NCBI GenBank assembly: GCA_016188005.1
Contig: JACPIQ010000014.1
Span: forward strand, 1-64,000
DNA: 64,000 bases
Direction: 5' to 3'
Source of the DNA: Candidatus Rokuibacteriota bacterium
GTDB lineage: Bacteria > Methylomirabilota > Methylomirabilia > Rokubacteriales > CSP1-6
Below the pieces are notes generated by a model, which searched no databases, was not told the origin of the DNA, and saw only the letters and a program-made list of their open reading frames with translations. Made by a program: the position numbers and the translations under genes. Below, in pieces: positions 1-64,000 of this stretch. Numbering within the stretch: position 1 is the first letter of the stretch; the number at the start of each line of letters is the position of its first letter.

Positions 1-859
1 GGTAGGCGAGCCCGGGGCTCGCCATGTCCACGCCCTCCAGCGAGTCCACGAAGCCGAAGATCTGCGGCCGCCTGGCGCCGAAGTGCTCGCCCATCTCCTT
101 CACGAACGTGAGCACGCCGGGGCCCACCATGACGTGGTACAGCACCTCGGTGTCGGCCGGCACCCGCGGAAAGTACTTCGTGAACGAGGTCTCGGTGGGT
201 GGGATCGGCACCAGCGCGCGGATGGTGCCGCCCTGCGCCGTCGCCACCTTGCTGAAGAAGTCGCGGTGGTCGTGGCCGAAGGCGTAATCGGGGAAGATCA
301 GCGTCACCTTCTTCCCGAGGTTCTTGAGGATCCACGGCGCGACAGCGGTGACCTGGGCCCGGACATCGGTGATGCCCGGCTGGAAGACGTAGCGGTTGAG
401 CTTGCCCGAGGCCACGTGATACCCCTCGCTCACCACGAGGTAGGGGATCCTGAGCTCCCCCGCCCGCGGTGCCGAGGCGATGACGACGTGGGAGAAGAGG
501 GTGCCGAAGATCATGTCCACCTTGTGATGGGTGGCGAGCTTCTCGACCACCTCCGCCCCGCGCTTCGGGTCCGTCCCGTCATCCTCGGCGACGATCTCGA
601 TCTGGCGGCCGCCGATGCCGCCCTTCTCGTTGATGAGCTTCACCGCGGCGGTGGTCGCGCGCTCGTACCACCGGCCGTACACGGCGCCGATCCCGGTCCG
701 GTGCACCTGGAAGCCGAGCCGCAGGGGGCCCTGCCCCGCCTGGGCCGCCGCGCGGCGCACGAGGGGCCCCGCCAGCGTCGCGCCCGCCGCCGCGGCTCCC
801 GCGCCCTTCAGGACACTCCGCCTCGAGACGCTCCCCGCTCCGCCGATGGCTTCAATCAT
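1..859 (-). CDS. Branched-chain amino acid-type ABC transporter substrate-binding protein, Tat-exported (partial)
   Basis: The minus strand reads open from an ATG at 859-857 to the left edge, giving 286 residues without a stop. The N-terminus has a twin-arginine signal (SRRSVLKGAG, about residues 12-21) and an Ala-rich h-region. The mature part is a type 1 periplasmic fold of the Leu/Ile/Val-binding family: a ligand-lobe start GPLRLGFQVHRTG, then INEKGGIGGRQIEIV and a DDGTDPKRGAEV stretch typical of the family. It should bind a small carboxylate, amino acid or amide outside the cytoplasmic membrane and hand it to a LivHMGF permease, which would lie beyond the window. GGAGGG lies about 8 nt upstream of the ATG. 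The C-terminal part is missing at the edge. The family is clear; the ligand is not. Confidence 0.88.
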   Translation of the reverse strand, partial: MIEAIGGAGSVSRRSVLKGAGAAAAGATLAGPLVRRAAAQAGQGPLRLGFQVHRTGIGAVYGRWYERATTAAVKLINEKGGIGGRQIEIVAEDDGTDPKRGAEVVEKLATHHKVDMIFGTLFSHVVIASAPRAGELRIPYLVVSEGYHVASGKLNRYVFQPGITDVRAQVTAVAPWILKNLGKKVTLIFPDYAFGHDHRDFFSKVATAQGGTIRALVPIPPTETSFTKYFPRVPADTEVLYHVMVGPGVLTFVKEMGEHFGARRPQIFGFVDSLEGVDMASPGLAY

Positions 860-1197
860 GGTCCGTCCCTCCGCTCCTCAAGGGTGTGCGCTGGCTCCCA
901 CGCCGGCCGGCCAGTCCGCATCATGCATGCACCCGCGGCCCCCATCCGGAAAGTCGGCAAGTCCTGTCGCGCCAGCCTCACTCACCCGGCCCATTCGTGA
1001 CACGGCGGCGCCCCGGGGCGGGCCGCCGCGGCCTGACGCGGTCGGGAGCCGCGGGGTGCCCGCCCCCGAAGGCGTTGCGGCTTGACCCCGGGCGAAGGGC
1101 TGGCGCCGGACCCGTGGGGTGGCGGCGCGGTGCGCTCCGCGCCGTCTGGGGGCCCCGCCCGCCGCGTCATCCGGCGACTCGCCCGTCCGCGCATGAA
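860..1197. other. Intergenic region without a recognised gene
   Basis: These 338 bases separate the start of the binding-protein gene from the end of the small membrane gene. Open frames here are GC-rich shadows with low-complexity Arg/Pro/Ala translations and no recognisable domain. The promoter of the binding-protein gene should lie here, but I see no convincing -35/-10 pair. Confidence 0.5.
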
Positions 1198-1695
1198 TCA
1201 TCGCACTAATAGCATGGGCGGCCGTCCGGACTCAACCCGGGGGCCTATCCGGCCGTCGGCGCTGACAGGAGCCAGAGGCCGAGCATGGTTCCATGGATTC
1301 AGGACGACCCAGAGGTTGCCCAGCGCCGCATGCAGAAAGGTCAAACCTATCCACCAGACTGTCCAGACGAAGAGCGGGAGCGGGTTCTCCAGCGGGTCGC
1401 GGCTTCCCACGCGCCCCGCCGCGAGCAGCGCGATGACGACTCCGAGCGACAGGAGGCTCGCCGCGGCGGCGAGCGCACCGCCGCCGGGGAGGCGCCTGAC
1501 CCCGACACGGATCCCGGTGGCCTCCAGGCGCGCGAAGAGCCGGGCGGGCACCAGCGCCACGAGCACGAAGGAGGCCACGACGACGAGGGCGCCGCCGACC
1601 ACGTAGAGACGAGTCGGCAGCAGGAGGATCAGGGCCCCGGCGCCCACATGCGCGCCCGCGGCAATGGGCACCGCCGCGACGGCCATCCCAGCCAC
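1198..1695 (-). CDS. Short multi-spanning membrane protein, probably a truncated remnant
   Basis: The 165-residue product has about four hydrophobic segments and a WWIGLTFLHAALGNLW...LNPW stretch. This resembles the first part of much longer bacterial integral membrane proteins with a conserved NLW/LNPW motif (weak recognition, from memory). After LNPWNHARP the sequence becomes polar and unlike a membrane protein and stops within about 30 residues, so the 3' part looks lost or replaced. The assigned start is a GTG at 1695, only three bases from the end of the palindromic repeat at 1699-1839; an ATG three codons later also works. The 5' end may therefore have been changed by the repeat insertion. 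Function unknown; it may be a decaying gene. Confidence 0.45.
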   Translation of the reverse strand: MAGMAVAAVPIAAGAHVGAGALILLLPTRLYVVGGALVVVASFVLVALVPARLFARLEATGIRVGVRRLPGGGALAAAASLLSLGVVIALLAAGRVGSRDPLENPLPLFVWTVWWIGLTFLHAALGNLWVVLNPWNHARPLAPVSADGRIGPRVESGRPPMLLVR

Positions 1696-1698
1696 CGC

Positions 1699-1839
1699 GG
1701 GGTCAGGTCTTGCATTACGACATCGGAGCGGTTCCGGTGCTGCATGGCGAGAAGCGTCAGGCCCCTGGACATCGAGCTCCGCCGGGAGCCCAGCTGTGCC
1801 GGAGCCGGGGCGACGTGTTGGATTTCAAGACCTGACCCC
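1699..1839. mobile_element. Palindromic repeat element with 14-bp terminal inverted repeats (REP/MITE-like)
   Basis: GGGGTCAGGTCTTG at 1699-1712 is the exact reverse complement of CAAGACCTGACCCC at 1826-1839. Together they enclose about 113 bases with no credible gene. The motif GGGGTCAGGTCTTG resembles the ends of REP-like elements mobilised by IS200-type tyrosine transposases (RAYTs) in many uncultured bacteria; this is recalled, not searched. No transposase lies in the window, so this would be a non-autonomous copy or a remnant. It abuts two minus-strand genes. The right repeat supplies the stop codon of the methyltransferase (TGA at 1827-1825), and the left end lies 3 bp from the start of the truncated membrane gene. 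Confidence 0.6.
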
Positions 1840-2487
1840 AAGGCCCTTGTAGAGGTAGGTGAAGGGGCGCGGGCCCCGATTGTATCCCCGCTCGATCTCG
1901 GTGATGCGGAATCCGCCCGAGGCGATCAGGGTGTCCATGGGGCGGTTGAGATGGCATCCGCCTGCCAGTCGCTGCCAGACGGGGTCGAGGCGGTTCTGCC
2001 AGGCCAGCACTCCCGGGTCGGGCGACCGCCCGTGCTCGATGAAGATGAAGTGCCCCCCGGGCCTGAGGACCCGCCTCAGCTCCGCCAGCACCCGCGCGGG
2101 ATCCGGGACCGAGCACAGCGTCCAGGTGCTCACTGCCGTGTCCACGCTCCCATCCGGGAGCGGGATGGCCTCCGCGGAGCCAGTGATGAGGTCCACGGGG
2201 AAGCGGACGTGCCGCAGTCTCCGGCGCGCCATCCGCGCGAGCTCCGGCGAGGGGTCGAGGCCGTAGAGCCGCGCGACGGCAGGCCCGTAGAGGGCGAAGT
2301 TGAGCCCGGAGCCCACGCCCACCTCGAGCACGGTGCCTTCGGCGCCGGGCACGAGCTTCTCGCGCTCCGCCATGACGTCTCGGCTTCGCATCGCGAGGTC
2401 GATGAGCCGGGGCAGCACGTGGCGCGCGTAGAGACCCACGGGCCCATGATACCCGCGCCCGGCCCTCGTGCTAGCATGAGTCTCCAT
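1825..2487 (-). CDS. Class I SAM-dependent methyltransferase
   Basis: The 220-residue protein belongs to the Methyltransf_11 type. Motif I is VLEVGVGSGLNFALY (about residues 52-66), an acidic residue follows in YGLDPSPEL, and the post-motif region is RVLRPGGHFIFIEHG. It resembles small phospholipid/quinone-type methyltransferases that end near a YLYKG motif. Here the reading frame leaves the family at YLYKG and runs into the palindromic repeat, which provides the last residues GVRS and the stop. The start is the ATG at 2487, divergent from and 36 bp away from the oxidoreductase at 2524. The substrate cannot be told from sequence. Confidence 0.85.
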   Translation of the reverse strand: METHASTRAGRGYHGPVGLYARHVLPRLIDLAMRSRDVMAEREKLVPGAEGTVLEVGVGSGLNFALYGPAVARLYGLDPSPELARMARRRLRHVRFPVDLITGSAEAIPLPDGSVDTAVSTWTLCSVPDPARVLAELRRVLRPGGHFIFIEHGRSPDPGVLAWQNRLDPVWQRLAGGCHLNRPMDTLIASGGFRITEIERGYNRGPRPFTYLYKGLGVRS

Positions 2488-2523
2488 GACGACACTATTC
2501 AGGCGACAGGGAGAGACCCAGCC

Positions 2524-3492
2524 GTGAGTACTCCACGCATCAACGTCGGCGTGCTTCTTCCGACTCGGGAGGCCGTCATGTCGGGGCGCCCGGAGGCCGC
2601 CCCGCTCCTCGAGATGGCCGAGCGGGCCGAGGCCGCCGGCTACGACTCCGTGTGGGTGGGCGACTCGCTCCTGGCGCGGCCGCGCTTCGAGCCGCTGACG
2701 CTCCTCGCAGCCACGGCAGCCCGCACGCGTCGCGTGACGCTCGGCACGGCCGTGCTCCTGCCCGCGCTGCGCCACCCGCTGCTGCTCGCCCATGCCGTCG
2801 CCTCGGTGGATCGCATCGCCGAGGGCCGGCTCGTTCTGGGCGTCGGCATCGCGCCGGACACCCCCGGGGTCCGCAAGGAGTTCGAGGCGGCGGGCGTACC
2901 GTTCAGGGAGCGCGTGGGACGGCTGGTCGAGACCATGGCGCTCTGCCGCCGGCTCTGGGCGCCGGAGGCCGCGGGGGGACCCGTGTCCTTCGAGGGCCGT
3001 TACTGGAAGCTCGCCGGCGCGCAGATCCTGCCGGCGCCCGCGCGGGCCGGCGGGCCCCCGATCTGGATGGGCGGCGAGGTGGAGGGGGCGCTGCGCCGGG
3101 CCGGACGTAGCGCCGACGGCTGGTTCCCCAACAGCCGCGCGCCACAAGTGTACCGCGACGGCTGGGCCACGGTCCTGCGCGAGGCCGGCCAGAGCGGCCG
3201 GCCTGCCTCCGCCATCGCGTCCGCGCTGTACACCACCATCAACATCGGGCCCGACACGAAGGCGGCCGAGGCCGAGATGCGCAGCTTCATCGAGGGCTAT
3301 TACGGCGCGCCCTACGAGGTCATCGCGGCGCGCTGGGGCCACTACGCCGGCAGCCCCGAGGGCTGCCTCGAGTGGCTGGGCGCGTTCAGAGAGGCTGGCG
3401 CACGCCACATCGTGCTGCGCTTCGCGAGCGCCGACCAGGCCGCCCAGATGGAGCGCGCGACCCGGTTCCTGCTGCCCCGGCTCAGGGGATGA
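2524..3492 (+). CDS. Luciferase-like (LLM class) flavin/F420-dependent oxidoreductase
   Basis: This 322-residue protein has the bacterial luciferase-like TIM barrel: an N-terminal NVGVLLPTRE strand, AEAAGYDSVWVGDS, LGTAVLLPALRHP, GRLVLGVGIAPDTP and PPIWMGG motifs in family order. Members oxidise or reduce small substrates with FMNH2 or reduced F420; the coenzyme and substrate cannot be decided here. I take the GTG at 2524 because GGGAGAG lies 8-9 nt upstream; an in-frame ATG at 2476 has no ribosome-binding site and would add 16 unfamiliar residues. Its ATGA overlap with kdsB suggests co-transcription with kdsB and the MFS genes. Confidence 0.88.
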   Translation: MSTPRINVGVLLPTREAVMSGRPEAAPLLEMAERAEAAGYDSVWVGDSLLARPRFEPLTLLAATAARTRRVTLGTAVLLPALRHPLLLAHAVASVDRIAEGRLVLGVGIAPDTPGVRKEFEAAGVPFRERVGRLVETMALCRRLWAPEAAGGPVSFEGRYWKLAGAQILPAPARAGGPPIWMGGEVEGALRRAGRSADGWFPNSRAPQVYRDGWATVLREAGQSGRPASAIASALYTTINIGPDTKAAEAEMRSFIEGYYGAPYEVIAARWGHYAGSPEGCLEWLGAFREAGARHIVLRFASADQAAQMERATRFLLPRLRG

Positions 3493-4220
3493 AGGTCCTC
3501 GGCATCATCCCGGCCCGCCTCCACTCGACCCGGCTGCCGCGCAAGGTGCTGCGCGAGATCGCCGGGCTACCCATGGTCGTCCAGGTCCATCGGAGCGCGC
3601 GGCGCTCGTCGCTGCTCTCGGACCTGCTCGTGGCGACGGACTCGGAGGAGGTGGCGGACGCGTGCCGGGCTCACGGCGTCCCGGCCGTCATGACCTCGCC
3701 CGATCACCCCTCGGGCACCGACCGGCTCTGGGAGGTGTCGCGCGCCCGGGCGGCGGAGGTCTATGTCAACATCCAGGGCGACGAGCCGCTGGTCACGCCC
3801 GGACACATCGAGCGGCTGGTCACCCCCTTCCTCGACGACCCCGACGTCCAGGTCACGACGCTCAAGATCCGCGCCACTCCCGAGGAGGTCGCGAGCCGCA
3901 CGGCCAACAAGGTCGTGACGAGCGCCCGGGGCGACGCTCTCTACTTCTCGCGGCTGCCCATCCCCTGCGACCGGGAGGGCCGGGGCGGCGTCACGTACTG
4001 GAAGCACGTGGGGCTCTACGCCTACCGGCGCGCCGCGCTCGAGACCTTCCACGCGCTGCCGCCCTCGTCCCTCGAGCAGGCCGAGAAGCTCGAGCAGCTG
4101 CGTCTCCTCGAGCACGGGATCCCGATCCGCGTGGTGGAGACCGACGAGGAGACGATCGGCGTGGACACCGAGGAGGACCTTCGCGCCGCCGAGGCCCGGC
4201 TGGCGGCCCGCGTCCGGTGA
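3489..4220 (+). CDS. kdsB: 3-deoxy-manno-octulosonate cytidylyltransferase (CMP-KDO synthetase)
   Basis: KdsB activates KDO with CTP to CMP-KDO in the cytoplasm for the lipopolysaccharide inner core. The 243 residues match family length. Visible motifs are the N-terminal nucleotide-binding IPARLHSTRLPRKVL (residues 7-21), SPDHPSGTDRLWEV, VYVNIQGDEPLV with the metal/substrate-binding Asp, and HVGLYAYRR. Its presence indicates an LPS-bearing outer membrane. The ATG overlaps the stop of the oxidoreductase (ATGA), and its own stop overlaps the GTG of the next gene (GTGA). It is embedded among transport genes rather than LPS genes. Confidence 0.95.
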   Translation: MKVLGIIPARLHSTRLPRKVLREIAGLPMVVQVHRSARRSSLLSDLLVATDSEEVADACRAHGVPAVMTSPDHPSGTDRLWEVSRARAAEVYVNIQGDEPLVTPGHIERLVTPFLDDPDVQVTTLKIRATPEEVASRTANKVVTSARGDALYFSRLPIPCDREGRGGVTYWKHVGLYAYRRAALETFHALPPSSLEQAEKLEQLRLLEHGIPIRVVETDEETIGVDTEEDLRAAEARLAARVR

Positions 4221-5407
4221 CCAATCGCTGGGCGATCCTGGCGCTCATCACGGGCGCGCAGACCATGGCCAATGTCGGCCCCCTCGGCATCCCCGCGATC
4301 GCGCCGCTGATCCGCGACAGCCTGGGGCTCAGCATGACGCAGGCGGGCTCCTTCCTCTCGGCCTACTATGTCGGCGCGGCGCTCATGTCGCTGCCCGCCG
4401 GCTGGATGGGGGACCGCTGGGGCGTGCTCTTCACCATGGCCGGGGGACAGGCCCTGATCGCGCTGGGGCTCTTCGCCGTCTCCGGGTCCGGTTCCTTCCC
4501 CGTCCTCATCGCCCTCATGATCCTGGCCGGCGCCGGCTACGGCATGCTCAACCCCACCACCGCCAAGGCCGTCATGTCGTGGTTCCCGCGCCGGCAGCGC
4601 GCCACCGTGGTGGGGCTCAAGCAGGTCGGGCTGCCGTTCGGCGGCGCGGTGGGCGCCCTCCTGATGCCGCCGCTGGCGCTCGGCCTGGGCTGGCGGCCGG
4701 CCGTGGCGCTGTCGGCCTCGCTGGTCGCGCTCCTGGCGGGGCTCACGTGGCTCGGCTACCGGGACCCACCGAGGAGCGAGCTGGAGGCCCCCGTCCGTCA
4801 GGAGGGCTCGCTGCGCGCCGTCCTCCGGAACCGCGATCTCTGGCTGGTCGCCACCGCCACCCTCGTCTTCGCGGGCATGCAGACGGTGTGGATGGCCTTC
4901 CTCGTGCTCTACCTCCAGGAGAAGGTGCGCGTGCCGCTGGTGACGGCGGCGCGCTACCTCGTGATGGCGCAGGTGACCGGCATGGCGGGGCGCGTGGCCT
5001 TCGGCCTGCTCTCCGACCGGCTCCTCGGCGGCCGCCGCCGCATCGTGCTCGTCATCGCGGGGATCGGCTCCACTGTCTGCTCCTTCGTCATGGCGACGAC
5101 AGGCCCGGACACCGGCGGGTGGCTGCTGGCGCCCCTGGCCCTCTGTTTCGGCTTCTTCGGCATCGGCTGGAACGGCGTGCAGCACACCCTCATGGCGGAG
5201 CTGGCCGGCCCCCGCGCGGCCGGCACGGCCGTGGGGCTCGGGCTGGCCATCTCCTCCCTCGGCGTCTCGGTGTGGCCGCCGCTCTTCGGTCTCCTCGTCG
5301 AGCGCGTCGGCGACTTCACCGTGCCGTGGACCGCGCTCGGGCTCAGCATGGCCTTCGCCCTCTGCTTGCTCGTTCCCGTGCGGGAGGGGAGAATGGGCCT
5401 CGCATGA
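4217..5407 (+). CDS. MFS transporter
   Basis: This 396-residue membrane protein has twelve likely transmembrane segments in two halves, with the major facilitator loop 2-3 signature GWMGDRWGVLFTMAGG (about residues 56-71) and a second-half counterpart GLLSDRLLGGRRR. It resembles the CynX/NarK/ACS-like anion or organic-acid porters, but the substrate is unknown. The start is a GTG at 4217 that overlaps the kdsB stop (GTGA). A second MFS gene follows with an ATGA overlap, so both are probably made from one transcript. Confidence 0.88.
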   Translation: MTNRWAILALITGAQTMANVGPLGIPAIAPLIRDSLGLSMTQAGSFLSAYYVGAALMSLPAGWMGDRWGVLFTMAGGQALIALGLFAVSGSGSFPVLIALMILAGAGYGMLNPTTAKAVMSWFPRRQRATVVGLKQVGLPFGGAVGALLMPPLALGLGWRPAVALSASLVALLAGLTWLGYRDPPRSELEAPVRQEGSLRAVLRNRDLWLVATATLVFAGMQTVWMAFLVLYLQEKVRVPLVTAARYLVMAQVTGMAGRVAFGLLSDRLLGGRRRIVLVIAGIGSTVCSFVMATTGPDTGGWLLAPLALCFGFFGIGWNGVQHTLMAELAGPRAAGTAVGLGLAISSLGVSVWPPLFGLLVERVGDFTVPWTALGLSMAFALCLLVPVREGRMGLA

Positions 5408-6798
5408 TGCCTGCCTCGTCCTACCGCTGGGTGATCCTCGGCGCCGCCTTCCTCATCATCGCCATGTCCATCGGCACGCTGTTCACGCTGGCAGTGTTCC
5501 TCGAGCCGATGGAGAGGAGCCTCGGCTGGAGCCGGGCGAGCATCGGCGCCATCGGCTTCTTCAACTGGATCGTGATGGGCGCCGGCGGCTTCGTCGCGGG
5601 CTACTTCTCCGACCGCTTCGGCACCCGCATCGTCGTGCTCATCGGCAGCGGGCTCCTGGGGGCGGGGCTCCTGCTCTCGAGCCAGGTCTCGGCCGTGTGG
5701 CAGTTCTACCTGACCTTCGGGCTCATGGTGGGGGGCGGCGTGAGCGCCTTCTACGTGCCGCTCACCGTCACCGCCGTGAAGTGGTTCGGCGGGAGCCGCG
5801 GGATGGCGGCCGCCGTGGTCTCGGCGGGCAACGGCCTCGGCATCCTCGCGCTGTCGCCGCTCTCGCGCTGGCTCATCAACGAGTTCGAGTGGCGCACCGC
5901 CTTCGTCGTCCTCGGCGACCTCGCCTGGCTCATCGTCATTCCCGCCGCCCTCCTCCTCCGCACCCCCCCCACCCCCGCCGAGGACGACCGCGGCTGGGGG
6001 AGTGCGGGGGCCATGTCTGGGCCCCCGCAGATGGTAGAGAGTCAGGCCCGACACCTCGTGCCAAGTGAAGGCATGGCGGGGGCCATGTCTGGGCCCCCGC
6101 AGATGGTAGAGAGTCAGGCCCGACACCTCGTGCGAGGTGAAGGCATGGCGGGGACCATGTCCGGGCGGAACCTCGCTGTCACGCCCGGCATGGCCGCGCT
6201 GGGGGTCTGGCGCTCGTGGCCCTTCTGGGCCATCGCCCTCACCCACTTCGCCTGCTGCGCGGCCCACTCGGGCCCCCTCTTCCACATGGTCTCCCACGCG
6301 ATCGACCTGGGGATCGGCAAGATGGCTGCCGCCGGCATCCTCGGGGCCTCCGGCTTCTCCTCCATCTTCGGCCGCATCGGCACCGGCATGGTGGCCGACC
6401 GGGTCGGCGCCAAGCCCACGCTCCTGGCCGCGCTGGCGCTGCAGGCCGTGATGATCTCGTCGTTCCTGCTGACTTCCGACCTCGGCGCGATGTATGGGCT
6501 GGCGCTGGTCTTCGGCGTGGCCTATGGCGGGGCCATGCCGCTCTACGCGCTGGTCACGCGCGAGTACTTCGGCGAGCGCGTCATGGGCACGGCCTACGGC
6601 GCCGTGTTCTTCATCTCCTGCATCGGGATGGGGATCGGCTCCTATGCGGGCGGCGCCATCCACGACGCGCTCGGGTCGTACACCTGGCTCTTCCTCGGCT
6701 CCTTCGCCATCGGGAGCATGGCCGTGGCGCTGGGCGTGACGCTGCGCCCGCCGGCGAGGCAGCCGGCCGGCGCCATGGTCGCCGTTGACACGCACTAG
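5404..6798 (+). CDS. MFS transporter (monocarboxylate/oxalate-formate type) with in-frame tandem repeat in the central loop
   Basis: This 464-residue protein has an oxalate/formate antiporter-like MFS fold: six N-terminal segments with GYFSDRFGTR, a central cytoplasmic loop, and six C-terminal segments with GRIGTGMVADRVGAKP. It should carry a small organic acid across the inner membrane. The central loop (about residues 200-255) is swollen by a 24-residue unit, present twice with a third partial copy, encoded by a 72-bp DNA repeat that looks like an inserted repetitive element and is not part of the family. The loop joins the two halves, so the protein may still fold. Start ATG at 5404 overlaps the preceding stop; the stop lies next to the promoter of the following ABC operon. 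Confidence 0.87.
   Translation: MMPASSYRWVILGAAFLIIAMSIGTLFTLAVFLEPMERSLGWSRASIGAIGFFNWIVMGAGGFVAGYFSDRFGTRIVVLIGSGLLGAGLLLSSQVSAVWQFYLTFGLMVGGGVSAFYVPLTVTAVKWFGGSRGMAAAVVSAGNGLGILALSPLSRWLINEFEWRTAFVVLGDLAWLIVIPAALLLRTPPTPAEDDRGWGSAGAMSGPPQMVESQARHLVPSEGMAGAMSGPPQMVESQARHLVRGEGMAGTMSGRNLAVTPGMAALGVWRSWPFWAIALTHFACCAAHSGPLFHMVSHAIDLGIGKMAAAGILGASGFSSIFGRIGTGMVADRVGAKPTLLAALALQAVMISSFLLTSDLGAMYGLALVFGVAYGGAMPLYALVTREYFGERVMGTAYGAVFFISCIGMGIGSYAGGAIHDALGSYTWLFLGSFAIGSMAVALGVTLRPPARQPAGAMVAVDTH
6004..6168 (+). repeat. 72-bp tandem repeat with internal hairpin, inside a coding region
   Basis: Two near-identical 72-bp units lie at 6004-6075 and 6076-6147, followed by a degenerate partial unit at 6148 to about 6168. 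Each unit contains a 9-bp perfect hairpin (GCGGGGGCC at 6004-6012 pairing with 6020-6028, loop of 7). The period is a multiple of three, so the MFS frame is kept and each unit adds 24 residues. The hairpin and exact duplication suggest a REP-like or slippage-expanded element inserted in frame. Confidence 0.8.
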
Positions 6799-6813
6799 GT
6801 TCTTTGCTACAGA
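6785..6813 (+). promoter_or_regulatory. Candidate sigma70-type promoter of the sugar-type ABC operon
   Basis: TTGACA at 6785-6790 is followed after 17 bases by TACAGA at 6808-6813. The -35 box is perfect but the -10 box is poor, and the -35 lies inside the last codons of the upstream MFS gene. About 175 bases separate it from the binding-protein start at 6988, leaving a long leader in which I recognise no riboswitch. Confidence 0.45.
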
Positions 6814-6987
6814 ATCGGCACGCGCTACCCAGCCGGCCGATCACCCCTCGAGCCTGGTGACGTCCCTCACGAGGCGCAATCCTCGCGGACGGAGGCTGCC
6901 CGCCGCGGGGATCGGTCAGGCGGGACGCGGCCGGGCGGAACGCTCGCCACCTCACGACGGTTCACTCAGCCAAGGAGGACCAGCGCC

Positions 6988-8355
6988 ATGGAGACATCCA
7001 GGCCGGAGGACAAGAGCTCGAGCCAGCCGCAGATGGCCCGCCGGACCTTCATCAGGACCGCCGGGGTGGCGGCCGCCGCCGCGGTCGGCATCGAGGGGAT
7101 CCTGGCGGCGCGGCGGGCGCCCGCCTTCGCCCAGGGGACGAAGCTGCACATCGTCCGCTGGAACGACTTCATCCCCGAGGCGGACGTGTGGCTCAAGAAG
7201 GAAGGGATGCCCGCGGCCTCCAAGGCCCTGGGCGCCGAGGTGACGATCGAGACCATCGGCTTCAACGACCTCCAGCCGCGCATCACGGCGGCCGTGCAGT
7301 CGGGGTCGGGGGCCGACATCTTCATGCTCTACTACAACTGGCCGCACCTCTACGCCAATGCGCTGGTGGACGTCAGCGACGTGGCCGGCGAGGTGGCCAA
7401 GGCCCAGGGCGGCTTCTACGGCGTGTTCGAGCCGTCCATGAGGGTCGGGGGCAAGTGGCTCGGCATGCCCCACTCCATCGTGGGCAACACCATCGCCTAC
7501 CGGAAGTCCTGGTTCAAGGAGGTCGGGTTCAGCGAGTTCCCCAAGACCTGGGAGGAGCTGCGCAAGGCCGCGGCCGCGCTCAAGAAGAAGGGCAAGCCGT
7601 ATGGCCAGACGCTCGGCCACACCTTCGGGGATGCCCCCACCTGGGCCTATCCGCTCATGTGGTCGTTCGGCGGGGCCGAGACGGACAAGAGCGGCAAGAA
7701 GGTGGCGGTGAACTCCAAGGGCACGCTCGACTCGGTCAAGTACATGACGGCGCTGTGGAAGGAGGGCTGCGACGAGGGGGGGCTGGCCTGGGACGACTCC
7801 AACAACAACCGGGCCTTCCACGCGGGCGAGATCTGCGCCAGCCTCAATGGCGCCTCCATCTACATCGTGGCCAAGCGGCAGAAGGACAAGCTCAAGGACG
7901 AGAAGGGGGAGCCGCTCTATCTCGACATCGACCACGGCCTCTTCCCGCTGGCCGGGGGGGCGGGGCAGTTCCCGCTCTACTTCTCCAACGGCCACGGCAT
8001 CATGAAGTACTCGAAGAACCAGAAGCTCGCCAAGGACCTCCTGCGCTGGATCCACAAGAAGGAGAACTTCGAGAAGTGGTTCGAGGTCTGCGAGGGGTAC
8101 AGCGTGGCCCCCACCACCGACTGGGAGAAGCACGCCATGTGGGGGAAGATCGACAAGCCGCTGCAGATGTTCCGGACGGCCGCCCGCAACACGCGGATCT
8201 TCGGCTACGCCGGGCCCGCCACGGCCAAGTCCACCGAGGTGTACTCGAAGTACATCATCGTGGACATGTACGCCAACGCCGCCTCCGGGAAGATGAAGCC
8301 GGAGCAGGCCGTCAAGTGGGCCGAGACCGAGCTCAAGAAGATCTACGAGGCCTGA
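6988..8355 (+). CDS. Sugar-type ABC transporter substrate-binding protein, Tat-exported
   Basis: This 455-residue protein has a twin-arginine signal ARRTFIRTAG (about residues 17-26), an alanine-rich h-region and a probable cleavage after AFA. The mature protein is an extracellular solute-binding protein of family 1 (MalE/UgpB-like): IVRWNDFIPEADVW at the start, NDLQPRITAAVQSGSGADI, then a C-terminal lobe ending in a helical tail. It would capture a sugar, polyol or similar solute in the periplasm. Two permease genes follow; the ATPase that completes the system probably lies at 13557, beyond an intervening TRAP operon. The ATG is preceded by AAGGAGGA about 8 nt upstream. Confidence 0.9.
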   Translation: METSRPEDKSSSQPQMARRTFIRTAGVAAAAAVGIEGILAARRAPAFAQGTKLHIVRWNDFIPEADVWLKKEGMPAASKALGAEVTIETIGFNDLQPRITAAVQSGSGADIFMLYYNWPHLYANALVDVSDVAGEVAKAQGGFYGVFEPSMRVGGKWLGMPHSIVGNTIAYRKSWFKEVGFSEFPKTWEELRKAAAALKKKGKPYGQTLGHTFGDAPTWAYPLMWSFGGAETDKSGKKVAVNSKGTLDSVKYMTALWKEGCDEGGLAWDDSNNNRAFHAGEICASLNGASIYIVAKRQKDKLKDEKGEPLYLDIDHGLFPLAGGAGQFPLYFSNGHGIMKYSKNQKLAKDLLRWIHKKENFEKWFEVCEGYSVAPTTDWEKHAMWGKIDKPLQMFRTAARNTRIFGYAGPATAKSTEVYSKYIIVDMYANAASGKMKPEQAVKWAETELKKIYEA

Positions 8356-8381
8356 CGCCGGAGGCGTAGGCCGGGACCCAC

Positions 8382-9305
8382 GTGAAGCGGCCGATCGCGG
8401 GGGGCGCCGCCGGAGTCGAGGTGGCGCTCCCCCACCCGCGGGCGGCCGGGCCGGGCCCGATGGCCCGTCTCCTCGAGAGCGAGCGGCTCCTCGCCACCCT
8501 CCTGCTGACGCCGACCGTCCTCCTCCTCGGCGTCTTCATCGCCTACCCCAGCGTCGGCAACGCCGGCCAGTTCGTCGGCCTCAAGAACTTCGCCAAGGCG
8601 TGGGACGACTCGATCTTCCAGACCGCGTTCGCGAACACGTTCTTCTACACGTTCTGGGCCACCATCTTCAAGCTGGCCCTGGGGATGTGGGTGGCGCTGC
8701 TCCTCAACCGCGTCTTCCGGGGCATGCGCCTCGTGCGGGCCGCCATGCTGCTCCCCTTCATCATCCCCACGGTGCTCAGCACCTTCGCCTGGCGCTGGAT
8801 GTTCGACCCGAGCTTCAGCGTGCTCAACTGGACGCTCTACAAGAGCGGCCTCATCGTGACCAAGCTTCCCTTCCTCTCTGACGGGACGTGGGCCCTCTGG
8901 TGCGCCATCGTGATCAACACCTGGCGCGGCATGCCCTTCTTCGCCATCACGCTCCTGGCCGGGCTGCAGACCATCAACCCCGACCTCCACGAGGCCGCCG
9001 CCCTCGACGGCGCCAATGGCTGGAAGCGCTTCTGGCACGTCACCTGGCCGCTGCTCAAGCCCGTCACCATCGTCGTGGTGGTGTTCTCCATCATCCAGAC
9101 CTTCGCCGACTTCCAGCTGATCTACGTGCTCACCGGCGGCGGGCCGGCCAACTCCACCCACCTCCTGGCCACCTACGCCTATCAGCTCGGCGTGGCGACG
9201 GGGCTCCTGGGGGAGGGGGCGGCGGTGTCGCTCTTCATGTTCCCGGTCCTCTTCGCCGTGGTGTGCGTCCAGCTCTGGTACGTGCGCCGCATGGAGGGCG
9301 CCTAG
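8382..9305 (+). CDS. ABC transporter permease (MalF/UgpA-like)
   Basis: This is a binding-protein-dependent inner-membrane permease of 307 residues with about six transmembrane segments and a clear EAA loop, EAAALDGANGWKRFWHVTWP, which docks on the ATPase. It pairs with the next gene as the heterodimeric channel. The start is a GTG at 8382; an ATG at 8460 would remove an unfamiliar polar leader. After the first segment (GVFIAYP) the sequence jumps straight to SVGNAGQFVGLKNF. The usual dozen or so residues between (typically a LSLTD-like stretch) are absent, which suggests an in-frame deletion at about position 8545. Confidence 0.88.
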   Translation: MKRPIAGGAAGVEVALPHPRAAGPGPMARLLESERLLATLLLTPTVLLLGVFIAYPSVGNAGQFVGLKNFAKAWDDSIFQTAFANTFFYTFWATIFKLALGMWVALLLNRVFRGMRLVRAAMLLPFIIPTVLSTFAWRWMFDPSFSVLNWTLYKSGLIVTKLPFLSDGTWALWCAIVINTWRGMPFFAITLLAGLQTINPDLHEAAALDGANGWKRFWHVTWPLLKPVTIVVVVFSIIQTFADFQLIYVLTGGGPANSTHLLATYAYQLGVATGLLGEGAAVSLFMFPVLFAVVCVQLWYVRRMEGA

Positions 9306-9307
9306 TG

Positions 9308-9363
9308 CCCACCGGGGGCTGGACGAACGCGCACGGGGGCCCTGCGGCACGCCAGCCGGTGGG
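9308..9363 (+). other. Stem-loop between the two permease genes
   Basis: CCCACCGG plus CTGG (9308-9322, with a GGG bulge) can pair with CCAGCCGGTGGG at 9352-9363. A second G-run/C-run hairpin follows before the AGGAGGG ribosome-binding site of the next gene. There is no T-run, so this is more likely an RNA-stability or processing structure than a terminator. Confidence 0.4.
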
Positions 9364-9412
9364 GGGGTCTGGGGGAGGAGCGGCGGCCATCGCTCCCCCC
9401 CAGGAGGGATAA

Positions 9413-10264
9413 ATGGTCATCGAGCGGCGCTGGAAGCGGTGGGTGTTCTTCCGCATCCCGCTGGCGGCCTTCGTCGTGGGCACGCTCTTCCCCTTCTACT
9501 GGATGCTCGTCACCGCGATCCGCCCGGACCACGAGCTCTACCGGTCGTGGCGGGCGGTCAACAACGCCCCGTTCTGGACGCTCCAGCCCACCCTGGCCCA
9601 TGTCCAGGACCTCCTGGCGCGGACCACGTTCCTGCACTGGCTCTGGAATACCTTCTTCATCGCCTGCGCCTCCACGGGCATCTCGCTCTTCTGCGGGCTC
9701 CTGGCGGGCTACGCCCTGGCCCGGCTCCGCTTCCCCATGGCCGGGCCACTCGGCACCGGGATCTTCGTGACCTACCTGGTGCCGCCGACCCTCCTCTTCA
9801 TCCCGCTGGCGGACATCATCCGCAACTTCCAGCTCGGCAACACGCCGTGGGCCCTCATCCTCACCTACCCGACCTTCCTCATCCCCTTCTGCACCTGGCT
9901 CCTCATGGGGTACTTCAAGACCATCCCGAGGGAGCTCGAGGAGTGCGCGCGGATCGACGGGGCCACGCGCTTCGGGGCGATGGTCCGCATCGTCTTTCCC
10001 ATCGCCCTCCCGGGCATCCTATCGGCGGGGATCTTCGCCTTCACGCTCTCCTGGAACGAGTTCATCTACGCCCTCATCTTCATCTCCTCGCCGGAGCGCA
10101 AGACCGTCCCCGTGGGCGTGGTCTCGGAGCTGATCCGCGGGGACATCTACTTCTGGGGGCAGCTCATGGCCGGGGCCCTGCTGGGGTCGGTGCCGGTGGC
10201 GCTGGTCTACTCGTTCTTCGTGGAGCACTACGTCGCCGGCCTCACCGGCTCGGTGAAGGGGTAG
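9413..10264 (+). CDS. ABC transporter permease (MalG/UgpE-like)
   Basis: This is the second half of the sugar-type ABC channel: 283 residues and six transmembrane segments. Its EAA loop reads EECARIDGATRFGAMVRIVFP (about residues 177-197), followed by LPGILSAGIFAFTLSWNEF, both typical of MalG-like permeases. The start ATG has AGGAGGG 6 nt upstream. The operon seems to stop here: a fresh promoter for a TRAP operon lies 22 bp after the stop codon. Confidence 0.93.
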   Translation: MVIERRWKRWVFFRIPLAAFVVGTLFPFYWMLVTAIRPDHELYRSWRAVNNAPFWTLQPTLAHVQDLLARTTFLHWLWNTFFIACASTGISLFCGLLAGYALARLRFPMAGPLGTGIFVTYLVPPTLLFIPLADIIRNFQLGNTPWALILTYPTFLIPFCTWLLMGYFKTIPRELEECARIDGATRFGAMVRIVFPIALPGILSAGIFAFTLSWNEFIYALIFISSPERKTVPVGVVSELIRGDIYFWGQLMAGALLGSVPVALVYSFFVEHYVAGLTGSVKG

Positions 10265-10285
10265 CCGGCCGGCCGAAGTGCGCCC

Positions 10286-10314
10286 TTGACATGTGGTTCT
10301 CGCCTTCCTAGAAT
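10286..10314 (+). promoter_or_regulatory. Sigma70-type promoter of the TRAP operon
   Basis: TTGACA at 10286-10291 and TAGAAT at 10309-10314 are separated by exactly 17 bases. This is one of the best promoter matches in the window. It lies 62 bases upstream of the dctP ATG and directly after the sugar permease gene, which makes the TRAP genes an independent transcription unit inserted in the ABC locus. Confidence 0.7.
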
Positions 10315-10375
10315 CCCGCCACACCCGGTTTCCAGCCGCAGGTCCCACCCAACCCGTCCCCAGGGAGGTGCCAAC

Positions 10376-11503
10376 ATGACCACACGGACATGGCGAGGCT
10401 TCGGAACCGCGGCCGCCCTGCTGGCGGCCGCCATCATGGTGGGGGGCGCGCTTGCCCCGCCCCCTGCCACGGCCCAGCAGCCCGTCACCCTCAAGATGCA
10501 GGCCAGCTGGCCGGCCGCCCTGACCCTCTACGACAACTTCAAGATGTTCGCCGAGCGGGTCGAGAAGCTCTCCGCCGGGAAGCTCAAGATCGAGGCGCTC
10601 CCCGCCGGCGCCATCGTGCCCGCCTTCGAGGTGCTGGACGCGACCAACAAGAAGGTGATCGACGGCGCCCACACCTGGGCCGCCTACTGGACAGGCAAGC
10701 ACTAGGCGGCCGTCCTGTTCACGGGCGGGCCGGGCGGCACCTTCGGCATGGATTTCATCGACGCCATGGGCTGGATGTTCGAGGGCGGCGGGCTGGAGCT
10801 CTACCAGCAGTTCTACAAGGACATCCTCAAGCTCAACGTGGTGGTGATCCCGATCCTCCCCGCCGGCCCCCAGGCGTTCGGCTGGTTCAAGCGGCCCATC
10901 AAGAACCTGGCCGACTTCAAGGGCATGAAGTGCCGCCAGACCGGCATCGCCGCCGAGGTCTTCACCGCGATGGGGATGAGCGTGGTGAACATGCCCGGCG
11001 GCGAGATCATCCCGGCGGCGCAGCGAGGGGTGATCGACTGCGCCGAGTGGGTGGGCGGCGTCGAGGACCTCAAGCTCGGCTTCCACAACGTGTGGAAGTA
11101 CCACTACACGCCGGGCATGCACGAGAACGTCACGATCGGCGAGCTGCTCGTCAACAAGGACGTCTGGGACAGCCTCGGGGCGCAGAACCAGGAGATCGTC
11201 AAGTCCGCGGCGATGGAGACGTTCTTCCGCTGGTGGATGCGCTGGCAGCGGCAGAACGCCGACGCCATCAAGGAGCTGCAGGAGAAGCACAAGGTCCAGA
11301 TCCTGAAGACCCCCGACGACATCCTGTACGCCTTCCTCAAGGCCTGGGACAAGGTCGCGGCGCAGGAGGCCGAGAAGGACCCCTTCTTCAAGAAGACGCT
11401 GGAGTCCCAGCGGAAGTACGCGTCCATCGTCGTCCCGGCCAAGCGCTTCATGTTCCCGACCTACAACTTCGCGGCCGACTACTACTGGCCGGTGAAGAAG
11501 TAG
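10376..11503 (+). pseudogene. TRAP transporter substrate-binding protein (DctP family) interrupted by an in-frame TAG
   Basis: The frame from the ATG at 10376 (AGGGAGGTG just upstream) to 11503 encodes a 375-position DctP-family periplasmic binding protein with a Sec signal peptide (cleavage near TAQQ), the family start VTLKMQASWP and the C-terminal FMFPTYNFAADYYW. Codon 110 is TAG (10703-10705), between WTGKH and AAVLFTGGPGG. The protein family is continuous on both sides and the frame is unchanged, so a single base change from CAG or AAG would explain it. An internal ATG at 10748 would give only 251 residues without the signal peptide. It is either a nonsense mutation, a sequencing error or a read-through site; dctQ and dctM downstream are intact. 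Confidence 0.75.
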
Positions 11504-11525
11504 GACGGCCGGGCCCAAGGGCACG

Positions 11526-11552
11526 GAGGGGCTAGCCGGTCGCTAGCCCCTC
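11526..11552 (+). other. Stem-loop between dctP and dctQ
   Basis: An 11-bp perfect inverted repeat (11526-11536 with 11542-11552) encloses a 5-base loop; the stem core is GGGGCTAGC. No U-run follows. Such structures after a binding-protein gene often protect its mRNA or attenuate read-through into the permease genes, which need lower expression. Confidence 0.65.
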
Positions 11553-11598
11553 CCTCCGTCCTCGCCTCCCCGCATCGACCCAGGAGGATCCGCAGCGT

Positions 11599-12150
11599 AT
11601 GCCACAGCCCCCGCCCGGCCTGCTGAAGATCATCCGCGGCATCGACAGCTTCACCGAGTACTCCGGGAAGGCCGTCGCCTTCCTGATCTTCCCGCTGGTC
11701 TTCGGGCTCACCTGGGAGGCCATCTCGCGCTACCTCCTGAACGCGCCGACCATCTGGGCTTTCGACCTCTCGTACATGCTCTACGCGGCGTTCTTCATGC
11801 TGGGCGCCCACTTCGCGCTCCTCCGGGGCGCCCACATCAGGACCGACATGCTGTGGGAGAAGTTCTCGGACCGGACCAAGGGGCTCATCGACGCCAGCGC
11901 CTACGTGTTCTTCGTCTTCCCCGGCATGATCCTCCTCTTCTACGCCAGCGTGGACGAGGCCTGGCACGCCTTCACAATCTGGGAGCGCTCGGAGCAGACC
12001 GCCTGGCGCCCGATCATCTGGCCCTTCAAGGGTCTGGTGCCGCTGACCGCGGTCCTCATCCTGATCCAGGCGGTCTCGGAGCTGCTCAAGAGCCTCTACG
12101 CCGCCCGGACGGGCACGATGCTCTCCAAGCGGGAAGGCGTCGAGATATGA
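11599..12150 (+). CDS. TRAP transporter small permease subunit (DctQ family)
   Basis: This 183-residue inner-membrane protein has four predicted membrane segments with the DctQ layout: FTEYSGKAVAFLIFPLVFGLTWEAISRYLL, then FDLSYMLYAAFFMLGAHFALLRGAHIRTDM. It forms the membrane core with DctM and uses the sodium gradient to import a carboxylate-type solute delivered by DctP. AGGAGGA lies 10 nt before the ATG. Its stop overlaps the ATG of dctM. Confidence 0.92.
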   Translation: MPQPPPGLLKIIRGIDSFTEYSGKAVAFLIFPLVFGLTWEAISRYLLNAPTIWAFDLSYMLYAAFFMLGAHFALLRGAHIRTDMLWEKFSDRTKGLIDASAYVFFVFPGMILLFYASVDEAWHAFTIWERSEQTAWRPIIWPFKGLVPLTAVLILIQAVSELLKSLYAARTGTMLSKREGVEI

Positions 12151-13466
12151 CCGGCGGCGAGCTGCTCGGCATCATCATGCTGACGATCATGATCGGGGTG
12201 ATCTTCATCGGCTTCCCGATCGCCTTCACCCTCCTGCTCCTGGCGCTCGCGTTCGGCTATTTCGGCCTCGGGGCCATCACCTTCGACCTGGCCTACTTCC
12301 AGGCCATCGGCCTCATGAAGGAGCAGATCTTCGCCGCCGTCCCGCTCTTCATCTTCATGGGCTACGTCGTCGAGCAGGCCGGGCTGATGGAGCGCCTGTT
12401 CCGCGCCGTCCGGGACGCCCTCGCGCCGCTCAAGGGCGCCCTCTACATCGCGGTCATCCTGACGGCCACGATCTTCGCCATGGCCACCGGCATCGTCGGG
12501 GCCGCCGTCACCGTGCTCGGCATCATGGCGGCGCCCATCATGATCAAGTCCGGCTACAGCCCCCGCCTGTCGGCGGGCGCCATCGCGGCCGGCGGCACCC
12601 TCGGCATCCTGATCCCGCCGAGCGTCATGCTGATCGTGATGGGGCCCGTCATCAACGTGTCGGTGGCCCAGCTCTACGCCGCCTCCTTCGGCCCGGGGTT
12701 CCTGCTGGCGTGCATGTACATCGCCTACTGCCTCCTCCGCAGCTTCCTGAACCCCAGGCTGGGCCCGCCGGTGCCTCTCGACGAGCGGCCCACATCGGCC
12801 GGGAAGGTGCTCTGGGAGCTGGTCGTGGGCGTCCTGCCGCTGGGCGCCCTGATCGCCTCCACGCTCGGCACGATCATGGCGGGGCTCGTCACCCCCACCG
12901 AGGCGGCGGCCATGGGGGCCTCGGGGGCGATCCTCCTGACCATCCTCTACGGCCGCTTCACGCTCAAGGGGCTCAAGCAGGCGGCCTACCAGACCTGCAC
13001 GACCGCCAGCATGGTGCTCTTCCTGGCCGTGGCCTCCAATGTCTTCGGCGCCGTGTTCTCGCGGCTCGGGTCGGCCACCGTGGTCACCAACGCCATGATC
13101 CAGCTCCCGCTCCCCCCATTCGGGATGCTGCTCCTGGTGCAGCTCCTGATCTTTCTCCTCGGGTGGCCGTTCGAGTGGCCAGCTATCATCCTGGTCTTCC
13201 TGCCGATCTTCTGGCCGGTGATCGAGGCCCTGAAGTTCGATCCGGTGTGGGTGGGGGTGCTGATCGCCGTCAACCTCCAGACGGCCTTCCTGTCGCCGCC
13301 CGTCGCGATGTCGGCCTACTACCTCAAGTCGGTGGTGCCCCAGTGGGACCTGCGCACGATCTATGGCGGCATGGCCGATTTCATGATCATCCAGGTCATC
13401 GGGCTCGTCCTCGTGATGCTCTTCCCGCAGATCGCCCTCTGGTTCCCGGGCTGGCTCTTCGGCTAG
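12147..13466 (+). CDS. TRAP transporter large permease subunit (DctM family)
   Basis: The 439-residue protein has about twelve membrane segments and DctM family motifs: FIGFPIAFTLLLLALAFG, VPLFIFMGYVVEQAG, GILIPPSVMLIVMG and VTPTEAAAMGA. It is the sodium-driven transport subunit of the TRAP system and pairs with DctQ. The ATG overlaps the dctQ stop (ATGA). The TRAP system belongs to the mannitol/chloroaromatic-type large family by its motifs, but the ligand is unknown. Confidence 0.93.
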   Translation: MTGGELLGIIMLTIMIGVIFIGFPIAFTLLLLALAFGYFGLGAITFDLAYFQAIGLMKEQIFAAVPLFIFMGYVVEQAGLMERLFRAVRDALAPLKGALYIAVILTATIFAMATGIVGAAVTVLGIMAAPIMIKSGYSPRLSAGAIAAGGTLGILIPPSVMLIVMGPVINVSVAQLYAASFGPGFLLACMYIAYCLLRSFLNPRLGPPVPLDERPTSAGKVLWELVVGVLPLGALIASTLGTIMAGLVTPTEAAAMGASGAILLTILYGRFTLKGLKQAAYQTCTTASMVLFLAVASNVFGAVFSRLGSATVVTNAMIQLPLPPFGMLLLVQLLIFLLGWPFEWPAIILVFLPIFWPVIEALKFDPVWVGVLIAVNLQTAFLSPPVAMSAYYLKSVVPQWDLRTIYGGMADFMIIQVIGLVLVMLFPQIALWFPGWLFG

Positions 13467-13556
13467 CGCGGCGGGGATGGACTACAATATCTCCGGCCTC
13501 ACCGCCGGGAGCACCAAGGGCTGAGGCGGACCCCGGGGGCCACGGAAGAGGGACTC

Positions 13557-14651
13557 ATGGCACAGGTCGTGCTCAAGGATCTCAACAAGAAGTTCGACGA
13601 GGTCCACGCCGTCAAGGACGTGAACCTCACCATCCGCGACAAGGAGTTCATGGTCTTCGTCGGGCCCTCGGGCTGCGGCAAGACCACGACGCTCCGGATG
13701 GTGGCGGGCCTCGAGGAGATCACCTCGGGGGAGATCCAGATCGGCGACCGCGTCGTCAACGACCTGCCCCCCAAGGACCGGGACATCGCCATGGTGTTCC
13801 AGAACTACGCGCTCTACCCGCACATGAGCGTCTACGACAACATGGCCTTCGGGCTCAAGATGCGGAAGTTCCCCAAGGCCGAGATCGCCAAGCGCGTGCA
13901 GGACGCGGCGGAGATCCTCGGGATCCAGGAGCTCTTGAAGCGCAAGCCGCGGCAGCTCTCCGGCGGCCAGCGGCAGCGCGTGGCCGTCGGGCGGGCCATC
14001 GTGCGCCACCCGCAGGTGTTCCTCTTCGACGAGCCGCTGTCCAACCTGGACGCCAAGCTCCGCGTCCAGATGCGCGTGGAGCTCAAGCGGCTGCACGAGC
14101 GGCTCGAGACGACCGCCATCTACGTGACCCACGATCAGGTGGAGGCCATGACGCTCGGCAGCCGGGTGGTCGTCATGAAGGACGGCTGGGTCCAGCAGGT
14201 GGGCGAGCCCATGGAGATCTACACCAGGCCGCAGAACCGGTTCGTGGCGGGCTTCATCGGCTCGCCCGCGATGAACTTCATCCCCACGAGGATCGCCGAG
14301 GCCGGCGGCACGCTCTACGCCGAGGCCTCCGGGATCAAGGTGAAGGTGCCGCCGCACGTGGCCGGGAAGCTCGGCGCCTACACGGGCCGCGCCGTCACCC
14401 TCGGCGTCAGGCCCGAGGACCTCCGCGTCGGGACGAGCACCGAATCGTCGGACTTCGCCTTCGACGCCGTCGTGGACGTGGTGGAGCCGCTGGGGGCCGA
14501 GATCCTGCTCGACACCACGGCGGCCGCGCAGTCGGTGGTGGCGCGCGTGGAGCCGATGGTCCGGACGCGGCCGCACGAGAAGATCCGGCTCGCTCTCGTG
14601 CCCGAGCGCATCCACTTCTTCGATCCGCAGACCGAAGACGTCATCCGCTAG
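13557..14651 (+). CDS. ABC transporter ATP-binding protein (MsmX/UgpC/MalK-like)
   Basis: This 364-residue ATPase has Walker A GPSGCGKTTT (residues 38-47), the Q-loop FQNYALYPHMSV, signature LSGGQRQRVAVGRA, Walker B FLFDEPLSNLD and H-loop YVTHDQVEA. A C-terminal TOBE/OB domain with GVRPEDL and VEPLGAE follows, as in sugar importers. It should energise the permeases at 8382 and 9413, although the TRAP operon lies between them. Four bases separate its stop from the next binding-protein gene, so it may be co-transcribed with that gene. Confidence 0.93.
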   Translation: MAQVVLKDLNKKFDEVHAVKDVNLTIRDKEFMVFVGPSGCGKTTTLRMVAGLEEITSGEIQIGDRVVNDLPPKDRDIAMVFQNYALYPHMSVYDNMAFGLKMRKFPKAEIAKRVQDAAEILGIQELLKRKPRQLSGGQRQRVAVGRAIVRHPQVFLFDEPLSNLDAKLRVQMRVELKRLHERLETTAIYVTHDQVEAMTLGSRVVVMKDGWVQQVGEPMEIYTRPQNRFVAGFIGSPAMNFIPTRIAEAGGTLYAEASGIKVKVPPHVAGKLGAYTGRAVTLGVRPEDLRVGTSTESSDFAFDAVVDVVEPLGAEILLDTTAAAQSVVARVEPMVRTRPHEKIRLALVPERIHFFDPQTEDVIR

Positions 14652-14655
14652 CGCC

Positions 14656-15840
14656 GTGCTGCTCCGCGCCCTCCCCCTCGCGCTCGCGGCGTGCCTGGGC
14701 GCGGCGGGCGCGCTGCCGGTCCGGGCCGCCGAGCCCCTCGCCATCGGGGAGATCAACCCGCGCACCGGCGCCCTGGCGCTCCAGGGGACGAGCGTCCACC
14801 AGGGCATCGCGCTGGCCGTGGAGGAGCAGAACGCGCGCGGCGGCATCGGCGGCCGCCCGCTGGCGCTCCTCTCCCGCGACGACGAGGGTCGGCCGGAGCG
14901 GGCCCTGGCCGCCGCCGAGGAGCTCGCGGGACGCCACCGGGTCGTGGCGTTGATCGGCGGCTACGTGGACAGCCTGGTGGGGCCCGTGGGGGAGGTGGCG
15001 GACCGGTCCCGGATCCCCTACCTCGCCACGGCCTCCCTCGACGAGCGGCTGACCCGGCGCGGCAACCGCCACTTCTTCCGCGTGTCGGGCCTCGAGGCTT
15101 ATGTCCGGGTGACGACGGGCGTGGTCCAGGACGTCTTCAAGGCCGAGCGGGTGGCCATCCTCTACTCGCAGACGCCCGGCGCCTCGCAGCTCGCGCGTCG
15201 CCAGAAGGAGCTCTTCGAGCGGGCCGGGATCCGGGTCCCCGTCTTCGAGCCGTTCAGCCCCGGCCTCTCCGACTTCACTCCACTCCTGGCCCGGGTCCGC
15301 GACCAGCGGGCCGACGTCCTGCTGTCCGACACCTTCTTCGCCGATCACCTGCTGCTCGTGCGCCAGATGACCCGGGCCGGGATCCGGATCCGGGCCTTCG
15401 TGGGGGCCTTCGGCATGGAGTTCCCCGGGGTGATCCGCGAGCTGGGCCCGGCCAGCGAGGGGCTCTACGGGACCAGCTCGTGGCAGCCGGGAGTCATGCT
15501 CGGCGGCCGCGAGGCGGAGTCGCGCGCCTTCATCGAGGCCTACTCCAGGCGGTTCGGCGCCGCGCCCGTCCCGCTCAGCATGCACGGCTATGCCGCGGCC
15601 CGCGCGCTCCTCACGGCCCTGGAGGCGCTGGCGCGCGCGGGCAAGCCGATCACGGGAGAGACCGCCCGCGACGCGCTGGCCGCGGTGGATCTCGATACCC
15701 CGCTGGGCCGGATCAAGTTCGACGAGCGGGGCGAGCCCCTCTTCTACGAGCGGGTGATCGTCCAGATCCAGGGCGGCCGGCACGTCGTCGTCTACCCGCG
15801 GGAACGGGCCACCGCCCCCCCGATCCTGCCGGGGCGCTGA
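14656..15840 (+). CDS. Branched-chain amino acid-type ABC transporter substrate-binding protein
   Basis: This 394-residue exported binding protein (family PBP type 6/LivK) starts with a GTG at 14656. It has a Sec signal peptide ending near VRAAEP, then LAIGEINPRTGALALQG and VEEQNARGGIGGRPL, and ends with a lobe typical of the family (LDTPLGRIKFDERGE). It would deliver an amino acid, amide or aromatic acid to a Liv-type permease; the nearest is livHMGF at 16859, across the convergent beta-propeller gene. It sits 4 bp after a sugar-type ATPase, an odd pairing since that ATPase class does not serve this binding-protein class. Confidence 0.88.
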   Translation: MLLRALPLALAACLGAAGALPVRAAEPLAIGEINPRTGALALQGTSVHQGIALAVEEQNARGGIGGRPLALLSRDDEGRPERALAAAEELAGRHRVVALIGGYVDSLVGPVGEVADRSRIPYLATASLDERLTRRGNRHFFRVSGLEAYVRVTTGVVQDVFKAERVAILYSQTPGASQLARRQKELFERAGIRVPVFEPFSPGLSDFTPLLARVRDQRADVLLSDTFFADHLLLVRQMTRAGIRIRAFVGAFGMEFPGVIRELGPASEGLYGTSSWQPGVMLGGREAESRAFIEAYSRRFGAAPVPLSMHGYAAARALLTALEALARAGKPITGETARDALAAVDLDTPLGRIKFDERGEPLFYERVIVQIQGGRHVVVYPRERATAPPILPGR

Positions 15841-15845
15841 CTGCC

Positions 15846-16763
15846 CTACTCCGAGAGGCACGCGACGGCAGGGGTCTCGCAGCCCGTGGTGAGGACCGGC
15901 GTGGCGGAGGCGCAGCCGTCCCGGCTCACGAGGACGGTGCCCGAGATGGAGCAGGCCAGCACGAGACCCGGCGCGGCCGCCGCCGTGGCCACCGACCAGA
16001 TCGTGCTGTCGGCGCCGGGCACGCCCCCCGAGGGGCGCCAGGAGCGGCCGCCGTCGGCGGAGACCGCGATGCCTCCGCGCGTGCCCGGCAGGCCGTCGCC
16101 GAAGCCGCAGTAGAGCGTGGAGGGATCGTCGGGGCGGGAGGCCAGCGCGCGGCAGTAGTGATCCGCACACCGGAACGCGCCCTCGATCCACTGCGCGCTC
16201 CTCCACAGGGCGACGCCGCTCGGGGTAGCGGCCAGCAGCATCCCGCCCGAGGACCAGGCCAGCGCGTGGACGTCCAGCGAGGGGAGCTGCTCGTTGGCCA
16301 CGCTCCACGTCCCGCCGCCGTCAACGCTGGCGAAGACTCCGCCGGCCTCGGCGCCCGCCCACAGCTCGCCCGGGACCCAGGGGTTCGGCAGGAGCGCGCT
16401 GAGGCGCCTCACCTGCGACTGCGGCAGGTCGGAGAGCAGGGCGAACGGCAGGGGCTCCCATCGGCAGCCGCCGTCATCGGAGCGGAAGAGCCCGAGGGGC
16501 CGCGTGCCGGCCAGCATGACGCCGTCCATCGCGGCGAGCGCCCACACCTGCGTGTCAGGCGCCGGCAGGGCGAGCTCGCTCCACGCACGCTCGCAGTAGC
16601 GGTAGACGCGCCCGTCGCCCCCCACGAGGAGTTCGCCGGGGGCAGCGCAGAGGGAGTACAGGCGCGCCGAGGCAGGGAGACACGGCTCCCTGGTCCACCT
16701 CGCGCCGAGGTCGTCGCTCCTGAAGAGTCCCTGCCCCACGGTCGCCACAAAGAGCCTCGGCAT
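15846..16763 (-). CDS. BNR/VPS10-like beta-propeller protein
   Basis: The 305-residue product contains at least five repeats of the Asp-box/BNR type (for example LFRSDDLGARW, LFRSDDGGCRW, VFASVDGGGTW, IAVSADGGRSW, VLVSRDGC), each about 45-60 residues apart, predicting a beta-propeller. I choose the ATG at 16763 (MPRLFVATVG); an upstream GTG or ATG would add residues unlike the repeat. There is no obvious signal peptide, unusual for this mostly extracytoplasmic fold. It may be a cytosolic sensor or scaffold, but no function can be assigned. It is convergent with the binding protein and divergent from livH. Confidence 0.75.
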   Translation of the reverse strand: MPRLFVATVGQGLFRSDDLGARWTREPCLPASARLYSLCAAPGELLVGGDGRVYRYCERAWSELALPAPDTQVWALAAMDGVMLAGTRPLGLFRSDDGGCRWEPLPFALLSDLPQSQVRRLSALLPNPWVPGELWAGAEAGGVFASVDGGGTWSVANEQLPSLDVHALAWSSGGMLLAATPSGVALWRSAQWIEGAFRCADHYCRALASRPDDPSTLYCGFGDGLPGTRGGIAVSADGGRSWRPSGGVPGADSTIWSVATAAAAPGLVLACSISGTVLVSRDGCASATPVLTTGCETPAVACLSE

Positions 16764-16784
16764 GGAGTTCGCCTCGGAGCCTCC

Positions 16785-16813
16785 TTGACCTCTGGTTTTC
16801 CAGACGCTACTAT
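16785..16813 (+). promoter_or_regulatory. Sigma70-type promoter of the livHMGF-cytochrome operon
   Basis: TTGACC at 16785-16790 and TACTAT at 16808-16813 lie 17 bases apart, about 45 bases upstream of the proposed livH start. Both boxes match consensus well for such a GC-rich genome. Confidence 0.65.
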
Positions 16814-16858
16814 CTGGGGGCTTCGTTCCCATTCTACGATAGCCGAGGAGCTCCCACC

Positions 16859-17728
16859 CTGTCGCTGGCCTCGCTGCTCCAGGCCCTGGCCTCCGGTGCT
16901 CTGCTGGGATGCTTCTACGCGCTCATGGCGCTGGGCTTCTCCCTGATCCTCGGGGTGAGCCGCTCGCTGAACCTGGCGCACGGCGACCTGGTGGTCCTGG
17001 GCGGCTACGTGGGCTACGCGGTCTGGGCCGCGACGGGGCTTCATCCCATCCTGCTCCTGCCCGTGGCCGCGGCAGCGCTCTGCCCGGTGGCGCTCCTCTG
17101 GCAATGGCTTCTGCGCCGCGCGGACGAGCCGAGAGAGCTCACCAGCCTGGTGCTCACCTTCGGGCTGTCGCTGCTGGTCCAGACAGTCATGCGCGCCGCC
17201 TGGCGCGGCGAATACCGGCTGATCCCGGAGGGCAGTCTGGGCCCGAGCCTCCCCGTGGGAGCGCTGCAGCTCGGCGGGGGCCGGGTCCTTGCCGCCGCGG
17301 CGGCGCTGGCGGCGGTGGGACTGCTCTGGGTCGGCCTCACGCGCACGCGCTGGGGTCAGGCCGTCCGCGCCACGAGCGTCGATCCCCAGGCCGCCGCCCT
17401 CGTCGGCATCGACGTGGACCAGGCCCGGCGCGGCGCCTTCGTGCTGGCGCTCGGGCTCTCGGGCGCCACGGGAGTGCTCTTCGCGACGCTGCACTACCTC
17501 CATCCGGCCGCGGGCGTGGACCTGACGCTCATGGCCATCGTCCTCACCATCTGGGCGGGGGTAGGGCGGCTCAGGAGCGTGCTCGGAGCGGGCATCCTTC
17601 TGGGCATCATCGAGTCGCTCACCGTCGCCTCGTCGGGGCCCGGATGGCGCGAGCCTGTCGTGGCCCTCATGCTGCTGGGCTCGCTGCTGGCCAGATCGGG
17701 CGGCCTGGCCCGCGGGCTGGCGCCCTGA
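16859..17728 (+). CDS. livH: Branched-chain amino acid ABC transporter permease LivH, probable CTG start
   Basis: This inner-membrane permease of the Liv importer has 289 residues if it starts at CTG 16859. That start gives the expected N-terminus (SLASLLQALASGALLGCFYALMALGFSLILGVSRSLNLAHGD) and has GAGGAG 8 bases upstream. The first in-frame ATG is at 16925, inside the first membrane segment and without a ribosome-binding site. The conserved LNLAHGDLVVLGGY motif is present. Its stop overlaps the ATG of livM. Confidence 0.88.
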   Translation: MSLASLLQALASGALLGCFYALMALGFSLILGVSRSLNLAHGDLVVLGGYVGYAVWAATGLHPILLLPVAAAALCPVALLWQWLLRRADEPRELTSLVLTFGLSLLVQTVMRAAWRGEYRLIPEGSLGPSLPVGALQLGGGRVLAAAAALAAVGLLWVGLTRTRWGQAVRATSVDPQAAALVGIDVDQARRGAFVLALGLSGATGVLFATLHYLHPAAGVDLTLMAIVLTIWAGVGRLRSVLGAGILLGIIESLTVASSGPGWREPVVALMLLGSLLARSGGLARGLAP

Positions 17729-18675
17729 TGCGCGCCGGGCTCGGGACGCTCCTGGGCGTCGCGCTGCTCGCGGCCCTGCCCCCGGCGCTCGGCTTCCATC
17801 CGTACTATCTCTTCCTGCTCTCCACCGCCTTTCTCTTCGCCGCCATGGCCTCGGCGTGGAACCTGCTGGCCTACGCGGGGCCGACCTCGCTGGGCCACGC
17901 CGCCTTCTTCGGGCTGGGCGCCTACGGCGCGGCGCTCGCCTCCCTCGGCGGGCTGTCGCCCTGGGGCGCCATCGCGCTCGGCGGGCTGGCGGGCGCCGCG
18001 GGGGCCGCGGTCGCGGGGCTCCTGTCCATCCGGCTGCGCGGCGCCTATCTCGCGCTGGGCACACTGGCCTTTGCGGAGCTGCTGAGAGGGCTGGCGCTCC
18101 ACTGGACCGACATCACGGGGGGCGGCGCGGGGCTGGTCGGGATCCCCGCGCTGCCCGTCCTGCGCGGGTGGCCGCGCGTGCTCACCGAAGGGCGGGCGGG
18201 GGCCTATTACCTGGCGCTGGCCCTGCTCGGCGCGACGCTCGGGCTCTTCGCGCTGGTCCGAGGGAGCCGCGTGGGGCTCGCCTTCGCGGCCGTGCGCGAG
18301 GAGGAGGAGCGGGCGAGCGTGCTGGGCCTGCGCCCCCTCCCCTGGACGCTGCTCGCGTTCGCCCTCTCGGGCCTGCTCACCGCGCTCTGCGGCGGGCTCT
18401 ACGCCCACACGGTGCGCGTGGTGGAGCCCGATCTCGTCTTCAACCGGCACTACTCCTTCCTGCCGCTGGTCATGGCGACTGTCGGCGGGCTCCACACGCT
18501 GCTGGGCCCTGCCGCGGCCGCCATGGCGCTCTACCTCGTGAGCGAGCTCGTGCTGCACCCGCTGCTGCCCTCCCTGCATCAGGCAGGCTATGCGCTGGCA
18601 CTGATCGCGGTCGTCCTCTATCTCCCCGGAGGCCTCGGGGGCCCACGGGCGGGCGGGCAGCGTGCCCATCCTTGA
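17728..18675 (+). CDS. livM: Branched-chain amino acid ABC transporter permease LivM
   Basis: The second Liv permease subunit (315 residues) has about eight to ten membrane segments. Family motifs include AYAGPTSLGHAAFFGLGAYGA, SIRLRGAYLALGTLAFAE and AAVREEEERASVLGL. It forms the channel with LivH. The ATG at 17728 overlaps the livH stop, and its end overlaps livG by 14 bases. Confidence 0.93.
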   Translation: MRAGLGTLLGVALLAALPPALGFHPYYLFLLSTAFLFAAMASAWNLLAYAGPTSLGHAAFFGLGAYGAALASLGGLSPWGAIALGGLAGAAGAAVAGLLSIRLRGAYLALGTLAFAELLRGLALHWTDITGGGAGLVGIPALPVLRGWPRVLTEGRAGAYYLALALLGATLGLFALVRGSRVGLAFAAVREEEERASVLGLRPLPWTLLAFALSGLLTALCGGLYAHTVRVVEPDLVFNRHYSFLPLVMATVGGLHTLLGPAAAAMALYLVSELVLHPLLPSLHQAGYALALIAVVLYLPGGLGGPRAGGQRAHP

Positions 18676-19393
18676 GGGGCGGGGCCTGAGTGTGGCCTTC
18701 GGGGGGCTCTCCGCCCTCCGTGGCGTGGACGTCACCCTGGAGGAACATGAGGTGGTCGGGCTGCTGGGCCCCAACGGGTCGGGGAAGTCCACGCTCTTCG
18801 ACGTGCTCGGCGGGCTCCGGCGCCCCACCTCGGGGGAGGTGTGGTTCCGCGGCGAGCGGATCACGGGCGGACCGCCCTGGGTGGCCGGGCGGCTCGGCAT
18901 CGGCCGGACATTCCAGATCCCGCGCCCCTTCGCCGGGCTCACCGCCCGCGACAGCGTCCTGGTGGGCGTGACATTCCGCAGCCGGCAGCGCTACCGCCGG
19001 GCGGTCGACCGCCGCGCCGAGGCCGAGCGGCTGCTGGCGCTGGTGGGGCTCGGCGACAAGGCCGGCGCGCGCGCCGCGGCGCTCTCGCTGGGCGAGATGA
19101 AGCGCCTCGAGCTGGCCGTGGCCCTCTCGAGCCGCCCTGCGCTGCTCCTGCTGGACGAGCTGGCCTCGGGGCTGTCGCCGAGAGGGCGGGAGGAGGTGCT
19201 GCTCTTCTACGCCCGCCTGCGCGAGCGTGGCGTGACCATCTTCGCCGTGGAGCACTCCTTCGGCATCCTCGCGCGGGTCGCGGACCGGATGCTCGTGCTG
19301 GACCAGGGCCAGATCGTCGCCGATGGTGCTCCTGCGGCCGTGCTCGCCTCCCCGCGGGTCGCCGCCGCCTACCTGGGCGAGGAGGAGCCGTAG
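18662..19393 (+). CDS. livG: Branched-chain amino acid ABC transporter ATP-binding protein LivG
   Basis: The ATPase subunit has 243 residues, starting at GTG 18662 within the end of livM. Walker A is GPNGSGKST, the Q-loop region is GRTFQIPRPF, the signature is the LivG variant LSLGEMKRLELA, Walker B is LLLLDELASGLS, and the H-loop is FAVEHSF. It pairs with LivF to drive import. LDELASG replaces the usual LDEPxAG, a minor variation. Confidence 0.92.
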   Translation: MPILEGRGLSVAFGGLSALRGVDVTLEEHEVVGLLGPNGSGKSTLFDVLGGLRRPTSGEVWFRGERITGGPPWVAGRLGIGRTFQIPRPFAGLTARDSVLVGVTFRSRQRYRRAVDRRAEAERLLALVGLGDKAGARAAALSLGEMKRLELAVALSSRPALLLLDELASGLSPRGREEVLLFYARLRERGVTIFAVEHSFGILARVADRMLVLDQGQIVADGAPAAVLASPRVAAAYLGEEEP

Positions 19394-19394
19394 C

Positions 19395-20126
19395 GTGCCG
19401 GCTCCGCTCCTGCTGAGCGTCAGGAACGTCCACGCCGGCTACGGCGATCTCACCGTGCTACGCGGCGTGTCGCTCGAGGTGCGCGCGGGCGAGTTCGTCG
19501 CCCTCGTGGGCCCCAACGGCGCCGGGAAGTCCACCCTCCTGAAGGCGCTGGCCGGACTCCTGCCTGTCGCCAGCGGGGAGATCGCGCTTGACGGGGAAAG
19601 GATCGACGGGCTGGCTCCTTACGCCATCGCCGCGCGAGGGCTCACTCTGATCCCGGAGGGGCGGCGCCTCTTCGGCCCGCTCTCCGTCCGGGAGAACCTC
19701 GAGCTCGGCGCCTTCCTCCCGTCGGCGCGCGCGCGCCGTGAGGAGACGCTGCGAACCATCCTTCGCCTCTTCCCGATCCTGCAGGACAAGGGCAGCGCGC
19801 CGGCGCGCATCCTCTCCGGAGGGGAGCAGCAGATGCTGGCGCTGGCGCGCGGCCTCATGGCCCGGCCGCGTCTCCTGTGCCTCGACGATCCTTTCCTCGG
19901 GCTGGCGCGAAGCGTGACGGACCGCTTCTGCCAGGCCGTGCACGCCATCACCTCGGAGGGAATCACCATCCTGGCGGCCGGACAGCACGTGCGCCGGCTC
20001 CTGCGGCTGGCGACGCGCGGCTACCTGCTGGAGGCCGGGCAGGTGGCGCTCAGCGCGCCCGGCCCCGCGCTCCTGGACGATCCACGGCTCCGGCAGACGC
20101 TCCTCGAGCTCGGGACGGCCACCTGA
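19395..20126 (+). CDS. livF: Branched-chain amino acid ABC transporter ATP-binding protein LivF, atypical Walker B
   Basis: This 243-residue ATPase starts at GTG 19395, two bases after the livG stop. Walker A is GPNGAGKST and the signature LSGGEQQMLALARG. The Walker B region reads LLCLDDPFLGLA, so the catalytic glutamate (normally LDEP) is aspartate, and the switch region reads ILAAGQHVRR where family members have VEQN. These changes could lower ATPase activity in this half-site. The stop overlaps the start of the cytochrome gene. Confidence 0.9.
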   Translation: MPAPLLLSVRNVHAGYGDLTVLRGVSLEVRAGEFVALVGPNGAGKSTLLKALAGLLPVASGEIALDGERIDGLAPYAIAARGLTLIPEGRRLFGPLSVRENLELGAFLPSARARREETLRTILRLFPILQDKGSAPARILSGGEQQMLALARGLMARPRLLCLDDPFLGLARSVTDRFCQAVHAITSEGITILAAGQHVRRLLRLATRGYLLEAGQVALSAPGPALLDDPRLRQTLLELGTAT

Positions 20127-20503
20127 TGAGGCAAAGGTGGATGCTCGTCATCGCAGCCCCGGCGCTGCTGCTCCTGGCCGGGAGCCTCGCGGCCTCGCTC
20201 TTCCTGCCGCATCCGATCCCCCGGACGGCGACGCCCGCCCAGCGGCTCTACCTCACCTACTGCGCGAGCTGCCACGGCGCCGACGGCCGGGGTTCCTGGC
20301 GGGCGACTCTCCTGCTGATCCAGCCGGGGAACCTCGCCGATCCGCGCATCATCGACAACCTGTCCGACGAGTACCTCCACGAGCTGATCAGGCGCGGCGG
20401 CGCGGAGATCGGGAAGCCGGGGATGCCGGCCTTCGGATTCCACCTGTCGGAGGAACAAGTGCAGGAGCTTGTCCGCCAGCTGCGCACGCTCGGGCGGGGC
20501 TGA
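20126..20503 (+). CDS. Membrane-anchored monohaem cytochrome c
   Basis: This 125-residue protein has a single N-terminal hydrophobic segment (about residues 6-28) that may be a signal anchor, a haem-binding CASCH motif (about residues 48-52) and a probable axial methionine in KPGMPAFG. It is a class I type cytochrome c that would transfer electrons in the periplasm. Its ATG overlaps the livF stop, so it belongs to the liv operon by position, an uncommon association that suggests the transported compound is oxidised outside or that the operon end is chance. Confidence 0.88.
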   Translation: MRQRWMLVIAAPALLLLAGSLAASLFLPHPIPRTATPAQRLYLTYCASCHGADGRGSWRATLLLIQPGNLADPRIIDNLSDEYLHELIRRGGAEIGKPGMPAFGFHLSEEQVQELVRQLRTLGRG

Positions 20504-20531
20504 GCGTGGCTTTCCCTGGACAGCGCCGGAG

Positions 20532-20548
20532 CCCTTCTGCTAGAAGGG
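20532..20548 (+). promoter_or_regulatory. Hairpin covering the ribosome-binding site of the TPR/barrel gene
   Basis: CCCTTCT (20532-20538) pairs perfectly with AGAAGGG (20542-20548) over a 3-base loop. The right arm is the ribosome-binding sequence of the ATG at 20556, so the hairpin would hide it. TGGACA at 20517 and TAGAAG at 20541 (spacer 18) could also be a weak promoter, in which case the hairpin would not be transcribed whole. Confidence 0.45.
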
Positions 20549-20555
20549 AAGTCTG

Positions 20556-22163
20556 ATGCACTTCCCACGCATGCCGCTCGGGACGCGAGGTGGCCGCGGG
20601 TGGAGGCTCTCCACCTGTCTCGTGCTGGCCCTGGCCGCCGCCGGCGTGGCGCTGGCGGCCGCACCCGCCCATGCCCAGCAGTCCGAGGCCGACGTCCTGG
20701 TGGCGCAGGCCATCCTCGCCTACGACGACAGGCGATACGACGAGGCGCTCGCGAGCCTGCGGGAGGCGCTGGCCCAGGACCCCGGGAACCTGGAAGGGCT
20801 CTACTACACAGGCCTCGTCCTCATGGCCCAGCAGAAGCCCGCGGCGGCCATCGCGCCCCTCGAGACGGCGCGCGCCAAGGCGCCCGACGACCTCGCCGTG
20901 CTGTACCAGCTCGGGGTCGCCTACTTCGCTGCGAGGCAGTACGACCGGGCGGAGGACCCGCTCACTCGCGTGTTCGCGGCGGAGCCGCGGACCGACGGCG
21001 TCGGCTACTACGTTGGGTTCATCCGTTACCGCAACGGCAACTACCAGGGGGCGTTGGAGGCCCTGCGGGCCGGGGCCTCGGCCGATGCAGGGATCCAGCA
21101 ACTCACGCGCTTCTATGCGGGGCTCGCGCTCGCCGGCCTCGGGCGCAGCGCCGAGGCCGCCACCGAGGTGGAGGCCGCGGTCAAGGTGCTGCCCGCCTCG
21201 CCGCTTACCGGGCCCGCCGAGCGCTTCCGCGACACCGTGCTGGCGGCCCGGGAGCGTGATCGGCGCTTCCGGGCCGAGCTGCGCGCCGGCTTCACCTACG
21301 ACAGCAACGCGCCTGTGCAGCCGGAGCCGAGCCATGATCCGGACGCGGAGGCGGCGCGACGCCACCGGCGCGACACGGTCGGGGAGCTCTTCGGGCTGAG
21401 GCTCGAGTACGCCTGGCTCCGGAACGGACCCTGGGAGGCCACGGTTTCCTACTCCTTCTTCCAGACTGTGTACAACGACCTGCCGGGCTTCAACGTGCAG
21501 GACCACCTGGGCTCTCTCGCCGGCGTCTACCGGGCGGCGGTCGGGCCAATGCCCTACCAGCTGGGGCTTCAGTACGCCTACGACTACCTGACCCTCGACG
21601 ACGACGAGTTCCTCCAGCGGCACACCGCGACCGCGAGCGCGTTGCTGGTGGAGGACGCCACCCACCTGAGCGCGCTGCAGCTACGCCTGCAGACCAAGGA
21701 GTTCTCCAACGACTCCAACGTCCTGCCGGAAGAGGTCCGCGACGCGAAGAACTGGATGGCCGGCGTGCTGCACGTCCTGCGCTTCGCGGGGGACCGGCAC
21801 CTGGTCCGGCTCGGCTACCAGTTCGACGTGGAGGACGCCGACGGGCGGAACTTCAAGTACCAGGGGCACCGGCTCCTCGCTGGCGCCCAGTACACGCTGC
21901 CGTGGGGCCGGACGCGGCTCAGGTACGATGTCGACGTGCACTACCGGAACTACGCCCACGCGCACAGCATCCTGCCCCGCGTCAACCCGGCGACGCGCGA
22001 GCGGGTGGACACCGAGCAGGCCCACGTGGCCCGCGTGGAGCAACCGCTGCCGGCCGGCTTCACCCTGGCCGTCGAGTATCAGGGCATCGTGAGCCGCTCG
22101 AACCTGCCGCTCTTCTCCTTCAACCGGAACATCTTCTCGCTGATCGTCTCCTGGCAGTACTGA
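20556..22163 (+). CDS. TPR-containing outer-membrane beta-barrel protein
   Basis: The 535-residue protein has a Sec signal peptide ending at HAQQ (about residue 42), then TPR repeats (about 45-230; for example AILAYDDRRYDEALASLREA and YQLGVAYFAARQYDRAED), then a beta-rich region from about residue 240 with alternating hydrophobic strands. It ends in FSLIVSWQY, with the terminal aromatic residue of an outer-membrane barrel signal. The layout resembles TPR-barrel proteins such as surface-lipoprotein assembly modifiers or polysaccharide exporters. It probably acts in outer-membrane secretion or polymer export; the precise job is unknown. Confidence 0.8.
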   Translation: MHFPRMPLGTRGGRGWRLSTCLVLALAAAGVALAAAPAHAQQSEADVLVAQAILAYDDRRYDEALASLREALAQDPGNLEGLYYTGLVLMAQQKPAAAIAPLETARAKAPDDLAVLYQLGVAYFAARQYDRAEDPLTRVFAAEPRTDGVGYYVGFIRYRNGNYQGALEALRAGASADAGIQQLTRFYAGLALAGLGRSAEAATEVEAAVKVLPASPLTGPAERFRDTVLAARERDRRFRAELRAGFTYDSNAPVQPEPSHDPDAEAARRHRRDTVGELFGLRLEYAWLRNGPWEATVSYSFFQTVYNDLPGFNVQDHLGSLAGVYRAAVGPMPYQLGLQYAYDYLTLDDDEFLQRHTATASALLVEDATHLSALQLRLQTKEFSNDSNVLPEEVRDAKNWMAGVLHVLRFAGDRHLVRLGYQFDVEDADGRNFKYQGHRLLAGAQYTLPWGRTRLRYDVDVHYRNYAHAHSILPRVNPATRERVDTEQAHVARVEQPLPAGFTLAVEYQGIVSRSNLPLFSFNRNIFSLIVSWQY

Positions 22164-22196
22164 GGCCCGCCCCCCGCGGCGCGCTGGCCGGCCGGA

Positions 22197-23057
22197 TCAG
22201 CAGTAGGGCCCCGAGCAGGAAGGGCCGCGCGGCTGCACCTGCGGGATGAGCGGGACCTGCTTCTGAAGGCTCTCGCTGCCTCCCAGGATCTGTCGTTCAC
22301 CCACCCGATCCCCCCGGAGCTCGACGACGCCGGCGTCCATCGTGGCCTGCCCCTGCTGCTGGCCCGTGAGAGCGCGGCGGGCCGGGTCGGGGGTGGCCGT
22401 GTGCTGGGGGCGCGGTCTCAGGTTCGTCATGAGCCGCGCCGCCGCGTCCGGCGTCAGGGGACGCACCTGACCGAAGGTGTTGCCGATGATGCTCAGCGTC
22501 TCCATGGCCCCCACGCGCACGGGCAGGGCGCCCGCGATCCCGCGGAGCAGCACGTCGACGAAGCCGGAGAGGACGGACAGGTCCGACTGGACCACCGCCA
22601 GCGCCGGCGCCGCCTGGCTCGAGCGACGGAAGACCTCGGCAACCACGACGGTGCCCCGGACGGCGGCCACGGCGTTCGGCGTCCGGATCTCGAAGGCCTC
22701 GCCGGGGCGCACCCGCTGGCGGACCAGGCCGAAGGCGAGCTTGCCGGAGTCGAGGTCCACGGTGGAGCGGCCGAGCTCCTCCGTCACCGTCAGCACGGAG
22801 AGCTCGCGAACGGTCACGAGCGCCTTGCCGCCCAGGAGCACGCGGAGGAGCGCGTTCTCGGCCGTGCTGATCCGGTCCCGCGTGAAGACGTCGTCCCTGA
22901 ACTTGAGCGGGACGGGAGCGGGAAGGACGGGCCGCGCCACGGTGGCCTGCCCCGAGAGCGTCGTCACCACTCCCACCCCCTGGGCCCACGCGGGATGCAG
23001 GGGAACGCCGAGCAGCAGCGTCGCCAGCAACACCGCGCGACCAGCCGGCGAGGTCAT
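22197..23057 (-). CDS. Exported FecR-domain protein
   Basis: The 286-residue product has a Sec signal peptide (cleavage near AWAQG) and a FecR-type beta-roll domain: LSGQATV, DDVFTRDRISTAENALLRVLL, FEIRTPNAVAAVRGTVVVAE (about residues 120-140). The C-terminal 90 residues are Pro/Gln-rich with two cysteines at the end (SCSGPYC). Exported FecR-like proteins of this kind are periplasmic or cell-surface proteins rather than sigma regulators. It is convergent with the TPR/barrel gene and may be functionally linked to it. GGAGGAGG precedes the ATG. Confidence 0.85.
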   Translation of the reverse strand: MTSPAGRAVLLATLLLGVPLHPAWAQGVGVVTTLSGQATVARPVLPAPVPLKFRDDVFTRDRISTAENALLRVLLGGKALVTVRELSVLTVTEELGRSTVDLDSGKLAFGLVRQRVRPGEAFEIRTPNAVAAVRGTVVVAEVFRRSSQAAPALAVVQSDLSVLSGFVDVLLRGIAGALPVRVGAMETLSIIGNTFGQVRPLTPDAAARLMTNLRPRPQHTATPDPARRALTGQQQGQATMDAGVVELRGDRVGERQILGGSESLQKQVPLIPQVQPRGPSCSGPYC

Positions 23058-23115
23058 GAGCGGGCCTCCTCCAGAGGAAATGCGCCCCGCAGGCCGGAGC
23101 CAGGGCGACGCCCCG

Positions 23116-23145
23116 ATTATGCTGGGGGCGGCCGCCGGAAGGCAA
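23116..23145 (-). promoter_or_regulatory. Candidate promoter of the FecR-domain gene
   Basis: On the minus strand TTGCCT (23145-23140) and CATAAT (23121-23116) are separated by 18 bases, about 60 bases before the ATG at 23057. Confidence 0.5.
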
Positions 23146-23165
23146 GCATCAGCTGCGCCGCGGCC

Positions 23166-24716
23166 TCACTGACAGCCGTCGAGGTCGCAGACACGGACGA
23201 CGCGCTGCTGCCGCAGGAGGACGAAGCGCTCCCGGAGGAGGTGGTTGTCCTCCAGGGAGTACACCGGCCGCCCCGAGAGCAGCTCCCGCTGCACTGTCAC
23301 GAGGATCTCGTCCAGCGCCGCGTCCCGGGCCGCCTCGGCCGGGAGCCCCTGGGCGCGCAGCCGCGATTGCCGCCCCAGGCCGTACAGCCCCCAGTCGAAG
23401 AGCTGGACGTCCGGGCGCCGCCCCTCCACCACCTGCAGATACGCCAGCGGGGTGAGGTGGACCCAGCCGCCCACGACAAAGGCATCCGCCGCCACCTCGC
23501 CCAGCACGGCCTCGGCGTAGCGCCGGACATTATCGTTGCCGCGCAGGTCCACCCGGGGGTAGTTCGTGACCACCAGGGCGGCGACGACGCCGGCCGCGAC
23601 CATCGCCACGACCCACCGCGGGCGCGGCGCCCCGGTGCGGCCGGCCCAGGCGAGGACCCGCTCGAACCCCACCGCCATCCACACGCTCACCACGAGCAGC
23701 GGCACCAGGAACATCGTCTCCTTGTCCGGCACGCGGTACGAGACGTAGAAGACGGCCGTGCCTCCGCCCATCAGGCCCAGCGCCGCGGCGGCGGTCCGGT
23801 CCCGCCCCCACTGCGTCATGAGGCCCAGCGCGGCCAGCGCGGGCCCCGCACCGAGGAAGGCGCGCCACAGGAGGGCGCCGAGGCGGAGCACCTCGCCGGG
23901 GAGCTCCACCAGCCGGTAGCCGAACATCAGGTGGGAGAACATGGCGCCGCGCACCATCCAGGCGACCCCGTCCGCGGTGCGGAGATCCACGCCCAGTGTC
24001 TCGGCGTAGTTGAGCGCCGGCCCCGCCGCGTAGCGGAGGGGCAGGTAGAGGTAGGTCAGCGGGCCGATCGCCGCGGCGCCGCAGCCGAGCGCCAGGGCGA
24101 CGGGCGGGATCCGGTGGCGCCCGCGCTCGCGCCAGAGGACGAAGACCAGCCCGGGGGCCAGCAGCAGCGCGGACATGTGGTTGGCGAGCGAGAGCCCGAA
24201 GACGAGCGCGAGGCCGACGAGGTGTCGCGGCCGGCCGCCCGCGCGCCACGCGAGCAAGAGCCAGAGCATGCCGGCGACGAGGAGGATGTGCAGGGTGTAG
24301 ACCTCGGCGACAACGGCCTGGGACCAGAAGGGGAACGAGGCCCCGAGGGCGGCCGCGGCGGCCAGCGCCGCGCCTGGCGAGCCGGTCAGCGCCACCATCA
24401 CCCTGCGGAGCAGGACCAGCGACAGCGCGGCGCAGAGCGCCGAGAAGAGATTGGCGCGGTAGGCCATGTCGCCCCACGGCACCAGCAGCATGAACGCCTT
24501 GGCGAGCAGGAGGTAGAGCGGGTAGCCGGTGGCGTGCACGATCCCCAGCACGTAGGCGCCGGCCGCCAGCTCCGCGCTGTCGAAGGTGTAGACGGTGGGC
24601 GCGAGCGTCCCGAGGTAGAGAGCGAGGCTCCCCGCCAGGAGCGCCACGTCGGAGATGGCGCCCCGGTGCCCCAGGGCCCGGAGCCGGGCCGCGAGCCCCC
24701 CGCCCCGGTTATTCAC
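23166..24716 (-). CDS. DUF2723-family polytopic membrane protein (putative protein O-glycosyltransferase type)
   Basis: This 516-residue protein has about ten membrane segments in the N-terminal 400 residues and a soluble C-terminal domain. The signature TFDSAELAAGAYVLGIVHATGYPLY (about residues 44-68) is the first-loop acidic motif of the DUF2723/GT-C superfamily, whose members use lipid-linked sugars at the outer face of the membrane. The acceptor is unknown. It starts at a GTG (24716) overlapping the stop of the CusF-like gene, so both are probably co-translated. Confidence 0.82.
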   Translation of the reverse strand: MNNRGGGLAARLRALGHRGAISDVALLAGSLALYLGTLAPTVYTFDSAELAAGAYVLGIVHATGYPLYLLLAKAFMLLVPWGDMAYRANLFSALCAALSLVLLRRVMVALTGSPGAALAAAAALGASFPFWSQAVVAEVYTLHILLVAGMLWLLLAWRAGGRPRHLVGLALVFGLSLANHMSALLLAPGLVFVLWRERGRHRIPPVALALGCGAAAIGPLTYLYLPLRYAAGPALNYAETLGVDLRTADGVAWMVRGAMFSHLMFGYRLVELPGEVLRLGALLWRAFLGAGPALAALGLMTQWGRDRTAAAALGLMGGGTAVFYVSYRVPDKETMFLVPLLVVSVWMAVGFERVLAWAGRTGAPRPRWVVAMVAAGVVAALVVTNYPRVDLRGNDNVRRYAEAVLGEVAADAFVVGGWVHLTPLAYLQVVEGRRPDVQLFDWGLYGLGRQSRLRAQGLPAEAARDAALDEILVTVQRELLSGRPVYSLEDNHLLRERFVLLRQQRVVRVCDLDGCQ

Positions 24717-25048
24717 CGGAGCTTCCGGATCTCCACCACGAGCAGCCGGTCTGGCAGCTGGCGCACGGTGAGACGGATGCGGTCCCCCGGGAGGACCCCG
24801 GCCCGATCGAGGAGCTCCCGCGACTCGGCCATGAAGGTCATCGAGGTCATCTCGTCCATCAGCCCCGGCACGGCGTCGTGCTTGACCAGGATCATGGCCT
24901 CGCCCGAGCGGGCCTCGAGCACGCCGGTCACCCGGTAGAGTCCCTGCCCCGGGAACACCGCGCGGTAGCTGCCCCAGATGCCGGCCGCGAAGCCGGCGAG
25001 CAGCAGCAGGAAGAGCGCCGGGGCGGCCCAGCGTGAGGCCCGGGGCAC
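24713..25048 (-). CDS. Small membrane-anchored CusF-like metal-binding protein
   Basis: The 111 residues comprise one N-terminal membrane segment (about 8-28) and a CusF-like beta-barrel domain: YRVTGVLEARSGEAMILVKHD, then VPGLMDEMTSMTFMAE, which carries the His and Met-rich region that binds Cu(I)/Ag(I) in CusF. The start is GTG 25048, which shares one base with the stop of the upstream ligase (TAGTG). It may bind copper in the periplasm or on the membrane surface; the CusF assignment rests on motif similarity only. Confidence 0.7.
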   Translation of the reverse strand: MPRASRWAAPALFLLLLAGFAAGIWGSYRAVFPGQGLYRVTGVLEARSGEAMILVKHDAVPGLMDEMTSMTFMAESRELLDRAGVLPGDRIRLTVRQLPDRLLVVEIRKLR

Positions 25049-26700
25049 TACCCGCGCTTGTCCCGCAGGACGCGCCGCAGGAGCTTGCCGGTGCCGGGGC
25101 CCGCCGGGCCCGGGGCGCGCGGAAGCGCCGGAACGAACTCCACCGCGCGCGGCAGCTTGTAGACGGCCAGCCGGTCCCGGCAGAACTCGATCAGCTCCCC
25201 CGCGAGGAGCTCGCCGGGGGACGCCCCCGGCTTGAGGACCACATACGCGCATGTGTTCTGGCCGCGGACGGCGTCGGGCACGCCGATCACGGCGCAGTCA
25301 GCCACGGCCGGGTGGCGAGAGAGGGCTTCCTCGATCTCCTCGGGGCCGATGCGGTAGCCGGAGGACTTGATGAGGTCGTCCTCGCGCGAGAGGAACCGGA
25401 TGTAGCCATCCTCGTCCATCGTGACGAAGTCCCCGGCGCGGCACCAGCCGTTCCAGACGGCCTGCTCCTGCTTCTCCTGGTCCCGCCAGTACACGGTGCC
25501 CGTCGGCCCGCGGGCCATGAGTCGCCCGGGCTCGCCGGGCCGGCAGTCCGCGCCTTCCTCGCTCACCACGCGCAACTCGTATCCCGGCACCGCGGGGCCG
25601 ATGGCCCCGGGCTTCACGCGCCGGGTGACGGCCGAGGAGATGAACACGTACATCATCTCGGTGGTGCCGAGCCCCTCGTAGATCTCGTGGCCGAACGTCT
25701 CCTTCCAGGCGCGGTAGGTCTCCGCGCCCAGGGACTCCCCCCCGCCGGTGCAGACGCGCACGGACGAGAGGTCGTACTTCTGCCGCGCCTCCGGCACCTG
25801 GAGCATCTTCCGGTAGGCCGTGGGCAGGATGGAGACGATGGTGATCCGGTGCTTCTGGATCTGCTCGAACATGCCCTCGGGCGTGAAGCGCGGCAGGAGC
25901 GACGCCGCGGCGCCGAAGCGGAAGGGGATCACCGCCTGGGTCGAGTAGCCGGCGGCGAGCGACAGGGGCGCGGGCCCGCCGATCACGTCGTCGGCGGTCA
26001 CCCCCCAGCCGTGGCGGCCGAAGCCGTCCGGCACGCTGAGGGCCTCCTCCATGAAGTGGACCGTCCCCTTGGGCAGCCCCGTGGTCCCCGAGGTGAAGAG
26101 CAGGACGGAGACGGCCATGCGGTCGCGGCGCACGGGCTCGAGGCGCTCCGGGCCGCGCGCCACCAGCTCGCCATACGGGACGTAGCCCCTGGCCTTGAGG
26201 TCGGCCGCGTCCCCGCCGATCACGATGACGTGCTTCACCGTCTTGAGCTCGGCTCGCGCCGCCTCCACTTCGTCCAGGAGCGGAGCGGCAACGACCAGGG
26301 CCACGGCCTCCGTGAGCCCCGCCACGTGCGCGATCTCGGTCCGGGAGAACAGCGGCGACGTCGGCACGACCACGGCGCCGAGCTTGAGCACGGCGAAGTT
26401 TGCCACCAGCGCGGGCGGGATGGAGGGCGAGCGCAGCAGCACCCGGTCCTCCTCCTCGATTCCCAGGGCCCGGAGCGCGCCGCCGACCCTGTTGACGGAG
26501 GCCGCCAGCGCCCGGTACGTCATCGTCTGACCCTCGTAGAGGATCGCCGCGCGGTCGCCCCGCCCCTCCGCCACGTGGCGGTCCACCAGCTCCTCGGTCG
26601 AGTTGAGGAGCCGGGGGTACGTGGCGTGCTCGGGCAGCGTGTAGATGCGCTGCGGCCACAGCTCGCGGGGCGGCAGATACGACGCGGGGATCCGGCCCAT
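25048..26700 (-). CDS. AMP-dependent acyl/aryl-CoA ligase (benzoate-CoA ligase-like)
   Basis: This 550-residue adenylate-forming enzyme activates a carboxylic acid with ATP and CoA. The P-loop motif is LLFTSGTTGLPKG (about 205-217), followed by YEGLGTTEM, the hinge region with GDFVTMDEDGYIRFLSREDDLIKSSGYRIGPEEIEEAL, and the C-terminal catalytic lysine in GTGKLLRRVL. The overall sequence resembles benzoate or 2-aminobenzoate CoA ligases, which fits the neighbouring CoA-transferases, but the acid is not certain. The C-terminal loop PRAPGPAGPGTGK is slightly Pro/Gly-expanded. Confidence 0.9.
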   Translation of the reverse strand: MGRIPASYLPPRELWPQRIYTLPEHATYPRLLNSTEELVDRHVAEGRGDRAAILYEGQTMTYRALAASVNRVGGALRALGIEEEDRVLLRSPSIPPALVANFAVLKLGAVVVPTSPLFSRTEIAHVAGLTEAVALVVAAPLLDEVEAARAELKTVKHVIVIGGDAADLKARGYVPYGELVARGPERLEPVRRDRMAVSVLLFTSGTTGLPKGTVHFMEEALSVPDGFGRHGWGVTADDVIGGPAPLSLAAGYSTQAVIPFRFGAAASLLPRFTPEGMFEQIQKHRITIVSILPTAYRKMLQVPEARQKYDLSSVRVCTGGGESLGAETYRAWKETFGHEIYEGLGTTEMMYVFISSAVTRRVKPGAIGPAVPGYELRVVSEEGADCRPGEPGRLMARGPTGTVYWRDQEKQEQAVWNGWCRAGDFVTMDEDGYIRFLSREDDLIKSSGYRIGPEEIEEALSRHPAVADCAVIGVPDAVRGQNTCAYVVLKPGASPGELLAGELIEFCRDRLAVYKLPRAVEFVPALPRAPGPAGPGTGKLLRRVLRDKRG

Positions 26701-26886
26701 GGCGCCCCTAGCGCGCCTCCAGCGAGTTCCGCCCGCTCCCCGCGGGCGCGAGGCGTGCTTGGATGTACGTTGAGCGCCCGCGCCGACCGAGAACGTGGTT
26801 CGGCGAGCCGCAGCCGGAGGCGAGACGAGCGGATATGGAGATCAGGCGAGCGTGAGCGAGCCAGGGCGAAGTCAGTTGGCCCGGCA

Positions 26887-27243
26887 CTAGTCGAGGTCGC
26901 CCTTGCGCTGGATCTTCCCGCTGACATGCTCCCCCGTGATGACCCAGTCGCCGCCGCAGCCTTCCTCGAAGACGTCGGCCGCGCGGCGGTACGCGCTGCC
27001 GAAGGTGAGCACCAGGAGCCCGATGGTGCCGGCGGTGCCGAGGGTGCAGATGATCGCCTTGCCCGGCACGTAAAACACGTTCATCAGGGCGGCCCCCGTC
27101 TTCTGGGCGTCGCTGGGCTCGGCGCCGGCCGGCGCCTGCTGAGCCAGCGCGGGCCACGAGGCAAACGGCCCGGCCAGGAGAATGACGAAGGCCAGCCCGG
27201 CGGCCATCCAGCGGAGCGTCCTCGCATAGCGCCAAGTGTGCAT
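26887..27243 (-). CDS. Small exported/membrane protein of unknown function
   Basis: The 118-residue product has an N-terminal signal sequence (cleavage near ALAQQ), a second hydrophobic segment KAIICTLGTAGTIGLLVLTFG and a conserved-looking tail YRRAADVFEEGCGGDWVITGEHV. I recall similar small proteins with an NVFYVPGKA motif in uncultured Rokubacteria/NC10-type genomes but no known function. The ATG at 27243 has AGGAGG 9 bases upstream. About 185 noncoding bases separate it from the ligase; they contain short GCGAG-rich runs but no gene. Confidence 0.75.
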   Translation of the reverse strand: MHTWRYARTLRWMAAGLAFVILLAGPFASWPALAQQAPAGAEPSDAQKTGAALMNVFYVPGKAIICTLGTAGTIGLLVLTFGSAYRRAADVFEEGCGGDWVITGEHVSGKIQRKGDLD

Positions 27244-27276
27244 GGTCGTGCCTCCTGTCTCCAGTGGCGTCATCGC

Positions 27277-28593
27277 CTAGATCGCGCCAGCGGCGCGCAG
27301 GGTCTGCAGGTCGCCCTTGCCCAGGCCCAGGTACTTGAGGTAGATGAGCTCGTTGTCCGCGCCCACCGGCCGGCAGGCCCACTTGATACGGGGCGGCGTC
27401 CGCGACAGCTTCCACGGCGGCGCCTGCAGGAGCAGCTCCCCGTAGTCGGGATCCTCCACCGTCCGGAGCACGCCGCGCTCTCTCCAGTGAGCCTCCCCGA
27501 GCACGTCCTGCGGCCGGTTGAGCCGCGCCGTGGCCACGGTCCCCGGGCCGCGCTTGTGGGTCATGTAGTCCTGGAAGCGGGTCAGGATCTCGTCCGCCGT
27601 CAGGTCGGCGGACCAGCGCTCCAGCTCCTGGTGGAGCTCCCGGGCCTTCAGGATCCGGTCGCGGGTGGTGGCGAAGCGCTCCTTCAGGTCGGGGCGCTCC
27701 ATGATGTTGGTGAGGCCCGCGAAGTTGATGTCGGAGAAGCCCGCCACGAAGGCGTAGGAGTCGCGGGTCTTGACGAGCGTGTACGGGAAGACCTGGATGT
27801 GCAGGTCTCCCACTCGCTCGTGGATGCGCTGGTAGGCGTGGTACCAGAGCACGCCCACGTCGGAGAGGCGCATCTCGGCCTCCCCGGGGGCGAGGTCGAT
27901 GAGCTGCCCCCGACCGCTCGCGACGCGCCAGTGCAGGGCCGCCAGCGCCGCCAGCACCCCGAAGGCCCCTCCCACGTACCAGGCCGCCCAGTTGCCCTGC
28001 CGGGTGGGTACCGAGGACTCGGCGGGCCCCGAGCCCTCGGCTTCCCCGGTCACGTAGGGCACGCCCGACATCGCCTGGTCGGTGATGTCGTAGTCCGGCA
28101 TCGCCCGGGCCGCGCGCGGGCCGAACTGGCCGTGGGTGGAGACGGCGAGGTAGATCAGCCGGGGGTTCAGGACCGAGAGCTGGCGGTAGCCGACCCCCCA
28201 GGTGTCCATCTGGCCGGGCAGCTCGCTCTCGATCACGATGTCCATGTGGCGCGCCAGGCGGGCCAGCAGGAGCCGCCCCTGCTCGCTGCGGAGATCGAGC
28301 GTGATGTGCCGCTTGTTCCGCGCCTCCACGAGGTAGGCGAGCCCCGTGCCGCGGTGCTGCACCCCGCCCGGAGAGAAGAGGCGCGCCACGTCGCCCGCCG
28401 GCGGCTCCACGCGGATGACCTCGGCGCCGAACTCGGCCAGGATGGACGAGGCGAAGAGGGCGGCGAAGTTGCCGCTGGAGCAATCGAGGACACGGAGATC
28501 GTCGAGGGCCTCAGGCTTCTCGTGGGCGCGGGCGGGATCCGTGATCTCCCTGGCGAACTGGGGCCACGTCGTGGCGCGGGCGGCGTCGGTCAT
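27277..28593 (-). CDS. Family III CoA-transferase (CaiB/BaiF), second of a coupled pair
   Basis: The 438-residue enzyme has the CaiB/BaiF fold: LRVLDCSSGNFAALFASSILAEFGAEVIRVEPP, then DYDITDQAMSG with the probable catalytic Asp (about residue 185), and TGEAEGSG. It would move CoA between acids, such as succinate and an aromatic or dicarboxylic acid. It is paired with the upstream CoA-transferase through an ATGA overlap, and both end with a TPPRIKWA..PVG-like motif, so they may form a heterodimer like the BbsEF benzylsuccinate CoA-transferase. The start is the ATG at 28593; a longer frame upstream runs antisense-like into the neighbour and is rejected. Confidence 0.9.
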   Translation of the reverse strand: MTDAARATTWPQFAREITDPARAHEKPEALDDLRVLDCSSGNFAALFASSILAEFGAEVIRVEPPAGDVARLFSPGGVQHRGTGLAYLVEARNKRHITLDLRSEQGRLLLARLARHMDIVIESELPGQMDTWGVGYRQLSVLNPRLIYLAVSTHGQFGPRAARAMPDYDITDQAMSGVPYVTGEAEGSGPAESSVPTRQGNWAAWYVGGAFGVLAALAALHWRVASGRGQLIDLAPGEAEMRLSDVGVLWYHAYQRIHERVGDLHIQVFPYTLVKTRDSYAFVAGFSDINFAGLTNIMERPDLKERFATTRDRILKARELHQELERWSADLTADEILTRFQDYMTHKRGPGTVATARLNRPQDVLGEAHWRERGVLRTVEDPDYGELLLQAPPWKLSRTPPRIKWACRPVGADNELIYLKYLGLGKGDLQTLRAAGAI

Positions 28594-29930
28594 ATCCGGG
28601 GCCCTCCCGTCCACTCGGCGGGCGGCCGGGCGCCGTTCCGGTCGGCCCACTGTCCGATGACCTTCCGTTCCTGGAGCGCCGCGATGGCTGACGGCGATAG
28701 CCCCAGCAGGCGGGTCAGCACGTCCTGATTGTGCCAGCCCACCGGCTTGGCCGCCCACTTGATCCGCGCCGGGGTCTCCGAGAGCTTGGCCGCCGGCCCC
28801 TGCTCCACCAGCTTGCCGTACAGCGGGTCCTCGTACTCCCAGACCGAGCCCCGGGCACGCAGGTGGTCATCCTCGAACTTGTCCCGGGCAGTGGCGACAC
28901 GGACGGCGGCGAAGCCGTGCCGGGCCCCGGCGGCCTCCACCTCGGCGCGGGCGAGCTTGCCCGCCCAGCCGCGGATGCGGTCGAGCAGCGCCGTCATGTG
29001 CTCGGGCTTCTGCCGCTCGGGCAGCGTGGCGTAGCGCGGGTCGGCCGCCAGGCCGGGCTCGCCCATGGCCTGGCACAGTCCCTTGAACTCCGCATCACGC
29101 GCCGCCGCCACCGCCACGTACCCGTCGCGGGTGGAGAAGATGTCGGCCGGCACCAGCGCCTCGTCGCGGTTGCCCGCCGGCCCCCGATCCTGCCCGGTGA
29201 GACCGTGTCGCACCCAGGTCCAGTCCAGCGTCCGGATGAGCCCCTCGCTCTGCGCGAAGTCGACGAACTGCCCCTCGCCCGTCCGGTCCCGGTGATGGAG
29301 GGCGGCCAGCGCCGCCGTGGCGCCCATGAGCCCCCCGAACCAGTCGCCGATGAACATGCCGCAGAGGATGGGGGGGCGCCCGGGGAAGCCCGTGATGCCG
29401 ATCATGCCGGAGACGGTCTGGGCCACGGCGTCGTAGGAGGCGCGCCCCTGGGAGAACGGGCCCCACTGGCCGAAGCCCGAATCGGCGACGTAGATGAGCC
29501 GCGGGTCGATCTCGCGCATCTGCCGGTAGCCCACCCCCCACTTGTCCAGCGTCCCCGCGCGGAAGTTCTCCACCAGGATGTCCGACTTGGCGGCGAGCTG
29601 CCTGAAGAGCGCCTTGCCCTCCTCCGCGTGCAGGTCGATGCCGATGTGGTACTTGGAGTGGTTCTCGGGGAAGAAGCCGATGGAGGCGTTCTGCCAGTAC
29701 ATGGCCTCCGGGGTCACGTAGCGCATGGTGTCGCCGCCAGGCGGCAGCTCCACCTTGACGACCTCCGCGCCCAGCTCGCCCAGGAAGTCGGCAGTGGTGG
29801 GGCCCAGGACCAGCGTCGTCAGCTCGAGCACCCGGATCCCGCGCAGGGCCTCGGGCTTGTCGAAGATCCTGGCGCGGTCGAAGAGGGCCGCCGTCCACTG
29901 GAAGTAATCCTGGGCCTGCCGTTCCGTCAT
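28590..29930 (-). CDS. Family III CoA-transferase (CaiB/BaiF), first of a coupled pair
   Basis: This is a 446-residue CaiB/BaiF enzyme. It starts with a polar extension (MTERQAQDYFQWTAALFDRA) before IRVLELTTLVLGPTTADFLGELGAEVVKVE. The catalytic Asp lies in SYDAVAQTVSG, followed by IGITGFPGRPP. The ATG at 29930 has GGGAGGAG 5 nt upstream. A divergent promoter region separates it from the liv operon at 30186. It is probably the first gene of a minus-strand operon continuing through the second CoA-transferase to the small exported protein and ligase. Confidence 0.9.
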   Translation of the reverse strand: MTERQAQDYFQWTAALFDRARIFDKPEALRGIRVLELTTLVLGPTTADFLGELGAEVVKVELPPGGDTMRYVTPEAMYWQNASIGFFPENHSKYHIGIDLHAEEGKALFRQLAAKSDILVENFRAGTLDKWGVGYRQMREIDPRLIYVADSGFGQWGPFSQGRASYDAVAQTVSGMIGITGFPGRPPILCGMFIGDWFGGLMGATAALAALHHRDRTGEGQFVDFAQSEGLIRTLDWTWVRHGLTGQDRGPAGNRDEALVPADIFSTRDGYVAVAAARDAEFKGLCQAMGEPGLAADPRYATLPERQKPEHMTALLDRIRGWAGKLARAEVEAAGARHGFAAVRVATARDKFEDDHLRARGSVWEYEDPLYGKLVEQGPAAKLSETPARIKWAAKPVGWHNQDVLTRLLGLSPSAIAALQERKVIGQWADRNGARPPAEWTGGPRI

Positions 29931-30007
29931 CGGTGCTCCTCCCCTCGGCGTCCGGGATCTCTCGGTGGGTCGGGTCATGTCGGGCCCGACAGGCACGCGC
30001 AGGAGCC

Positions 30008-30037
30008 ACTATAGCAGGGGAAATGCCGCGCTTTCAA
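30008..30037 (-). promoter_or_regulatory. Promoter of the CoA-transferase operon
   Basis: On the minus strand TTGAAA (30037-30032) and TATAGT (30013-30008) are 18 bases apart, 78 bases upstream of the ATG at 29930. It is divergent from the promoter at 30065. Confidence 0.65.
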
Positions 30038-30064
30038 CGGTTTCGGGCCAGCCAAGATGCCCGG

Positions 30065-30093
30065 TTGCCGCTGCGGACCTTTTGGACTATGAT
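30065..30093 (+). promoter_or_regulatory. Promoter of the large liv cluster
   Basis: TTGCCG at 30065-30070 and TATGAT at 30088-30093 are 17 bases apart, about 90 bases before the binding-protein ATG. The 27 bases between the two divergent promoters could hold a shared operator, but no clear palindrome is seen. Confidence 0.6.
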
Positions 30094-30185
30094 CCCGCCA
30101 CCACCGGGCCGGGACCCGAGCCCCCCGCGACGGCCCCGTGGGCCCGACCGGCAGCGCATGCTCGCACCGACAGGGAGGTGCCCCA

Positions 30186-31400
30186 ATGACGCATCCCCGT
30201 AGACACCTGGTGTCCATCCTCGTGCTCGCGGCCTTCGCCTCCGCTCTCGCGTGGTTCCCCGCCGCCCCGGCCCTGGGGCAGGAGCGCACCGTCAAGATCG
30301 CCGGCCTGGGCGCCATGAGCGGCGTCATCCGCGGCTTCGGCATCAACTCCAAGGCCGTGTTCGACATGACCGTGGACGAGCTCAACAAGGCCGGAGGCAT
30401 CAAGCTCGCCGACGGCAGCAAGGCCCGGATCGTCACCACGTTCGTCGACGAGCGGTGCAACGCCGAGGAGGGCATCTCGGTGGTCCGCAAGCTCGCCAGC
30501 GAGGACTGGCTGGTGGTCATCGGTCCGACCTGCTCCAACGTGGCGGAGCCACTCTTCGGGATCCTCCAGCAGAAGGTCGGGGCGGCGGGAGACTCGGGGC
30601 TGCAGTTCCCGATCTTCACGGACACCGCGATCAAGCCCGGCCTGGCCAAGATCTCGGAGTGGGCCTTCCGCAACGTGCCCCACGAGCCCACCATGTACAA
30701 CCACCTCTTCAAGTGGCTCAAGGAGAAGCACCCCGACGTCAGGACCATGGCGGGGGGCGTGGAGAGCGACTTCGCCCACTCCAACTCCAACGCGGGCACC
30801 ATGGAGGCCGCCGCCAAGGCCGCGGGCCTCGAGCTGCTGGGCTGGGAGAAGTGGCTCCTCACCGACACCGAGTTCTCGACCCAGGTGGGCAAGTGGCGGC
30901 GATCGAAGCCCGACCTGATCGCCATCTCCTCGCACCCCTTCACCCTCTGCGGCACGCTGCGCGAGATGAAGCGCCAGGGGGTCAAGCCGAAGGTGCTCGT
31001 GGGCCTCACCTCCTCGGCGACGCTGGAGACCATGGTGGGCTGCGGCCCCGAGGCCGAGGGGCTCATCATCCCCACGGGCTTCGCGCCTGTCACGCCGGAG
31101 GCGAAGCGGGTCGCCAAGGTCGTCACCGAGCGATACAAGGGCAACGTGGACATCCACTCGGCCGCGGTGTTCGAGAACCTGCAGGTCCTCAAGCGGGTCA
31201 TCGAGACCTCCGGCGTCGAGGCCAAGCCCGGCACGGTGGCCCAGGACCGCCGCCGCATCCGCGATGGCCTCGCCAAGATCAAGGAGTTCGACGGGCTGCT
31301 CGGAAAGGTGAAGCGGCTGGATGACCGGGAGTCCCAGAAACCGTACGTCTTCGCCGTCGCGAAGACCTCGGACTGGGCCGTCCTCCACGACCCCAGGTAG
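30186..31400 (+). CDS. Branched-chain amino acid-type ABC transporter substrate-binding protein
   Basis: The 404-residue exported protein has a Sec signal (cleavage near ALGQE) and a LivK-type binding fold starting TVKIAGLGAMSG, with VDELNKAGGIKLADG, FVDERCNAEEGISVVRKL and GPTCSNVAEP. It recognises an amino acid or other small carboxylate for the permeases downstream. GGGAGGTG precedes the ATG by about 7 bases. It is the only binding protein for two sets of liv permease genes in this cluster. Confidence 0.9.
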   Translation: MTHPRRHLVSILVLAAFASALAWFPAAPALGQERTVKIAGLGAMSGVIRGFGINSKAVFDMTVDELNKAGGIKLADGSKARIVTTFVDERCNAEEGISVVRKLASEDWLVVIGPTCSNVAEPLFGILQQKVGAAGDSGLQFPIFTDTAIKPGLAKISEWAFRNVPHEPTMYNHLFKWLKEKHPDVRTMAGGVESDFAHSNSNAGTMEAAAKAAGLELLGWEKWLLTDTEFSTQVGKWRRSKPDLIAISSHPFTLCGTLREMKRQGVKPKVLVGLTSSATLETMVGCGPEAEGLIIPTGFAPVTPEAKRVAKVVTERYKGNVDIHSAAVFENLQVLKRVIETSGVEAKPGTVAQDRRRIRDGLAKIKEFDGLLGKVKRLDDRESQKPYVFAVAKTSDWAVLHDPR

Positions 31401-31426
31401 GCAGCGAGACCCCGGCCGGCGGCGCA

Positions 31427-31457
31427 CGCGCCCCTCCCCGCGCGGGTGAGGGGCGCG
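31427..31457 (+). other. Stem-loop between binding-protein gene and livH
   Basis: CGCGCCCCTC (31427-31436) and GAGGGGCGCG (31448-31457) form a 10-bp perfect stem with an 11-base loop. There is no T-run. Its position matches that of the dctP-dctQ stem-loop at 11526. Confidence 0.6.
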
Positions 31458-31480
31458 GCGCCGCCCCCCGCCGCCCCTCC

Positions 31481-32365
31481 ATGACCGACCTCGCCCTGGA
31501 CATCGTCCAGCAGATCCTCAACGGCTTCCTCTTCGGCTCGTCCTACGCGCTGGTCGGGATCGGCTTCACCATGATCTTCGGCGTCATGGACAAGCTCAAC
31601 CTGGCCTTCGGCGTCACCGCGCTGGGGGGCGCCTACGTGGCGCTGGGCGTGTTCCACCTCAGCCGGGGCCCGTTCGTCCTCGTCTTCCTCACGGCCGTCG
31701 TCGCCAGCGGGCTCATCGGCCTCGTGGTGGAGGTGACGTGCTTCCGCTGGATGCCCCGCGACTATCCGCTCGCCCCGCTCATGGCGACGATGGGCATGCT
31801 CTTCTTCATCGACGAGGTGGTCTCCCACGCCACCCACGGCCGCCCCATGGCCTTTCCGGCGCCCATGGGGACCGCGATGCTGGAGGTGGGGCCATGGCTC
31901 CTGCGCGGCGATCTGGGCTTCATGTTCCTGGTGGCGCTGGCGGTCATGGGGCTCCTCTGGCTGCTCGTGTACCGGACGCGGCTGGGATTGGCCACGCGCG
32001 CGGTATCCCAGCAGCCGGTGGCGGCCCAGCTCTGCGGCATCGCGCTCCGGCGCGTGAACGCCTCGGTGTTCGTCCTGACCGGCATGATCGGGGGCGTGGC
32101 CGGGGCGCTCATCGGCTCGGCGGTGGGAAACCTCTCGCCGCTGCTCTCGCTCCCCCTCACCGTCAAGGGGCTCGTCACCGCGGTGCTCGGGGGGCTCGGC
32201 TCCATCCCCGGCGCCATCGTCGGGGGGCTCCTCCTCGGCGTCGTCGAGTACCAGGCGCTCTACTTCTTCGGCATCGGCTACCGGGACATGATCACCTACT
32301 TGATGCTCTTCGCCTTCCTGGTCTTCCGGCCGGGGGGCCTCCTCGGCCAGCGCGCGGGAGGCTGA
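31481..32365 (+). CDS. livH: Branched-chain amino acid ABC transporter permease LivH (first copy of cluster)
   Basis: The 294-residue LivH-type permease has about eight membrane segments and the motifs LFGSSYALVGIGFTMIFGVMDKLNLAFG and LTVKGLVTAVLGGLGSIPGAIVGGLLLG. It partners with the LivM at 32373. The usual LNLAHG motif reads LNLAFG here, as it also does in the second copy at 34754, which suggests the two livH copies are related to each other more than to the livH at 16859. Confidence 0.92.
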   Translation: MTDLALDIVQQILNGFLFGSSYALVGIGFTMIFGVMDKLNLAFGVTALGGAYVALGVFHLSRGPFVLVFLTAVVASGLIGLVVEVTCFRWMPRDYPLAPLMATMGMLFFIDEVVSHATHGRPMAFPAPMGTAMLEVGPWLLRGDLGFMFLVALAVMGLLWLLVYRTRLGLATRAVSQQPVAAQLCGIALRRVNASVFVLTGMIGGVAGALIGSAVGNLSPLLSLPLTVKGLVTAVLGGLGSIPGAIVGGLLLGVVEYQALYFFGIGYRDMITYLMLFAFLVFRPGGLLGQRAGG

Positions 32366-32372
32366 GGGCGCC

Positions 32373-33287
32373 GTGGAGTTCTACCAGAGCCTGCTCACGC
32401 TCTTCGGCTTCCGCATCCTGCTGGGGCTCAGCGCCTACGTCGTGATCCTGACCGGCCAGATCTCCATGGCCCAGGCCGGCTTCTACGCCGCGGGGGCCTA
32501 CGCGGCGGGCGCGGCCTCGGCCATGTGGGGGTGGCCGCTCCTGCCGTCCATCCTGCTCGGGGGGCTGGTGGGGGGCGTGCTCGGCTTCCTGGTGGGGTTC
32601 CCGGCGCTGCGGGTGCGAGGGCTCTTCCTCGTCATCGCCACCCTGGCCTTCACCGAGATCGTCCGCATGGCGTTCCTCAACCTCAAGTACACGATCCGGG
32701 TGGGGGAGCGCACCATCGGGCCGGCGGGCGCCGAGGGGTTCCGGGGTATCACCTACTACTACCAGCACGGCTGGGCCCCGTGGCACATCCTGCTCTTCAC
32801 CTGGGCCTTCGTCCTCGCCGCGCTGCTGGCGTTCTGGGCCATTGACCGCTCGCGCGCGGGCGCCGTCCTGCGCGCCGTGGGCGAGGACGAGCTGGCCGCG
32901 GCCAGCGTCGGGATCAACCTCACCGGAGCGAAGGTCGCCGCCATGACCGCCGGCGGACTCGTGGCCGGCCTGGCAGGCGGGCTCTACGCCCACTACGCCA
33001 CGTATGTCTCGCAGGAGGACTTCGGCGCCCTGCTGGCCGCCTTCGCCATCGCCTACCCGCTGGTGGGCGGGACCGGGAGCGTCCTGGGCCCCGTGGCGGG
33101 CGTGCTCTTCTTCTCCCTCCTCATCGACGGCCTGCGCTTCCTCGGCGACTGGCGCAACCTCCTCTTCGGCGCGCTGATCATCCTCATGATGAACCTGCGC
33201 CCCCACGGCATCGTCGACGTCGGCCTCGTCCGCCGGGCTGCCCGGCTCCTGCGTGCCCCGCGGCGCCCCGCCCATGCTGGCCCTTGA
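32373..33287 (+). CDS. livM: Branched-chain amino acid ABC transporter permease LivM (first copy of cluster)
   Basis: This 304-residue permease starts at GTG 32373, seven bases after livH. Motifs are LGLSAYVVILTGQISMAQAGFYAAGAYAAG, FPALRVRGLFLVIATLAFTEIVR and AVGEDELAAASVGINLTGAKV. The N-terminal hydrophobic segment typical of LivM is shortened. Its end overlaps the livG start. Confidence 0.92.
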   Translation: MEFYQSLLTLFGFRILLGLSAYVVILTGQISMAQAGFYAAGAYAAGAASAMWGWPLLPSILLGGLVGGVLGFLVGFPALRVRGLFLVIATLAFTEIVRMAFLNLKYTIRVGERTIGPAGAEGFRGITYYYQHGWAPWHILLFTWAFVLAALLAFWAIDRSRAGAVLRAVGEDELAAASVGINLTGAKVAAMTAGGLVAGLAGGLYAHYATYVSQEDFGALLAAFAIAYPLVGGTGSVLGPVAGVLFFSLLIDGLRFLGDWRNLLFGALIILMMNLRPHGIVDVGLVRRAARLLRAPRRPAHAGP

Positions 33288-34023
33288 GCGGCTGAGCAAG
33301 AACTTCGGCGGCGTCCGCGCGGTCCAGGCCGTGGACCTTCGGGTGGAGCCACAGCAGATCCTCGGGCTCATCGGGCCCAACGGTTCGGGCAAGAGCACGG
33401 TGGTCAACCTGGTCACGGGCGTCTTCGCGCCCACCGAGGGGCGGATCCGGTTGCGGGACCGGGACATCGCCGGGTGGCCACCACATCGCGTGGTCGCCGC
33501 GGGCATCGCCCGGACCTTCCAGAACATCCGCCTCTTCGGCAACCTGACCGTGTGGCAGAACCTGTGGGTGGCTCAGAACGCCCACGCGCAGCGCGCCGGC
33601 GGGCTCCTCCGCCGCTGGCTGGGCGTGGATCGCTCCCGCATGAGGCAGATCGAGGCCACGCTGGACTTCTGCCGGCTCGGCGACAGGCGCGACGAGCTGG
33701 CGCGCAACCTCGCCTTCGGCGAGCAGCGCCGGCTCGAGCTGGCGCGCGCCCTGGCGGCGGAGCCGGATCTCCTCCTGCTCGACGAGCCCGCCGCGGGGAT
33801 GAACGCCGCCGAGATCGACGACCTGCGGGAGCGGATCCTGGGGCTGAGACGGCGCGGCACGACGGTGGTCCTCATCGAGCACCACATGGAGCTGGTCATG
33901 GCGGTGGCGGACCGCGTGGCGGTGCTCAACTTCGGCGAGAAGATCGCCGAGGGCACGCCGGCCGTGGTCCAGGACGACGGACGGGTGCGCGAGGCCTACC
34001 TCGGCACGGGACGGACGGGCTGA
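33274..34023 (+). CDS. livG: Branched-chain amino acid ABC transporter ATP-binding protein LivG (first copy of cluster)
   Basis: The 249-residue ATPase has Walker A GPNGSGKSTV, FQNIRLFGNLTV, signature LAFGEQRRLELARALA, Walker B LLLLDEPAAGMN and H-loop VLIEHHMELVM, all canonical for LivG. I use ATG 33274 (LALERLSKNFGG); an earlier GTG at 33253 would add seven residues. Both starts lie inside the livM end, consistent with coupled translation. Confidence 0.93.
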   Translation: MLALERLSKNFGGVRAVQAVDLRVEPQQILGLIGPNGSGKSTVVNLVTGVFAPTEGRIRLRDRDIAGWPPHRVVAAGIARTFQNIRLFGNLTVWQNLWVAQNAHAQRAGGLLRRWLGVDRSRMRQIEATLDFCRLGDRRDELARNLAFGEQRRLELARALAAEPDLLLLDEPAAGMNAAEIDDLRERILGLRRRGTTVVLIEHHMELVMAVADRVAVLNFGEKIAEGTPAVVQDDGRVREAYLGTGRTG

Positions 34024-34026
34024 GCC

Positions 34027-34746
34027 GTGCTCCAGACCCGAGACGTCGTCACCTCCTACGGCATGATCCGGGCGCTCAAGGGCGTGAGCCTCAGGGTGGC
34101 GCCGGGCGAGATCACGTGCATCCTCGGTCCCAACGGCGCGGGCAAGACGACGCTGCTCTACACCATCGCCGGCATCCTCCGCCCCCGCAGTGGCTCCATC
34201 ACTTTCGAGGGGCGCGAGCTCGCCGGGCTGTCGGCCGACCGCGTCGTGACCCGCGGGATCTCGCTGGTGCCCGAGAATCGCCTGGTCTTTCCGCACATGA
34301 CCGTCCGCGACAACCTGGTCGCCGGCGCCTACGGCCGGCTCCGGCGCGAGCGTGCCGCGGTGGGGGTGGATGTCGAGAGCATGTTCGCCCGCTTCCCCAT
34401 CCTCGCCGCGCGCGCCCAGCAGCCGGCCGGGACGCTGTCCGGCGGCGAGCAGCAGATGCTGGCGGTGGCCCGCGCGCTCATGGCGCGCCCGCGCCTGCTC
34501 ATGATGGACGAGCCCTCGCTGGGGCTGGCGCCAATGATCGTCGAGCAGATCTTCGAGATCGTCGAACGGCTCAACCGGGAGGGCATCACGGTCCTCCTGG
34601 TGGAGCAGAACGCGCGCATGGCGCTCGGCATCGCCCACCGCGCCTACCTCCTCGAGCAGGGGCGCATCGCGCTGTCCGGGACCGCCGCCGAGGTGGCGGC
34701 CGACGCAGCGGTGAGCCGGGCCTACCTCGGCATCACGGGGAGATAG
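34027..34746 (+). CDS. livF: Branched-chain amino acid ABC transporter ATP-binding protein LivF
   Basis: The 239-residue ATPase starts at GTG 34027, three bases after livG. It has Walker A GPNGAGKTT, signature LSGGEQQMLAVARALMARP, Walker B LLMMDEPSLGLAP and switch LLVEQNARMAL, all canonical LivF. It is the only LivF in the cluster, so it may serve both permease sets. Confidence 0.94.
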   Translation: MLQTRDVVTSYGMIRALKGVSLRVAPGEITCILGPNGAGKTTLLYTIAGILRPRSGSITFEGRELAGLSADRVVTRGISLVPENRLVFPHMTVRDNLVAGAYGRLRRERAAVGVDVESMFARFPILAARAQQPAGTLSGGEQQMLAVARALMARPRLLMMDEPSLGLAPMIVEQIFEIVERLNREGITVLLVEQNARMALGIAHRAYLLEQGRIALSGTAAEVAADAAVSRAYLGITGR

Positions 34747-34753
34747 TCCGCCG

Positions 34754-35668
34754 GTGGTCGCGGGGCTCCTGACCGCGCTCCAGGCGCTGGTGGACGGGGT
34801 CATGCTGGGCGCGACCTACTCTCTCCTGGGCCTCGGCTTCACGCTCGTCTTCGGCGTGCTCCGCCGCGTCAACCTCGCCTTCGGCGCCATCATCCTCGTG
34901 GGGATCTACGCCGGCAGCCACTGGCACCTCGCCTCGGGCTCGCGCGCGGGCGTCCTGGCGCTGACGGTGACCGGCGCCATCGCGGCCGGCTTCTACGTCG
35001 AGCGCTGCGCGCTCCGGCCGCTGGCGGCCCAGCCGGCCGTCTCCTCGATGATCGCCACCTTTGCGGTGTGGATGCAGCTGCAGGAGGCGGTCTCGCTCCT
35101 CTCGGTGAGCCGGACCCTGCCCTATCCCGGGCCGGCGTGGCTGCCCACCGTCGAGGCGGGCCCCCTGCTCCTCCGGGCCGACGGCCTCGTCATGTGGAGC
35201 GGGGCCATGGCCATCATGCTGGCCCTGTTCGCCCTGCTCCGCCGCACCCGGCTGGGTCGTGCCATGCGCGCCGTGGCGGACTCGGCAGAGGGGGCGGCCC
35301 TCATGGGTGTCAACGTGCGGGCCGTCGGCACCGCGGCCTTCGTCGTGGCCTCCGCAGTGGGAGGCGCGGCGGGCGCGCTCATCGCGGGCAGCCAGCAGCA
35401 GGTCACGCCCTACTTCGGCCTCTGGGCCACCGTGAAGGGACTGACCGCGATGCTCCTCGGCGGGGCGGGCTCGCTCCCCGGCGCTGTGCTGGGAGGCCTC
35501 GTGCTGGGCGTCGCCGAGACGGAGACCCTGGCCCTCCTCGGCGGCCAGTGGCGCGATCTCGCCACCTCCGCGCTGCTCTTCCTCGTGGTGGCGTGGCGGA
35601 GCCGTGTCGCCCGGGTCCCGGTGGCCGGAAGGCCGGGCGTTCGATCCGTCGCGGAGGAGACCCTCTGA
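34754..35668 (+). CDS. livH: Branched-chain amino acid ABC transporter permease LivH (second copy of cluster)
   Basis: This 304-residue LivH-type permease starts at GTG 34754. Motifs are VDGVMLGATYSLLGLGFTLVFGVLRRVNLAFGAIILVGIY and VKGLTAMLLGGAGSLPGAVLGGLVLG. It lies seven bases after livF and begins a second permease set that continues with livM and livG. The last codons overlap the CTG start of the next gene. Confidence 0.91.
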   Translation: MVAGLLTALQALVDGVMLGATYSLLGLGFTLVFGVLRRVNLAFGAIILVGIYAGSHWHLASGSRAGVLALTVTGAIAAGFYVERCALRPLAAQPAVSSMIATFAVWMQLQEAVSLLSVSRTLPYPGPAWLPTVEAGPLLLRADGLVMWSGAMAIMLALFALLRRTRLGRAMRAVADSAEGAALMGVNVRAVGTAAFVVASAVGGAAGALIAGSQQQVTPYFGLWATVKGLTAMLLGGAGSLPGAVLGGLVLGVAETETLALLGGQWRDLATSALLFLVVAWRSRVARVPVAGRPGVRSVAEETL

Positions 35669-36564
35669 GCGACTACGCCGTCTCGCTCCTCGCGCGGATC
35701 GGGATCGAGGCCTTCGTCGCGCTCTCGGCGTACGTCCTCCTCCTGGTCGGCAGGATCTCCTTCGGCCAGCAGGCCTTCTTCGTGATCGGCGCGTATGCCG
35801 GCGGCCTCGCCACCGCCGTCTGCGGGATGCCGATGCCGGCCGGGGTGGCCATCGGTGCCGCGGCCGGGGCGCTGGGCGGCGCGCTCCTGGCCGCACCCAT
35901 GGCAGGCGCACGGGGGCTCGGCTTCGCGGCGGGAAGCCTCGCCTGGGGCGAGCTGGTCCGCGTGGCCCTGCTGGGCCTCCGCTTCCAGGTCCCGCTGGGA
36001 GGCGACCTGGTGGGGCCCGCGGGCCCCGACGGCTTCCGCGGCATCCGGGCGCTCTTCCTGAGCGGGCTCTCCCTGGGAGCGTACACGGCCGCCATCTGGG
36101 GGCTCCTGGCCGCCACGGCGCTGGCGCTGGCCTGGGTGATTCGCTCCCGGTGGGGCGAGGCGCTCCGCATGATCGGCGAGGACGAGAGCGCCGCCGCGGT
36201 GGTGGGCGTCCCGGTGCGCCGGGGGATCGCCTGGACGCTGGCGGCGGCCGGAGCGCTGGCGGGCCTCGGCGGGGCGCTCTTTGCCCACTACGCCACCTAC
36301 GTCGAGCCCGGCCATGCCGACGTGATGCTGGGAGTCCACAGCCTCGCCTACGGGCTCATCGGCGGCCTCGGCACCCCCCTGGGCCCCATCCTCGGCGTGG
36401 CCATGGACGTGGGCCTGCTCGAGTCCTTCCGCTTCCTCTCCGGCTACAGGATGATCATCTTCGGCGGGCTCCTCATGGGCTTCCTCGCGCTGAGACCGCG
36501 GGGCCTGCTCGACGAGGTCACCGTGCACCGGTTCGCGGGCTGGCTCCGGAGAAGGCGACGGTGA
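35665..36564 (+). CDS. livM: Branched-chain amino acid ABC transporter permease LivM (second copy), probable CTG start
   Basis: This LivM-type permease has 299 residues starting at CTG 35665. The CTG overlaps the preceding TGA as CTGA, mirroring the ATGA/GTGA overlaps elsewhere, and GGAGGAG lies 5 bases upstream. No ATG, GTG or TTG fits: the first in-frame methionine is at about residue 55. Motifs are LSAYVLLLVGRISFGQQAFFVIGAYAGG, GARGLGFAAGSLAWGELVR and MIGEDESAAAVVGVPV. Its partner is LivH at 34754. Confidence 0.88.
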   Translation: MSDYAVSLLARIGIEAFVALSAYVLLLVGRISFGQQAFFVIGAYAGGLATAVCGMPMPAGVAIGAAAGALGGALLAAPMAGARGLGFAAGSLAWGELVRVALLGLRFQVPLGGDLVGPAGPDGFRGIRALFLSGLSLGAYTAAIWGLLAATALALAWVIRSRWGEALRMIGEDESAAAVVGVPVRRGIAWTLAAAGALAGLGGALFAHYATYVEPGHADVMLGVHSLAYGLIGGLGTPLGPILGVAMDVGLLESFRFLSGYRMIIFGGLLMGFLALRPRGLLDEVTVHRFAGWLRRRRR

Positions 36565-37250
36565 CCCTCGCCGTGGAAGGCCTCAGCGTCCGCTTCGGCG
36601 CCACCGCCGCCCTGAGCGGCGTCGGGCTCTCGCTCGACGCCCCGGTCCTCCTCGGCCTCGTGGGGCCCAATGGCGCCGGCAAGACCACCCTCCTGGACGC
36701 CATCGGTGGACTCGTGCGGCCCGAGGCGGGGCGGATCCATCTCGACGGCGTCGAGCTCACGGCCCTCCCCCCCGATGCCGTGGCCCGGCTGGGCGTGGCC
36801 CGCACCTTCCAGTCCCCGCGCATCTTCACACGCATGACCGTGGAGGAGAACGTGCGGGCCGGGCGCAGCGTGGACCCGGGGCCCTGGCTCGCGGCCACGG
36901 GCCTCGACAGGCGGCGGCACGAGCTGGCCGCTGCGCTGGGCCCCGCCGAGGCGGGCCGGCTCGAGCTGGCACGCGCCCTGGCGGGCGAGCCCCATCTCCT
37001 CCTGCTCGACGAGCCCTGCGGCGGGCTCAATGCCACCGAGACCGAGGCGATGGTCACGCTCCTCCAGCGCGCTGCCGCGCCCGGCCGCGCCGTCATCCTC
37101 GTCGAGCACAAGCTCGGCGTCATCGGTCGGCTCTGCAAGCGGGTCGCCGTGCTCCACCTGGGCGAGAAGATCTTCGACGGCCCGTCGGGAGGCCTGCACA
37201 CCGACCCGCGGGTGCTGGAGGCCTATCTCGGGGGGAGGCGGGCCCCGTGA
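36561..37250 (+). CDS. livG: LivG-type ABC ATP-binding protein with degenerate signature motif (second copy)
   Basis: The 229-residue ATPase starts at GTG 36561 (GTGA overlap). Walker A GPNGAGKTT, Q-loop FQSPRIFTRMTV, Walker B LLLLDEPCGGLN and H-loop LVEHKLGVI are intact. The signature, normally L-S-x-G-E-Q/Q-R-R-L-E, reads LGPAEAGRLELARAL, so the Ser and the Gly-Glu/Gln core are lost. The helical region is about 20 residues shorter than in the LivG copies at 18662 and 33274. It might form an asymmetric ATPase with LivF 34027 or be a less active paralogue. Confidence 0.88.
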   Translation: MTLAVEGLSVRFGATAALSGVGLSLDAPVLLGLVGPNGAGKTTLLDAIGGLVRPEAGRIHLDGVELTALPPDAVARLGVARTFQSPRIFTRMTVEENVRAGRSVDPGPWLAATGLDRRRHELAAALGPAEAGRLELARALAGEPHLLLLDEPCGGLNATETEAMVTLLQRAAAPGRAVILVEHKLGVIGRLCKRVAVLHLGEKIFDGPSGGLHTDPRVLEAYLGGRRAP

Positions 37251-37609
37251 GGGCAAGGCTCCTCGTCCTGGCAATGCTGGCAACTGGCTGCGCCCCGCCG
37301 CCGCCCCAGTCCGTGGCCGTCTCCGTCTCCTGCGCCCCGGAAGGGCACGCCCTGCGGCAGGTCTGCATGCTCAGGATCACGGACCGCGCCACCGGGGCGC
37401 CCGTCCCGGGCGCCGCCGTGACGCTCTCCGCCGACATGCCCAGCATGCCGCTGGCCCACAGCGTCCCCGGCGTCCGGGCCGCTCCGGTGGCGGAACCGGG
37501 GATGTACCGGGGCGCCCTCGAGCTCGAGATGAAGGGTCGCTGGGTCGTGGCCGTGCGCATCGAGGCCCCGGTGAGCGATCAGGTCACCCACACCCTCGAC
37601 ATCGAGTAG
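37247..37609 (+). CDS. Small lipoprotein with YtkA/FixH-like domain
   Basis: The 120-residue protein starts at GTG 37247 overlapping the livG stop. A lipobox LATGC (about residues 11-15) predicts lipid modification. The rest is a beta-sandwich resembling the YtkA-like domain: ITDRATGAPVPGAAVTLSADMPSM and then MYRGALELEMKGRWVVAVRI. Such proteins are sometimes linked to copper or respiratory enzymes. Its place at the end of a liv cluster gives no clear role; it may be a periplasmic accessory. Confidence 0.72.
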   Translation: MRARLLVLAMLATGCAPPPPQSVAVSVSCAPEGHALRQVCMLRITDRATGAPVPGAAVTLSADMPSMPLAHSVPGVRAAPVAEPGMYRGALELEMKGRWVVAVRIEAPVSDQVTHTLDIE

Positions 37610-37794
37610 GAGGCCGCTGAAAAAGGCCCATCCGCGGCGCTGGCGCGGGGAAGCGCTTGACGCGGAGCCTCTTTGGGCAGATCCTCTGGCGGGTCGAGGA
37701 GCGCGCCGGGACCGACGGGGCGGTCCACGAGGAAGCGAGACGACGAGCGGGCGTGAGGCTCGGGGCCGAGCGCTTTCCATAAGGAGGAACGGGC

Positions 37795-39024
37795 ATGGCG
37801 ACCAACCTGACTCCCTGGCAGACGGATCGGTGGTTCGTGAGCCCCTGGAACTTCGACCACGAGGTGATGCAGGGGACGCAGTTCCCGAAGCGGGTGAAGT
37901 TCCACGACGTGTGCCTGCGGGACGGCGAGCAGCAGGCCGGCGTGGAGTTCACCCCGGCCGAGAAGGTCCGCCTCGCCACGATGCTCGCCGAGGCGGGGGT
38001 GCACCGGATCGAGGCCGGCATGCCGGCCGTCTCCCCGGCGGATGCGCGAGCCATCAAGGAGATGGTGAAGCGGAAGCTGCCCGCCGAGATCTTCGCCTTC
38101 TCCCGCTGCATGAAGGAGGACGTGAAGCGGTCGGTGGACACCGGCGTGAAGGGCATTGTGATGGAGGTCCCTTCCAGCGAGCACATCATCCAGTACGCCT
38201 ACAAGTGGACACTCGATCACGCGATCGAGACCAGCATCGAGGCCACACAGTACGCCAAGTCGCAGGGCCTCTACGTGGTGTTCTTCCCGATCGACGCCTC
38301 CCGGGCCGAGATGAGCTGGTACCTGAAGATCATCGAGCAGGTGGCCACCCAGGGGCACATGGACGCCCTCGCCCTGGTGGACACCTTCGGCGTGCTGTCG
38401 CCGCACGCCGTCCGCTACTTCGTGCGCCACACCCGCGAGCGGATCAAGAAGCCCCTGGAGACCCACTTCCACATGGACTTCGGCATGGGCGTGGCCAACA
38501 CGCTGATCGCAGTGGCGGAGGGCGCGGAGATGATCCACTCCACCATCTCCGGCATCGGGGAGCGCGCGGGGAATGCGCCCACCGAGGACACACTCCTGGC
38601 GCTGCTCACCATGTACGGGGTCGACACGGGCATCAAGACCGAGCGCCTCACCAAGCTGTCGCGGTACGTGCGCAAGATTGCCGGGCTCGCGATGCCCTCG
38701 AACCGGCAGATCGTGGGGGACATGCTCTTCGACATCGAGTCCGGGATCATCGCCAGCTGGTACAGGAACGCGGGCAAGGAGCACTTCCTGGAAGTGTTCC
38801 CGTTCCACCCGAAGCTGGTGGGACAGCGGATGCCGCGCGTGGTGCTGGGAAAGAACAGCGGCCTGGATTCCATCCGGATGCACCTGGAGCGGATCCGCGT
38901 CAAGGCCACCGAGGACCAGGTCAACGACATCCTCGCGCGGGTCAAGACCGCCTCCCTGCAGAAGAAGGGCCTCCTCGACGACAGGGAGTTCCGCCGGATC
39001 GTGAAGCAGGTCGTGCGCCCATGA
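37795..39024 (+). CDS. HMGL-family enzyme (2-isopropylmalate/homocitrate synthase-like)
   Basis: The 409-residue protein has the DRE-TIM barrel of the HMG-CoA lyase-like family: FHDVCLRDGEQQAGVEFTPAEKVRLA (about residues 36-61) with the Arg-Asp-Gly-x-Gln catalytic motif, metal-binding HFHMDFGMGVANT, and GIGERAGNAPTEDTLLALL. It lacks the regulatory domain of true LeuA. It would condense an acyl-CoA with an oxo acid or cleave the reverse product. Coupling by ATGA to a FAH-family gene suggests catabolism of a C-C-linked acid. AAGGAGGA precedes the ATG. The 185 bases upstream hold only short palindromes. Confidence 0.88.
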   Translation: MATNLTPWQTDRWFVSPWNFDHEVMQGTQFPKRVKFHDVCLRDGEQQAGVEFTPAEKVRLATMLAEAGVHRIEAGMPAVSPADARAIKEMVKRKLPAEIFAFSRCMKEDVKRSVDTGVKGIVMEVPSSEHIIQYAYKWTLDHAIETSIEATQYAKSQGLYVVFFPIDASRAEMSWYLKIIEQVATQGHMDALALVDTFGVLSPHAVRYFVRHTRERIKKPLETHFHMDFGMGVANTLIAVAEGAEMIHSTISGIGERAGNAPTEDTLLALLTMYGVDTGIKTERLTKLSRYVRKIAGLAMPSNRQIVGDMLFDIESGIIASWYRNAGKEHFLEVFPFHPKLVGQRMPRVVLGKNSGLDSIRMHLERIRVKATEDQVNDILARVKTASLQKKGLLDDREFRRIVKQVVRP

Positions 39025-39950
39025 AGCTCGTGCGCTTCTCCCAGAATGGTCGTGCCCCCCGCCTCGGGTGCTTCATGGGCCCGGAGCGCGTCGCGGACCT
39101 GGCCGCGAGCTGCGCCGCCTACCTCGCCGACAAGGGCGTGGTCCGCGCCGGGGCCATCGCCGCGGCGCTGTTCCCGCAGAGCACGCGCGGCTTCCTCGAG
39201 GGCGGCGTGGCCACCCAGGAGATGCTCGCGCAGATGATCGACGCGACGCAGGCGGGACGCTTCGACCCGGTGTCCCACCCGGCCGGCTCGGTCCGCCTCC
39301 ATGCGCCCATCGCGGACCCCGGCAAGTTCATCTGCATCGGCCTCAACTACAGGGACCACGCCGCCGAGGGGGGCAACCCCCTGCCCAAGCAGCCGCCGAT
39401 CTTCCCCAAGTGGGCCAACGCCATCCTCGACCCGGGTGAGCCCATCCTGAGGCCGCGCGGCGAGACCAGGCTCGACTGGGAGGTGGAGCTGGGCGTCGTC
39501 ATCGGGCGCACCGCCCGACACGTGCCGCGGGCGCAGGCCCTCGAGCACGTCTACGGCTACACCATCGTCAACGACGCGAGCGCGCGCGACTTCCAGTTCC
39601 ACACGAGCCAGTGGGCCTCGGGCAAGATCGCCGACACGCTGGCGCCGGTGGGCCCGTACATCGCGGACCGCGCCGAGATCCCCGACCCGAACGTGCTCGA
39701 GCTCAAGACCTGGGTCAACGGCACCCTCATGCAGGACGGGACCACGCGGAACTTCATCTTCGACGTCGGCTACCTCATCGAGTACCTGTCGAGCATCATG
39801 ACGCTGGACCCGGGAGACCTCATCGCCACGGGCACTCCCGCCGGGGTCGGCTTCTCGCGCAAGCCGCCCATCGTGCTCGCGCCCGGCGACACGGTGCGGC
39901 TCGAGATCACCGGGCTCGGCGTCCTCGAGAACCCGGTGAAGGACGCCTGA
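39021..39950 (+). CDS. Fumarylacetoacetate hydrolase (FAH)-family protein
   Basis: The 309-residue enzyme has the FAH C-terminal catalytic domain: ICIGLNYRDHAAE, the metal-ligand motif DWEVELGVVIGR, YTIVNDASARD, and IATGTPAGVGFSRKPP. Members hydrolyse or isomerise 2,4-dioxo or related acids, often in aromatic degradation, using a divalent metal. The ATG overlaps the stop of the HMGL-family gene, so the two probably act in one pathway. Confidence 0.92.
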   Translation: MKLVRFSQNGRAPRLGCFMGPERVADLAASCAAYLADKGVVRAGAIAAALFPQSTRGFLEGGVATQEMLAQMIDATQAGRFDPVSHPAGSVRLHAPIADPGKFICIGLNYRDHAAEGGNPLPKQPPIFPKWANAILDPGEPILRPRGETRLDWEVELGVVIGRTARHVPRAQALEHVYGYTIVNDASARDFQFHTSQWASGKIADTLAPVGPYIADRAEIPDPNVLELKTWVNGTLMQDGTTRNFIFDVGYLIEYLSSIMTLDPGDLIATGTPAGVGFSRKPPIVLAPGDTVRLEITGLGVLENPVKDA

Positions 39951-39963
39951 GCCGGGGCGCGCC

Positions 39964-41166
39964 ATGGACCTCGACCTGCTGCGAACGCTCGTGGTGGGTC
40001 ACTCCACGAAGATCGTGCTGTGCTCGCTGGACGGCCTGGGCGGCCTGCCCCGCCCCGGGACCACCCAGAGCGAGCTGGCGTCCGCGCGCCTCCCGAACCT
40101 CCACGCGCTGGCGGCGCGCTCGGCCTGCGGGCTGATCCGCCACGTGGGCCCGGGCATCACGCCCGGCAGCGGGCCCGGGCACCTCGGGCTCTTCGGCTAC
40201 GATCCGCTGCGCTATCCCGTGGGCCGCGGCGTGCTCGAGGCGCTCGGCATCGACTTCGCGCTGCGCCCGGGCGACGTCGCGGCGCGGGGAAACTTCTGCA
40301 GCGTCGATGGCGGGGGCCGCATCACCGACCGCCGCGCCGGACGGATCCAGACCGAGGTGTGCGCGCGCCTCGTGGAGCGGCTACGCCAGATCCGTCTGAA
40401 GGGCGTCGAGGTGCTGGTGGAGCCGGTCAAGGAACACCGCTTCGTCCTCGTGCTGCGGGGACCGGGCCTCTCCGGCCGGCTCTCCGAGACCGACCCGCAG
40501 GGGCTCGGCGTCCCGGCGCTCGAGGCCCGCGCGCTCGGGCCCGAGGCCGAGAAGACCGCCGCCCTCGTGAACCGCTTCGTGGCGGCCGCGCGCCCGCTCC
40601 TGGCGGACGCGGCTCCGGCGAACATGCTGCTGCTGCGGGGCTTCGACAGCCAGCCCGCGCTGCCCCGCTTCCCCGAGGTCTTCGGCCTCAGGGCGGCCGC
40701 CGTCGCCGCCTACCCCATGTACCGGGGACTGGCGCGCCTCGTGGGGATGGAGGTGCTCGCGACGGGGAGCACCCTCGCCGACGAGGTCGCCACGCTACGG
40801 GAGCACTGGAGCGCTCACGACTTCTTCTTCCTGCACTACAAGGACACGGACAAGGCCGGCGAGGACGGCGACTTCGACGCCAAGGTCGCGGCGCTGGAGC
40901 GCTTCGACGCGCGCCTGCCCGACATCCTCGCGCTCGGGCCCGACGTGCTCGTGGTCTCCGGGGATCACGCGACCCCTTCCATTCTCAAGGGGCACGGCTG
41001 GCAGCCGGTGCCGACGCTCATCTGGAGCGAGTACTGCGGCGCCGACCCTGTCAGGCACTTCACCGAACGGGCCTGTGCGGCCGGGACCCTGGGGCTCCTG
41101 CCCGCGCAGGATCTCATGCCGCTTGTGATGGCCAACGCCCTCCGGCTCACGAAGTTCGGAGCCTGA
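39964..41166 (+). CDS. apgM: Cofactor-independent phosphoglycerate mutase, archaeal type (ApgM)
   Basis: The 400-residue alkaline-phosphatase-superfamily enzyme interconverts 2- and 3-phosphoglycerate. The metal-binding core is visible as CSLDGLGGLP (about 20-29), GPGITPGSGPGHLGLFGYDP with the nucleophile Ser, DTDKAGEDGD and VVSGDHATPS. The length fits the approximately 400-residue archaeal/bacterial ApgM family rather than the larger GpmI. It is a glycolytic housekeeping gene placed among unrelated genes. Confidence 0.92.
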   Translation: MDLDLLRTLVVGHSTKIVLCSLDGLGGLPRPGTTQSELASARLPNLHALAARSACGLIRHVGPGITPGSGPGHLGLFGYDPLRYPVGRGVLEALGIDFALRPGDVAARGNFCSVDGGGRITDRRAGRIQTEVCARLVERLRQIRLKGVEVLVEPVKEHRFVLVLRGPGLSGRLSETDPQGLGVPALEARALGPEAEKTAALVNRFVAAARPLLADAAPANMLLLRGFDSQPALPRFPEVFGLRAAAVAAYPMYRGLARLVGMEVLATGSTLADEVATLREHWSAHDFFFLHYKDTDKAGEDGDFDAKVAALERFDARLPDILALGPDVLVVSGDHATPSILKGHGWQPVPTLIWSEYCGADPVRHFTERACAAGTLGLLPAQDLMPLVMANALRLTKFGA

Positions 41167-41184
41167 ACGCCCGGCGGCACGCCC

Positions 41185-42012
41185 ATGCTGCGCCAGAGAT
41201 CGGGTTCCAGCCTCTGCTACGCCTGCGGCAAGCTCAACCGGGTCGACGCGGCCGTGTGCTTCTACTGCGGCAGGAGGAACCCCGGGCTCTGGGGATTCGG
41301 CCCCTGGCTCGGGCGGCTCGCCGGCCGGCTGGACTTCGCTCGCATCGTCACCGTGGTCTGCGTCGCGGCGTATGCCGCCGCGATCCTGCTGGATCCGGCC
41401 GCCGCCCTGCGTCCCCGGGGCCTCTTCGATCTCCTGTCGCCGAGCGGGGCGGCGCTCCTGGCGCTGGGCATGACGGGGGCCTACCCCTGGCAGCTGGGGC
41501 ACTGGTGGACACTGCTCACGGCCGCGTACCTGCACGGCAGCCTGCTGCACATCGCCTTCAACCTGCTCTGGATCCACCAGCTAGCCCCGGCCGTCGAGGA
41601 AGTGTACGGGCGCTCCCGCCTCGTCCTGATCTTCACGGGGGGCGGGGTGCTCGGCTTCGTGCTCTCCAACTGGGCCGGCGTGGGCACGACCATCGGCGCC
41701 TCGGGAGCGGTGTTCGGGCTGCTCGGCGCCATGGCGGCCTACGGCCGGAGCCGCGGGGGCCTCTTCGGGATGGCGGTGTTCCGCCAGTACTGGCAGTGGG
41801 CCGTGATCCTCTTCATCATGGGCTTCCTCATGCCCGGGGTGAACAACTTCGCCCATGCGGGAGGCTTCGTCGGCGGCTACCTGGCGGCCCTCGCCCTCGG
41901 CCACGGCGACGGGCGCGTGGAGCGGGGAATGCACGCCCTCGCGGCCGCCGCGGTCGTGGCCCTCACGGCGCTGGCCTTCGCCCTCGCAATCTGGACATCC
42001 CTCGGGGCATGA
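41185..42012 (+). CDS. Rhomboid-family intramembrane serine protease with N-terminal zinc ribbon
   Basis: The 275-residue protein opens with a zinc-ribbon CYACGKLNRVDAAVCFYCGRRN (four Cys, residues 10-30) and then has six or seven membrane segments. The rhomboid active site is seen as GASGAVFGLLG (Ser) and NFAHAGGFVGG (His), with HIAFNLLWIHQLAP in the first half. Rhomboids cut transmembrane proteins within the membrane. The substrate is unknown. It is followed 78 bp later by the ion transporter gene. Confidence 0.92.
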   Translation: MLRQRSGSSLCYACGKLNRVDAAVCFYCGRRNPGLWGFGPWLGRLAGRLDFARIVTVVCVAAYAAAILLDPAAALRPRGLFDLLSPSGAALLALGMTGAYPWQLGHWWTLLTAAYLHGSLLHIAFNLLWIHQLAPAVEEVYGRSRLVLIFTGGGVLGFVLSNWAGVGTTIGASGAVFGLLGAMAAYGRSRGGLFGMAVFRQYWQWAVILFIMGFLMPGVNNFAHAGGFVGGYLAALALGHGDGRVERGMHALAAAAVVALTALAFALAIWTSLGA

Positions 42013-42090
42013 CCCCGGGGGCCCGGAGGTGCTCTCGATGACAGCTGCGTACTCCACCACACGGCCCCGGCGCGGGGCCCCCGGCGCTCC

Positions 42091-43329
42091 ATGACAGCCG
42101 CGGCGCTGCCCCTCGCGTGGGTCCTGCCCTTCGCCGGCATGCTCCTGGCCATCGCCATCTGTCCGCTCTGGGTGCCCCACTGGTGGGAGCACAACCGGAA
42201 CAAGTTCCTCCTGTCCTGTGCCCTCGGCGCCCCCGTGCTCGTCCTGTACCTGACGCGGGAGCCTCATGCGCTGGTGGCCACGGCCGAGGAGTACGTGTCC
42301 TTCCTGATGCTGCTCGCGAGCCTCTACGTGATCACGGGAGGCATGCTGCTGCGGGGAGACCTCGAGGCGACCCCGCTCACCAACACGGCCTTCCTCGCGA
42401 CGGGGGCAGTGCTGGCGTCGTTCATCGGGACCACGGGCGCCTCGATGGTGCTGATCCGGCCCCTGCTCCAGACCAACCGGGAGCGGAAGCGGGTCAGGCA
42501 CACCGTGATCTTCTTCATCTTCCTCGTCTCCAACATCGGCGGCCTGCTCACGCCCCTCGGCGATCCCCCGCTCTTCCTGGGCTACCTGCGCGGAGTCCCG
42601 TTCACGTGGACGTTCCGGCTCTGGCTTCCCTGGCTCATCGCTGTCGGAGCCCTGCTGCTGACCTACTTCATCTGGGACTCGATCCAGCACGCGCGCGAGT
42701 CGCTGCCCGCCCTGAAGCGGGACCGCGCCGAGATCCAGCCGCTGCGCGTCCGGGGCGGGCTCAACGCGCTGCCGCTGGCCGGCGTGGTGCTGTCGGTGGC
42801 CTTCCTCCACTCCCCGTGGCGCGAGGTCGCGATGGTGGCCCTCGCCGGCCTCTCGCTGTGGCGGACGCCGCGGGAGGTCCACCGCGCCAACGGCTTCACG
42901 AGCTACCCCATCGTGGAGGTGGCGGTCCTGTTCTTCGGGATCTTCCTCACCATGATCCCGGCGCTGGAGCTGCTCCGCCTGCGCGGGGGCGAGCTCGGGG
43001 TGCGGGAGCCCTGGCAGTTCTTCTGGGTCAGCGGCGCCCTCTCGTCGTTCCTGGACAACGCGCCGACCTATCTGACGTTCCTCTCGCTGGCCCAGGGGCT
43101 CCACCTCGCCGACGAGGTCGTGGGGGTCACCCATGCCGTCCTGGCCGCCATCAGCGTGGGATGCGTGTTCATGGGGGCCAACTCCTATATCGGCAATGCG
43201 CCCAACTTCATGGTCAAGTCCGTCGCCGAGGAGGCCAAGGTCCGGATGCCCTCGTTCTTCGGCTACATGGCGTACAGCCTGGGCGTCCTCGGCCCCCTCT
43301 CTCTCGTGGTGACATTCCTTTTCCTGTGA
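42091..43329 (+). CDS. Sodium:proton antiporter-like membrane protein (NhaD/CitMHS superfamily)
   Basis: The 412-residue protein has about eleven membrane segments. FIGTTGASMVLIRPLLQTN and NIGGLLTPLGDPPLFLGYLRGVPF are the typical re-entrant-loop motifs of the ion-transporter superfamily, with SGALSSFLDNAPTYLTFLSLA in the second half. This is the pattern of NhaD-like and plant/bacterial Na+/H+ antiporter proteins, although a carboxylate carrier is possible. The stop overlaps the GTG of the DHH gene. Confidence 0.82.
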   Translation: MTAAALPLAWVLPFAGMLLAIAICPLWVPHWWEHNRNKFLLSCALGAPVLVLYLTREPHALVATAEEYVSFLMLLASLYVITGGMLLRGDLEATPLTNTAFLATGAVLASFIGTTGASMVLIRPLLQTNRERKRVRHTVIFFIFLVSNIGGLLTPLGDPPLFLGYLRGVPFTWTFRLWLPWLIAVGALLLTYFIWDSIQHARESLPALKRDRAEIQPLRVRGGLNALPLAGVVLSVAFLHSPWREVAMVALAGLSLWRTPREVHRANGFTSYPIVEVAVLFFGIFLTMIPALELLRLRGGELGVREPWQFFWVSGALSSFLDNAPTYLTFLSLAQGLHLADEVVGVTHAVLAAISVGCVFMGANSYIGNAPNFMVKSVAEEAKVRMPSFFGYMAYSLGVLGPLSLVVTFLFL

Positions 43330-44708
43330 CCCCGATGCGGTACGTGCTTCTCTGTCCCGACCACCTTCTCGAGCCCCTGGCGGGTCATGCCGCCCTGCCG
43401 GGCGACTCCGCGGTCTACCTGGTCGCCAGGCGCGCGCTTCGCGCCCAGCTCGCCCGGCGCGGAACGGCCGCCACGGTCGGAAACCTGGGCGACACCGCCT
43501 TCCTCCGGCGGGCCCTGAGGGGCAGCCGGGGCCCCGCCGTCGTGGGGGCCCCGCCCGGCCGTCTCCCCCAGGTGCTGAGGGCCCTGCGGGAAGCCCTCGG
43601 GGATGTCCCGGTCCTGGCAGTGACCGGCGAGGCCCGGCCGCTGCCCGGGGCTACCGCCGTGCCGCTGGCCGCCTTCGGGGAGCAGGTGATCCGGCCGGCG
43701 GTGGAGCGGGCTCTCAGCCGCACGCGGGTGGAGCGCATCCGGCGGCACTTCGAGGGCGCCGAGCGGGTCCTCATCCTGATGCAGGACGATCCGGACCCGG
43801 ACGCCATCGCCTCGGCGCTGGCCCTCAAGACCCTCCTGGGCCGCACCCGCACCTCGGCGCACCTCTGCACCTTCGGCAGCATCACGCGTCCCGAGAACCT
43901 GACCATGTGCAAGATCCTCGACATCGCGGTGGAGGAGATCAGCGCCCAGGCGCTGGATCAGTTCGACCGCGTGGCGATGGTCGACGTGCAGCCCTCCTTC
44001 CTCGAGGAGCGCTTCCACGGTGTGGACCTCGTCATCGACCACCACCCGGTGGAGCGTCCGATCAAGGCGCGCATCCGCGACGTGCGCCCGTCCTACGGCG
44101 CCACCTCCACGATCCTGGTGGAGTACCTGCGGGCCGCCGACGTGAAGGTGACCCAGCGGCTGGCCACCGCGCTCCTGTACGGGATCAAGTCGGATACGCT
44201 GGGGCTCGAGCGCGGCGGCTCGCGGGCGGATCTCGAGGCCTTCGCGTACCTGTACCTCCTGGCGAATCACAGCGCGCTCCGACGGATCGAACGGCCCGAG
44301 CTGTCGGACGCGGCACTGGATGTGCTGGCGCACGGGCTGGCCCGCCGCCGCGTCCTGGGCGGGGTGTTCTTCTCCCATCTGGGCACCGTCACCATGGCCG
44401 AGCTGATCCCGCAGCTCGCGGACTTCGGGCTCCAGGCCGAAGGGGTGGAGTGGTCGGTGGTCTCCGGCGTCGTCGGGGACCAGGTCCACATCTCCATCCG
44501 CAACGTGGGCTACGTGAAGAGCGCGGGAGAGGTGGCGCGGGCGGCGTTCGGTGACCTCGGCCCGGCCGGCGGCCACCGGACCATGGCCAAGGCGGTGGCC
44601 CCTCTCGCCAGCCTGACCGGGGGCGAGGAGGCCGGCGCCGGGCAGGGCTGCCCGGAGCAGATCGTCCACCGGGTCCTCCGTACCCTCGGCCGGACGGGCA
44701 GGAGGTGA
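43326..44708 (+). CDS. DHH-family phosphoesterase with N-terminal TrkA/RCK-like domain
   Basis: The 460-residue protein (GTG 43326, GTGA overlap; ATG 43335 is an alternative) begins with a Rossmann-like domain resembling a degenerate TrkA-N/RCK fold (VYLVARRALRAQLARRGTAATVGNLGDTAFLRRA). A DHH-DHHA1 domain follows: QDDPDPDAIASALALK, VDVQ, DHHPVERP, YGIKSDT and the C-terminal RNVGYVKSAGEVARAAFGDLGPAGGHRTMAKA. DHH enzymes cleave nanoRNA, pAp or cyclic dinucleotides. The fusion suggests nucleotide-regulated ion or signal control, consistent with the ion transporter upstream and MgtE downstream. Confidence 0.86.
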   Translation: MTPMRYVLLCPDHLLEPLAGHAALPGDSAVYLVARRALRAQLARRGTAATVGNLGDTAFLRRALRGSRGPAVVGAPPGRLPQVLRALREALGDVPVLAVTGEARPLPGATAVPLAAFGEQVIRPAVERALSRTRVERIRRHFEGAERVLILMQDDPDPDAIASALALKTLLGRTRTSAHLCTFGSITRPENLTMCKILDIAVEEISAQALDQFDRVAMVDVQPSFLEERFHGVDLVIDHHPVERPIKARIRDVRPSYGATSTILVEYLRAADVKVTQRLATALLYGIKSDTLGLERGGSRADLEAFAYLYLLANHSALRRIERPELSDAALDVLAHGLARRRVLGGVFFSHLGTVTMAELIPQLADFGLQAEGVEWSVVSGVVGDQVHISIRNVGYVKSAGEVARAAFGDLGPAGGHRTMAKAVAPLASLTGGEEAGAGQGCPEQIVHRVLRTLGRTGRR

Positions 44709-44710
44709 GC

Positions 44711-44995
44711 ATGGTCATCGCCTATGTCCTCGTGGCGCTGGTCGGAGGGGGCATCGCCGCCTTCGCGCTGCAGAACCTGGATCCCGTCGTGGTCCGCTTC
44801 CTGGTCTGGCGCATCGAGGGCATCCCGTTGGCGATGGTCATCCTGCTCTCCCTCGTCACCGGGATGCTCCTCGTGGCGGTGGCGGGCGCAGTGCCGTACG
44901 TCAAGCTCAGGCTCAGGGTGCGCCACCTCGAGAGCCGGGCCGCCCAGCTCGCCGCGGCCGGTGGGCGCCCCGAGACCGGCCCGATGTCTCGGTAG
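44711..44995 (+). CDS. LapA/DUF1049-family small membrane protein
   Basis: This 94-residue protein has two membrane helices (about 3-20 and 38-62) with the family motif FALQNLDPVVVRFLVWRIEGIPLAMVILLSLVTGML and a basic helical tail. LapA-like proteins are linked to LPS assembly control in E. coli; here the context does not show this. I prefer the ATG at 44711 because AGGAGG lies 6 bases upstream of it; the GTG at 44705 is directly abutted by that site. Confidence 0.82.
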   Translation: MVIAYVLVALVGGGIAAFALQNLDPVVVRFLVWRIEGIPLAMVILLSLVTGMLLVAVAGAVPYVKLRLRVRHLESRAAQLAAAGGRPETGPMSR

Positions 44996-45005
44996 GCATC
45001 GACCC

Positions 45006-46352
45006 GTGGAATCCACCGAGCGGCTGAGCGAGACCATCCGGGACCTCCTGGAGGCTGGCCGCCACGAGCGGCTGGCGCAGATCCTCAAGGAATCCCACGC
45101 CGCCGACGTCGCCGCGGCGCTCCGGGACCTCCCCGTCCCGGACCAGGTCACACTCTTCCGGCTGGTGAACCGCGAGCAGGCGGGCGGCGTGCTGGCCGAG
45201 CTGGACGATCAGCCGCTGCTGGAGCTGGTCCGGGCCCTCGATGAGCTGGAGATCTCGGGCATCCTCGACCGCATGCAGCCGGACGACGCCGCCCAGGTCC
45301 TGGATGAACTGCCCGAGGAGCAGGCGGAGAAGGTCCTGGACCTCATGAAGGAGGAGCAGTCGGAGGAGGTCCAGGAACTCCTCGAGCACGGCGAGAAGAC
45401 CGCCGGCCGCATCATGTCCCCCGACGTCCTTGCCGTCCACGACGGCGACACGGTGGGACAGGCCATCGAGCACGTGCGGCAAGCGCCCACGGCGGAGTCG
45501 GCCCACTACCTCTACGTGGTCGACGACCACGAGCACCTGGTGGGCGCCCTGCCCCTCCGTCGCCTCATCACGACCGACCCGGCCACGCCAGTGGGGCTCC
45601 TCTGCCAGGGCGAGGTGCTGAGCGTCACGCCCGAGATGGACCAGGAGGAGGTCGCCCGGCTCGTGGCCAAGTACGACATCGTGGCCGTCCCCGTGGTGGA
45701 CCGCGACCACCGGCTCCTCGGCGTGATCACCGTGGACGACGTCATCGACGTCATCCGCGAGGAGGCCACCGAGGACATCCAGCGGCTGGGGGGGGCGGCC
45801 GGCGACGAGACGGTCTTCGACCCCGTCCGGGCGGTATTCGGCAAGCGGCTGCTGTGGCGGTTCATCAACCTCGGCACGGCGATCCTGGCGGCCTCCGTCA
45901 TCGGCCTCTTCGAGGGGTCCATCCAGTCGCTCGCCACGCTCGCGATCTTCATGCCCATCGTGGCCTCCATGGGGGGCATCGGCACCACCCAGACGGCCAC
46001 GGTCGTCGTGCGGGGGCTCGCGCTGGGCGACATGACAGCCGCCCACCTGTGGCGGGTCCTCCGGAAGGAGCTCCTGCTGGGGCTTGCCACGGGGCTGGCG
46101 AACGCGGTGGTCATGGGGGTCATCGCCTACCTCTGGAAGGGGCAGGCGCTGCTGGCCCTCATCATCGGCGCGGCGCTGGTCATCAACATGCTCGTGGCGG
46201 CGGCGGTGGGCGTGACGATCCCGCTGGCCCTCAAGGTGTTCCGCATCGACCCGGCCATCGCCTCGAGCGTCATCATCACGACCTTCACGGACGTCTGCGG
46301 CTTCTTCTCGTTCCTGGGCCTGGCGACTCTCCTCATCCGGTTCCTCCTTTAG
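45006..46352 (+). CDS. mgtE: Magnesium transporter MgtE
   Basis: The 448-residue channel has an N-terminal helical domain with repeated DxxDxxxxL patterns (LAELDDQPLLELVRAL, MQPDDAAQVLDELPEEQAEKVLDL), two CBS domains (about 135-260, with HEHLVGALPLRRL and RDHRLLGVITVDDVIDV) and five C-terminal membrane helices with MPIVASMGGIGTTQTATVVVRGLALG. MgtE imports Mg2+ and is gated by Mg2+ binding to the cytosolic domain. Start is GTG 45006. It follows the LapA gene by ten bases. Confidence 0.94.
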   Translation: MESTERLSETIRDLLEAGRHERLAQILKESHAADVAAALRDLPVPDQVTLFRLVNREQAGGVLAELDDQPLLELVRALDELEISGILDRMQPDDAAQVLDELPEEQAEKVLDLMKEEQSEEVQELLEHGEKTAGRIMSPDVLAVHDGDTVGQAIEHVRQAPTAESAHYLYVVDDHEHLVGALPLRRLITTDPATPVGLLCQGEVLSVTPEMDQEEVARLVAKYDIVAVPVVDRDHRLLGVITVDDVIDVIREEATEDIQRLGGAAGDETVFDPVRAVFGKRLLWRFINLGTAILAASVIGLFEGSIQSLATLAIFMPIVASMGGIGTTQTATVVVRGLALGDMTAAHLWRVLRKELLLGLATGLANAVVMGVIAYLWKGQALLALIIGAALVINMLVAAAVGVTIPLALKVFRIDPAIASSVIITTFTDVCGFFSFLGLATLLIRFLL

Positions 46353-46467
46353 TCGCGCGGCGCAACAAAGCACTTGGCAACGCCACGGCCGATGTGCTAA
46401 TTGTTCACCCGCCGGACCGCAGCCTCCCCGGACAGCGGTGAGAGCGGAAGCGAGGAGGGCGTCAGGC

Positions 46468-47097
46468 GTGGACGGCGCTCTGGAGAAGAGGCAGGTCAAG
46501 CGGGCGTACAAGCTGTATGCCCCCGCCTACGACTTCGTATTCGACTGGATCTTCCACCCGGGCCGCGAAGCCGCCATCCGGCTCCTCGACGTGCGCCCGG
46601 GCCAGCACGTGCTCGAGGTCGGCATCGGCACCGGGCTGAACCTGCCCCTCTATTCCCCGCGGTGCCGGCTCACCGGCATCGACCTCTCCGAGGAGATGCT
46701 CCGCAAGGCGCACGAGAAGGTCGAGGAGCTGGGCGCCACCAACGTCACGCTGCGGGCCATGGACGCCACCGTCATGGAGTTCGCCGACGACGAGTTCGAC
46801 TCGGCCGTGGCGACGTACACCATCAGCGCGGTGCCGGACCCGGTGGCCGTGCTGCGCGAGATGCGCCGCGTGGTCAAGCCCGAGGGCAACATCGTCGTCC
46901 TGAACCACTTCCGGAGCGAGCGTCCCGTGATGGGACGGCTGGAGGATCTCGTGGCTCCGGTCTGCACGCGTCTCGGCTGGAAGTCCAACCTTCCGCTCGA
47001 ACCGCTCCTCCAGCGGGTGGGGCTCATCCCGGACATCTCCACCAAGGTCAACCTCTTCAACGGCTGGCGCCTCATCAAGTGCGTGAACCGGAAATAG
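46468..47097 (+). CDS. Class I SAM methyltransferase, PmtA-like (phosphatidylethanolamine N-methyltransferase type)
   Basis: The 209-residue protein has the motif VLEVGIGTGLNLPLYSPRC and LTGIDLSEEMLRKAHEK, then ATYTISAVPDPVAVLREMRRVVKPEGNIVVLNHF, closely resembling the Rhodobacter-type PmtA enzymes that methylate phosphatidylethanolamine to phosphatidylcholine. GTG 46468 has GAGGAGG 9 bases upstream; GTG 46438 is possible but lacks one. Lipid substrate is inference from family resemblance. Confidence 0.85.
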   Translation: MDGALEKRQVKRAYKLYAPAYDFVFDWIFHPGREAAIRLLDVRPGQHVLEVGIGTGLNLPLYSPRCRLTGIDLSEEMLRKAHEKVEELGATNVTLRAMDATVMEFADDEFDSAVATYTISAVPDPVAVLREMRRVVKPEGNIVVLNHFRSERPVMGRLEDLVAPVCTRLGWKSNLPLEPLLQRVGLIPDISTKVNLFNGWRLIKCVNRK

Positions 47098-47122
47098 GCT
47101 GAGCCCCTCGCGACCTGCCGTC

Positions 47123-48145
47123 GTGGCGCGGATCGCGCTGCTGCTCCTCGCGCTCCTCCTCGCCGCCCCCACGCTGCTCGGTGGCTGCCGCCTCGCCACC
47201 GCGACGCTCTTCCTCGTCGAGTTCCTCTCCGACGGGGGCTGGCCCCTCCTCAGCGCCGTGACGCGCCCCCCGGTGGTCCGCGCCCTCCCGGCCGCGGCCG
47301 GCGGTCGCCCGGTGCCCGTCGACCTGTTCACCCCCCGGCGCCTCTCCCGGCCCCCCGGGCTGGTGCTCGTGCACGGCCTTGCCGCCGCGGGCAAGGACGA
47401 CGACCGGCTCCGCGGGGCGGCGGCGCTCCTGGCCCGGGCCGGCTGGGCCGTGGCGGTGCCCACGGTGGCCGGCCTCACGCGCTTGCGCCTCCGGCCCGAC
47501 GATGCCGATGCCGTGACGGCGGCGGCGCGGGCCCTGCGCCGTGAGGGCGCGCCATCGGTCGCCCTCATGGCGGTCAGCGTCGGCGCAGGTCCAGCACTCC
47601 TGGCCGCGGGTGATCCCGCCCGCGCGCCCGCGCTCTCGGCCGTCCTCGCCCTCGGCGGCTACGCCTCGGCCCGGGAGCTGCTCCGCTACACGCTCACGGG
47701 CGGCTACGCCTTCGGGGCCGCGCGCGGGCGGGGGGCGCCCGACGAGGCGGCCATCGCTCAGTTCGCGGCCGCGAACGGGGAGCTGATGGACGAGGCGGGG
47801 CGGCGGCTCGTGGCGAACCGCGACCCGGCGCGGGTGGATGCCCTCCTCGCGGCGCTGCCTCCCGCCTCGCAGCGCCTGCTCGCCGCGCTCTCGCCGGAAG
47901 CGAGCGTGGGCCGCATCCGCGCGCCGCTCTTCCTCGTCCACGGCACGGAGGATCCGGCGGTGCCTTACTCGGAGACGCTGCGGCTCGCGCGCGCGGCCAG
48001 GCTCTCGGGCCGCCCGGCGCGCGTGACCATCGTCGGCGCCGTGGGCCACGTGGAGCCGGGGACCGGAGTGCGCTGGCGGGACCTGGCGCGGCTGTGGGGA
48101 ACCTTCTACGCCTTCGCGGTCACTTCGGCCGGCCCAGCCCCATGA
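47123..48145 (+). CDS. Alpha/beta-hydrolase, exported or lipoprotein
   Basis: The 340-residue protein starts with a hydrophobic segment LLLLALLLAAPTLLGGC that may be a lipobox (LGGC). The alpha/beta-hydrolase triad is visible: nucleophile Ser in MAVSVGAGPALLA, Asp in VHGTEDPAVPYSE and His in GAVGHVEPG. The nucleophile elbow is S-V-G-A-G, that is GxSxG-like but Val before Ser. The substrate is unknown. The last 26 bases overlap the 3' end of the convergent PhnD-like gene. Confidence 0.8.
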   Translation: MARIALLLLALLLAAPTLLGGCRLATATLFLVEFLSDGGWPLLSAVTRPPVVRALPAAAGGRPVPVDLFTPRRLSRPPGLVLVHGLAAAGKDDDRLRGAAALLARAGWAVAVPTVAGLTRLRLRPDDADAVTAAARALRREGAPSVALMAVSVGAGPALLAAGDPARAPALSAVLALGGYASARELLRYTLTGGYAFGAARGRGAPDEAAIAQFAAANGELMDEAGRRLVANRDPARVDALLAALPPASQRLLAALSPEASVGRIRAPLFLVHGTEDPAVPYSETLRLARAARLSGRPARVTIVGAVGHVEPGTGVRWRDLARLWGTFYAFAVTSAGPAP

Positions 48146-48997
48146 GCGTCATGGCATCGCGCACCGGCTCGTAGTCCTGGTCGGCAGCCTCGGTGAAACC
48201 GTCGATGTCGTAGAGCTGCTTCAGCAGCGCCGCGTGCTCGGGGCCCTTGATGGCCAGGAGCGCGCGCCTGATCCGGGCCACGGCCTCCGGCGGCAGCCCG
48301 GGGCGCGCGCAGATCCCGGCTTCGGGGATCTCCGGCGTCTCGGCCACGAACGCGAGCTGGGCGATGAGGGCGGGGTCCTTCAGGTGCAGCTCCGGCGCCT
48401 TGTCGAAGGAGACGGCCGCATCGACCCGCCCCGTGAGCAGCGAGCGCAGCGCCGCCTCGTGGGTCCCCGCGAACAGCGCCTCCTTGAAGAAGGACTTCGG
48501 GTCGCGGTCCTTGACGAGCCCCTTCTTGACGAGCAGCACCATGGGGTAGATGAAGCCGGAGCTCGAGGCCGGGTCCACGAAGGCCACCGTCTTGCCCCGC
48601 AGCTCCTCGAGGCGCTTGAGGCCGGCGCTCTTCCGCACGTAGAACCTGGCGGTATAGGCCACCTTCCCCTGCCAGATGTCGCGCACCAGGATCTGGCAGC
48701 CCGCCTCGCGGCTGGCCAGCACGTAGCCCACCGGGTGCACGAAGGCGAGGTCCACGCGCCGGCTCCGGAGCGCCTCCACCACCCCCGCGTAGTCCGAGGC
48801 CACCTGGGCGCGCACGGGCACCCCCGAGAGGCGTGTCAGCGTCTTGGCGAAGGCCTCCCCGGCCTCCTGCAGGGCGGACGGATCGCGCGAGGGCGTGAGC
48901 GCGATGATGAGCGGCTGCTCCGCCGCCCCCGCCGTCCCCCAGGGTGCGGCCATGGCCGCGACCATGCCCGCCACCAGGACCCCGAGCCCGCGCCAGG

Positions 48998-49001
<4 letters not shown>
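48120..49001 (-). CDS. PhnD/PtxB-like phosphate/phosphonate ABC binding protein
   Basis: The 293-residue exported protein has a Sec signal (cleavage near AGAAEQ) and the PhnD fold: LIIALTPSRDPSALQEAGEAF, GVPVRAQVASDYAGVVEALRSRRVDLAFVHPVGY, VDPASSSGFIYP and a C-terminal domain. It would bind an oxyanion such as phosphonate or phosphite. No permease or ATPase gene lies nearby. It is coupled to the upstream NtrC-type regulator by ATGA, so it may act as the periplasmic sensor of that regulatory system instead of a transporter component. Confidence 0.85.
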
Positions 49002-50452
<1,451 letters not shown>

Positions 50453-50464
50453 GGGGACTCGGAG

Positions 50465-51937
50465 CTACTGCCGCTCGGGGGCCTTGAGGACGACGTACTC
50501 GTAGGCCCCGCCACCCCGCTGGACGTAGACGGGGACCACCTCCCCGGGCTTGACCGAGGCCATGATCCGGCGGAAGCTCACCAGGTCGGCCACCGTCTGG
50601 CGATTCACCTCGAGGATCGCGTCCCCTTGTCGGATGCCGGCCGCCGCGCCCGAGCTGCCGGGCACCACCTCCGTCACCACCACGCCCGCCCTCGCCGACA
50701 GGCGGAAGCGCTCTGCCGCCTCGGGGGTCAGGGACTCGACGGTGAGCCCGAGGCTCTCCTCCTTCTGCAGCGCGGCGACAGGGATCTCCTCGCCCGGCTG
50801 CTCGCCGATCTTCACGCTGAGCCGCGCCGGCCTGCGGTCGCGGATCACGGCCAGCGCCGCGGGATATCCGGGGGCCACCGCGGCGACGCGCTTCTGGAGG
50901 TCGGTGATGTCCTTGATGGCGGCGCCCGCGAACTCGACGATGACGTCGCCGGGCTTCATGCCGCCCGCCTCGGCGGGGCTCCCCACCATCACGTCCGAGA
51001 CGAGGACCCCGTGGGCTGCGGACAGGCCGAACCCCGCGGCCAGGTCGTCGGTGAGGTCCTGGATGACGATGCCGAGCCACCCGCGGACCACCCGCCCCCT
51101 GGCGATGAGCTGCGCCATGACATCACGGGCCATGTTGACGGGGATCGAGAAGCCGATCCCCTGCCCGGTGGCGACGATGGCGGTGTTGATGCCGATCACC
51201 CGCCCTTGCAGGTTGAGCAGCGGCCCGCCGGAGTTCCCGGGATTGATGGAGGCGTCGGTCTGGATGAAGGCTTCGTAGGTGGCCACGCCGACCCGCGTGC
51301 GCCCGGTGGCCGAGATGATGCCCACCGTCACCGTCCGGTCGAGCCCGAAGGGGTTGCCGATGGCGATGGCCCACTGCCCGACGCGCAGGGCGTCGGAATC
51401 GCCCAGCGCCGCCACGGGCAGCGAGGCGGGCGGCGCCTCGATCTTGAGCACTGCGAGGTCGCTCTTCGGGTCCCGCCCCACGAGCGTCGCCTTGAACTTG
51501 CGATCGTCGGAGAGGCGCACCTCGATCTCCGCGGCGTTCTCCACGACGTGGTTATTGGTCAGGATGTAGCCCTGCCGATCCACGATGACGCCGGAGCCCG
51601 CGGCGCGTCCCTCGTCCCGGGGTCCCCGGCGACGGAAGTAGCGGTCGAAGAACTCGGGCCCGAAGTACTCCTTGAAGCGCTGCTCGACGTCGGGCCCCTC
51701 GCCGCTCTCGGAGGGCGCCGCCTTCCTGGGCTTCACGCTCACGTTGACCACGGAGGGCATGACGCGGTCGGCGACCGAGACGAAGGCGCGCTCCAGCGCC
51801 TGCAGCACGCGCTCGGGCTCGGCCGCCGCCGGCCCCTTCGGCGGGGGCCCCGTCTGGGCCGACACCGTCACCGCCGACAGCAGGGCGGCGGCGAGAAGGA
51901 GGACGGGGTGCAGCAGCGCGCTCCGACGCAGGCTCAT
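50465..51937 (-). CDS. DegP/HtrA-family periplasmic serine protease
   Basis: The 490-residue protein has a Sec signal (cleavage near SAQT), a trypsin-like domain with His in LTNNHVVENA, Asp in SDLAVLKI and Ser in INPGNSGGPLLN, and two PDZ domains (about 280-370 and 390-480). It degrades or chaperones misfolded envelope proteins. I use ATG 51937 (MSLRRSALLHP) with GGAGAGAG upstream; ATG 51958 would add seven residues. It lies 12 bp upstream of the NtrC-type gene and 22 bp downstream of tilS. Confidence 0.94.
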   Translation of the reverse strand: MSLRRSALLHPVLLLAAALLSAVTVSAQTGPPPKGPAAAEPERVLQALERAFVSVADRVMPSVVNVSVKPRKAAPSESGEGPDVEQRFKEYFGPEFFDRYFRRRGPRDEGRAAGSGVIVDRQGYILTNNHVVENAAEIEVRLSDDRKFKATLVGRDPKSDLAVLKIEAPPASLPVAALGDSDALRVGQWAIAIGNPFGLDRTVTVGIISATGRTRVGVATYEAFIQTDASINPGNSGGPLLNLQGRVIGINTAIVATGQGIGFSIPVNMARDVMAQLIARGRVVRGWLGIVIQDLTDDLAAGFGLSAAHGVLVSDVMVGSPAEAGGMKPGDVIVEFAGAAIKDITDLQKRVAAVAPGYPAALAVIRDRRPARLSVKIGEQPGEEIPVAALQKEESLGLTVESLTPEAAERFRLSARAGVVVTEVVPGSSGAAAGIRQGDAILEVNRQTVADLVSFRRIMASVKPGEVVPVYVQRGGGAYEYVVLKAPERQ

Positions 51938-51959
51938 GGCTCTCTCTCCGGCGGCCATC

Positions 51960-53387
51960 TTACTCCGGGGGCGTCGGCATCGCCAGCGTCCCGCTGAGTG
52001 TCACCTCCAGGATACGTCGGGTGTCCGGTGTCACGGGCGCCGCTCGGCCGCGCCGCAACCCCGCCACCCACAGGATCTCGCCTCCGGTCTCGAGCAGCGG
52101 GATCCGGTCGCGCTCCCAGCGCGGGATTCCCGCCTCCATGAGGAAGGCCTTCAGCCGGCGCTGGCCGGGTCCGCCGAAGGGCGCGAAGCGGTCGCCGGGC
52201 CGGCGCCCGCGGACGGTGAGGTCGGCGGGCAGGCGGTCGGCGTCGAACACCACCGTGCGCGGGCCGGGCGGTGGCAGCCACCCGGGCGGCCGGCTGAGAC
52301 TGCGGGCCTCGAGCGAGAGCCCCACCTCGGGGAGCGCGATGGCCCCGGGCAGCCGCCAGGAGCGCGCGACCAGGCTCGCGCCGCCGGGGAGCCCGATGCG
52401 CAGCCAGCCGCCGCTGCGCTCCAGGGCCATCGCTCCCAGGCGGACCTGACGGCCCGGCGCGGCGGGGTCCAGCAGCTGACGGAGCGCGCGGTGCGCATGG
52501 GCGCGGAGCGGCGTGGCCACGCCCAGCCGCAGGAGCGCGCCGCGCAGGACCCCGGCGGCCACCTCCCCGGGCAGCGCCGCCAGGGCCGCGGCCGGCAGCA
52601 GGAGCCCCGACTCGCGCGCCTCGGCGAGTCGCCCGAGCTCCGCGGCGGCCCGCGCGTCGAGCCCCGAGACAACCTCGCGGGCGACGGCGGCGCCACGACA
52701 GAGGGCGCGGATCACGTCGGCGTCATAGGCCTCGGCGAGAAACGGGAGCACCTCGTGCCGGATGCGGTTGCGGAGGAAGCGCGGATCGCGGTTGCTCCTG
52801 TCCTCGACCCAGGGGATGTCGTGGGCGCGCAGGTGGGCCTCGATGGTCCGCCGCGGCGTCTCGAGCAGCGGCCTGATGTACGGACCCCGCCTGGCGGGAA
52901 TGCCGGCCAGCCCCCGCGGTCCGGCGCCCTCGAGGAGGCGCATGCAGACGGTCTCGGCCTGATCGTCGGCGGTGTGGCCGGTGGCCACCCGGGAGGCGCC
53001 GAGGGTGGCCGCCCGCGCGGCGAAGGCCGCGTAGCGGGCGCGCCGCGCCGCCGCTTCGAGCCCTTCGCGCCTCGCGCCGCGGTCGTCGGGCGCGGCCACG
53101 CTGACGCGCGCGACGTGGGCGGGGACACCCCACCGGCCGCAGAGATCGAGCACGAAGCCCGCCTCCTCGTCGGCCTCGGGGCGGAGGCCGTGGTGCACGT
53201 GAAGGGCGTGGAGCGTCAGCCGGAGCGGTGGCGCCAGCAGGTGGAGGAGGTGGAGCAGGGCCACCGAGTCGGCGCCGCCGGACACGGCCACGAGCACGGT
53301 CTCGCCGCCCGCGACCAGGGCATGGCGCCGGATGGTGGCGAGAGCGCCGTCGGCGAGGCTCCCCCGGGCCGTCAGCGGCTGCGGCAC
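51960..53387 (-). CDS. tilS: tRNA(Ile)-lysidine synthase
   Basis: TilS converts C34 of tRNA-Ile with anticodon CAU to lysidine, letting it read AUA. The PP-loop SGGADSVALLHLLH (about residues 36-49) binds ATP, GHTADDQAETVCMRLLEG and DRSNRDPRFLRNRIRHEVLP are strongly conserved, and a C-terminal TilS domain follows (RPGDRFAPFGGPGQRRLKAFL). The 475-residue length is normal. It is a single-copy essential gene in most bacteria. The tRNA at 61053 also has anticodon CAT. Confidence 0.95.
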   Translation of the reverse strand: MPQPLTARGSLADGALATIRRHALVAGGETVLVAVSGGADSVALLHLLHLLAPPLRLTLHALHVHHGLRPEADEEAGFVLDLCGRWGVPAHVARVSVAAPDDRGARREGLEAAARRARYAAFAARAATLGASRVATGHTADDQAETVCMRLLEGAGPRGLAGIPARRGPYIRPLLETPRRTIEAHLRAHDIPWVEDRSNRDPRFLRNRIRHEVLPFLAEAYDADVIRALCRGAAVAREVVSGLDARAAAELGRLAEARESGLLLPAAALAALPGEVAAGVLRGALLRLGVATPLRAHAHRALRQLLDPAAPGRQVRLGAMALERSGGWLRIGLPGGASLVARSWRLPGAIALPEVGLSLEARSLSRPPGWLPPPGPRTVVFDADRLPADLTVRGRRPGDRFAPFGGPGQRRLKAFLMEAGIPRWERDRIPLLETGGEILWVAGLRRGRAAPVTPDTRRILEVTLSGTLAMPTPPE

Positions 53388-53423
53388 TGGCGCCCCGGCT
53401 CAGGCATCGGCGGGCCACCCGCC

Positions 53424-53566
53424 GGGCGGGGCCGGGGGCGCGCTCCCCGGAACCGTGGCTTCTGCGTGCTGCCAGAGCGGAAAACCGTCCTGTCGTGGCC
53501 CGTCATGGGAGGGCGCAACGTGTTGCGAGGGAGCGTGTTCCGGGGAGCGCGCCCCCGGCCCCGCCC
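53424..53566. repeat. Perfect 30-bp inverted repeat enclosing an 83-nt loop
   Basis: The 30 bases at 53424-53453 are the exact reverse complement of 53537-53566. The stem contains GGGGCCGGGGGCGCGCTCCC. The 83-base loop has no gene but contains a smaller hairpin, CGCAAC/GTTGCG (53514-53527). The element lies in the 241-bp gap between the end of the moaD-moaE gene and the start of tilS. No target-site duplication is apparent. It could be a MITE-like element, a large structured RNA or a transcription barrier; I do not recognise a family. Confidence 0.8.
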
Positions 53567-53628
53567 TCCGCAGGGACCGGATCTTTCAGGAGCGGCGGTT
53601 GGGCGCCCGTTGCCATGGGCAGTCCGCG

Positions 53629-54330
53629 TCAGTGTCGATGGTCACACTCGGACTGGAGGCCCACCCAGACCCCGCCGTCCTCGAAGTACTCCTTCTTCCA
53701 GACCGGCACCGTCTCCTTCAGCGTGTCGATGGCGAAGTGGCAGGCCTCGAAGGCCTCGCGCCGGTGCGCCGAGGAGACCGCGATGAGGACGCTCGACTCG
53801 CCGATCTCGAGCCGGCCCACGCGGTGCGCGAGGGCCACCTTGCGCACGCCTGGGAAGCGGGCACGCACCGCGGCGGCGATCTCCCGCATCTTGGCGACAG
53901 CCATGGGGGCATGGGCCTCGTACTCGAGGAACTTGACCCGCCGGCCACCCGTCTCCTCGCGCACCACGCCCGAGAAGAGCACAATGGCGCCGGCGCCCGG
54001 ATCCTCCACCGCGCGGACCAGCGCCGGCTCGGAGAGGGGCGCGGCGGTGACCTCCACGAGATCCGCCGGGGGCGTCGCTCCGGCGGCCCCGCCGCTCACG
54101 GGCGGGAAGAGACAGAGCTCGTCCCCGGCCTTGAGGGCGTGCTCGGGGGCGACGTAGTCATTGCCCACGGCGAAGAGCGTGAAGGGGCGATACACCGCGA
54201 GCGCCGGGAAGCGGCTCGTCACCGCCTCCCAGGCGGCCTCCACGGTGCCACCCTCGGGGAGATCCAGCTCGACGCGGGCGTGGCCCGCCGCCTCGCGGTA
54301 GCGGGCGAACAGCCGCACCAGCACCTTCAT
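53629..54330 (-). CDS. MoaD-MoaE fusion: molybdopterin synthase, both subunits in one chain
   Basis: The 233-residue protein joins a MoaD domain (residues 1 to about 81, ubiquitin-like fold, ending LFPPVSGG) to a MoaE domain (about 95-233; FSGVVREETGGRRVKFLEYEAH, HRVGRLEIGESSVLIAVSS and the catalytic Lys pair in VPVWKKEYF). In normal synthase, MoaD must end in a free Gly-Gly that receives sulphur as a thiocarboxylate and inserts it into precursor Z held by MoaE. Here the Gly-Gly (80-81) is internal, so cleavage after Gly81 would be required, as described for MoaX of mycobacteria. It sits near the ErpA-like gene, whose Fe-S supply may serve MoaA-type enzymes elsewhere. Confidence 0.9.
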   Translation of the reverse strand: MKVLVRLFARYREAAGHARVELDLPEGGTVEAAWEAVTSRFPALAVYRPFTLFAVGNDYVAPEHALKAGDELCLFPPVSGGAAGATPPADLVEVTAAPLSEPALVRAVEDPGAGAIVLFSGVVREETGGRRVKFLEYEAHAPMAVAKMREIAAAVRARFPGVRKVALAHRVGRLEIGESSVLIAVSSAHRREAFEACHFAIDTLKETVPVWKKEYFEDGGVWVGLQSECDHRH

Positions 54331-54350
54331 GAGCCCGCCCGGCCGGGCGC

Positions 54351-54677
54351 CTAGAACTGGTGGGAGGCGCCGCAGCCGCAGGACGACTTCACGTTGGGAT
54401 TGTTGATGGCGAAGCCGGCGCCAAGCATGTTGTTGTCCACGTAGTCGATCTCGCTCCCCGCGAGGTAGGGGGCGCTCTTGCTGTCCACGAGGACGCGGAC
54501 CCCGTGGGACTCGATGACGCTGTCGTCGGCGGCGGGCGTGTCGTCCCAGCCGAGCTCGTACGACATGCCCGAGCAGCCGCCGCCCACCACGCGGATGCGC
54601 AGCCCCCACTCGGGCTTGCCCTCCTCGATGCGCAGATCGGTGATCTTCTTCGCCGCCGTCTCAGTCAGACTGACCAT
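54351..54677 (-). CDS. Iron-sulfur cluster insertion protein of the ErpA/IscA family
   Basis: The 108-residue A-type carrier has the three conserved cysteines: GGGCSGMSYEL (Cys about 35) and SCGCGASHQF (the C-terminal Cys-Gly-Cys). It receives and inserts Fe-S clusters into target proteins. Its ATG is preceded by AGGAGGCGTGA. An extended -10 promoter lies 50 bases upstream. It is transcribed ahead of the moaD-moaE gene. Confidence 0.93.
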   Translation of the reverse strand: MVSLTETAAKKITDLRIEEGKPEWGLRIRVVGGGCSGMSYELGWDDTPAADDSVIESHGVRVLVDSKSAPYLAGSEIDYVDNNMLGAGFAINNPNVKSSCGCGASHQF

Positions 54678-54727
54678 TCACGCCTCCTGGGAGTCGCAGG
54701 GGTGACCGGGCTCGCGACACCGCAGTC

Positions 54728-54733
54728 ATTATA
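54728..54733 (-). promoter_or_regulatory. Extended -10 promoter element of the erpA-like gene
   Basis: The minus strand reads TGGTATAAT, a perfect TATAAT box (54733-54728) preceded by the TG dinucleotide of extended -10 promoters. No good -35 is present, which is normal for this promoter type. Confidence 0.6.
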
Positions 54734-54776
54734 CCAGAGGCCCCCGGAGCGCCATGTCCGAGGCCCCCGGGGAGCC

Positions 54777-55493
54777 TCAGAGCACGCCCCCGGCAGGCAG
54801 GAGCGTGATCTCCTCCAGCGCCGCCGTGGGCGCTTGCGCGGCCATCAGGAGGGCCGCCTCGGCCACCTGCTCGGGGCGGAGCATCCGGGCCCGATCCGGG
54901 GGGCTCGGCACCGCGTCCCAGAGGGCGGTGTCCACGGCCCCGGCGGAGAGCACCCCGACGCGCACGCCATGGGGGCGGAGCTCCTCGGCCAGGACCCGGG
55001 CCAGCCCCAGGAGGCCGTACTTCGAGGCCGTGTAGGCCGCCGAGCCGGGTAGCGTGCGGCTCGTCACCACGGAGCCGATGAGGATGATCGTCCCGCTCCG
55101 CTGCTGCACCATGGCGGGCAGCACCGCGCGGCAGCAGAGGAAGGGAGCGCGCAGGTTCACCGCCATCATCTCATCCCAGTCGGCGGTCGCCGTCTCGGCC
55201 AGCGGGCCGAAGGCAGCCGCCCCCGCAGCGGCCACCAGGAGATCGATGCGCCCGCAGGCCTGCAGCGCGCCCCGCACGAGCGCGGCGACGGCCGGCTCCT
55301 GCCGCACATCCGTCGGGATCGCGACGGCCCGGCCGCCGGCGCCCTCGATCTCGCGCGCCACCGCGTCGAGCTCGTGCGCCGTGCGCGCCGCCAGCACCAC
55401 GGCCGCGCCCTCACGGGCGAAGCCGCAGGCGACGGCGCGGCCGATGCCGCGGCCGGCGCCCGTGACCAGCGCGACCCGCCCGCCGAGCTTCAC
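54777..55493 (-). CDS. Short-chain dehydrogenase/reductase (SDR)
   Basis: The 238-residue SDR has the NAD(P)-binding VTGAGRGIGRAVACGFAREGA (residues 10-30), the AAAGAAAFGP strand and the catalytic Ser in LIGSVVTS with Tyr-x-x-x-Lys in YTASKYGLLGLARVL. It directly follows the GTP cyclohydrolase I gene. In tetrahydrobiopterin synthesis the last steps after GTP cyclohydrolase I and 6-pyruvoyl-tetrahydropterin synthase are done by an SDR (sepiapterin reductase); an equivalent role is plausible but the sequence alone is generic. Confidence 0.88.
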   Translation of the reverse strand: MKLGGRVALVTGAGRGIGRAVACGFAREGAAVVLAARTAHELDAVAREIEGAGGRAVAIPTDVRQEPAVAALVRGALQACGRIDLLVAAAGAAAFGPLAETATADWDEMMAVNLRAPFLCCRAVLPAMVQQRSGTIILIGSVVTSRTLPGSAAYTASKYGLLGLARVLAEELRPHGVRVGVLSAGAVDTALWDAVPSPPDRARMLRPEQVAEAALLMAAQAPTAALEEITLLPAGGVL

Positions 55494-55518
55494 GGGCGGC
55501 CCCGCGAGCCCCGACCCA

Positions 55519-57096
55519 TCACACCATGGGCCCGCCGCGCGACTTGATCAGCTCCATGAACTCGGCGCGCGTCTCGGGGCGGGCCCTGAACGCGCCGAGC
55601 ATGGCGGAGGTCACCGCCTTCGAGTTCTGCTTCTCCACCCCGCGCATGAGCATGCACATGTGGAGCGCCTCGATCACCACCGCCACCCCGCGGGGCCGGA
55701 GCACCTCGTCGATGGTCTGCGCGATCTGTGTCGTGAGCCGCTCCTGGACCTGGAGCCGCCGGCTGAACATCTCCACGAGCCGCGGCATCTTCGACAGCCC
55801 GACGATCTTCTTCGACGGCATGTACGCGATGTGGCACTTGCCGAAAAATGGAAGGAGATGATGCTCACAATTATGCGTCAGGTGGCCGCCGATCAGGAAG
55901 GTCGGATACGGGGCGCAGGTGATGCTGTACACCGCATGCGGCTTCCTGGCGGTGGGAAGATGCCGCACGTCCACGACCGTGGCGTACGCGCTGTCGAACG
56001 GCACGTAGAACTCGCTCTCCTGACGGAAGCCGTGCCTGCCGTACCAGCCCTGCTGGTGCCAGCGGCCCGACACGTAGACCCTGAAGCAGTCGGCCGTCCC
56101 GTTGCCCGCGGGCGCGACTCCGGTGCCCAGGTATTGGGCGAGATCCTCCAGGAAATCCCGGTTCGCGCTCACGATGAAGCGACCGGAGGAGCCGACCGCG
56201 TACCCGTCTCCGTCGCAGTAGCCGTCGAGGAAGCCCTGCATCATTTCCCGGGAGGAGGTCACGACCCTGGGAAATCTGAAGGATTTCGTCTTGCTCCGGG
56301 ATCCTGTCTCCGAGACGCCGAGCCAGCGGCACAGCTTCTGTCCAACGTGCCGCGAGACGACGCGGACACGATGCATCAAGACATCTCTTCGGAGAAAACT
56401 GGATGGCACCGTCACGGGCTCCACGGTGGGCGTCGTGGACGGAAAGGCCTGAGCGAACAACTCCCGGTACTTCTCGGCGAAGGCAGGGCTCTTGACGGTG
56501 AGGCAGATCCGGCGGCCGTCCTGGATGCTGCCGTCTGCCGCCGTCGCGCCAATCACGTACCCGAGGGCGTAGCCGGGTTGCGGCTCGTGAACGTCGCGGC
56601 AGAGCGAGCGAGGGTTGATCCACTCGACGCGGGCGCCCTGCTTCAGGTCTCCGGCCTCGCACCAGCCGGCCTCCGTCATGACGGGGTGATCCGGGGTCAC
56701 CTGGAAGCGCCCGCCCTCTGTCCTGACCTCGACGATATCCCGGGTCTTCCGCGACGTGACGGCCGTGACCTGAGTCTCCTTCAGATATCCGCGATCGAGC
56801 GTCCACAGGCGGTCCCCGGGCACGACCTCCCGGGCCGGCTTGGCGCCAGTCACGGCGTCCACGACCTGCTTGCTCGGAACGCAGAGGCTGAAGAAGTCGA
56901 TGTCCTTGACGATGACCATCTCGTCGTACTGCTCGGTGAAGAGCGCCTCGTTGAGCAGCGCGCGCGCGTCCTGCTGATAGCCGGAGGTGAGGTACTGGAG
57001 GGCCTTCGCGACCCGCGCGGGCGTCTTGTCGAGCCCCTCGCGCGACGGGTCCTGTCCCAGCTCCTTCAGCAGATCGCGGATCACCTGCTCGAGCAT
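55519..57096 (-). CDS. folE: GTP cyclohydrolase I interrupted by an in-frame intein
   Basis: The 525-codon frame encodes FolE in two exteins: residues 1-71 ([14 protein letters not shown] to IDFFSL) and 410-525 ([21 protein letters not shown] onward). Joined, they give a 187-residue enzyme of normal length with the zinc/active-site motif [21 protein letters not shown] and [10 protein letters not shown]. FolE converts GTP to dihydroneopterin triphosphate, the first step of folate, queuosine-like or tetrahydropterin pathways. Residues 72-409 are an intein whose removal is needed for activity, since it separates SL from the zinc-ligand Cys. GAGGTGA precedes the ATG, 4 bp after the PTPS paralogue. 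Confidence 0.95.
55870..56883 (-). mobile_element. Intein with LAGLIDADG homing endonuclease inside FolE
   Basis: This 338-residue segment begins with Cys72 ([13 protein letters not shown]) and ends with [11 protein letters not shown] (His408-Asn409), followed by Cys410 as the +1 residue. This is the textbook class 1 intein layout: block A Cys, block B TPDHP (134-138), penultimate His-Asn, and a Cys nucleophile after the splice site. Two dodecapeptides are visible, [13 protein letters not shown] (178-190) and [14 protein letters not shown] (285-298), so a two-motif LAGLIDADG endonuclease is present; the second Asp-rich motif and Asp188 could be catalytic. GC and codon use look lower than in the exteins, consistent with horizontal origin. 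Confidence 0.95.
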
Positions 57097-57100
57097 GCCG

Positions 57101-57517
57101 TCACCTCGCCCTCTCGCCCCGGTACTCGAAGGCGTTGTTGTCCGTCTCGATCACCACGACGCGCGCGAGGCTCCCCGGCGGCAGGGCGGGCTCGAGCCAC
57201 TGCCAGAAGGCGCGGGCCAGGTTCTCCCCGGTGGTGATGACGCCGTCGAGGGCCGGCACCGTGCTCGACAGGTCGTGATGATCCACCCGCTCCAGGATCA
57301 CTCGCCTCACCGCGGCGTCCAGCGCCCCCAGGTCGGCCGCCATGCCCGTCTCCGGATCCGGGCGTCCCGCCACCGTCACCTCGATGCGATAGTTGTGGCC
57401 GTGCTGCCGGTAGCACGGCCCGTAGACTCGCGCGTTCTCGCCCTCCGAGAAGGCCGGGCTCGCCAGCCGGTGCCCGGCGCTCAGGCGATAGGCGCGCGTG
57501 AGCCTGAGCCCGCTCAT
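57101..57517 (-). CDS. 6-pyruvoyl-tetrahydropterin synthase/QueD family, paralogue with catalytic Cys
   Basis: The 138-residue enzyme has zinc-binding His in SAGHRL and HGHNY, preceded by the candidate nucleophile Cys in [13 protein letters not shown] (about residues 31-43), and [15 protein letters not shown] with ETDNNAFEY near the end. This family makes 6-pyruvoyl-tetrahydropterin or 6-carboxy-tetrahydropterin from dihydroneopterin triphosphate, the product of FolE. It is the immediate upstream neighbour of folE in the same operon and overlaps its paralogue by ATGA. Confidence 0.9.
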
Positions 57518-57927
57518 GGGCCGAAGTACTCCGCGTTGAAGTTGGGGTCCTCCCAGAGGCGCAGGCCGTGGAGGCGCTCGCCCCCGAGCTTGGGGGCGAG
57601 GAGGTCCCAGATCGCGCGGACGAGGTTCTCCGTGGTGGGGACCTTACGGCCGGCGAAGAGCGGATCGGCGCTGAGGTCGGCGTGGTCGAAGCGCGACAGG
57701 ACCAGATCCCCCACCACGCGCTTCAGCTCGCCGAGATCCGCCACCATCCCCGTGCGGGGGTCGACGGGGCCGCCGAGCGTGACCTCGAGCACGTAGTTGT
57801 GGCCGTGGGTCACGGTGAGCGGGCCGAAGACGCGCACGTTCTCCTCGCCGCTCCACTCCTGCCGCCAGTAGCGGTGGGCCGCGGAGAACGTGAACTTGCG
57901 CGTGACGTACACCGGGCCTTCCGTCAT
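57514..57927 (-). CDS. 6-pyruvoyl-tetrahydropterin synthase-like paralogue lacking the catalytic Cys
   Basis: This second PTPS-fold protein (137 residues) keeps the zinc-binding SAAHRY and HGHNY but reads VFGPLTVTHGHNY, with Leu in place of the catalytic Cys. Other motifs (GMVADLGELKRVV, PTTENLVRAIWDLL, and NFNAEYFG) are retained. The change suggests another reaction or a structural/heteromeric role with its neighbour. Coupled to the glycosyltransferase by ATGA. Confidence 0.88.
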   Translation of the reverse strand: MTEGPVYVTRKFTFSAAHRYWRQEWSGEENVRVFGPLTVTHGHNYVLEVTLGGPVDPRTGMVADLGELKRVVGDLVLSRFDHADLSADPLFAGRKVPTTENLVRAIWDLLAPKLGGERLHGLRLWEDPNFNAEYFGP

Positions 57928-59006
57928 GTGGCTCCGGCCCCTCCCGCATGTGATCTTACCGCGTCCAGGAACTGCTGCGCGATCCGCTCTGGCGTGAACT
58001 TGGCCGCGCGCCGCCGTCCTGCCTCCCCGAGCTCGCGCGCCCGCCCGGCGCGCTCGAGCAGATCGGCCAGCGCCACGGCCAGCGCCGCGGGGTCCCTGGG
58101 CGGGACGAGCACCCCCGTGCGCCCGTCCAGCACCACCTCGGGTACCGCCGCCGCGCGACAGGCCACCACGGGCAGGCCCGCCGCCATCGCCTCGAGGAAG
58201 ACCATGCCGAACCCCTCCTGGACGCTCGGGAGACAGAAGCAGTCGGCCCCCATGTACTCCTCGGCCAGCCGCTCCCGCGAGAGGTCGCCCAGCAGGGCCA
58301 CCGACTCGCCGAGGCCGAGCTCTCCGTGCAGGCGCACCAGCGCCTCCCACTCGGGACCTCTTCCTACGACGCGGACCCGGGCCGCGGGGATTCGCTCCCG
58401 GAGCCGGGCCGCGGCGTGAAGCAGGTCGGCGATGCGCTTGCGCGGGTACTGGCGGGCGACGCAGAGCACGACGGGCCCCGCGCCTGAGCCCCGCGCCGCG
58501 CGGGCGAACAGCGCGCGCCACCCCTCGAGGTCGATCGCCTCCGGCACCACCGCGAGCCGCGAGTCGGGGACGCCGTACTCGTCCCGCGCCACGCCGGCGG
58601 AGTAGCGGCTGGGCAGGACGACCAGGTCGGCGCGCGCCGCGTTCCGGAGCTCCCAGCGCGCCTGGACGCCGAGGAGAATCCGCACCCAGCCCCGCTCGTT
58701 CTTCAGCTCGTCGGCGATGATCCCCTTCAGCATCGCGACGAAGGGGACGCGCCGGCGGCGGGCCCAGAGGAAGCCGTCGAGGTCGCAGCCCAGCACCAGA
58801 TCCACGCCGCGCGGAGGGGAGAGCGCCACGCCTGCGTTGTAGAGCCAGCGGTCGAGGGTGTGGAAGCCGGTGCGGAGGCGAAGGGGGCGGAACTGCACCT
58901 CGTGTCCCAGCCCGGTGAGCCCCCGCGCGAGGGCGTCGAGGCTCGTGAACGTGCCGCTCCCCTCCAGCGGATCGAGCGGGGTGGAGGAGAGGAGGGCGAT
59001 GCGCAG
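57924..59006 (-). CDS. GT4-family glycosyltransferase, probable CTG start
   Basis: The 360-residue GT-B enzyme has the C-terminal signature EGFGMVFLEAMAAGLPVVA (about 285-303) and RGPEWEALVRLHGELGL. Its N-terminus RIALLSSTPLDPLEGSGTFTSLDALARGLTGLGHE is typical of this family and is in frame only if translation starts at CTG 59006, four bases after the stop (TAG) of the upstream hydratase; the next GTG (58898) would remove 36 conserved residues. It transfers an activated sugar; the acceptor is unknown. Its presence in a pterin operon is compatible with a pterin glycosyltransferase but that is speculation. Confidence 0.86.
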   Translation of the reverse strand: MRIALLSSTPLDPLEGSGTFTSLDALARGLTGLGHEVQFRPLRLRTGFHTLDRWLYNAGVALSPPRGVDLVLGCDLDGFLWARRRRVPFVAMLKGIIADELKNERGWVRILLGVQARWELRNAARADLVVLPSRYSAGVARDEYGVPDSRLAVVPEAIDLEGWRALFARAARGSGAGPVVLCVARQYPRKRIADLLHAAARLRERIPAARVRVVGRGPEWEALVRLHGELGLGESVALLGDLSRERLAEEYMGADCFCLPSVQEGFGMVFLEAMAAGLPVVACRAAAVPEVVLDGRTGVLVPPRDPAALAVALADLLERAGRARELGEAGRRRAAKFTPERIAQQFLDAVRSHAGGAGAT

Positions 59007-59009
59007 GGG

Positions 59010-59795
59010 CTACCGCCCCTGGAATCTCGGCGGCCGCTTCTCGAGGAAGGCGCGGGTGCCCTCCCGGTAGTCCTCGCTCTCGAAGGTCTCCATGCCCATC
59101 TGGCGCAGCTGCTCGCGGTGGACATCCGTGAGCCCCTCGAAGATCGCGCACACCTGCGCCTTGGTGCCGCGCACCGACAGGGGGGCGTTGGCGGCCACCG
59201 TCTTCAGGTACTCGTACGTGTAGCCCTCCAGCTCGGCCGCCGGCAGCAGACGCTGGATGAAGCCGATGCGCAGCGCCTCCTCGGCGTCCACCGTGCGCGC
59301 CGAGTAGAGGATGTCCTTGGCATAGGCGGGCCCCACCAGGTCCACGAGCTGATGCACGGCGTCGAGGCCGTAGATGATGGACAGCTTCGCCGCCGGGATG
59401 CCGAAGCGCGAGCCCGCGGCGGCGAAGCGCACGTCGCAGGCCATGGCGATGGCCATGGCGCCCCCCATGCAGAAGCCGAAGATCATCGCCACGGTGGGCT
59501 TGGGGCAGAGCCGGATGCCGGTATAGGCGGCGTCGGTCTGCTTGCCGTAGGCCAGCGCGGTGGCGGTGTCCTTCCGGTTCTCCTCGAACTCGGAGATGTC
59601 GGCGCCGGAGGCGAAGGCCGCGTGCCCCGCCCCGCGGTAGACGATGGCGCGCACGCTGTCGTCCTTGGCGAGCCCCTCGGTCACCCGGGCGATCTCCGCC
59701 CACATGGCGAGGCTGATGGCGTTGCGCATCTTGGGCCGGTTGAACGTCACCGTGGCGATGCCGCCGTCATGCGTCACCAGGATGTCCTGGGTCAT
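59010..59795 (-). CDS. Enoyl-CoA hydratase/isomerase-family protein
   Basis: The 261-residue crotonase-fold enzyme has the oxyanion-hole motifs YRGAGHAAFASGADISEFEE and FGFCMGGAMAIAMACDVRFAA. The usual catalytic Glu pair is not obvious (FGIPAAKLSII in place of FG.PE...G), so the exact reaction is unclear. It is coupled by ATGA to the CoA-transferase upstream, indicating degradation or activation of an acyl-CoA. Confidence 0.9.
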   Translation of the reverse strand: MTQDILVTHDGGIATVTFNRPKMRNAISLAMWAEIARVTEGLAKDDSVRAIVYRGAGHAAFASGADISEFEENRKDTATALAYGKQTDAAYTGIRLCPKPTVAMIFGFCMGGAMAIAMACDVRFAAAGSRFGIPAAKLSIIYGLDAVHQLVDLVGPAYAKDILYSARTVDAEEALRIGFIQRLLPAAELEGYTYEYLKTVAANAPLSVRGTKAQVCAIFEGLTDVHREQLRQMGMETFESEDYREGTRAFLEKRPPRFQGR

Positions 59796-60985
59796 CGCTG
59801 TCCTCCGTCGTGCTGCTGGACGACGCCCGCCGCCAGCAGGGCGTCGATGGTCGGCCCATCGTAGCCGAGGCCCTCGAGGGTCTCGCGCGTGTGCTCGCCC
59901 GTCATCGGCGCCCCGTACTCCACGCGCGCCGGTGTGCGCGAGAGATGCACCGGCAGCGCCAGCACCTTGTGCGGCCCCCAGGTCGCGTTGGTCACCTCCT
60001 GCACGAGCCCGGCCAGCTTCACCTGGGGATCGGCGAAGACCTGGTCCACGGTGTAGATGGGGCCGCAGGCCACGCCTGCCCTGTTGAGCGCCTCCACCCA
60101 CTGGGCGGCGGTGCGCGCGCCCAGCGCCTTCTCCAGGATCGCATCCATCGCGGCGCGGTTCTTCACCCGGGCCAGGGCTCCCACGAAGCGCGGGTCGTCC
60201 GCCAGCCCGGGCAGCCCCAGCGCCTCGCAGCAGCGCTTCCACATCTCGTCGTTGCCCACGGCGATGTTGAAGAAAGCGTCCTGCGCCCGGTAGACGCCCA
60301 TGGGCGCGGTGAGCGGGTGGTGATTGCCCACGGGCGGCGGCACCTCGCCGGTGTTCACGTACTTGGCCGCCTGGAAGGAGAGGCTGCCGGCCAGCGCCTC
60401 GAGGAGCGAGGTCTCCACGCGTTGCCCGCGCCCCGACTGCTCCCGCTCCACTAGCGCCACGAGGATGCCCAGCGCGGCGAAGTACCCCGCCAGGAGGTCG
60501 CCGACGGGGATCCCGACGCGGAGCGGCGCCGTCTCCGCCGTGCCCGTGAGCCACATGAGTCCCGACATGCCCTGCACGATCTGGTCGTAGCCCGGCCGCT
60601 CCCGGTAGGGCCCCTCCTGGCCGAAGCCCGAGATGCTCGCGTAGACCAGCCGTGGATTGTCCCGCGACAGCGTCTCGTAATCGATGCCGAGCCGATGCTT
60701 CACGTCGGGACGGTAGTTCTCCACGACCACGTCCGCCCGGGCCGCGAGCCGCTTCAGGACGTCCACCCCCCGCGGATCTTGAAGATTCACGGCCACGCTC
60801 TTCTTGTTGCGGTGGAGATCGGCCGCGTCGAAGAACACGCGCTCGCGCCCCTCGCCGCCGGGCCGCTCCACGCGGAGGACCTGCGCGCCGAAGTCGGCCA
60901 GGATCTTGGTGCACGTGGGACCCGAGCGGACGGTGGTGAGATCCACCACGGCAAAGCGGGCGAGAGGTCGGGGAGTGTCGCTCAC
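59792..60985 (-). CDS. Family III CoA-transferase (CaiB/BaiF)
   Basis: The 397-residue enzyme has the fold start FAVVDLTTVRSGPTCTKILADFGAQVLRVE, the catalytic Asp in RPGYDQIVQGMSG (about 165-177), and TGTAETAPLRVGIPVGDLLAG. It starts at GTG 60985 and has its own promoter. It probably moves CoA to an acid that the following enoyl-CoA hydratase then processes. It is the third CaiB-type gene in the window and is more distant from the paired copies at 27277-29930. Confidence 0.92.
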   Translation of the reverse strand: MSDTPRPLARFAVVDLTTVRSGPTCTKILADFGAQVLRVERPGGEGRERVFFDAADLHRNKKSVAVNLQDPRGVDVLKRLAARADVVVENYRPDVKHRLGIDYETLSRDNPRLVYASISGFGQEGPYRERPGYDQIVQGMSGLMWLTGTAETAPLRVGIPVGDLLAGYFAALGILVALVEREQSGRGQRVETSLLEALAGSLSFQAAKYVNTGEVPPPVGNHHPLTAPMGVYRAQDAFFNIAVGNDEMWKRCCEALGLPGLADDPRFVGALARVKNRAAMDAILEKALGARTAAQWVEALNRAGVACGPIYTVDQVFADPQVKLAGLVQEVTNATWGPHKVLALPVHLSRTPARVEYGAPMTGEHTRETLEGLGYDGPTIDALLAAGVVQQHDGGQR

Positions 60986-60994
60986 GGGAGCCTC

Positions 60995-61023
60995 AGTGTA
61001 CCCGCGGCGAGGCGGCGTTTCAA
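60995..61023 (-). promoter_or_regulatory. Promoter of the CoA-transferase/hydratase/glycosyltransferase/pterin operon
   Basis: On the minus strand TTGAAA (61023-61018) and TACACT (61000-60995) are 17 bases apart, only about 10 bases before the GTG at 60985, so the leader would be very short or the transcript nearly leaderless. Confidence 0.6.
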
Positions 61024-61052
61024 GGACACCGGGCTGCGCGACGGGGAGAACG

Positions 61053-61128
61053 TGGTGGCGGCGGGAGGACTCGAACCTCCGACACGGGGCTTATGAGACC
61101 CCTGCTCTGCCACCTGAGCTACGCCGCC
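61053..61128 (-). tRNA. tRNA with anticodon CAT (tRNA-Met elongator likely)
   Basis: The minus strand folds as a 76-nt tRNA: acceptor GGCGGCG/CGCCGCC, D-arm GCTC...GAGC, anticodon stem with loop CTCATAA (anticodon CAT), T-arm GGAGG/CCTCC with TTCGAGT loop, and an encoded CCA (61055-61053). The G1-C72 pair rules out an initiator tRNA. It could be elongator Met or the tRNA-Ile that TilS modifies; the sequence alone does not decide. Confidence 0.93.
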
Positions 61129-61515
61129 ATGCCTGGTAGAGCAGGTACTTGGCCCAGGGAGTGTACCCCAAGAGGCGGCGACCCCGCCCGGAAATGTGCC
61201 CGCCCGCCTCCGCGCCACGTGGTGCCGGTCGCCGGAGTCCACCAGGTGGGTGGGCCCGTTCTCGTGGAGCCTTCCCAGGTCGCACCCTGCGCGGTTGGGG
61301 GGCTTGGGCCCGCTGGGTCCGAATTACCACGACCACGACAGCGCTGAATGGGACGCGACGCGGATGGTCCGCTGGCCGAGTGGTGTGTGTCGGGATTGTC
61401 CCTACTCACAGCAAACAGGGCAAGATGGCCTATTGACGAGGGCCATGGTTGTTGCTAGCAAAGGGACCAATATCTCCTCACCCGAAGTTCTATGCGCCCG
61501 CACGAGGGAGGCCCG
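61129..61515 (+). other. Noncoding leader with candidate promoter
   Basis: No credible gene is seen in these 387 bases. Composition shifts from GC-rich to more AT-rich toward the right, marking the border of the distinct downstream gene. TTGACG at 61433-61438 and TAGCAA at 61456-61461 (spacer 17) is a modest promoter candidate for the gene at 61516. I found no copy of the tRNA 3' end that would mark an att site. Confidence 0.45.
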
Positions 61516-64000
61516 ATGGCGGCTGGGCGGGGCCAGAGCAGGGGATGTCGCTGGCGAACATCCTGTGTGCTCGTTTTGCTGGCTGCATGCCTCGGTCTGC
61601 CTTCAGCTGCCTTGGAAGCGGCGAGCCCCGGCTTCACGTACCTGCACCCGCGCGTGGACTTCGAGAACGGGCGGAAAACCAGCGTCGTGCTCGTGAACGC
61701 CGGACAGGATCCCGTGAAGGCACGGGTGTTTGTGTACGATGCCGCCGGGAACCCGCTGGGAGAAGTGCGCGGTGAGTTCACGCTGACAGGCGGCGGCCGA
61801 ACGCTCCATTCCAGGGAGAAAGAGGGCTGGCCGGAGGAGACAGCCTCATTGAAAGTGGAGTCCGATGGTCCGCTGCTCAGCTTCCTGGTCGTGGAGTCCA
61901 CCGATGGACGGCTTCTCGAGGCCGCGCTCGATCCCAGCCGTCCGGCGGCGGTGCTGGCCTTGCCGGTCTTCCACGGGGAGGAGGCGTGGCGAAGTCGGAT
62001 CACCGTGATGAACGCAGGGCCGGCTTCGACCGCACCAGGCGTCATTGCCCTTGACGGGCTCGGGCGCGTTGTTGGAAAGGCCGAGCTACCCCCCCTTGGT
62101 CCGATGGAAAGGGCGACATTCGTCACCAACGAGCTGTTCGACGCTACCCTTCTGCCGCTGGTATCTTCCGTGACGCTGGTGGCCGACCAGCCATTGGCCA
62201 GCCTTCACGTGCTGGGCGCCGACGATCGGACTGACATTGCAGTCCTCCCATCCCCTCTTGATCTCGGACAGCAGCTTGTCTTGCCGCTCTTCGCGGAGAT
62301 CGACGGTGTGGGCCTCTGGACGATGGTTGGGCTGCTCAACCCGCGGGATGGTCCGGCCAGTCTCAGGGTGGACGTTTTCGACTCCCAAGGCCGACCACTT
62401 GGCCACCTGCCCGATCGAACATCGCTCCCGTCGCGTGGAAGCCAGCACCTCCTCAGTCAAAACATTGGTGGTGGGCTGCCGGTGGACGCTGCCTATGTGG
62501 TGGTCACCGCAGACCAGACTATCAGCGGCTACGTCGTCGTCGGCGCCGTCGGGGCTCAAGGGCTGAGTGCAATCCGGGTAACCGGGGGGCGCGACACCGG
62601 GTCGGTCTACGGTTTGGTAGGCTCGGGCGATGGCGACGCCCTGGCCACCCTCTCACTGGCAGACACCTTCGGTGCGCAGGCATCTTCTGCCCCTCACGGC
62701 TCTACCGATGGCTCCTCGGAGCAGCCACGCGGGTCGGCACGGAGAAGATATCAGGCCCCAGCCGTCATGGACCCGTACCAGTGGCCTGCTGCGGTTGAGA
62801 GAAGCGCCACAGAGGAGAAGGGCCCCTCGGAGCCGTACATGTTGTCCGCGGTGACTCGAACGGCCGGCGCGTACATATGGCCCCTCGATGCCCCGAGAAT
62901 CACACAGGACTACGCCTGCTATGAGTGTGTGTCAGCCGGGACGTACACGTACCACGCTGGCATTGACATGACCTCCGCCGTGTCACCCGCAACGGCCACG
63001 ACGATCGTCGCGGCTCAAGGGGGAACCGTCTACAGGACGTTCAAGGATTGTGTGGCTCGCGACACAAGCTGCGGCAGAGAGTGGGGGAATCACATAGTCA
63101 TAAGACAGGACGACGGGCTTTATGCTGTCTACGCTCACCTGGCCCGGGTAGACGTGTCCGCATCAGCATCTAGCATGATCAGCCAAGGGGCGCCCATCGG
63201 CGTGATGGGGAACACCGGTAGGAGTGACGCCGCCCATCTCCATTTCCAACTGCTAGATCACGACCCAGGTTCTCCGGGCAACTTCACGCCCAGCCAGCCA
63301 CTGAGCGCTTCGGGAATGTACGCGTACCGTCCTTCGTACCCAACGGACTACGGATACCTGGATCCGCGGGACTATTTCGCGAGCTGGGTCGTGCGTGTGA
63401 ACACAGCGGTCTTGAACGTGCATGAGAAGCCAGACAGGGCGGCCCCACAGATTACTGAGGTGTCAGACGGCCAGGAGTTCGTGGCCATAGCGAGAAGTGC
63501 GAATAACTGGTACTACATCTTCCTGCCATCGAAGGTGGGACCCAATACGACGCCCTCTCACCTGCAGGCAACATATGGGTGGTTCTCCGGAGCGTACCTT
63601 CTTGTTGACCCGACGCCCACCCGTACACAGCTAAAAGTTCGGGGGAAGGAGCTGGGGGGAGGGGGGCTGCACGTTCGCAGCGGAGCGAACATAGCCGACG
63701 AACCACTAACGAAGATATGGGGCGGGCAGAGATTTGTAACCCCTGAGAATCAACCCGGCCGAGGGTGCGACAAGAACTGGTACAAGATATCTCTTCCTGC
63801 GAACGCTGGAGCTGGAGCGTCAAGCGGGTGGGGGTGGAGCTGCCGGAATGCCGAGGGCAGCGAGTATCTCGACGTGGTCCCCGATACCGTACCCGCAACG
63901 CTCTCGGTGTCTCTTGTGGCAAGTCTCCCAAGCGGGCCAGTGCCGTTGAGTACCGTTCTGACGGCAGATGTGTCGGGAAGCGCTATGGGGCCGATCAACT
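61516..64000 (+). CDS. Secreted M23-family (LytM-like) endopeptidase with SH3-like domains (partial)
   Basis: Open from ATG 61516 (GAGGGAGG upstream) to the edge, at least 828 residues. A signal peptide (VLVLLAACLGLPSAALEA) is followed by about three repeated beta-rich modules (about 35-390; compare RKTSVVLVNAG, WRSRITVMNAG and LWTMVGLLNP), a low-complexity linker, and an M23 domain with zinc ligands in HAGIDM (His480, Asp484) and HLHF (His574, His576) around YAVYAHLA. Two SH3b-like domains follow (VLNVHEKPD and LHVRSGANI), then the start of an Ig/PKD-like domain. It probably cleaves peptidoglycan or a peptide outside the cell. GC and codon use are lower than in the rest of the window, suggesting acquisition. 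Confidence 0.85.
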   Translation, partial: MAAGRGQSRGCRWRTSCVLVLLAACLGLPSAALEAASPGFTYLHPRVDFENGRKTSVVLVNAGQDPVKARVFVYDAAGNPLGEVRGEFTLTGGGRTLHSREKEGWPEETASLKVESDGPLLSFLVVESTDGRLLEAALDPSRPAAVLALPVFHGEEAWRSRITVMNAGPASTAPGVIALDGLGRVVGKAELPPLGPMERATFVTNELFDATLLPLVSSVTLVADQPLASLHVLGADDRTDIAVLPSPLDLGQQLVLPLFAEIDGVGLWTMVGLLNPRDGPASLRVDVFDSQGRPLGHLPDRTSLPSRGSQHLLSQNIGGGLPVDAAYVVVTADQTISGYVVVGAVGAQGLSAIRVTGGRDTGSVYGLVGSGDGDALATLSLADTFGAQASSAPHGSTDGSSEQPRGSARRRYQAPAVMDPYQWPAAVERSATEEKGPSEPYMLSAVTRTAGAYIWPLDAPRITQDYACYECVSAGTYTYHAGIDMTSAVSPATATTIVAAQGGTVYRTFKDCVARDTSCGREWGNHIVIRQDDGLYAVYAHLARVDVSASASSMISQGAPIGVMGNTGRSDAAHLHFQLLDHDPGSPGNFTPSQPLSASGMYAYRPSYPTDYGYLDPRDYFASWVVRVNTAVLNVHEKPDRAAPQITEVSDGQEFVAIARSANNWYYIFLPSKVGPNTTPSHLQATYGWFSGAYLLVDPTPTRTQLKVRGKELGGGGLHVRSGANIADEPLTKIWGGQRFVTPENQPGRGCDKNWYKISLPANAGAGASSGWGWSCRNAEGSEYLDVVPDTVPATLSVSLVASLPSGPVPLSTVLTADVSGSAMGPIN

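Follow-up and report, generated by a model that had tools for sequence, protein, structure and literature searches.

The inverted repeat between tilS and moaD-moaE

The window analysed here, a stretch of 64,000 nucleotides from a Candidatus Rokubacteria MAG (the own genome, G000), carries tilS and a moaD-moaE fusion gene, and between them an inverted repeat (Table 1). The first-pass annotation had described perfect 30-bp arms around an 83-nt loop between these two genes, and arms, loop and neighbours all proved exact. When mismatches were allowed, the arms extended to 43 nt (53411-53453/53537-53579) with 86% complementarity. The RNA fold of 53395-53600 reached -137.1 kcal/mol on the + strand as compared to a shuffle mean of -111.3 (z -5.3; 0 of 200 shuffles equal), and the - strand (z -5.5) also beat all 200 shuffles. 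No transposase ORF was apparent in 49000-58000, as had been observed earlier, and no sigma-70 promoter patterns were found around the element.

The second hairpin claimed within the loop, P2, stood in part. Pairing of 53457-53462 with 53474-53479 holds in 95.8% of the cells across 20 own-genome copies, but none of its pairs changes on both sides and the outermost pair in the window copy is G-G. The putative P3 is likewise free of two-sided covariation and is lost in the shorter of the distant copies described below. The CGU/GCG pairs atop P1 are invariant in the 20 copies and near-invariant in 32 diverse copies.

Elsewhere in the window, a GTP cyclohydrolase I gene (55519-57096, - strand) carries an intein-like insert: PF01227 is found in two stretches, and the insert contains a LAGLIDADG-like domain (PF14528), with Intein_splicing under its cut-off. 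A 6-pyruvoyl tetrahydropterin synthase-like gene (57101-57517, - strand; PF01242) adjoins it.

Table 1. Features of the tilS-moaDE region (window positions; for the core and its parts, + is the strand on which the core fold is selected)
Feature	Positions	Strand	Evidence
Conserved core (repeat unit), 143 nt	53424-53566	+	R1 match 132.2 bits, model 1-143; G002 ortholog 93% identical
P1 stem, 5' arm, perfect 30 bp	53424-53453	+	Complementarity; covariation in 20 copies
P1 stem, 3' arm, perfect 30 bp	53537-53566	+	Complementarity; covariation in 20 copies
CGU capping P1, paired with GCG 53533-53535 beside bulged U 53536	53454-53456	+	
GCG and bulged U, partner of 53454-53456	53533-53536	+	20-copy and 32-copy comparisons
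Hairpin P2 with conserved GGCUUCUGCG	53457-53479	+	Sequence conserved; no two-sided covariation
Putative P3 (weak), UCGU 53493-53496 with GCGA 53525-53528	53493-53528	+	95% of cells paired
Possible decayed IS630-type left terminal repeat	53388-53409	+	12/22 letters, chance level in window copy
Insertion region, 298 nt unaligned to the G001 tilS-moaE junction (23 nt there)	53360-53657	.	
tilS, flanking gene	51960-53387	-	Pfam ATP_bind_3, TilS_C, TilS
moaD-moaE fusion, flanking gene	53629-54333	-	Pfam ThiS 6-82, MoaE 95-207

A dispersed family with IS630-type ends

Search of the own genome and its relatives revealed that the repeat is multi-copy. A DNA search of the own genome listed 28 matches, including 22 at distinct sites (about 50-180 bp, mostly 70-85% alike, self-palindrome hits excluded). 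A covariance model (R1), built from an alignment (A1) of 20 own-genome copies, found 20 clear copies there (at least 110 bits, the window copy counted), one more that scored 68 bits (C116) and a small number of weak or partial matches, and it matched 21 of 119 genomes. A broader model (R2), built from 32 sequences, matched 37 of the 57 searched genomes of the own family, in 15 of 24 genera, and, in the rest of the phylum, none of the 38 genomes searched; G025 matched R2 only in the family search and not in that of the phylum outside the family. The R1 and R2 genome searches used stricter filters, with which weak matches can be lost, and the match counts per genome, up to 39 (G019), may include both strands of one palindrome. 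An exact 18-mer of the core occurred in 33 named stretches, 21 of which belong to Candidatus Rokubacteria or Methylomirabilota MAGs; the remaining 12, in unrelated genomes, had no R1 match and were therefore treated as chance. Rfam returned only sub-threshold matches for the window region (best mir-1295, 28 bits against a gathering score of 100), no match in 10 loci and none at E 0.1 in 4 loci, and none of the papers listed dealt with a repeat or RNA motif of this kind in Rokubacteria or Methylomirabilota.

The copies compared below are the best of ranked lists: 89 near copies from nine genomes, R1's 20 among them and the partial copies L143 and L144 excluded, and 47 distant copies from fourteen genomes, from which L117, located where L250 is, and L267's reverse match were excluded. 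Twelve of the 47 distant copies also belong to the R2 training set. Reverse-strand matches of the same palindromes were excluded from the end and mismatch counts. Mismatch and context counts were unweighted for relatedness and, since the copies are related, are not independent.

An assembly foldback would fit the position of several copies at contig ends and the arm of L017, which extends into gene sequence. The window copy, however, lies inside a 64-kb contig with a conserved loop between its arms, and since 19 further clear copies of the core exist in the own genome, and another at the orthologous locus in a second assembly, this explanation can be given practically no weight. In L017 itself (1-318, at the start of contig C30 of the own genome), the palindrome continues about 90 nt into gene-like sequence and the arms differ; at this contig end it could be a real inverted duplication, or a foldback combined with strain variation.

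The best-preserved copy, L129 of G002 (G001 and G002 belong to the own genus), runs from CTAGTGTCCTGTCTCAGAAGTTC to its near inverse over about 219 bp, has CTAG on both sides, and aligns over most of its length with several other copies at 84-91%. The terminal repeat lies at an offset from the core of 38 (left) and 36 (right) that is fixed in G000, G002, G020 and G023. Ends with at least 14 of 22 letters were present (left/right) in 8/7 of 21 copies of G000, 6/5 of 16 of G002, 1/4 of 10 of G020, 4/1 of 4 of G023, 1/0 of 3 of G001 and 1/0 of 2 of G069, as compared to 0.9% of shuffled flanks. They were scarce in G004 (0/1 of 10) and G076 (1/0 of 22), and none was seen in the 4 copies of G003 or in 12 distant single copies, and hence these other copies may move differently. 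The terminal ends are decayed in most copies but the core is not. In the window copy they match at 12 and 10 of 22 letters, which is chance level, while the side of the G002 ortholog (L141) matching the left one scores 14/22. The earlier observation that the window copy shows no target duplication was upheld, its ends being decayed.

Such ends flank DDE_3 transposase genes in L209 (G020) and L196 (G019), which are IS630-type transposons of about 1.2 kb, autonomous elements in other genera. A terminal end adjoining a partial core was found in G027. Thus, the family shares its ends with an IS630-type transposon in several genera (G000, G002, G020, G023), and has both dispersed copies and empty sites in relatives. 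No IS630 gene with matching ends was found in the own genus (G000, G001, G002), where one DDE_3 gene is present in G000 without visible matching ends, and none in G001 or G002. Reportedly, IS630 has a preference for CTAG. Stop codons 25-40 nt from the core were TAG in 28 of 44 cases as compared to 13 of 36 in window genes (p 0.024); TAG accounted for 27 of 100 stops in the G000-G002 loci, tip stops included and the copies not being independent. IS630-family elements are described as inserting at TA (PMC2170065). Outside the Rokubacteria family, short palindromes, about 165-175 bp long and bearing TAGTGTCCTG ends, were seen in L195 (1501-1672, G052), L189 (1501-1674, G041) and L193, and are likely further MITEs with the same kind of ends and a different inside.

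At the tilS-moaDE locus, the element is present in G000 and G002 and no other of the seven genomes compared. The tilS and moaE matches lie 23, 36, 12, 46 and 75 nt apart in G001, G003, G020, G023 and G076, respectively, and 282-342 nt of the window are unaligned at the junction in these five relatives, the joints being only approximate. For the freshest copy, L129, no filled/empty pair was found among the matches listed in relatives; those listed in G000 and G001 extend over the element plus a gene-family stretch, but not over its flanks as a locus.

In G002, the flanks of the locus match in reverse and the core matches forward, and thus the core is inverted between two sister species. Inversion was clear in two of eight ortholog pairs (window/L141 and L024/L131), and five were not inverted (L016/L130, L022/L139, L027/L133, L152/L170 and L011/L143, the element being partial in the last). 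L159/L171 appeared inverted, with flank alignments too poor to count. A misassembled loop might conceivably mimic inversion; the perfect arms, however, are no longer than about 30 nt. Coding flanks of the ortholog pairs were about 80-95% identical (BLAST).

Compensatory changes and strand polarity of the core

Across the 20 own-genome copies, pairing holds in 96.7% of the cells, and two-sided changes occur in 17 of the 42 pairs. None of 500 shuffles gave a comparable number and six slid versions gave 3-8 pairs, confirming that compensatory changes, as looked for in a structured RNA, exceed those of the controls. All 17 pairs lie in P1, with P2 and P3 contributing none. Among the 89 near copies, the 23 pairs with the highest mutual information were again all in P1, and no covariation inside the loop was found among the top pairs. 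Arms differing without compensation had been named beforehand as evidence against the repeat; between copies the differences are mostly compensated, whereas in the ortholog L141 they are partly uncompensated, its 30-bp stem having, as read from the sequence, one wobble and two mismatches.

The residual mismatches are polar. The 30-nt arms of the 89 near copies contain 2530 Watson-Crick cells (96%), 61 G.T, 7 A.C and 34 other, and the outer arms also lean to G.T (1298 Watson-Crick, 94 G.T, 55 A.C, 252 other). In the arms of the 47 distant copies we counted 1259 Watson-Crick, 37 G.T, 14 A.C and 95 other, 79 of these last being G.A or A.G, mostly in tandem beside GACC/GGUC; the outer arms of these copies (100 G.T vs 95 A.C) showed no polarity. 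Polarity was opposite in the near copies of G023 (1 G.T vs 4 A.C) and did not reach significance in an initial 14 distant copies (12 vs 5, p 0.14). An excess of G.T over A.C on one strand signifies that a folded single strand is selected. Polar wobble pairs therefore show selection of the + strand as a single strand, and its form is most likely RNA. The polarity of near copies is weaker where both neighbours are antisense (9 G.T vs 4 A.C, as compared to 55 vs 3; p 0.018), a hint that transcription from the neighbours matters. A distant subfamily (L235-L267) has tandem G.A beside GACC/GGUC and private arms, and often ends GTAG...CTAC at a stop codon (L246, L264, L119 and L250).

A plain MITE free of RNA function, whose arms are kept and core flipped by template switching of DNA and whose loop is conserved through recent spread only, has to be weighed against these data. 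It would account for core inversion at two of eight ortholog pairs, and for the arms of the distant copies, which outside the core are private to each copy and yet complementary (own mean score 6.3 vs 0.7 for crossed flanks). Such repair of a DNA palindrome, however, would treat G.T and A.C alike, which is at odds with 61 vs 7. Nor does recent spread fit the loop, as CCGU, CUUCUG and AGCGUG are kept in nearly all of the 32 diverse copies aligned, including those whose stems have no common sequence, or the orthologs, where the core is 0.85-0.93 identical in seven pairs as compared to 0.45-0.89 for the adjacent 45 nt (lowest in L159/L171). We consider a plain MITE unlikely.

Strand polarity would be equally expected if the selected form were a single-stranded DNA hairpin, recognised by a protein of transposition or recombination in the way that RAYT reads REP hairpins. 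Close pairs of copies also recall BIMEs: 13 of the 14 seen are head to head, the exception (L164) lying at a contig end. RAYT (PF01797), the one HUH or recombinase family covered, was present in 11 of the 57 family genomes but absent from the own genome and from the copy-rich G019, G026, G063 and G005, and a DNA hairpin as the selected form appears quite improbable. The head-to-head pairs are L013, L148, L149, L155, L156, L160, L162, L165, L166, L168, L184, L240 and L241. In G020 and G076, each of ten pairs consists of one member from each of two clades of the tree, which suggests a composite unit.

Genomic placement, interpretation and known systems

Gene neighbours were called by a codon-score script of our own, not by published software for gene finding; negative values occur among the distances. 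Among near copies with two called neighbours (80 of 90), 37 were in convergent, 23 in codirectional, 17 in antidirectional and 3 in divergent gaps; the corresponding numbers for distant copies (46 of 47) were 16, 7, 20 and 3. Divergent gaps held 6 of 126 copies, as compared to 25 of the 138 gaps that served as background for these loci (p 0.0009). Copies avoid divergent gaps and tend towards the 3' ends of genes. Of 46 distant copies, 36 have their 3' end directed at the stop codon of a gene on the opposite strand, and antidirectional exceed codirectional placements in this set (p 0.019). Tandem near copies showed no orientation preference (codirectional 23 vs antidirectional 17), which counts against a simple 3'-UTR role.

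Positions at gene 3' ends and in convergent gaps are also those of an ordinary transcription terminator between genes. However, no intrinsic terminator (a G+C hairpin followed by a T run) was found in 53300-53720, a terminator has no need of a conserved 83-nt loop, and just two of the seven genomes compared have the element at tilS-moaDE. An ordinary terminator is accordingly very unlikely; Rho-dependent or T-less termination at the element is still conceivable.

Of the types first suggested for the repeat, namely MITE, cassette remnant and structured RNA, the first and the last apply together. It is MITE-like in view of the empty sites in relatives, the IS630-type ends on well-preserved copies and the dispersed copies, and its core is a structured single strand in view of the compensatory changes and strand-polar wobble pairs. 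An integron cassette remnant found no support, five relatives being without the whole element at the locus. We therefore favour, with a probability of roughly 0.6, the reading that the window repeat is an old copy of an IS630-type MITE family with a conserved structured-RNA core in Rokubacteria.

The intact unit in the own genus is the 219-bp MITE, CTAG...CTAG, on which an IS630-type transposase presumably acts in trans. Its target would be TA, in many cases that of a TAG stop codon. With G as its first letter and C as its last, the element would restore TAG on both sides when inserted at TA, and the genes would survive. After insertion the transposon ends decay, and the inner 143 nt are kept as a folded strand with a stem of at least 30 bp, the CGU/GCG cap with its bulged U and the conserved CUUCUG hairpin. 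Selection acts on the + strand of the core as a single strand, most likely as RNA, and the core can become inverted relative to its flanks, as in two of eight ortholog pairs. From its location, the likeliest role, still a tentative one, would be that of an RNA element at transcript 3' ends that stabilises, processes or ends transcripts.

A further reading, possible but doubtful, takes the core as a new structured-RNA class, older than its IS630-type ends and so far found only in this Rokubacteria family. Its mark would be a near-invariant cap (CCGU..CUUCUG / AGCGUG, with the bulged U) on a stem of free sequence, joined by tandem G.A in the distant subfamily, and it would probably have a protein partner or a role in 3'-end processing. 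Such a core might have multiplied on IS630-type ends in some lineages and by a structure-directed route in others, for example by insertion into terminator hairpins, which would give each copy its private arms; core inversion would then set which neighbour gets served.

Bacterial MITEs are often regarded as remains of insertion sequences. Here, the ends decay and a strand-specific inner fold is kept by compensatory mutation, and 15 genera of a single family retain the cap motif. The repeat therefore lends itself to studying how a functional RNA arises from a mobile element, or was its starting point. In addition, the polarity of residual mismatches (G.T vs A.C) provides a cheap test of folded-strand selection against DNA palindrome correction, which is applicable to other palindromic repeat families.

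Since the repeat resembles RUP, Correia and ERIC elements in parts, the RAYT test failed and no Rfam family reached its gathering score, we file it as a new IS630-type MITE family; as compared to IS630-type MITEs, its novelty is that the inner fold, and not the ends, is the conserved part. RUP of Streptococcus pneumoniae is described as a MITE attributed to IS630-Spn1 with TA targets (PMC2229807), and shares with our repeat its short intergenic form and its ends like those of an IS630-family element; insertion at TA would be a further likeness. No functional motif is reported in that account, whereas in our repeat several genera keep the inner fold even as the ends decay. Correia/NEMIS elements of Neisseria, compared by description only, are similar in that hairpin-forming MITE transcripts, processed by RNase III, and inversion are described (PMC2229807; PMC10969869). 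The review consulted places Correia elements immediately upstream of genes, in contrast to the Rokubacteria copies, which avoid divergent gaps. ERIC of enterobacteria (about 127 bp, palindromic, with an orientation-dependent effect on mRNA stability at 3' ends; PMC2229807; PMC10969869) is alike in size and palindromic form, again by description only, and strand-polar compensatory evolution such as that of the Rokubacteria core is not described in those accounts. REP/BIME palindromes lie at gene 3' ends and are described in head-to-head pairs (PMC2817692), as here, but the Rokubacteria unit is much longer, and identity with them was rejected on the absence of PF01797 from the own genome and the four copy-rich genomes. 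By analogy with the stem-loop-replacing transposition of IS1272 (PMC5678879), structure-targeted insertion would explain the private complementary arms of the distant copies.
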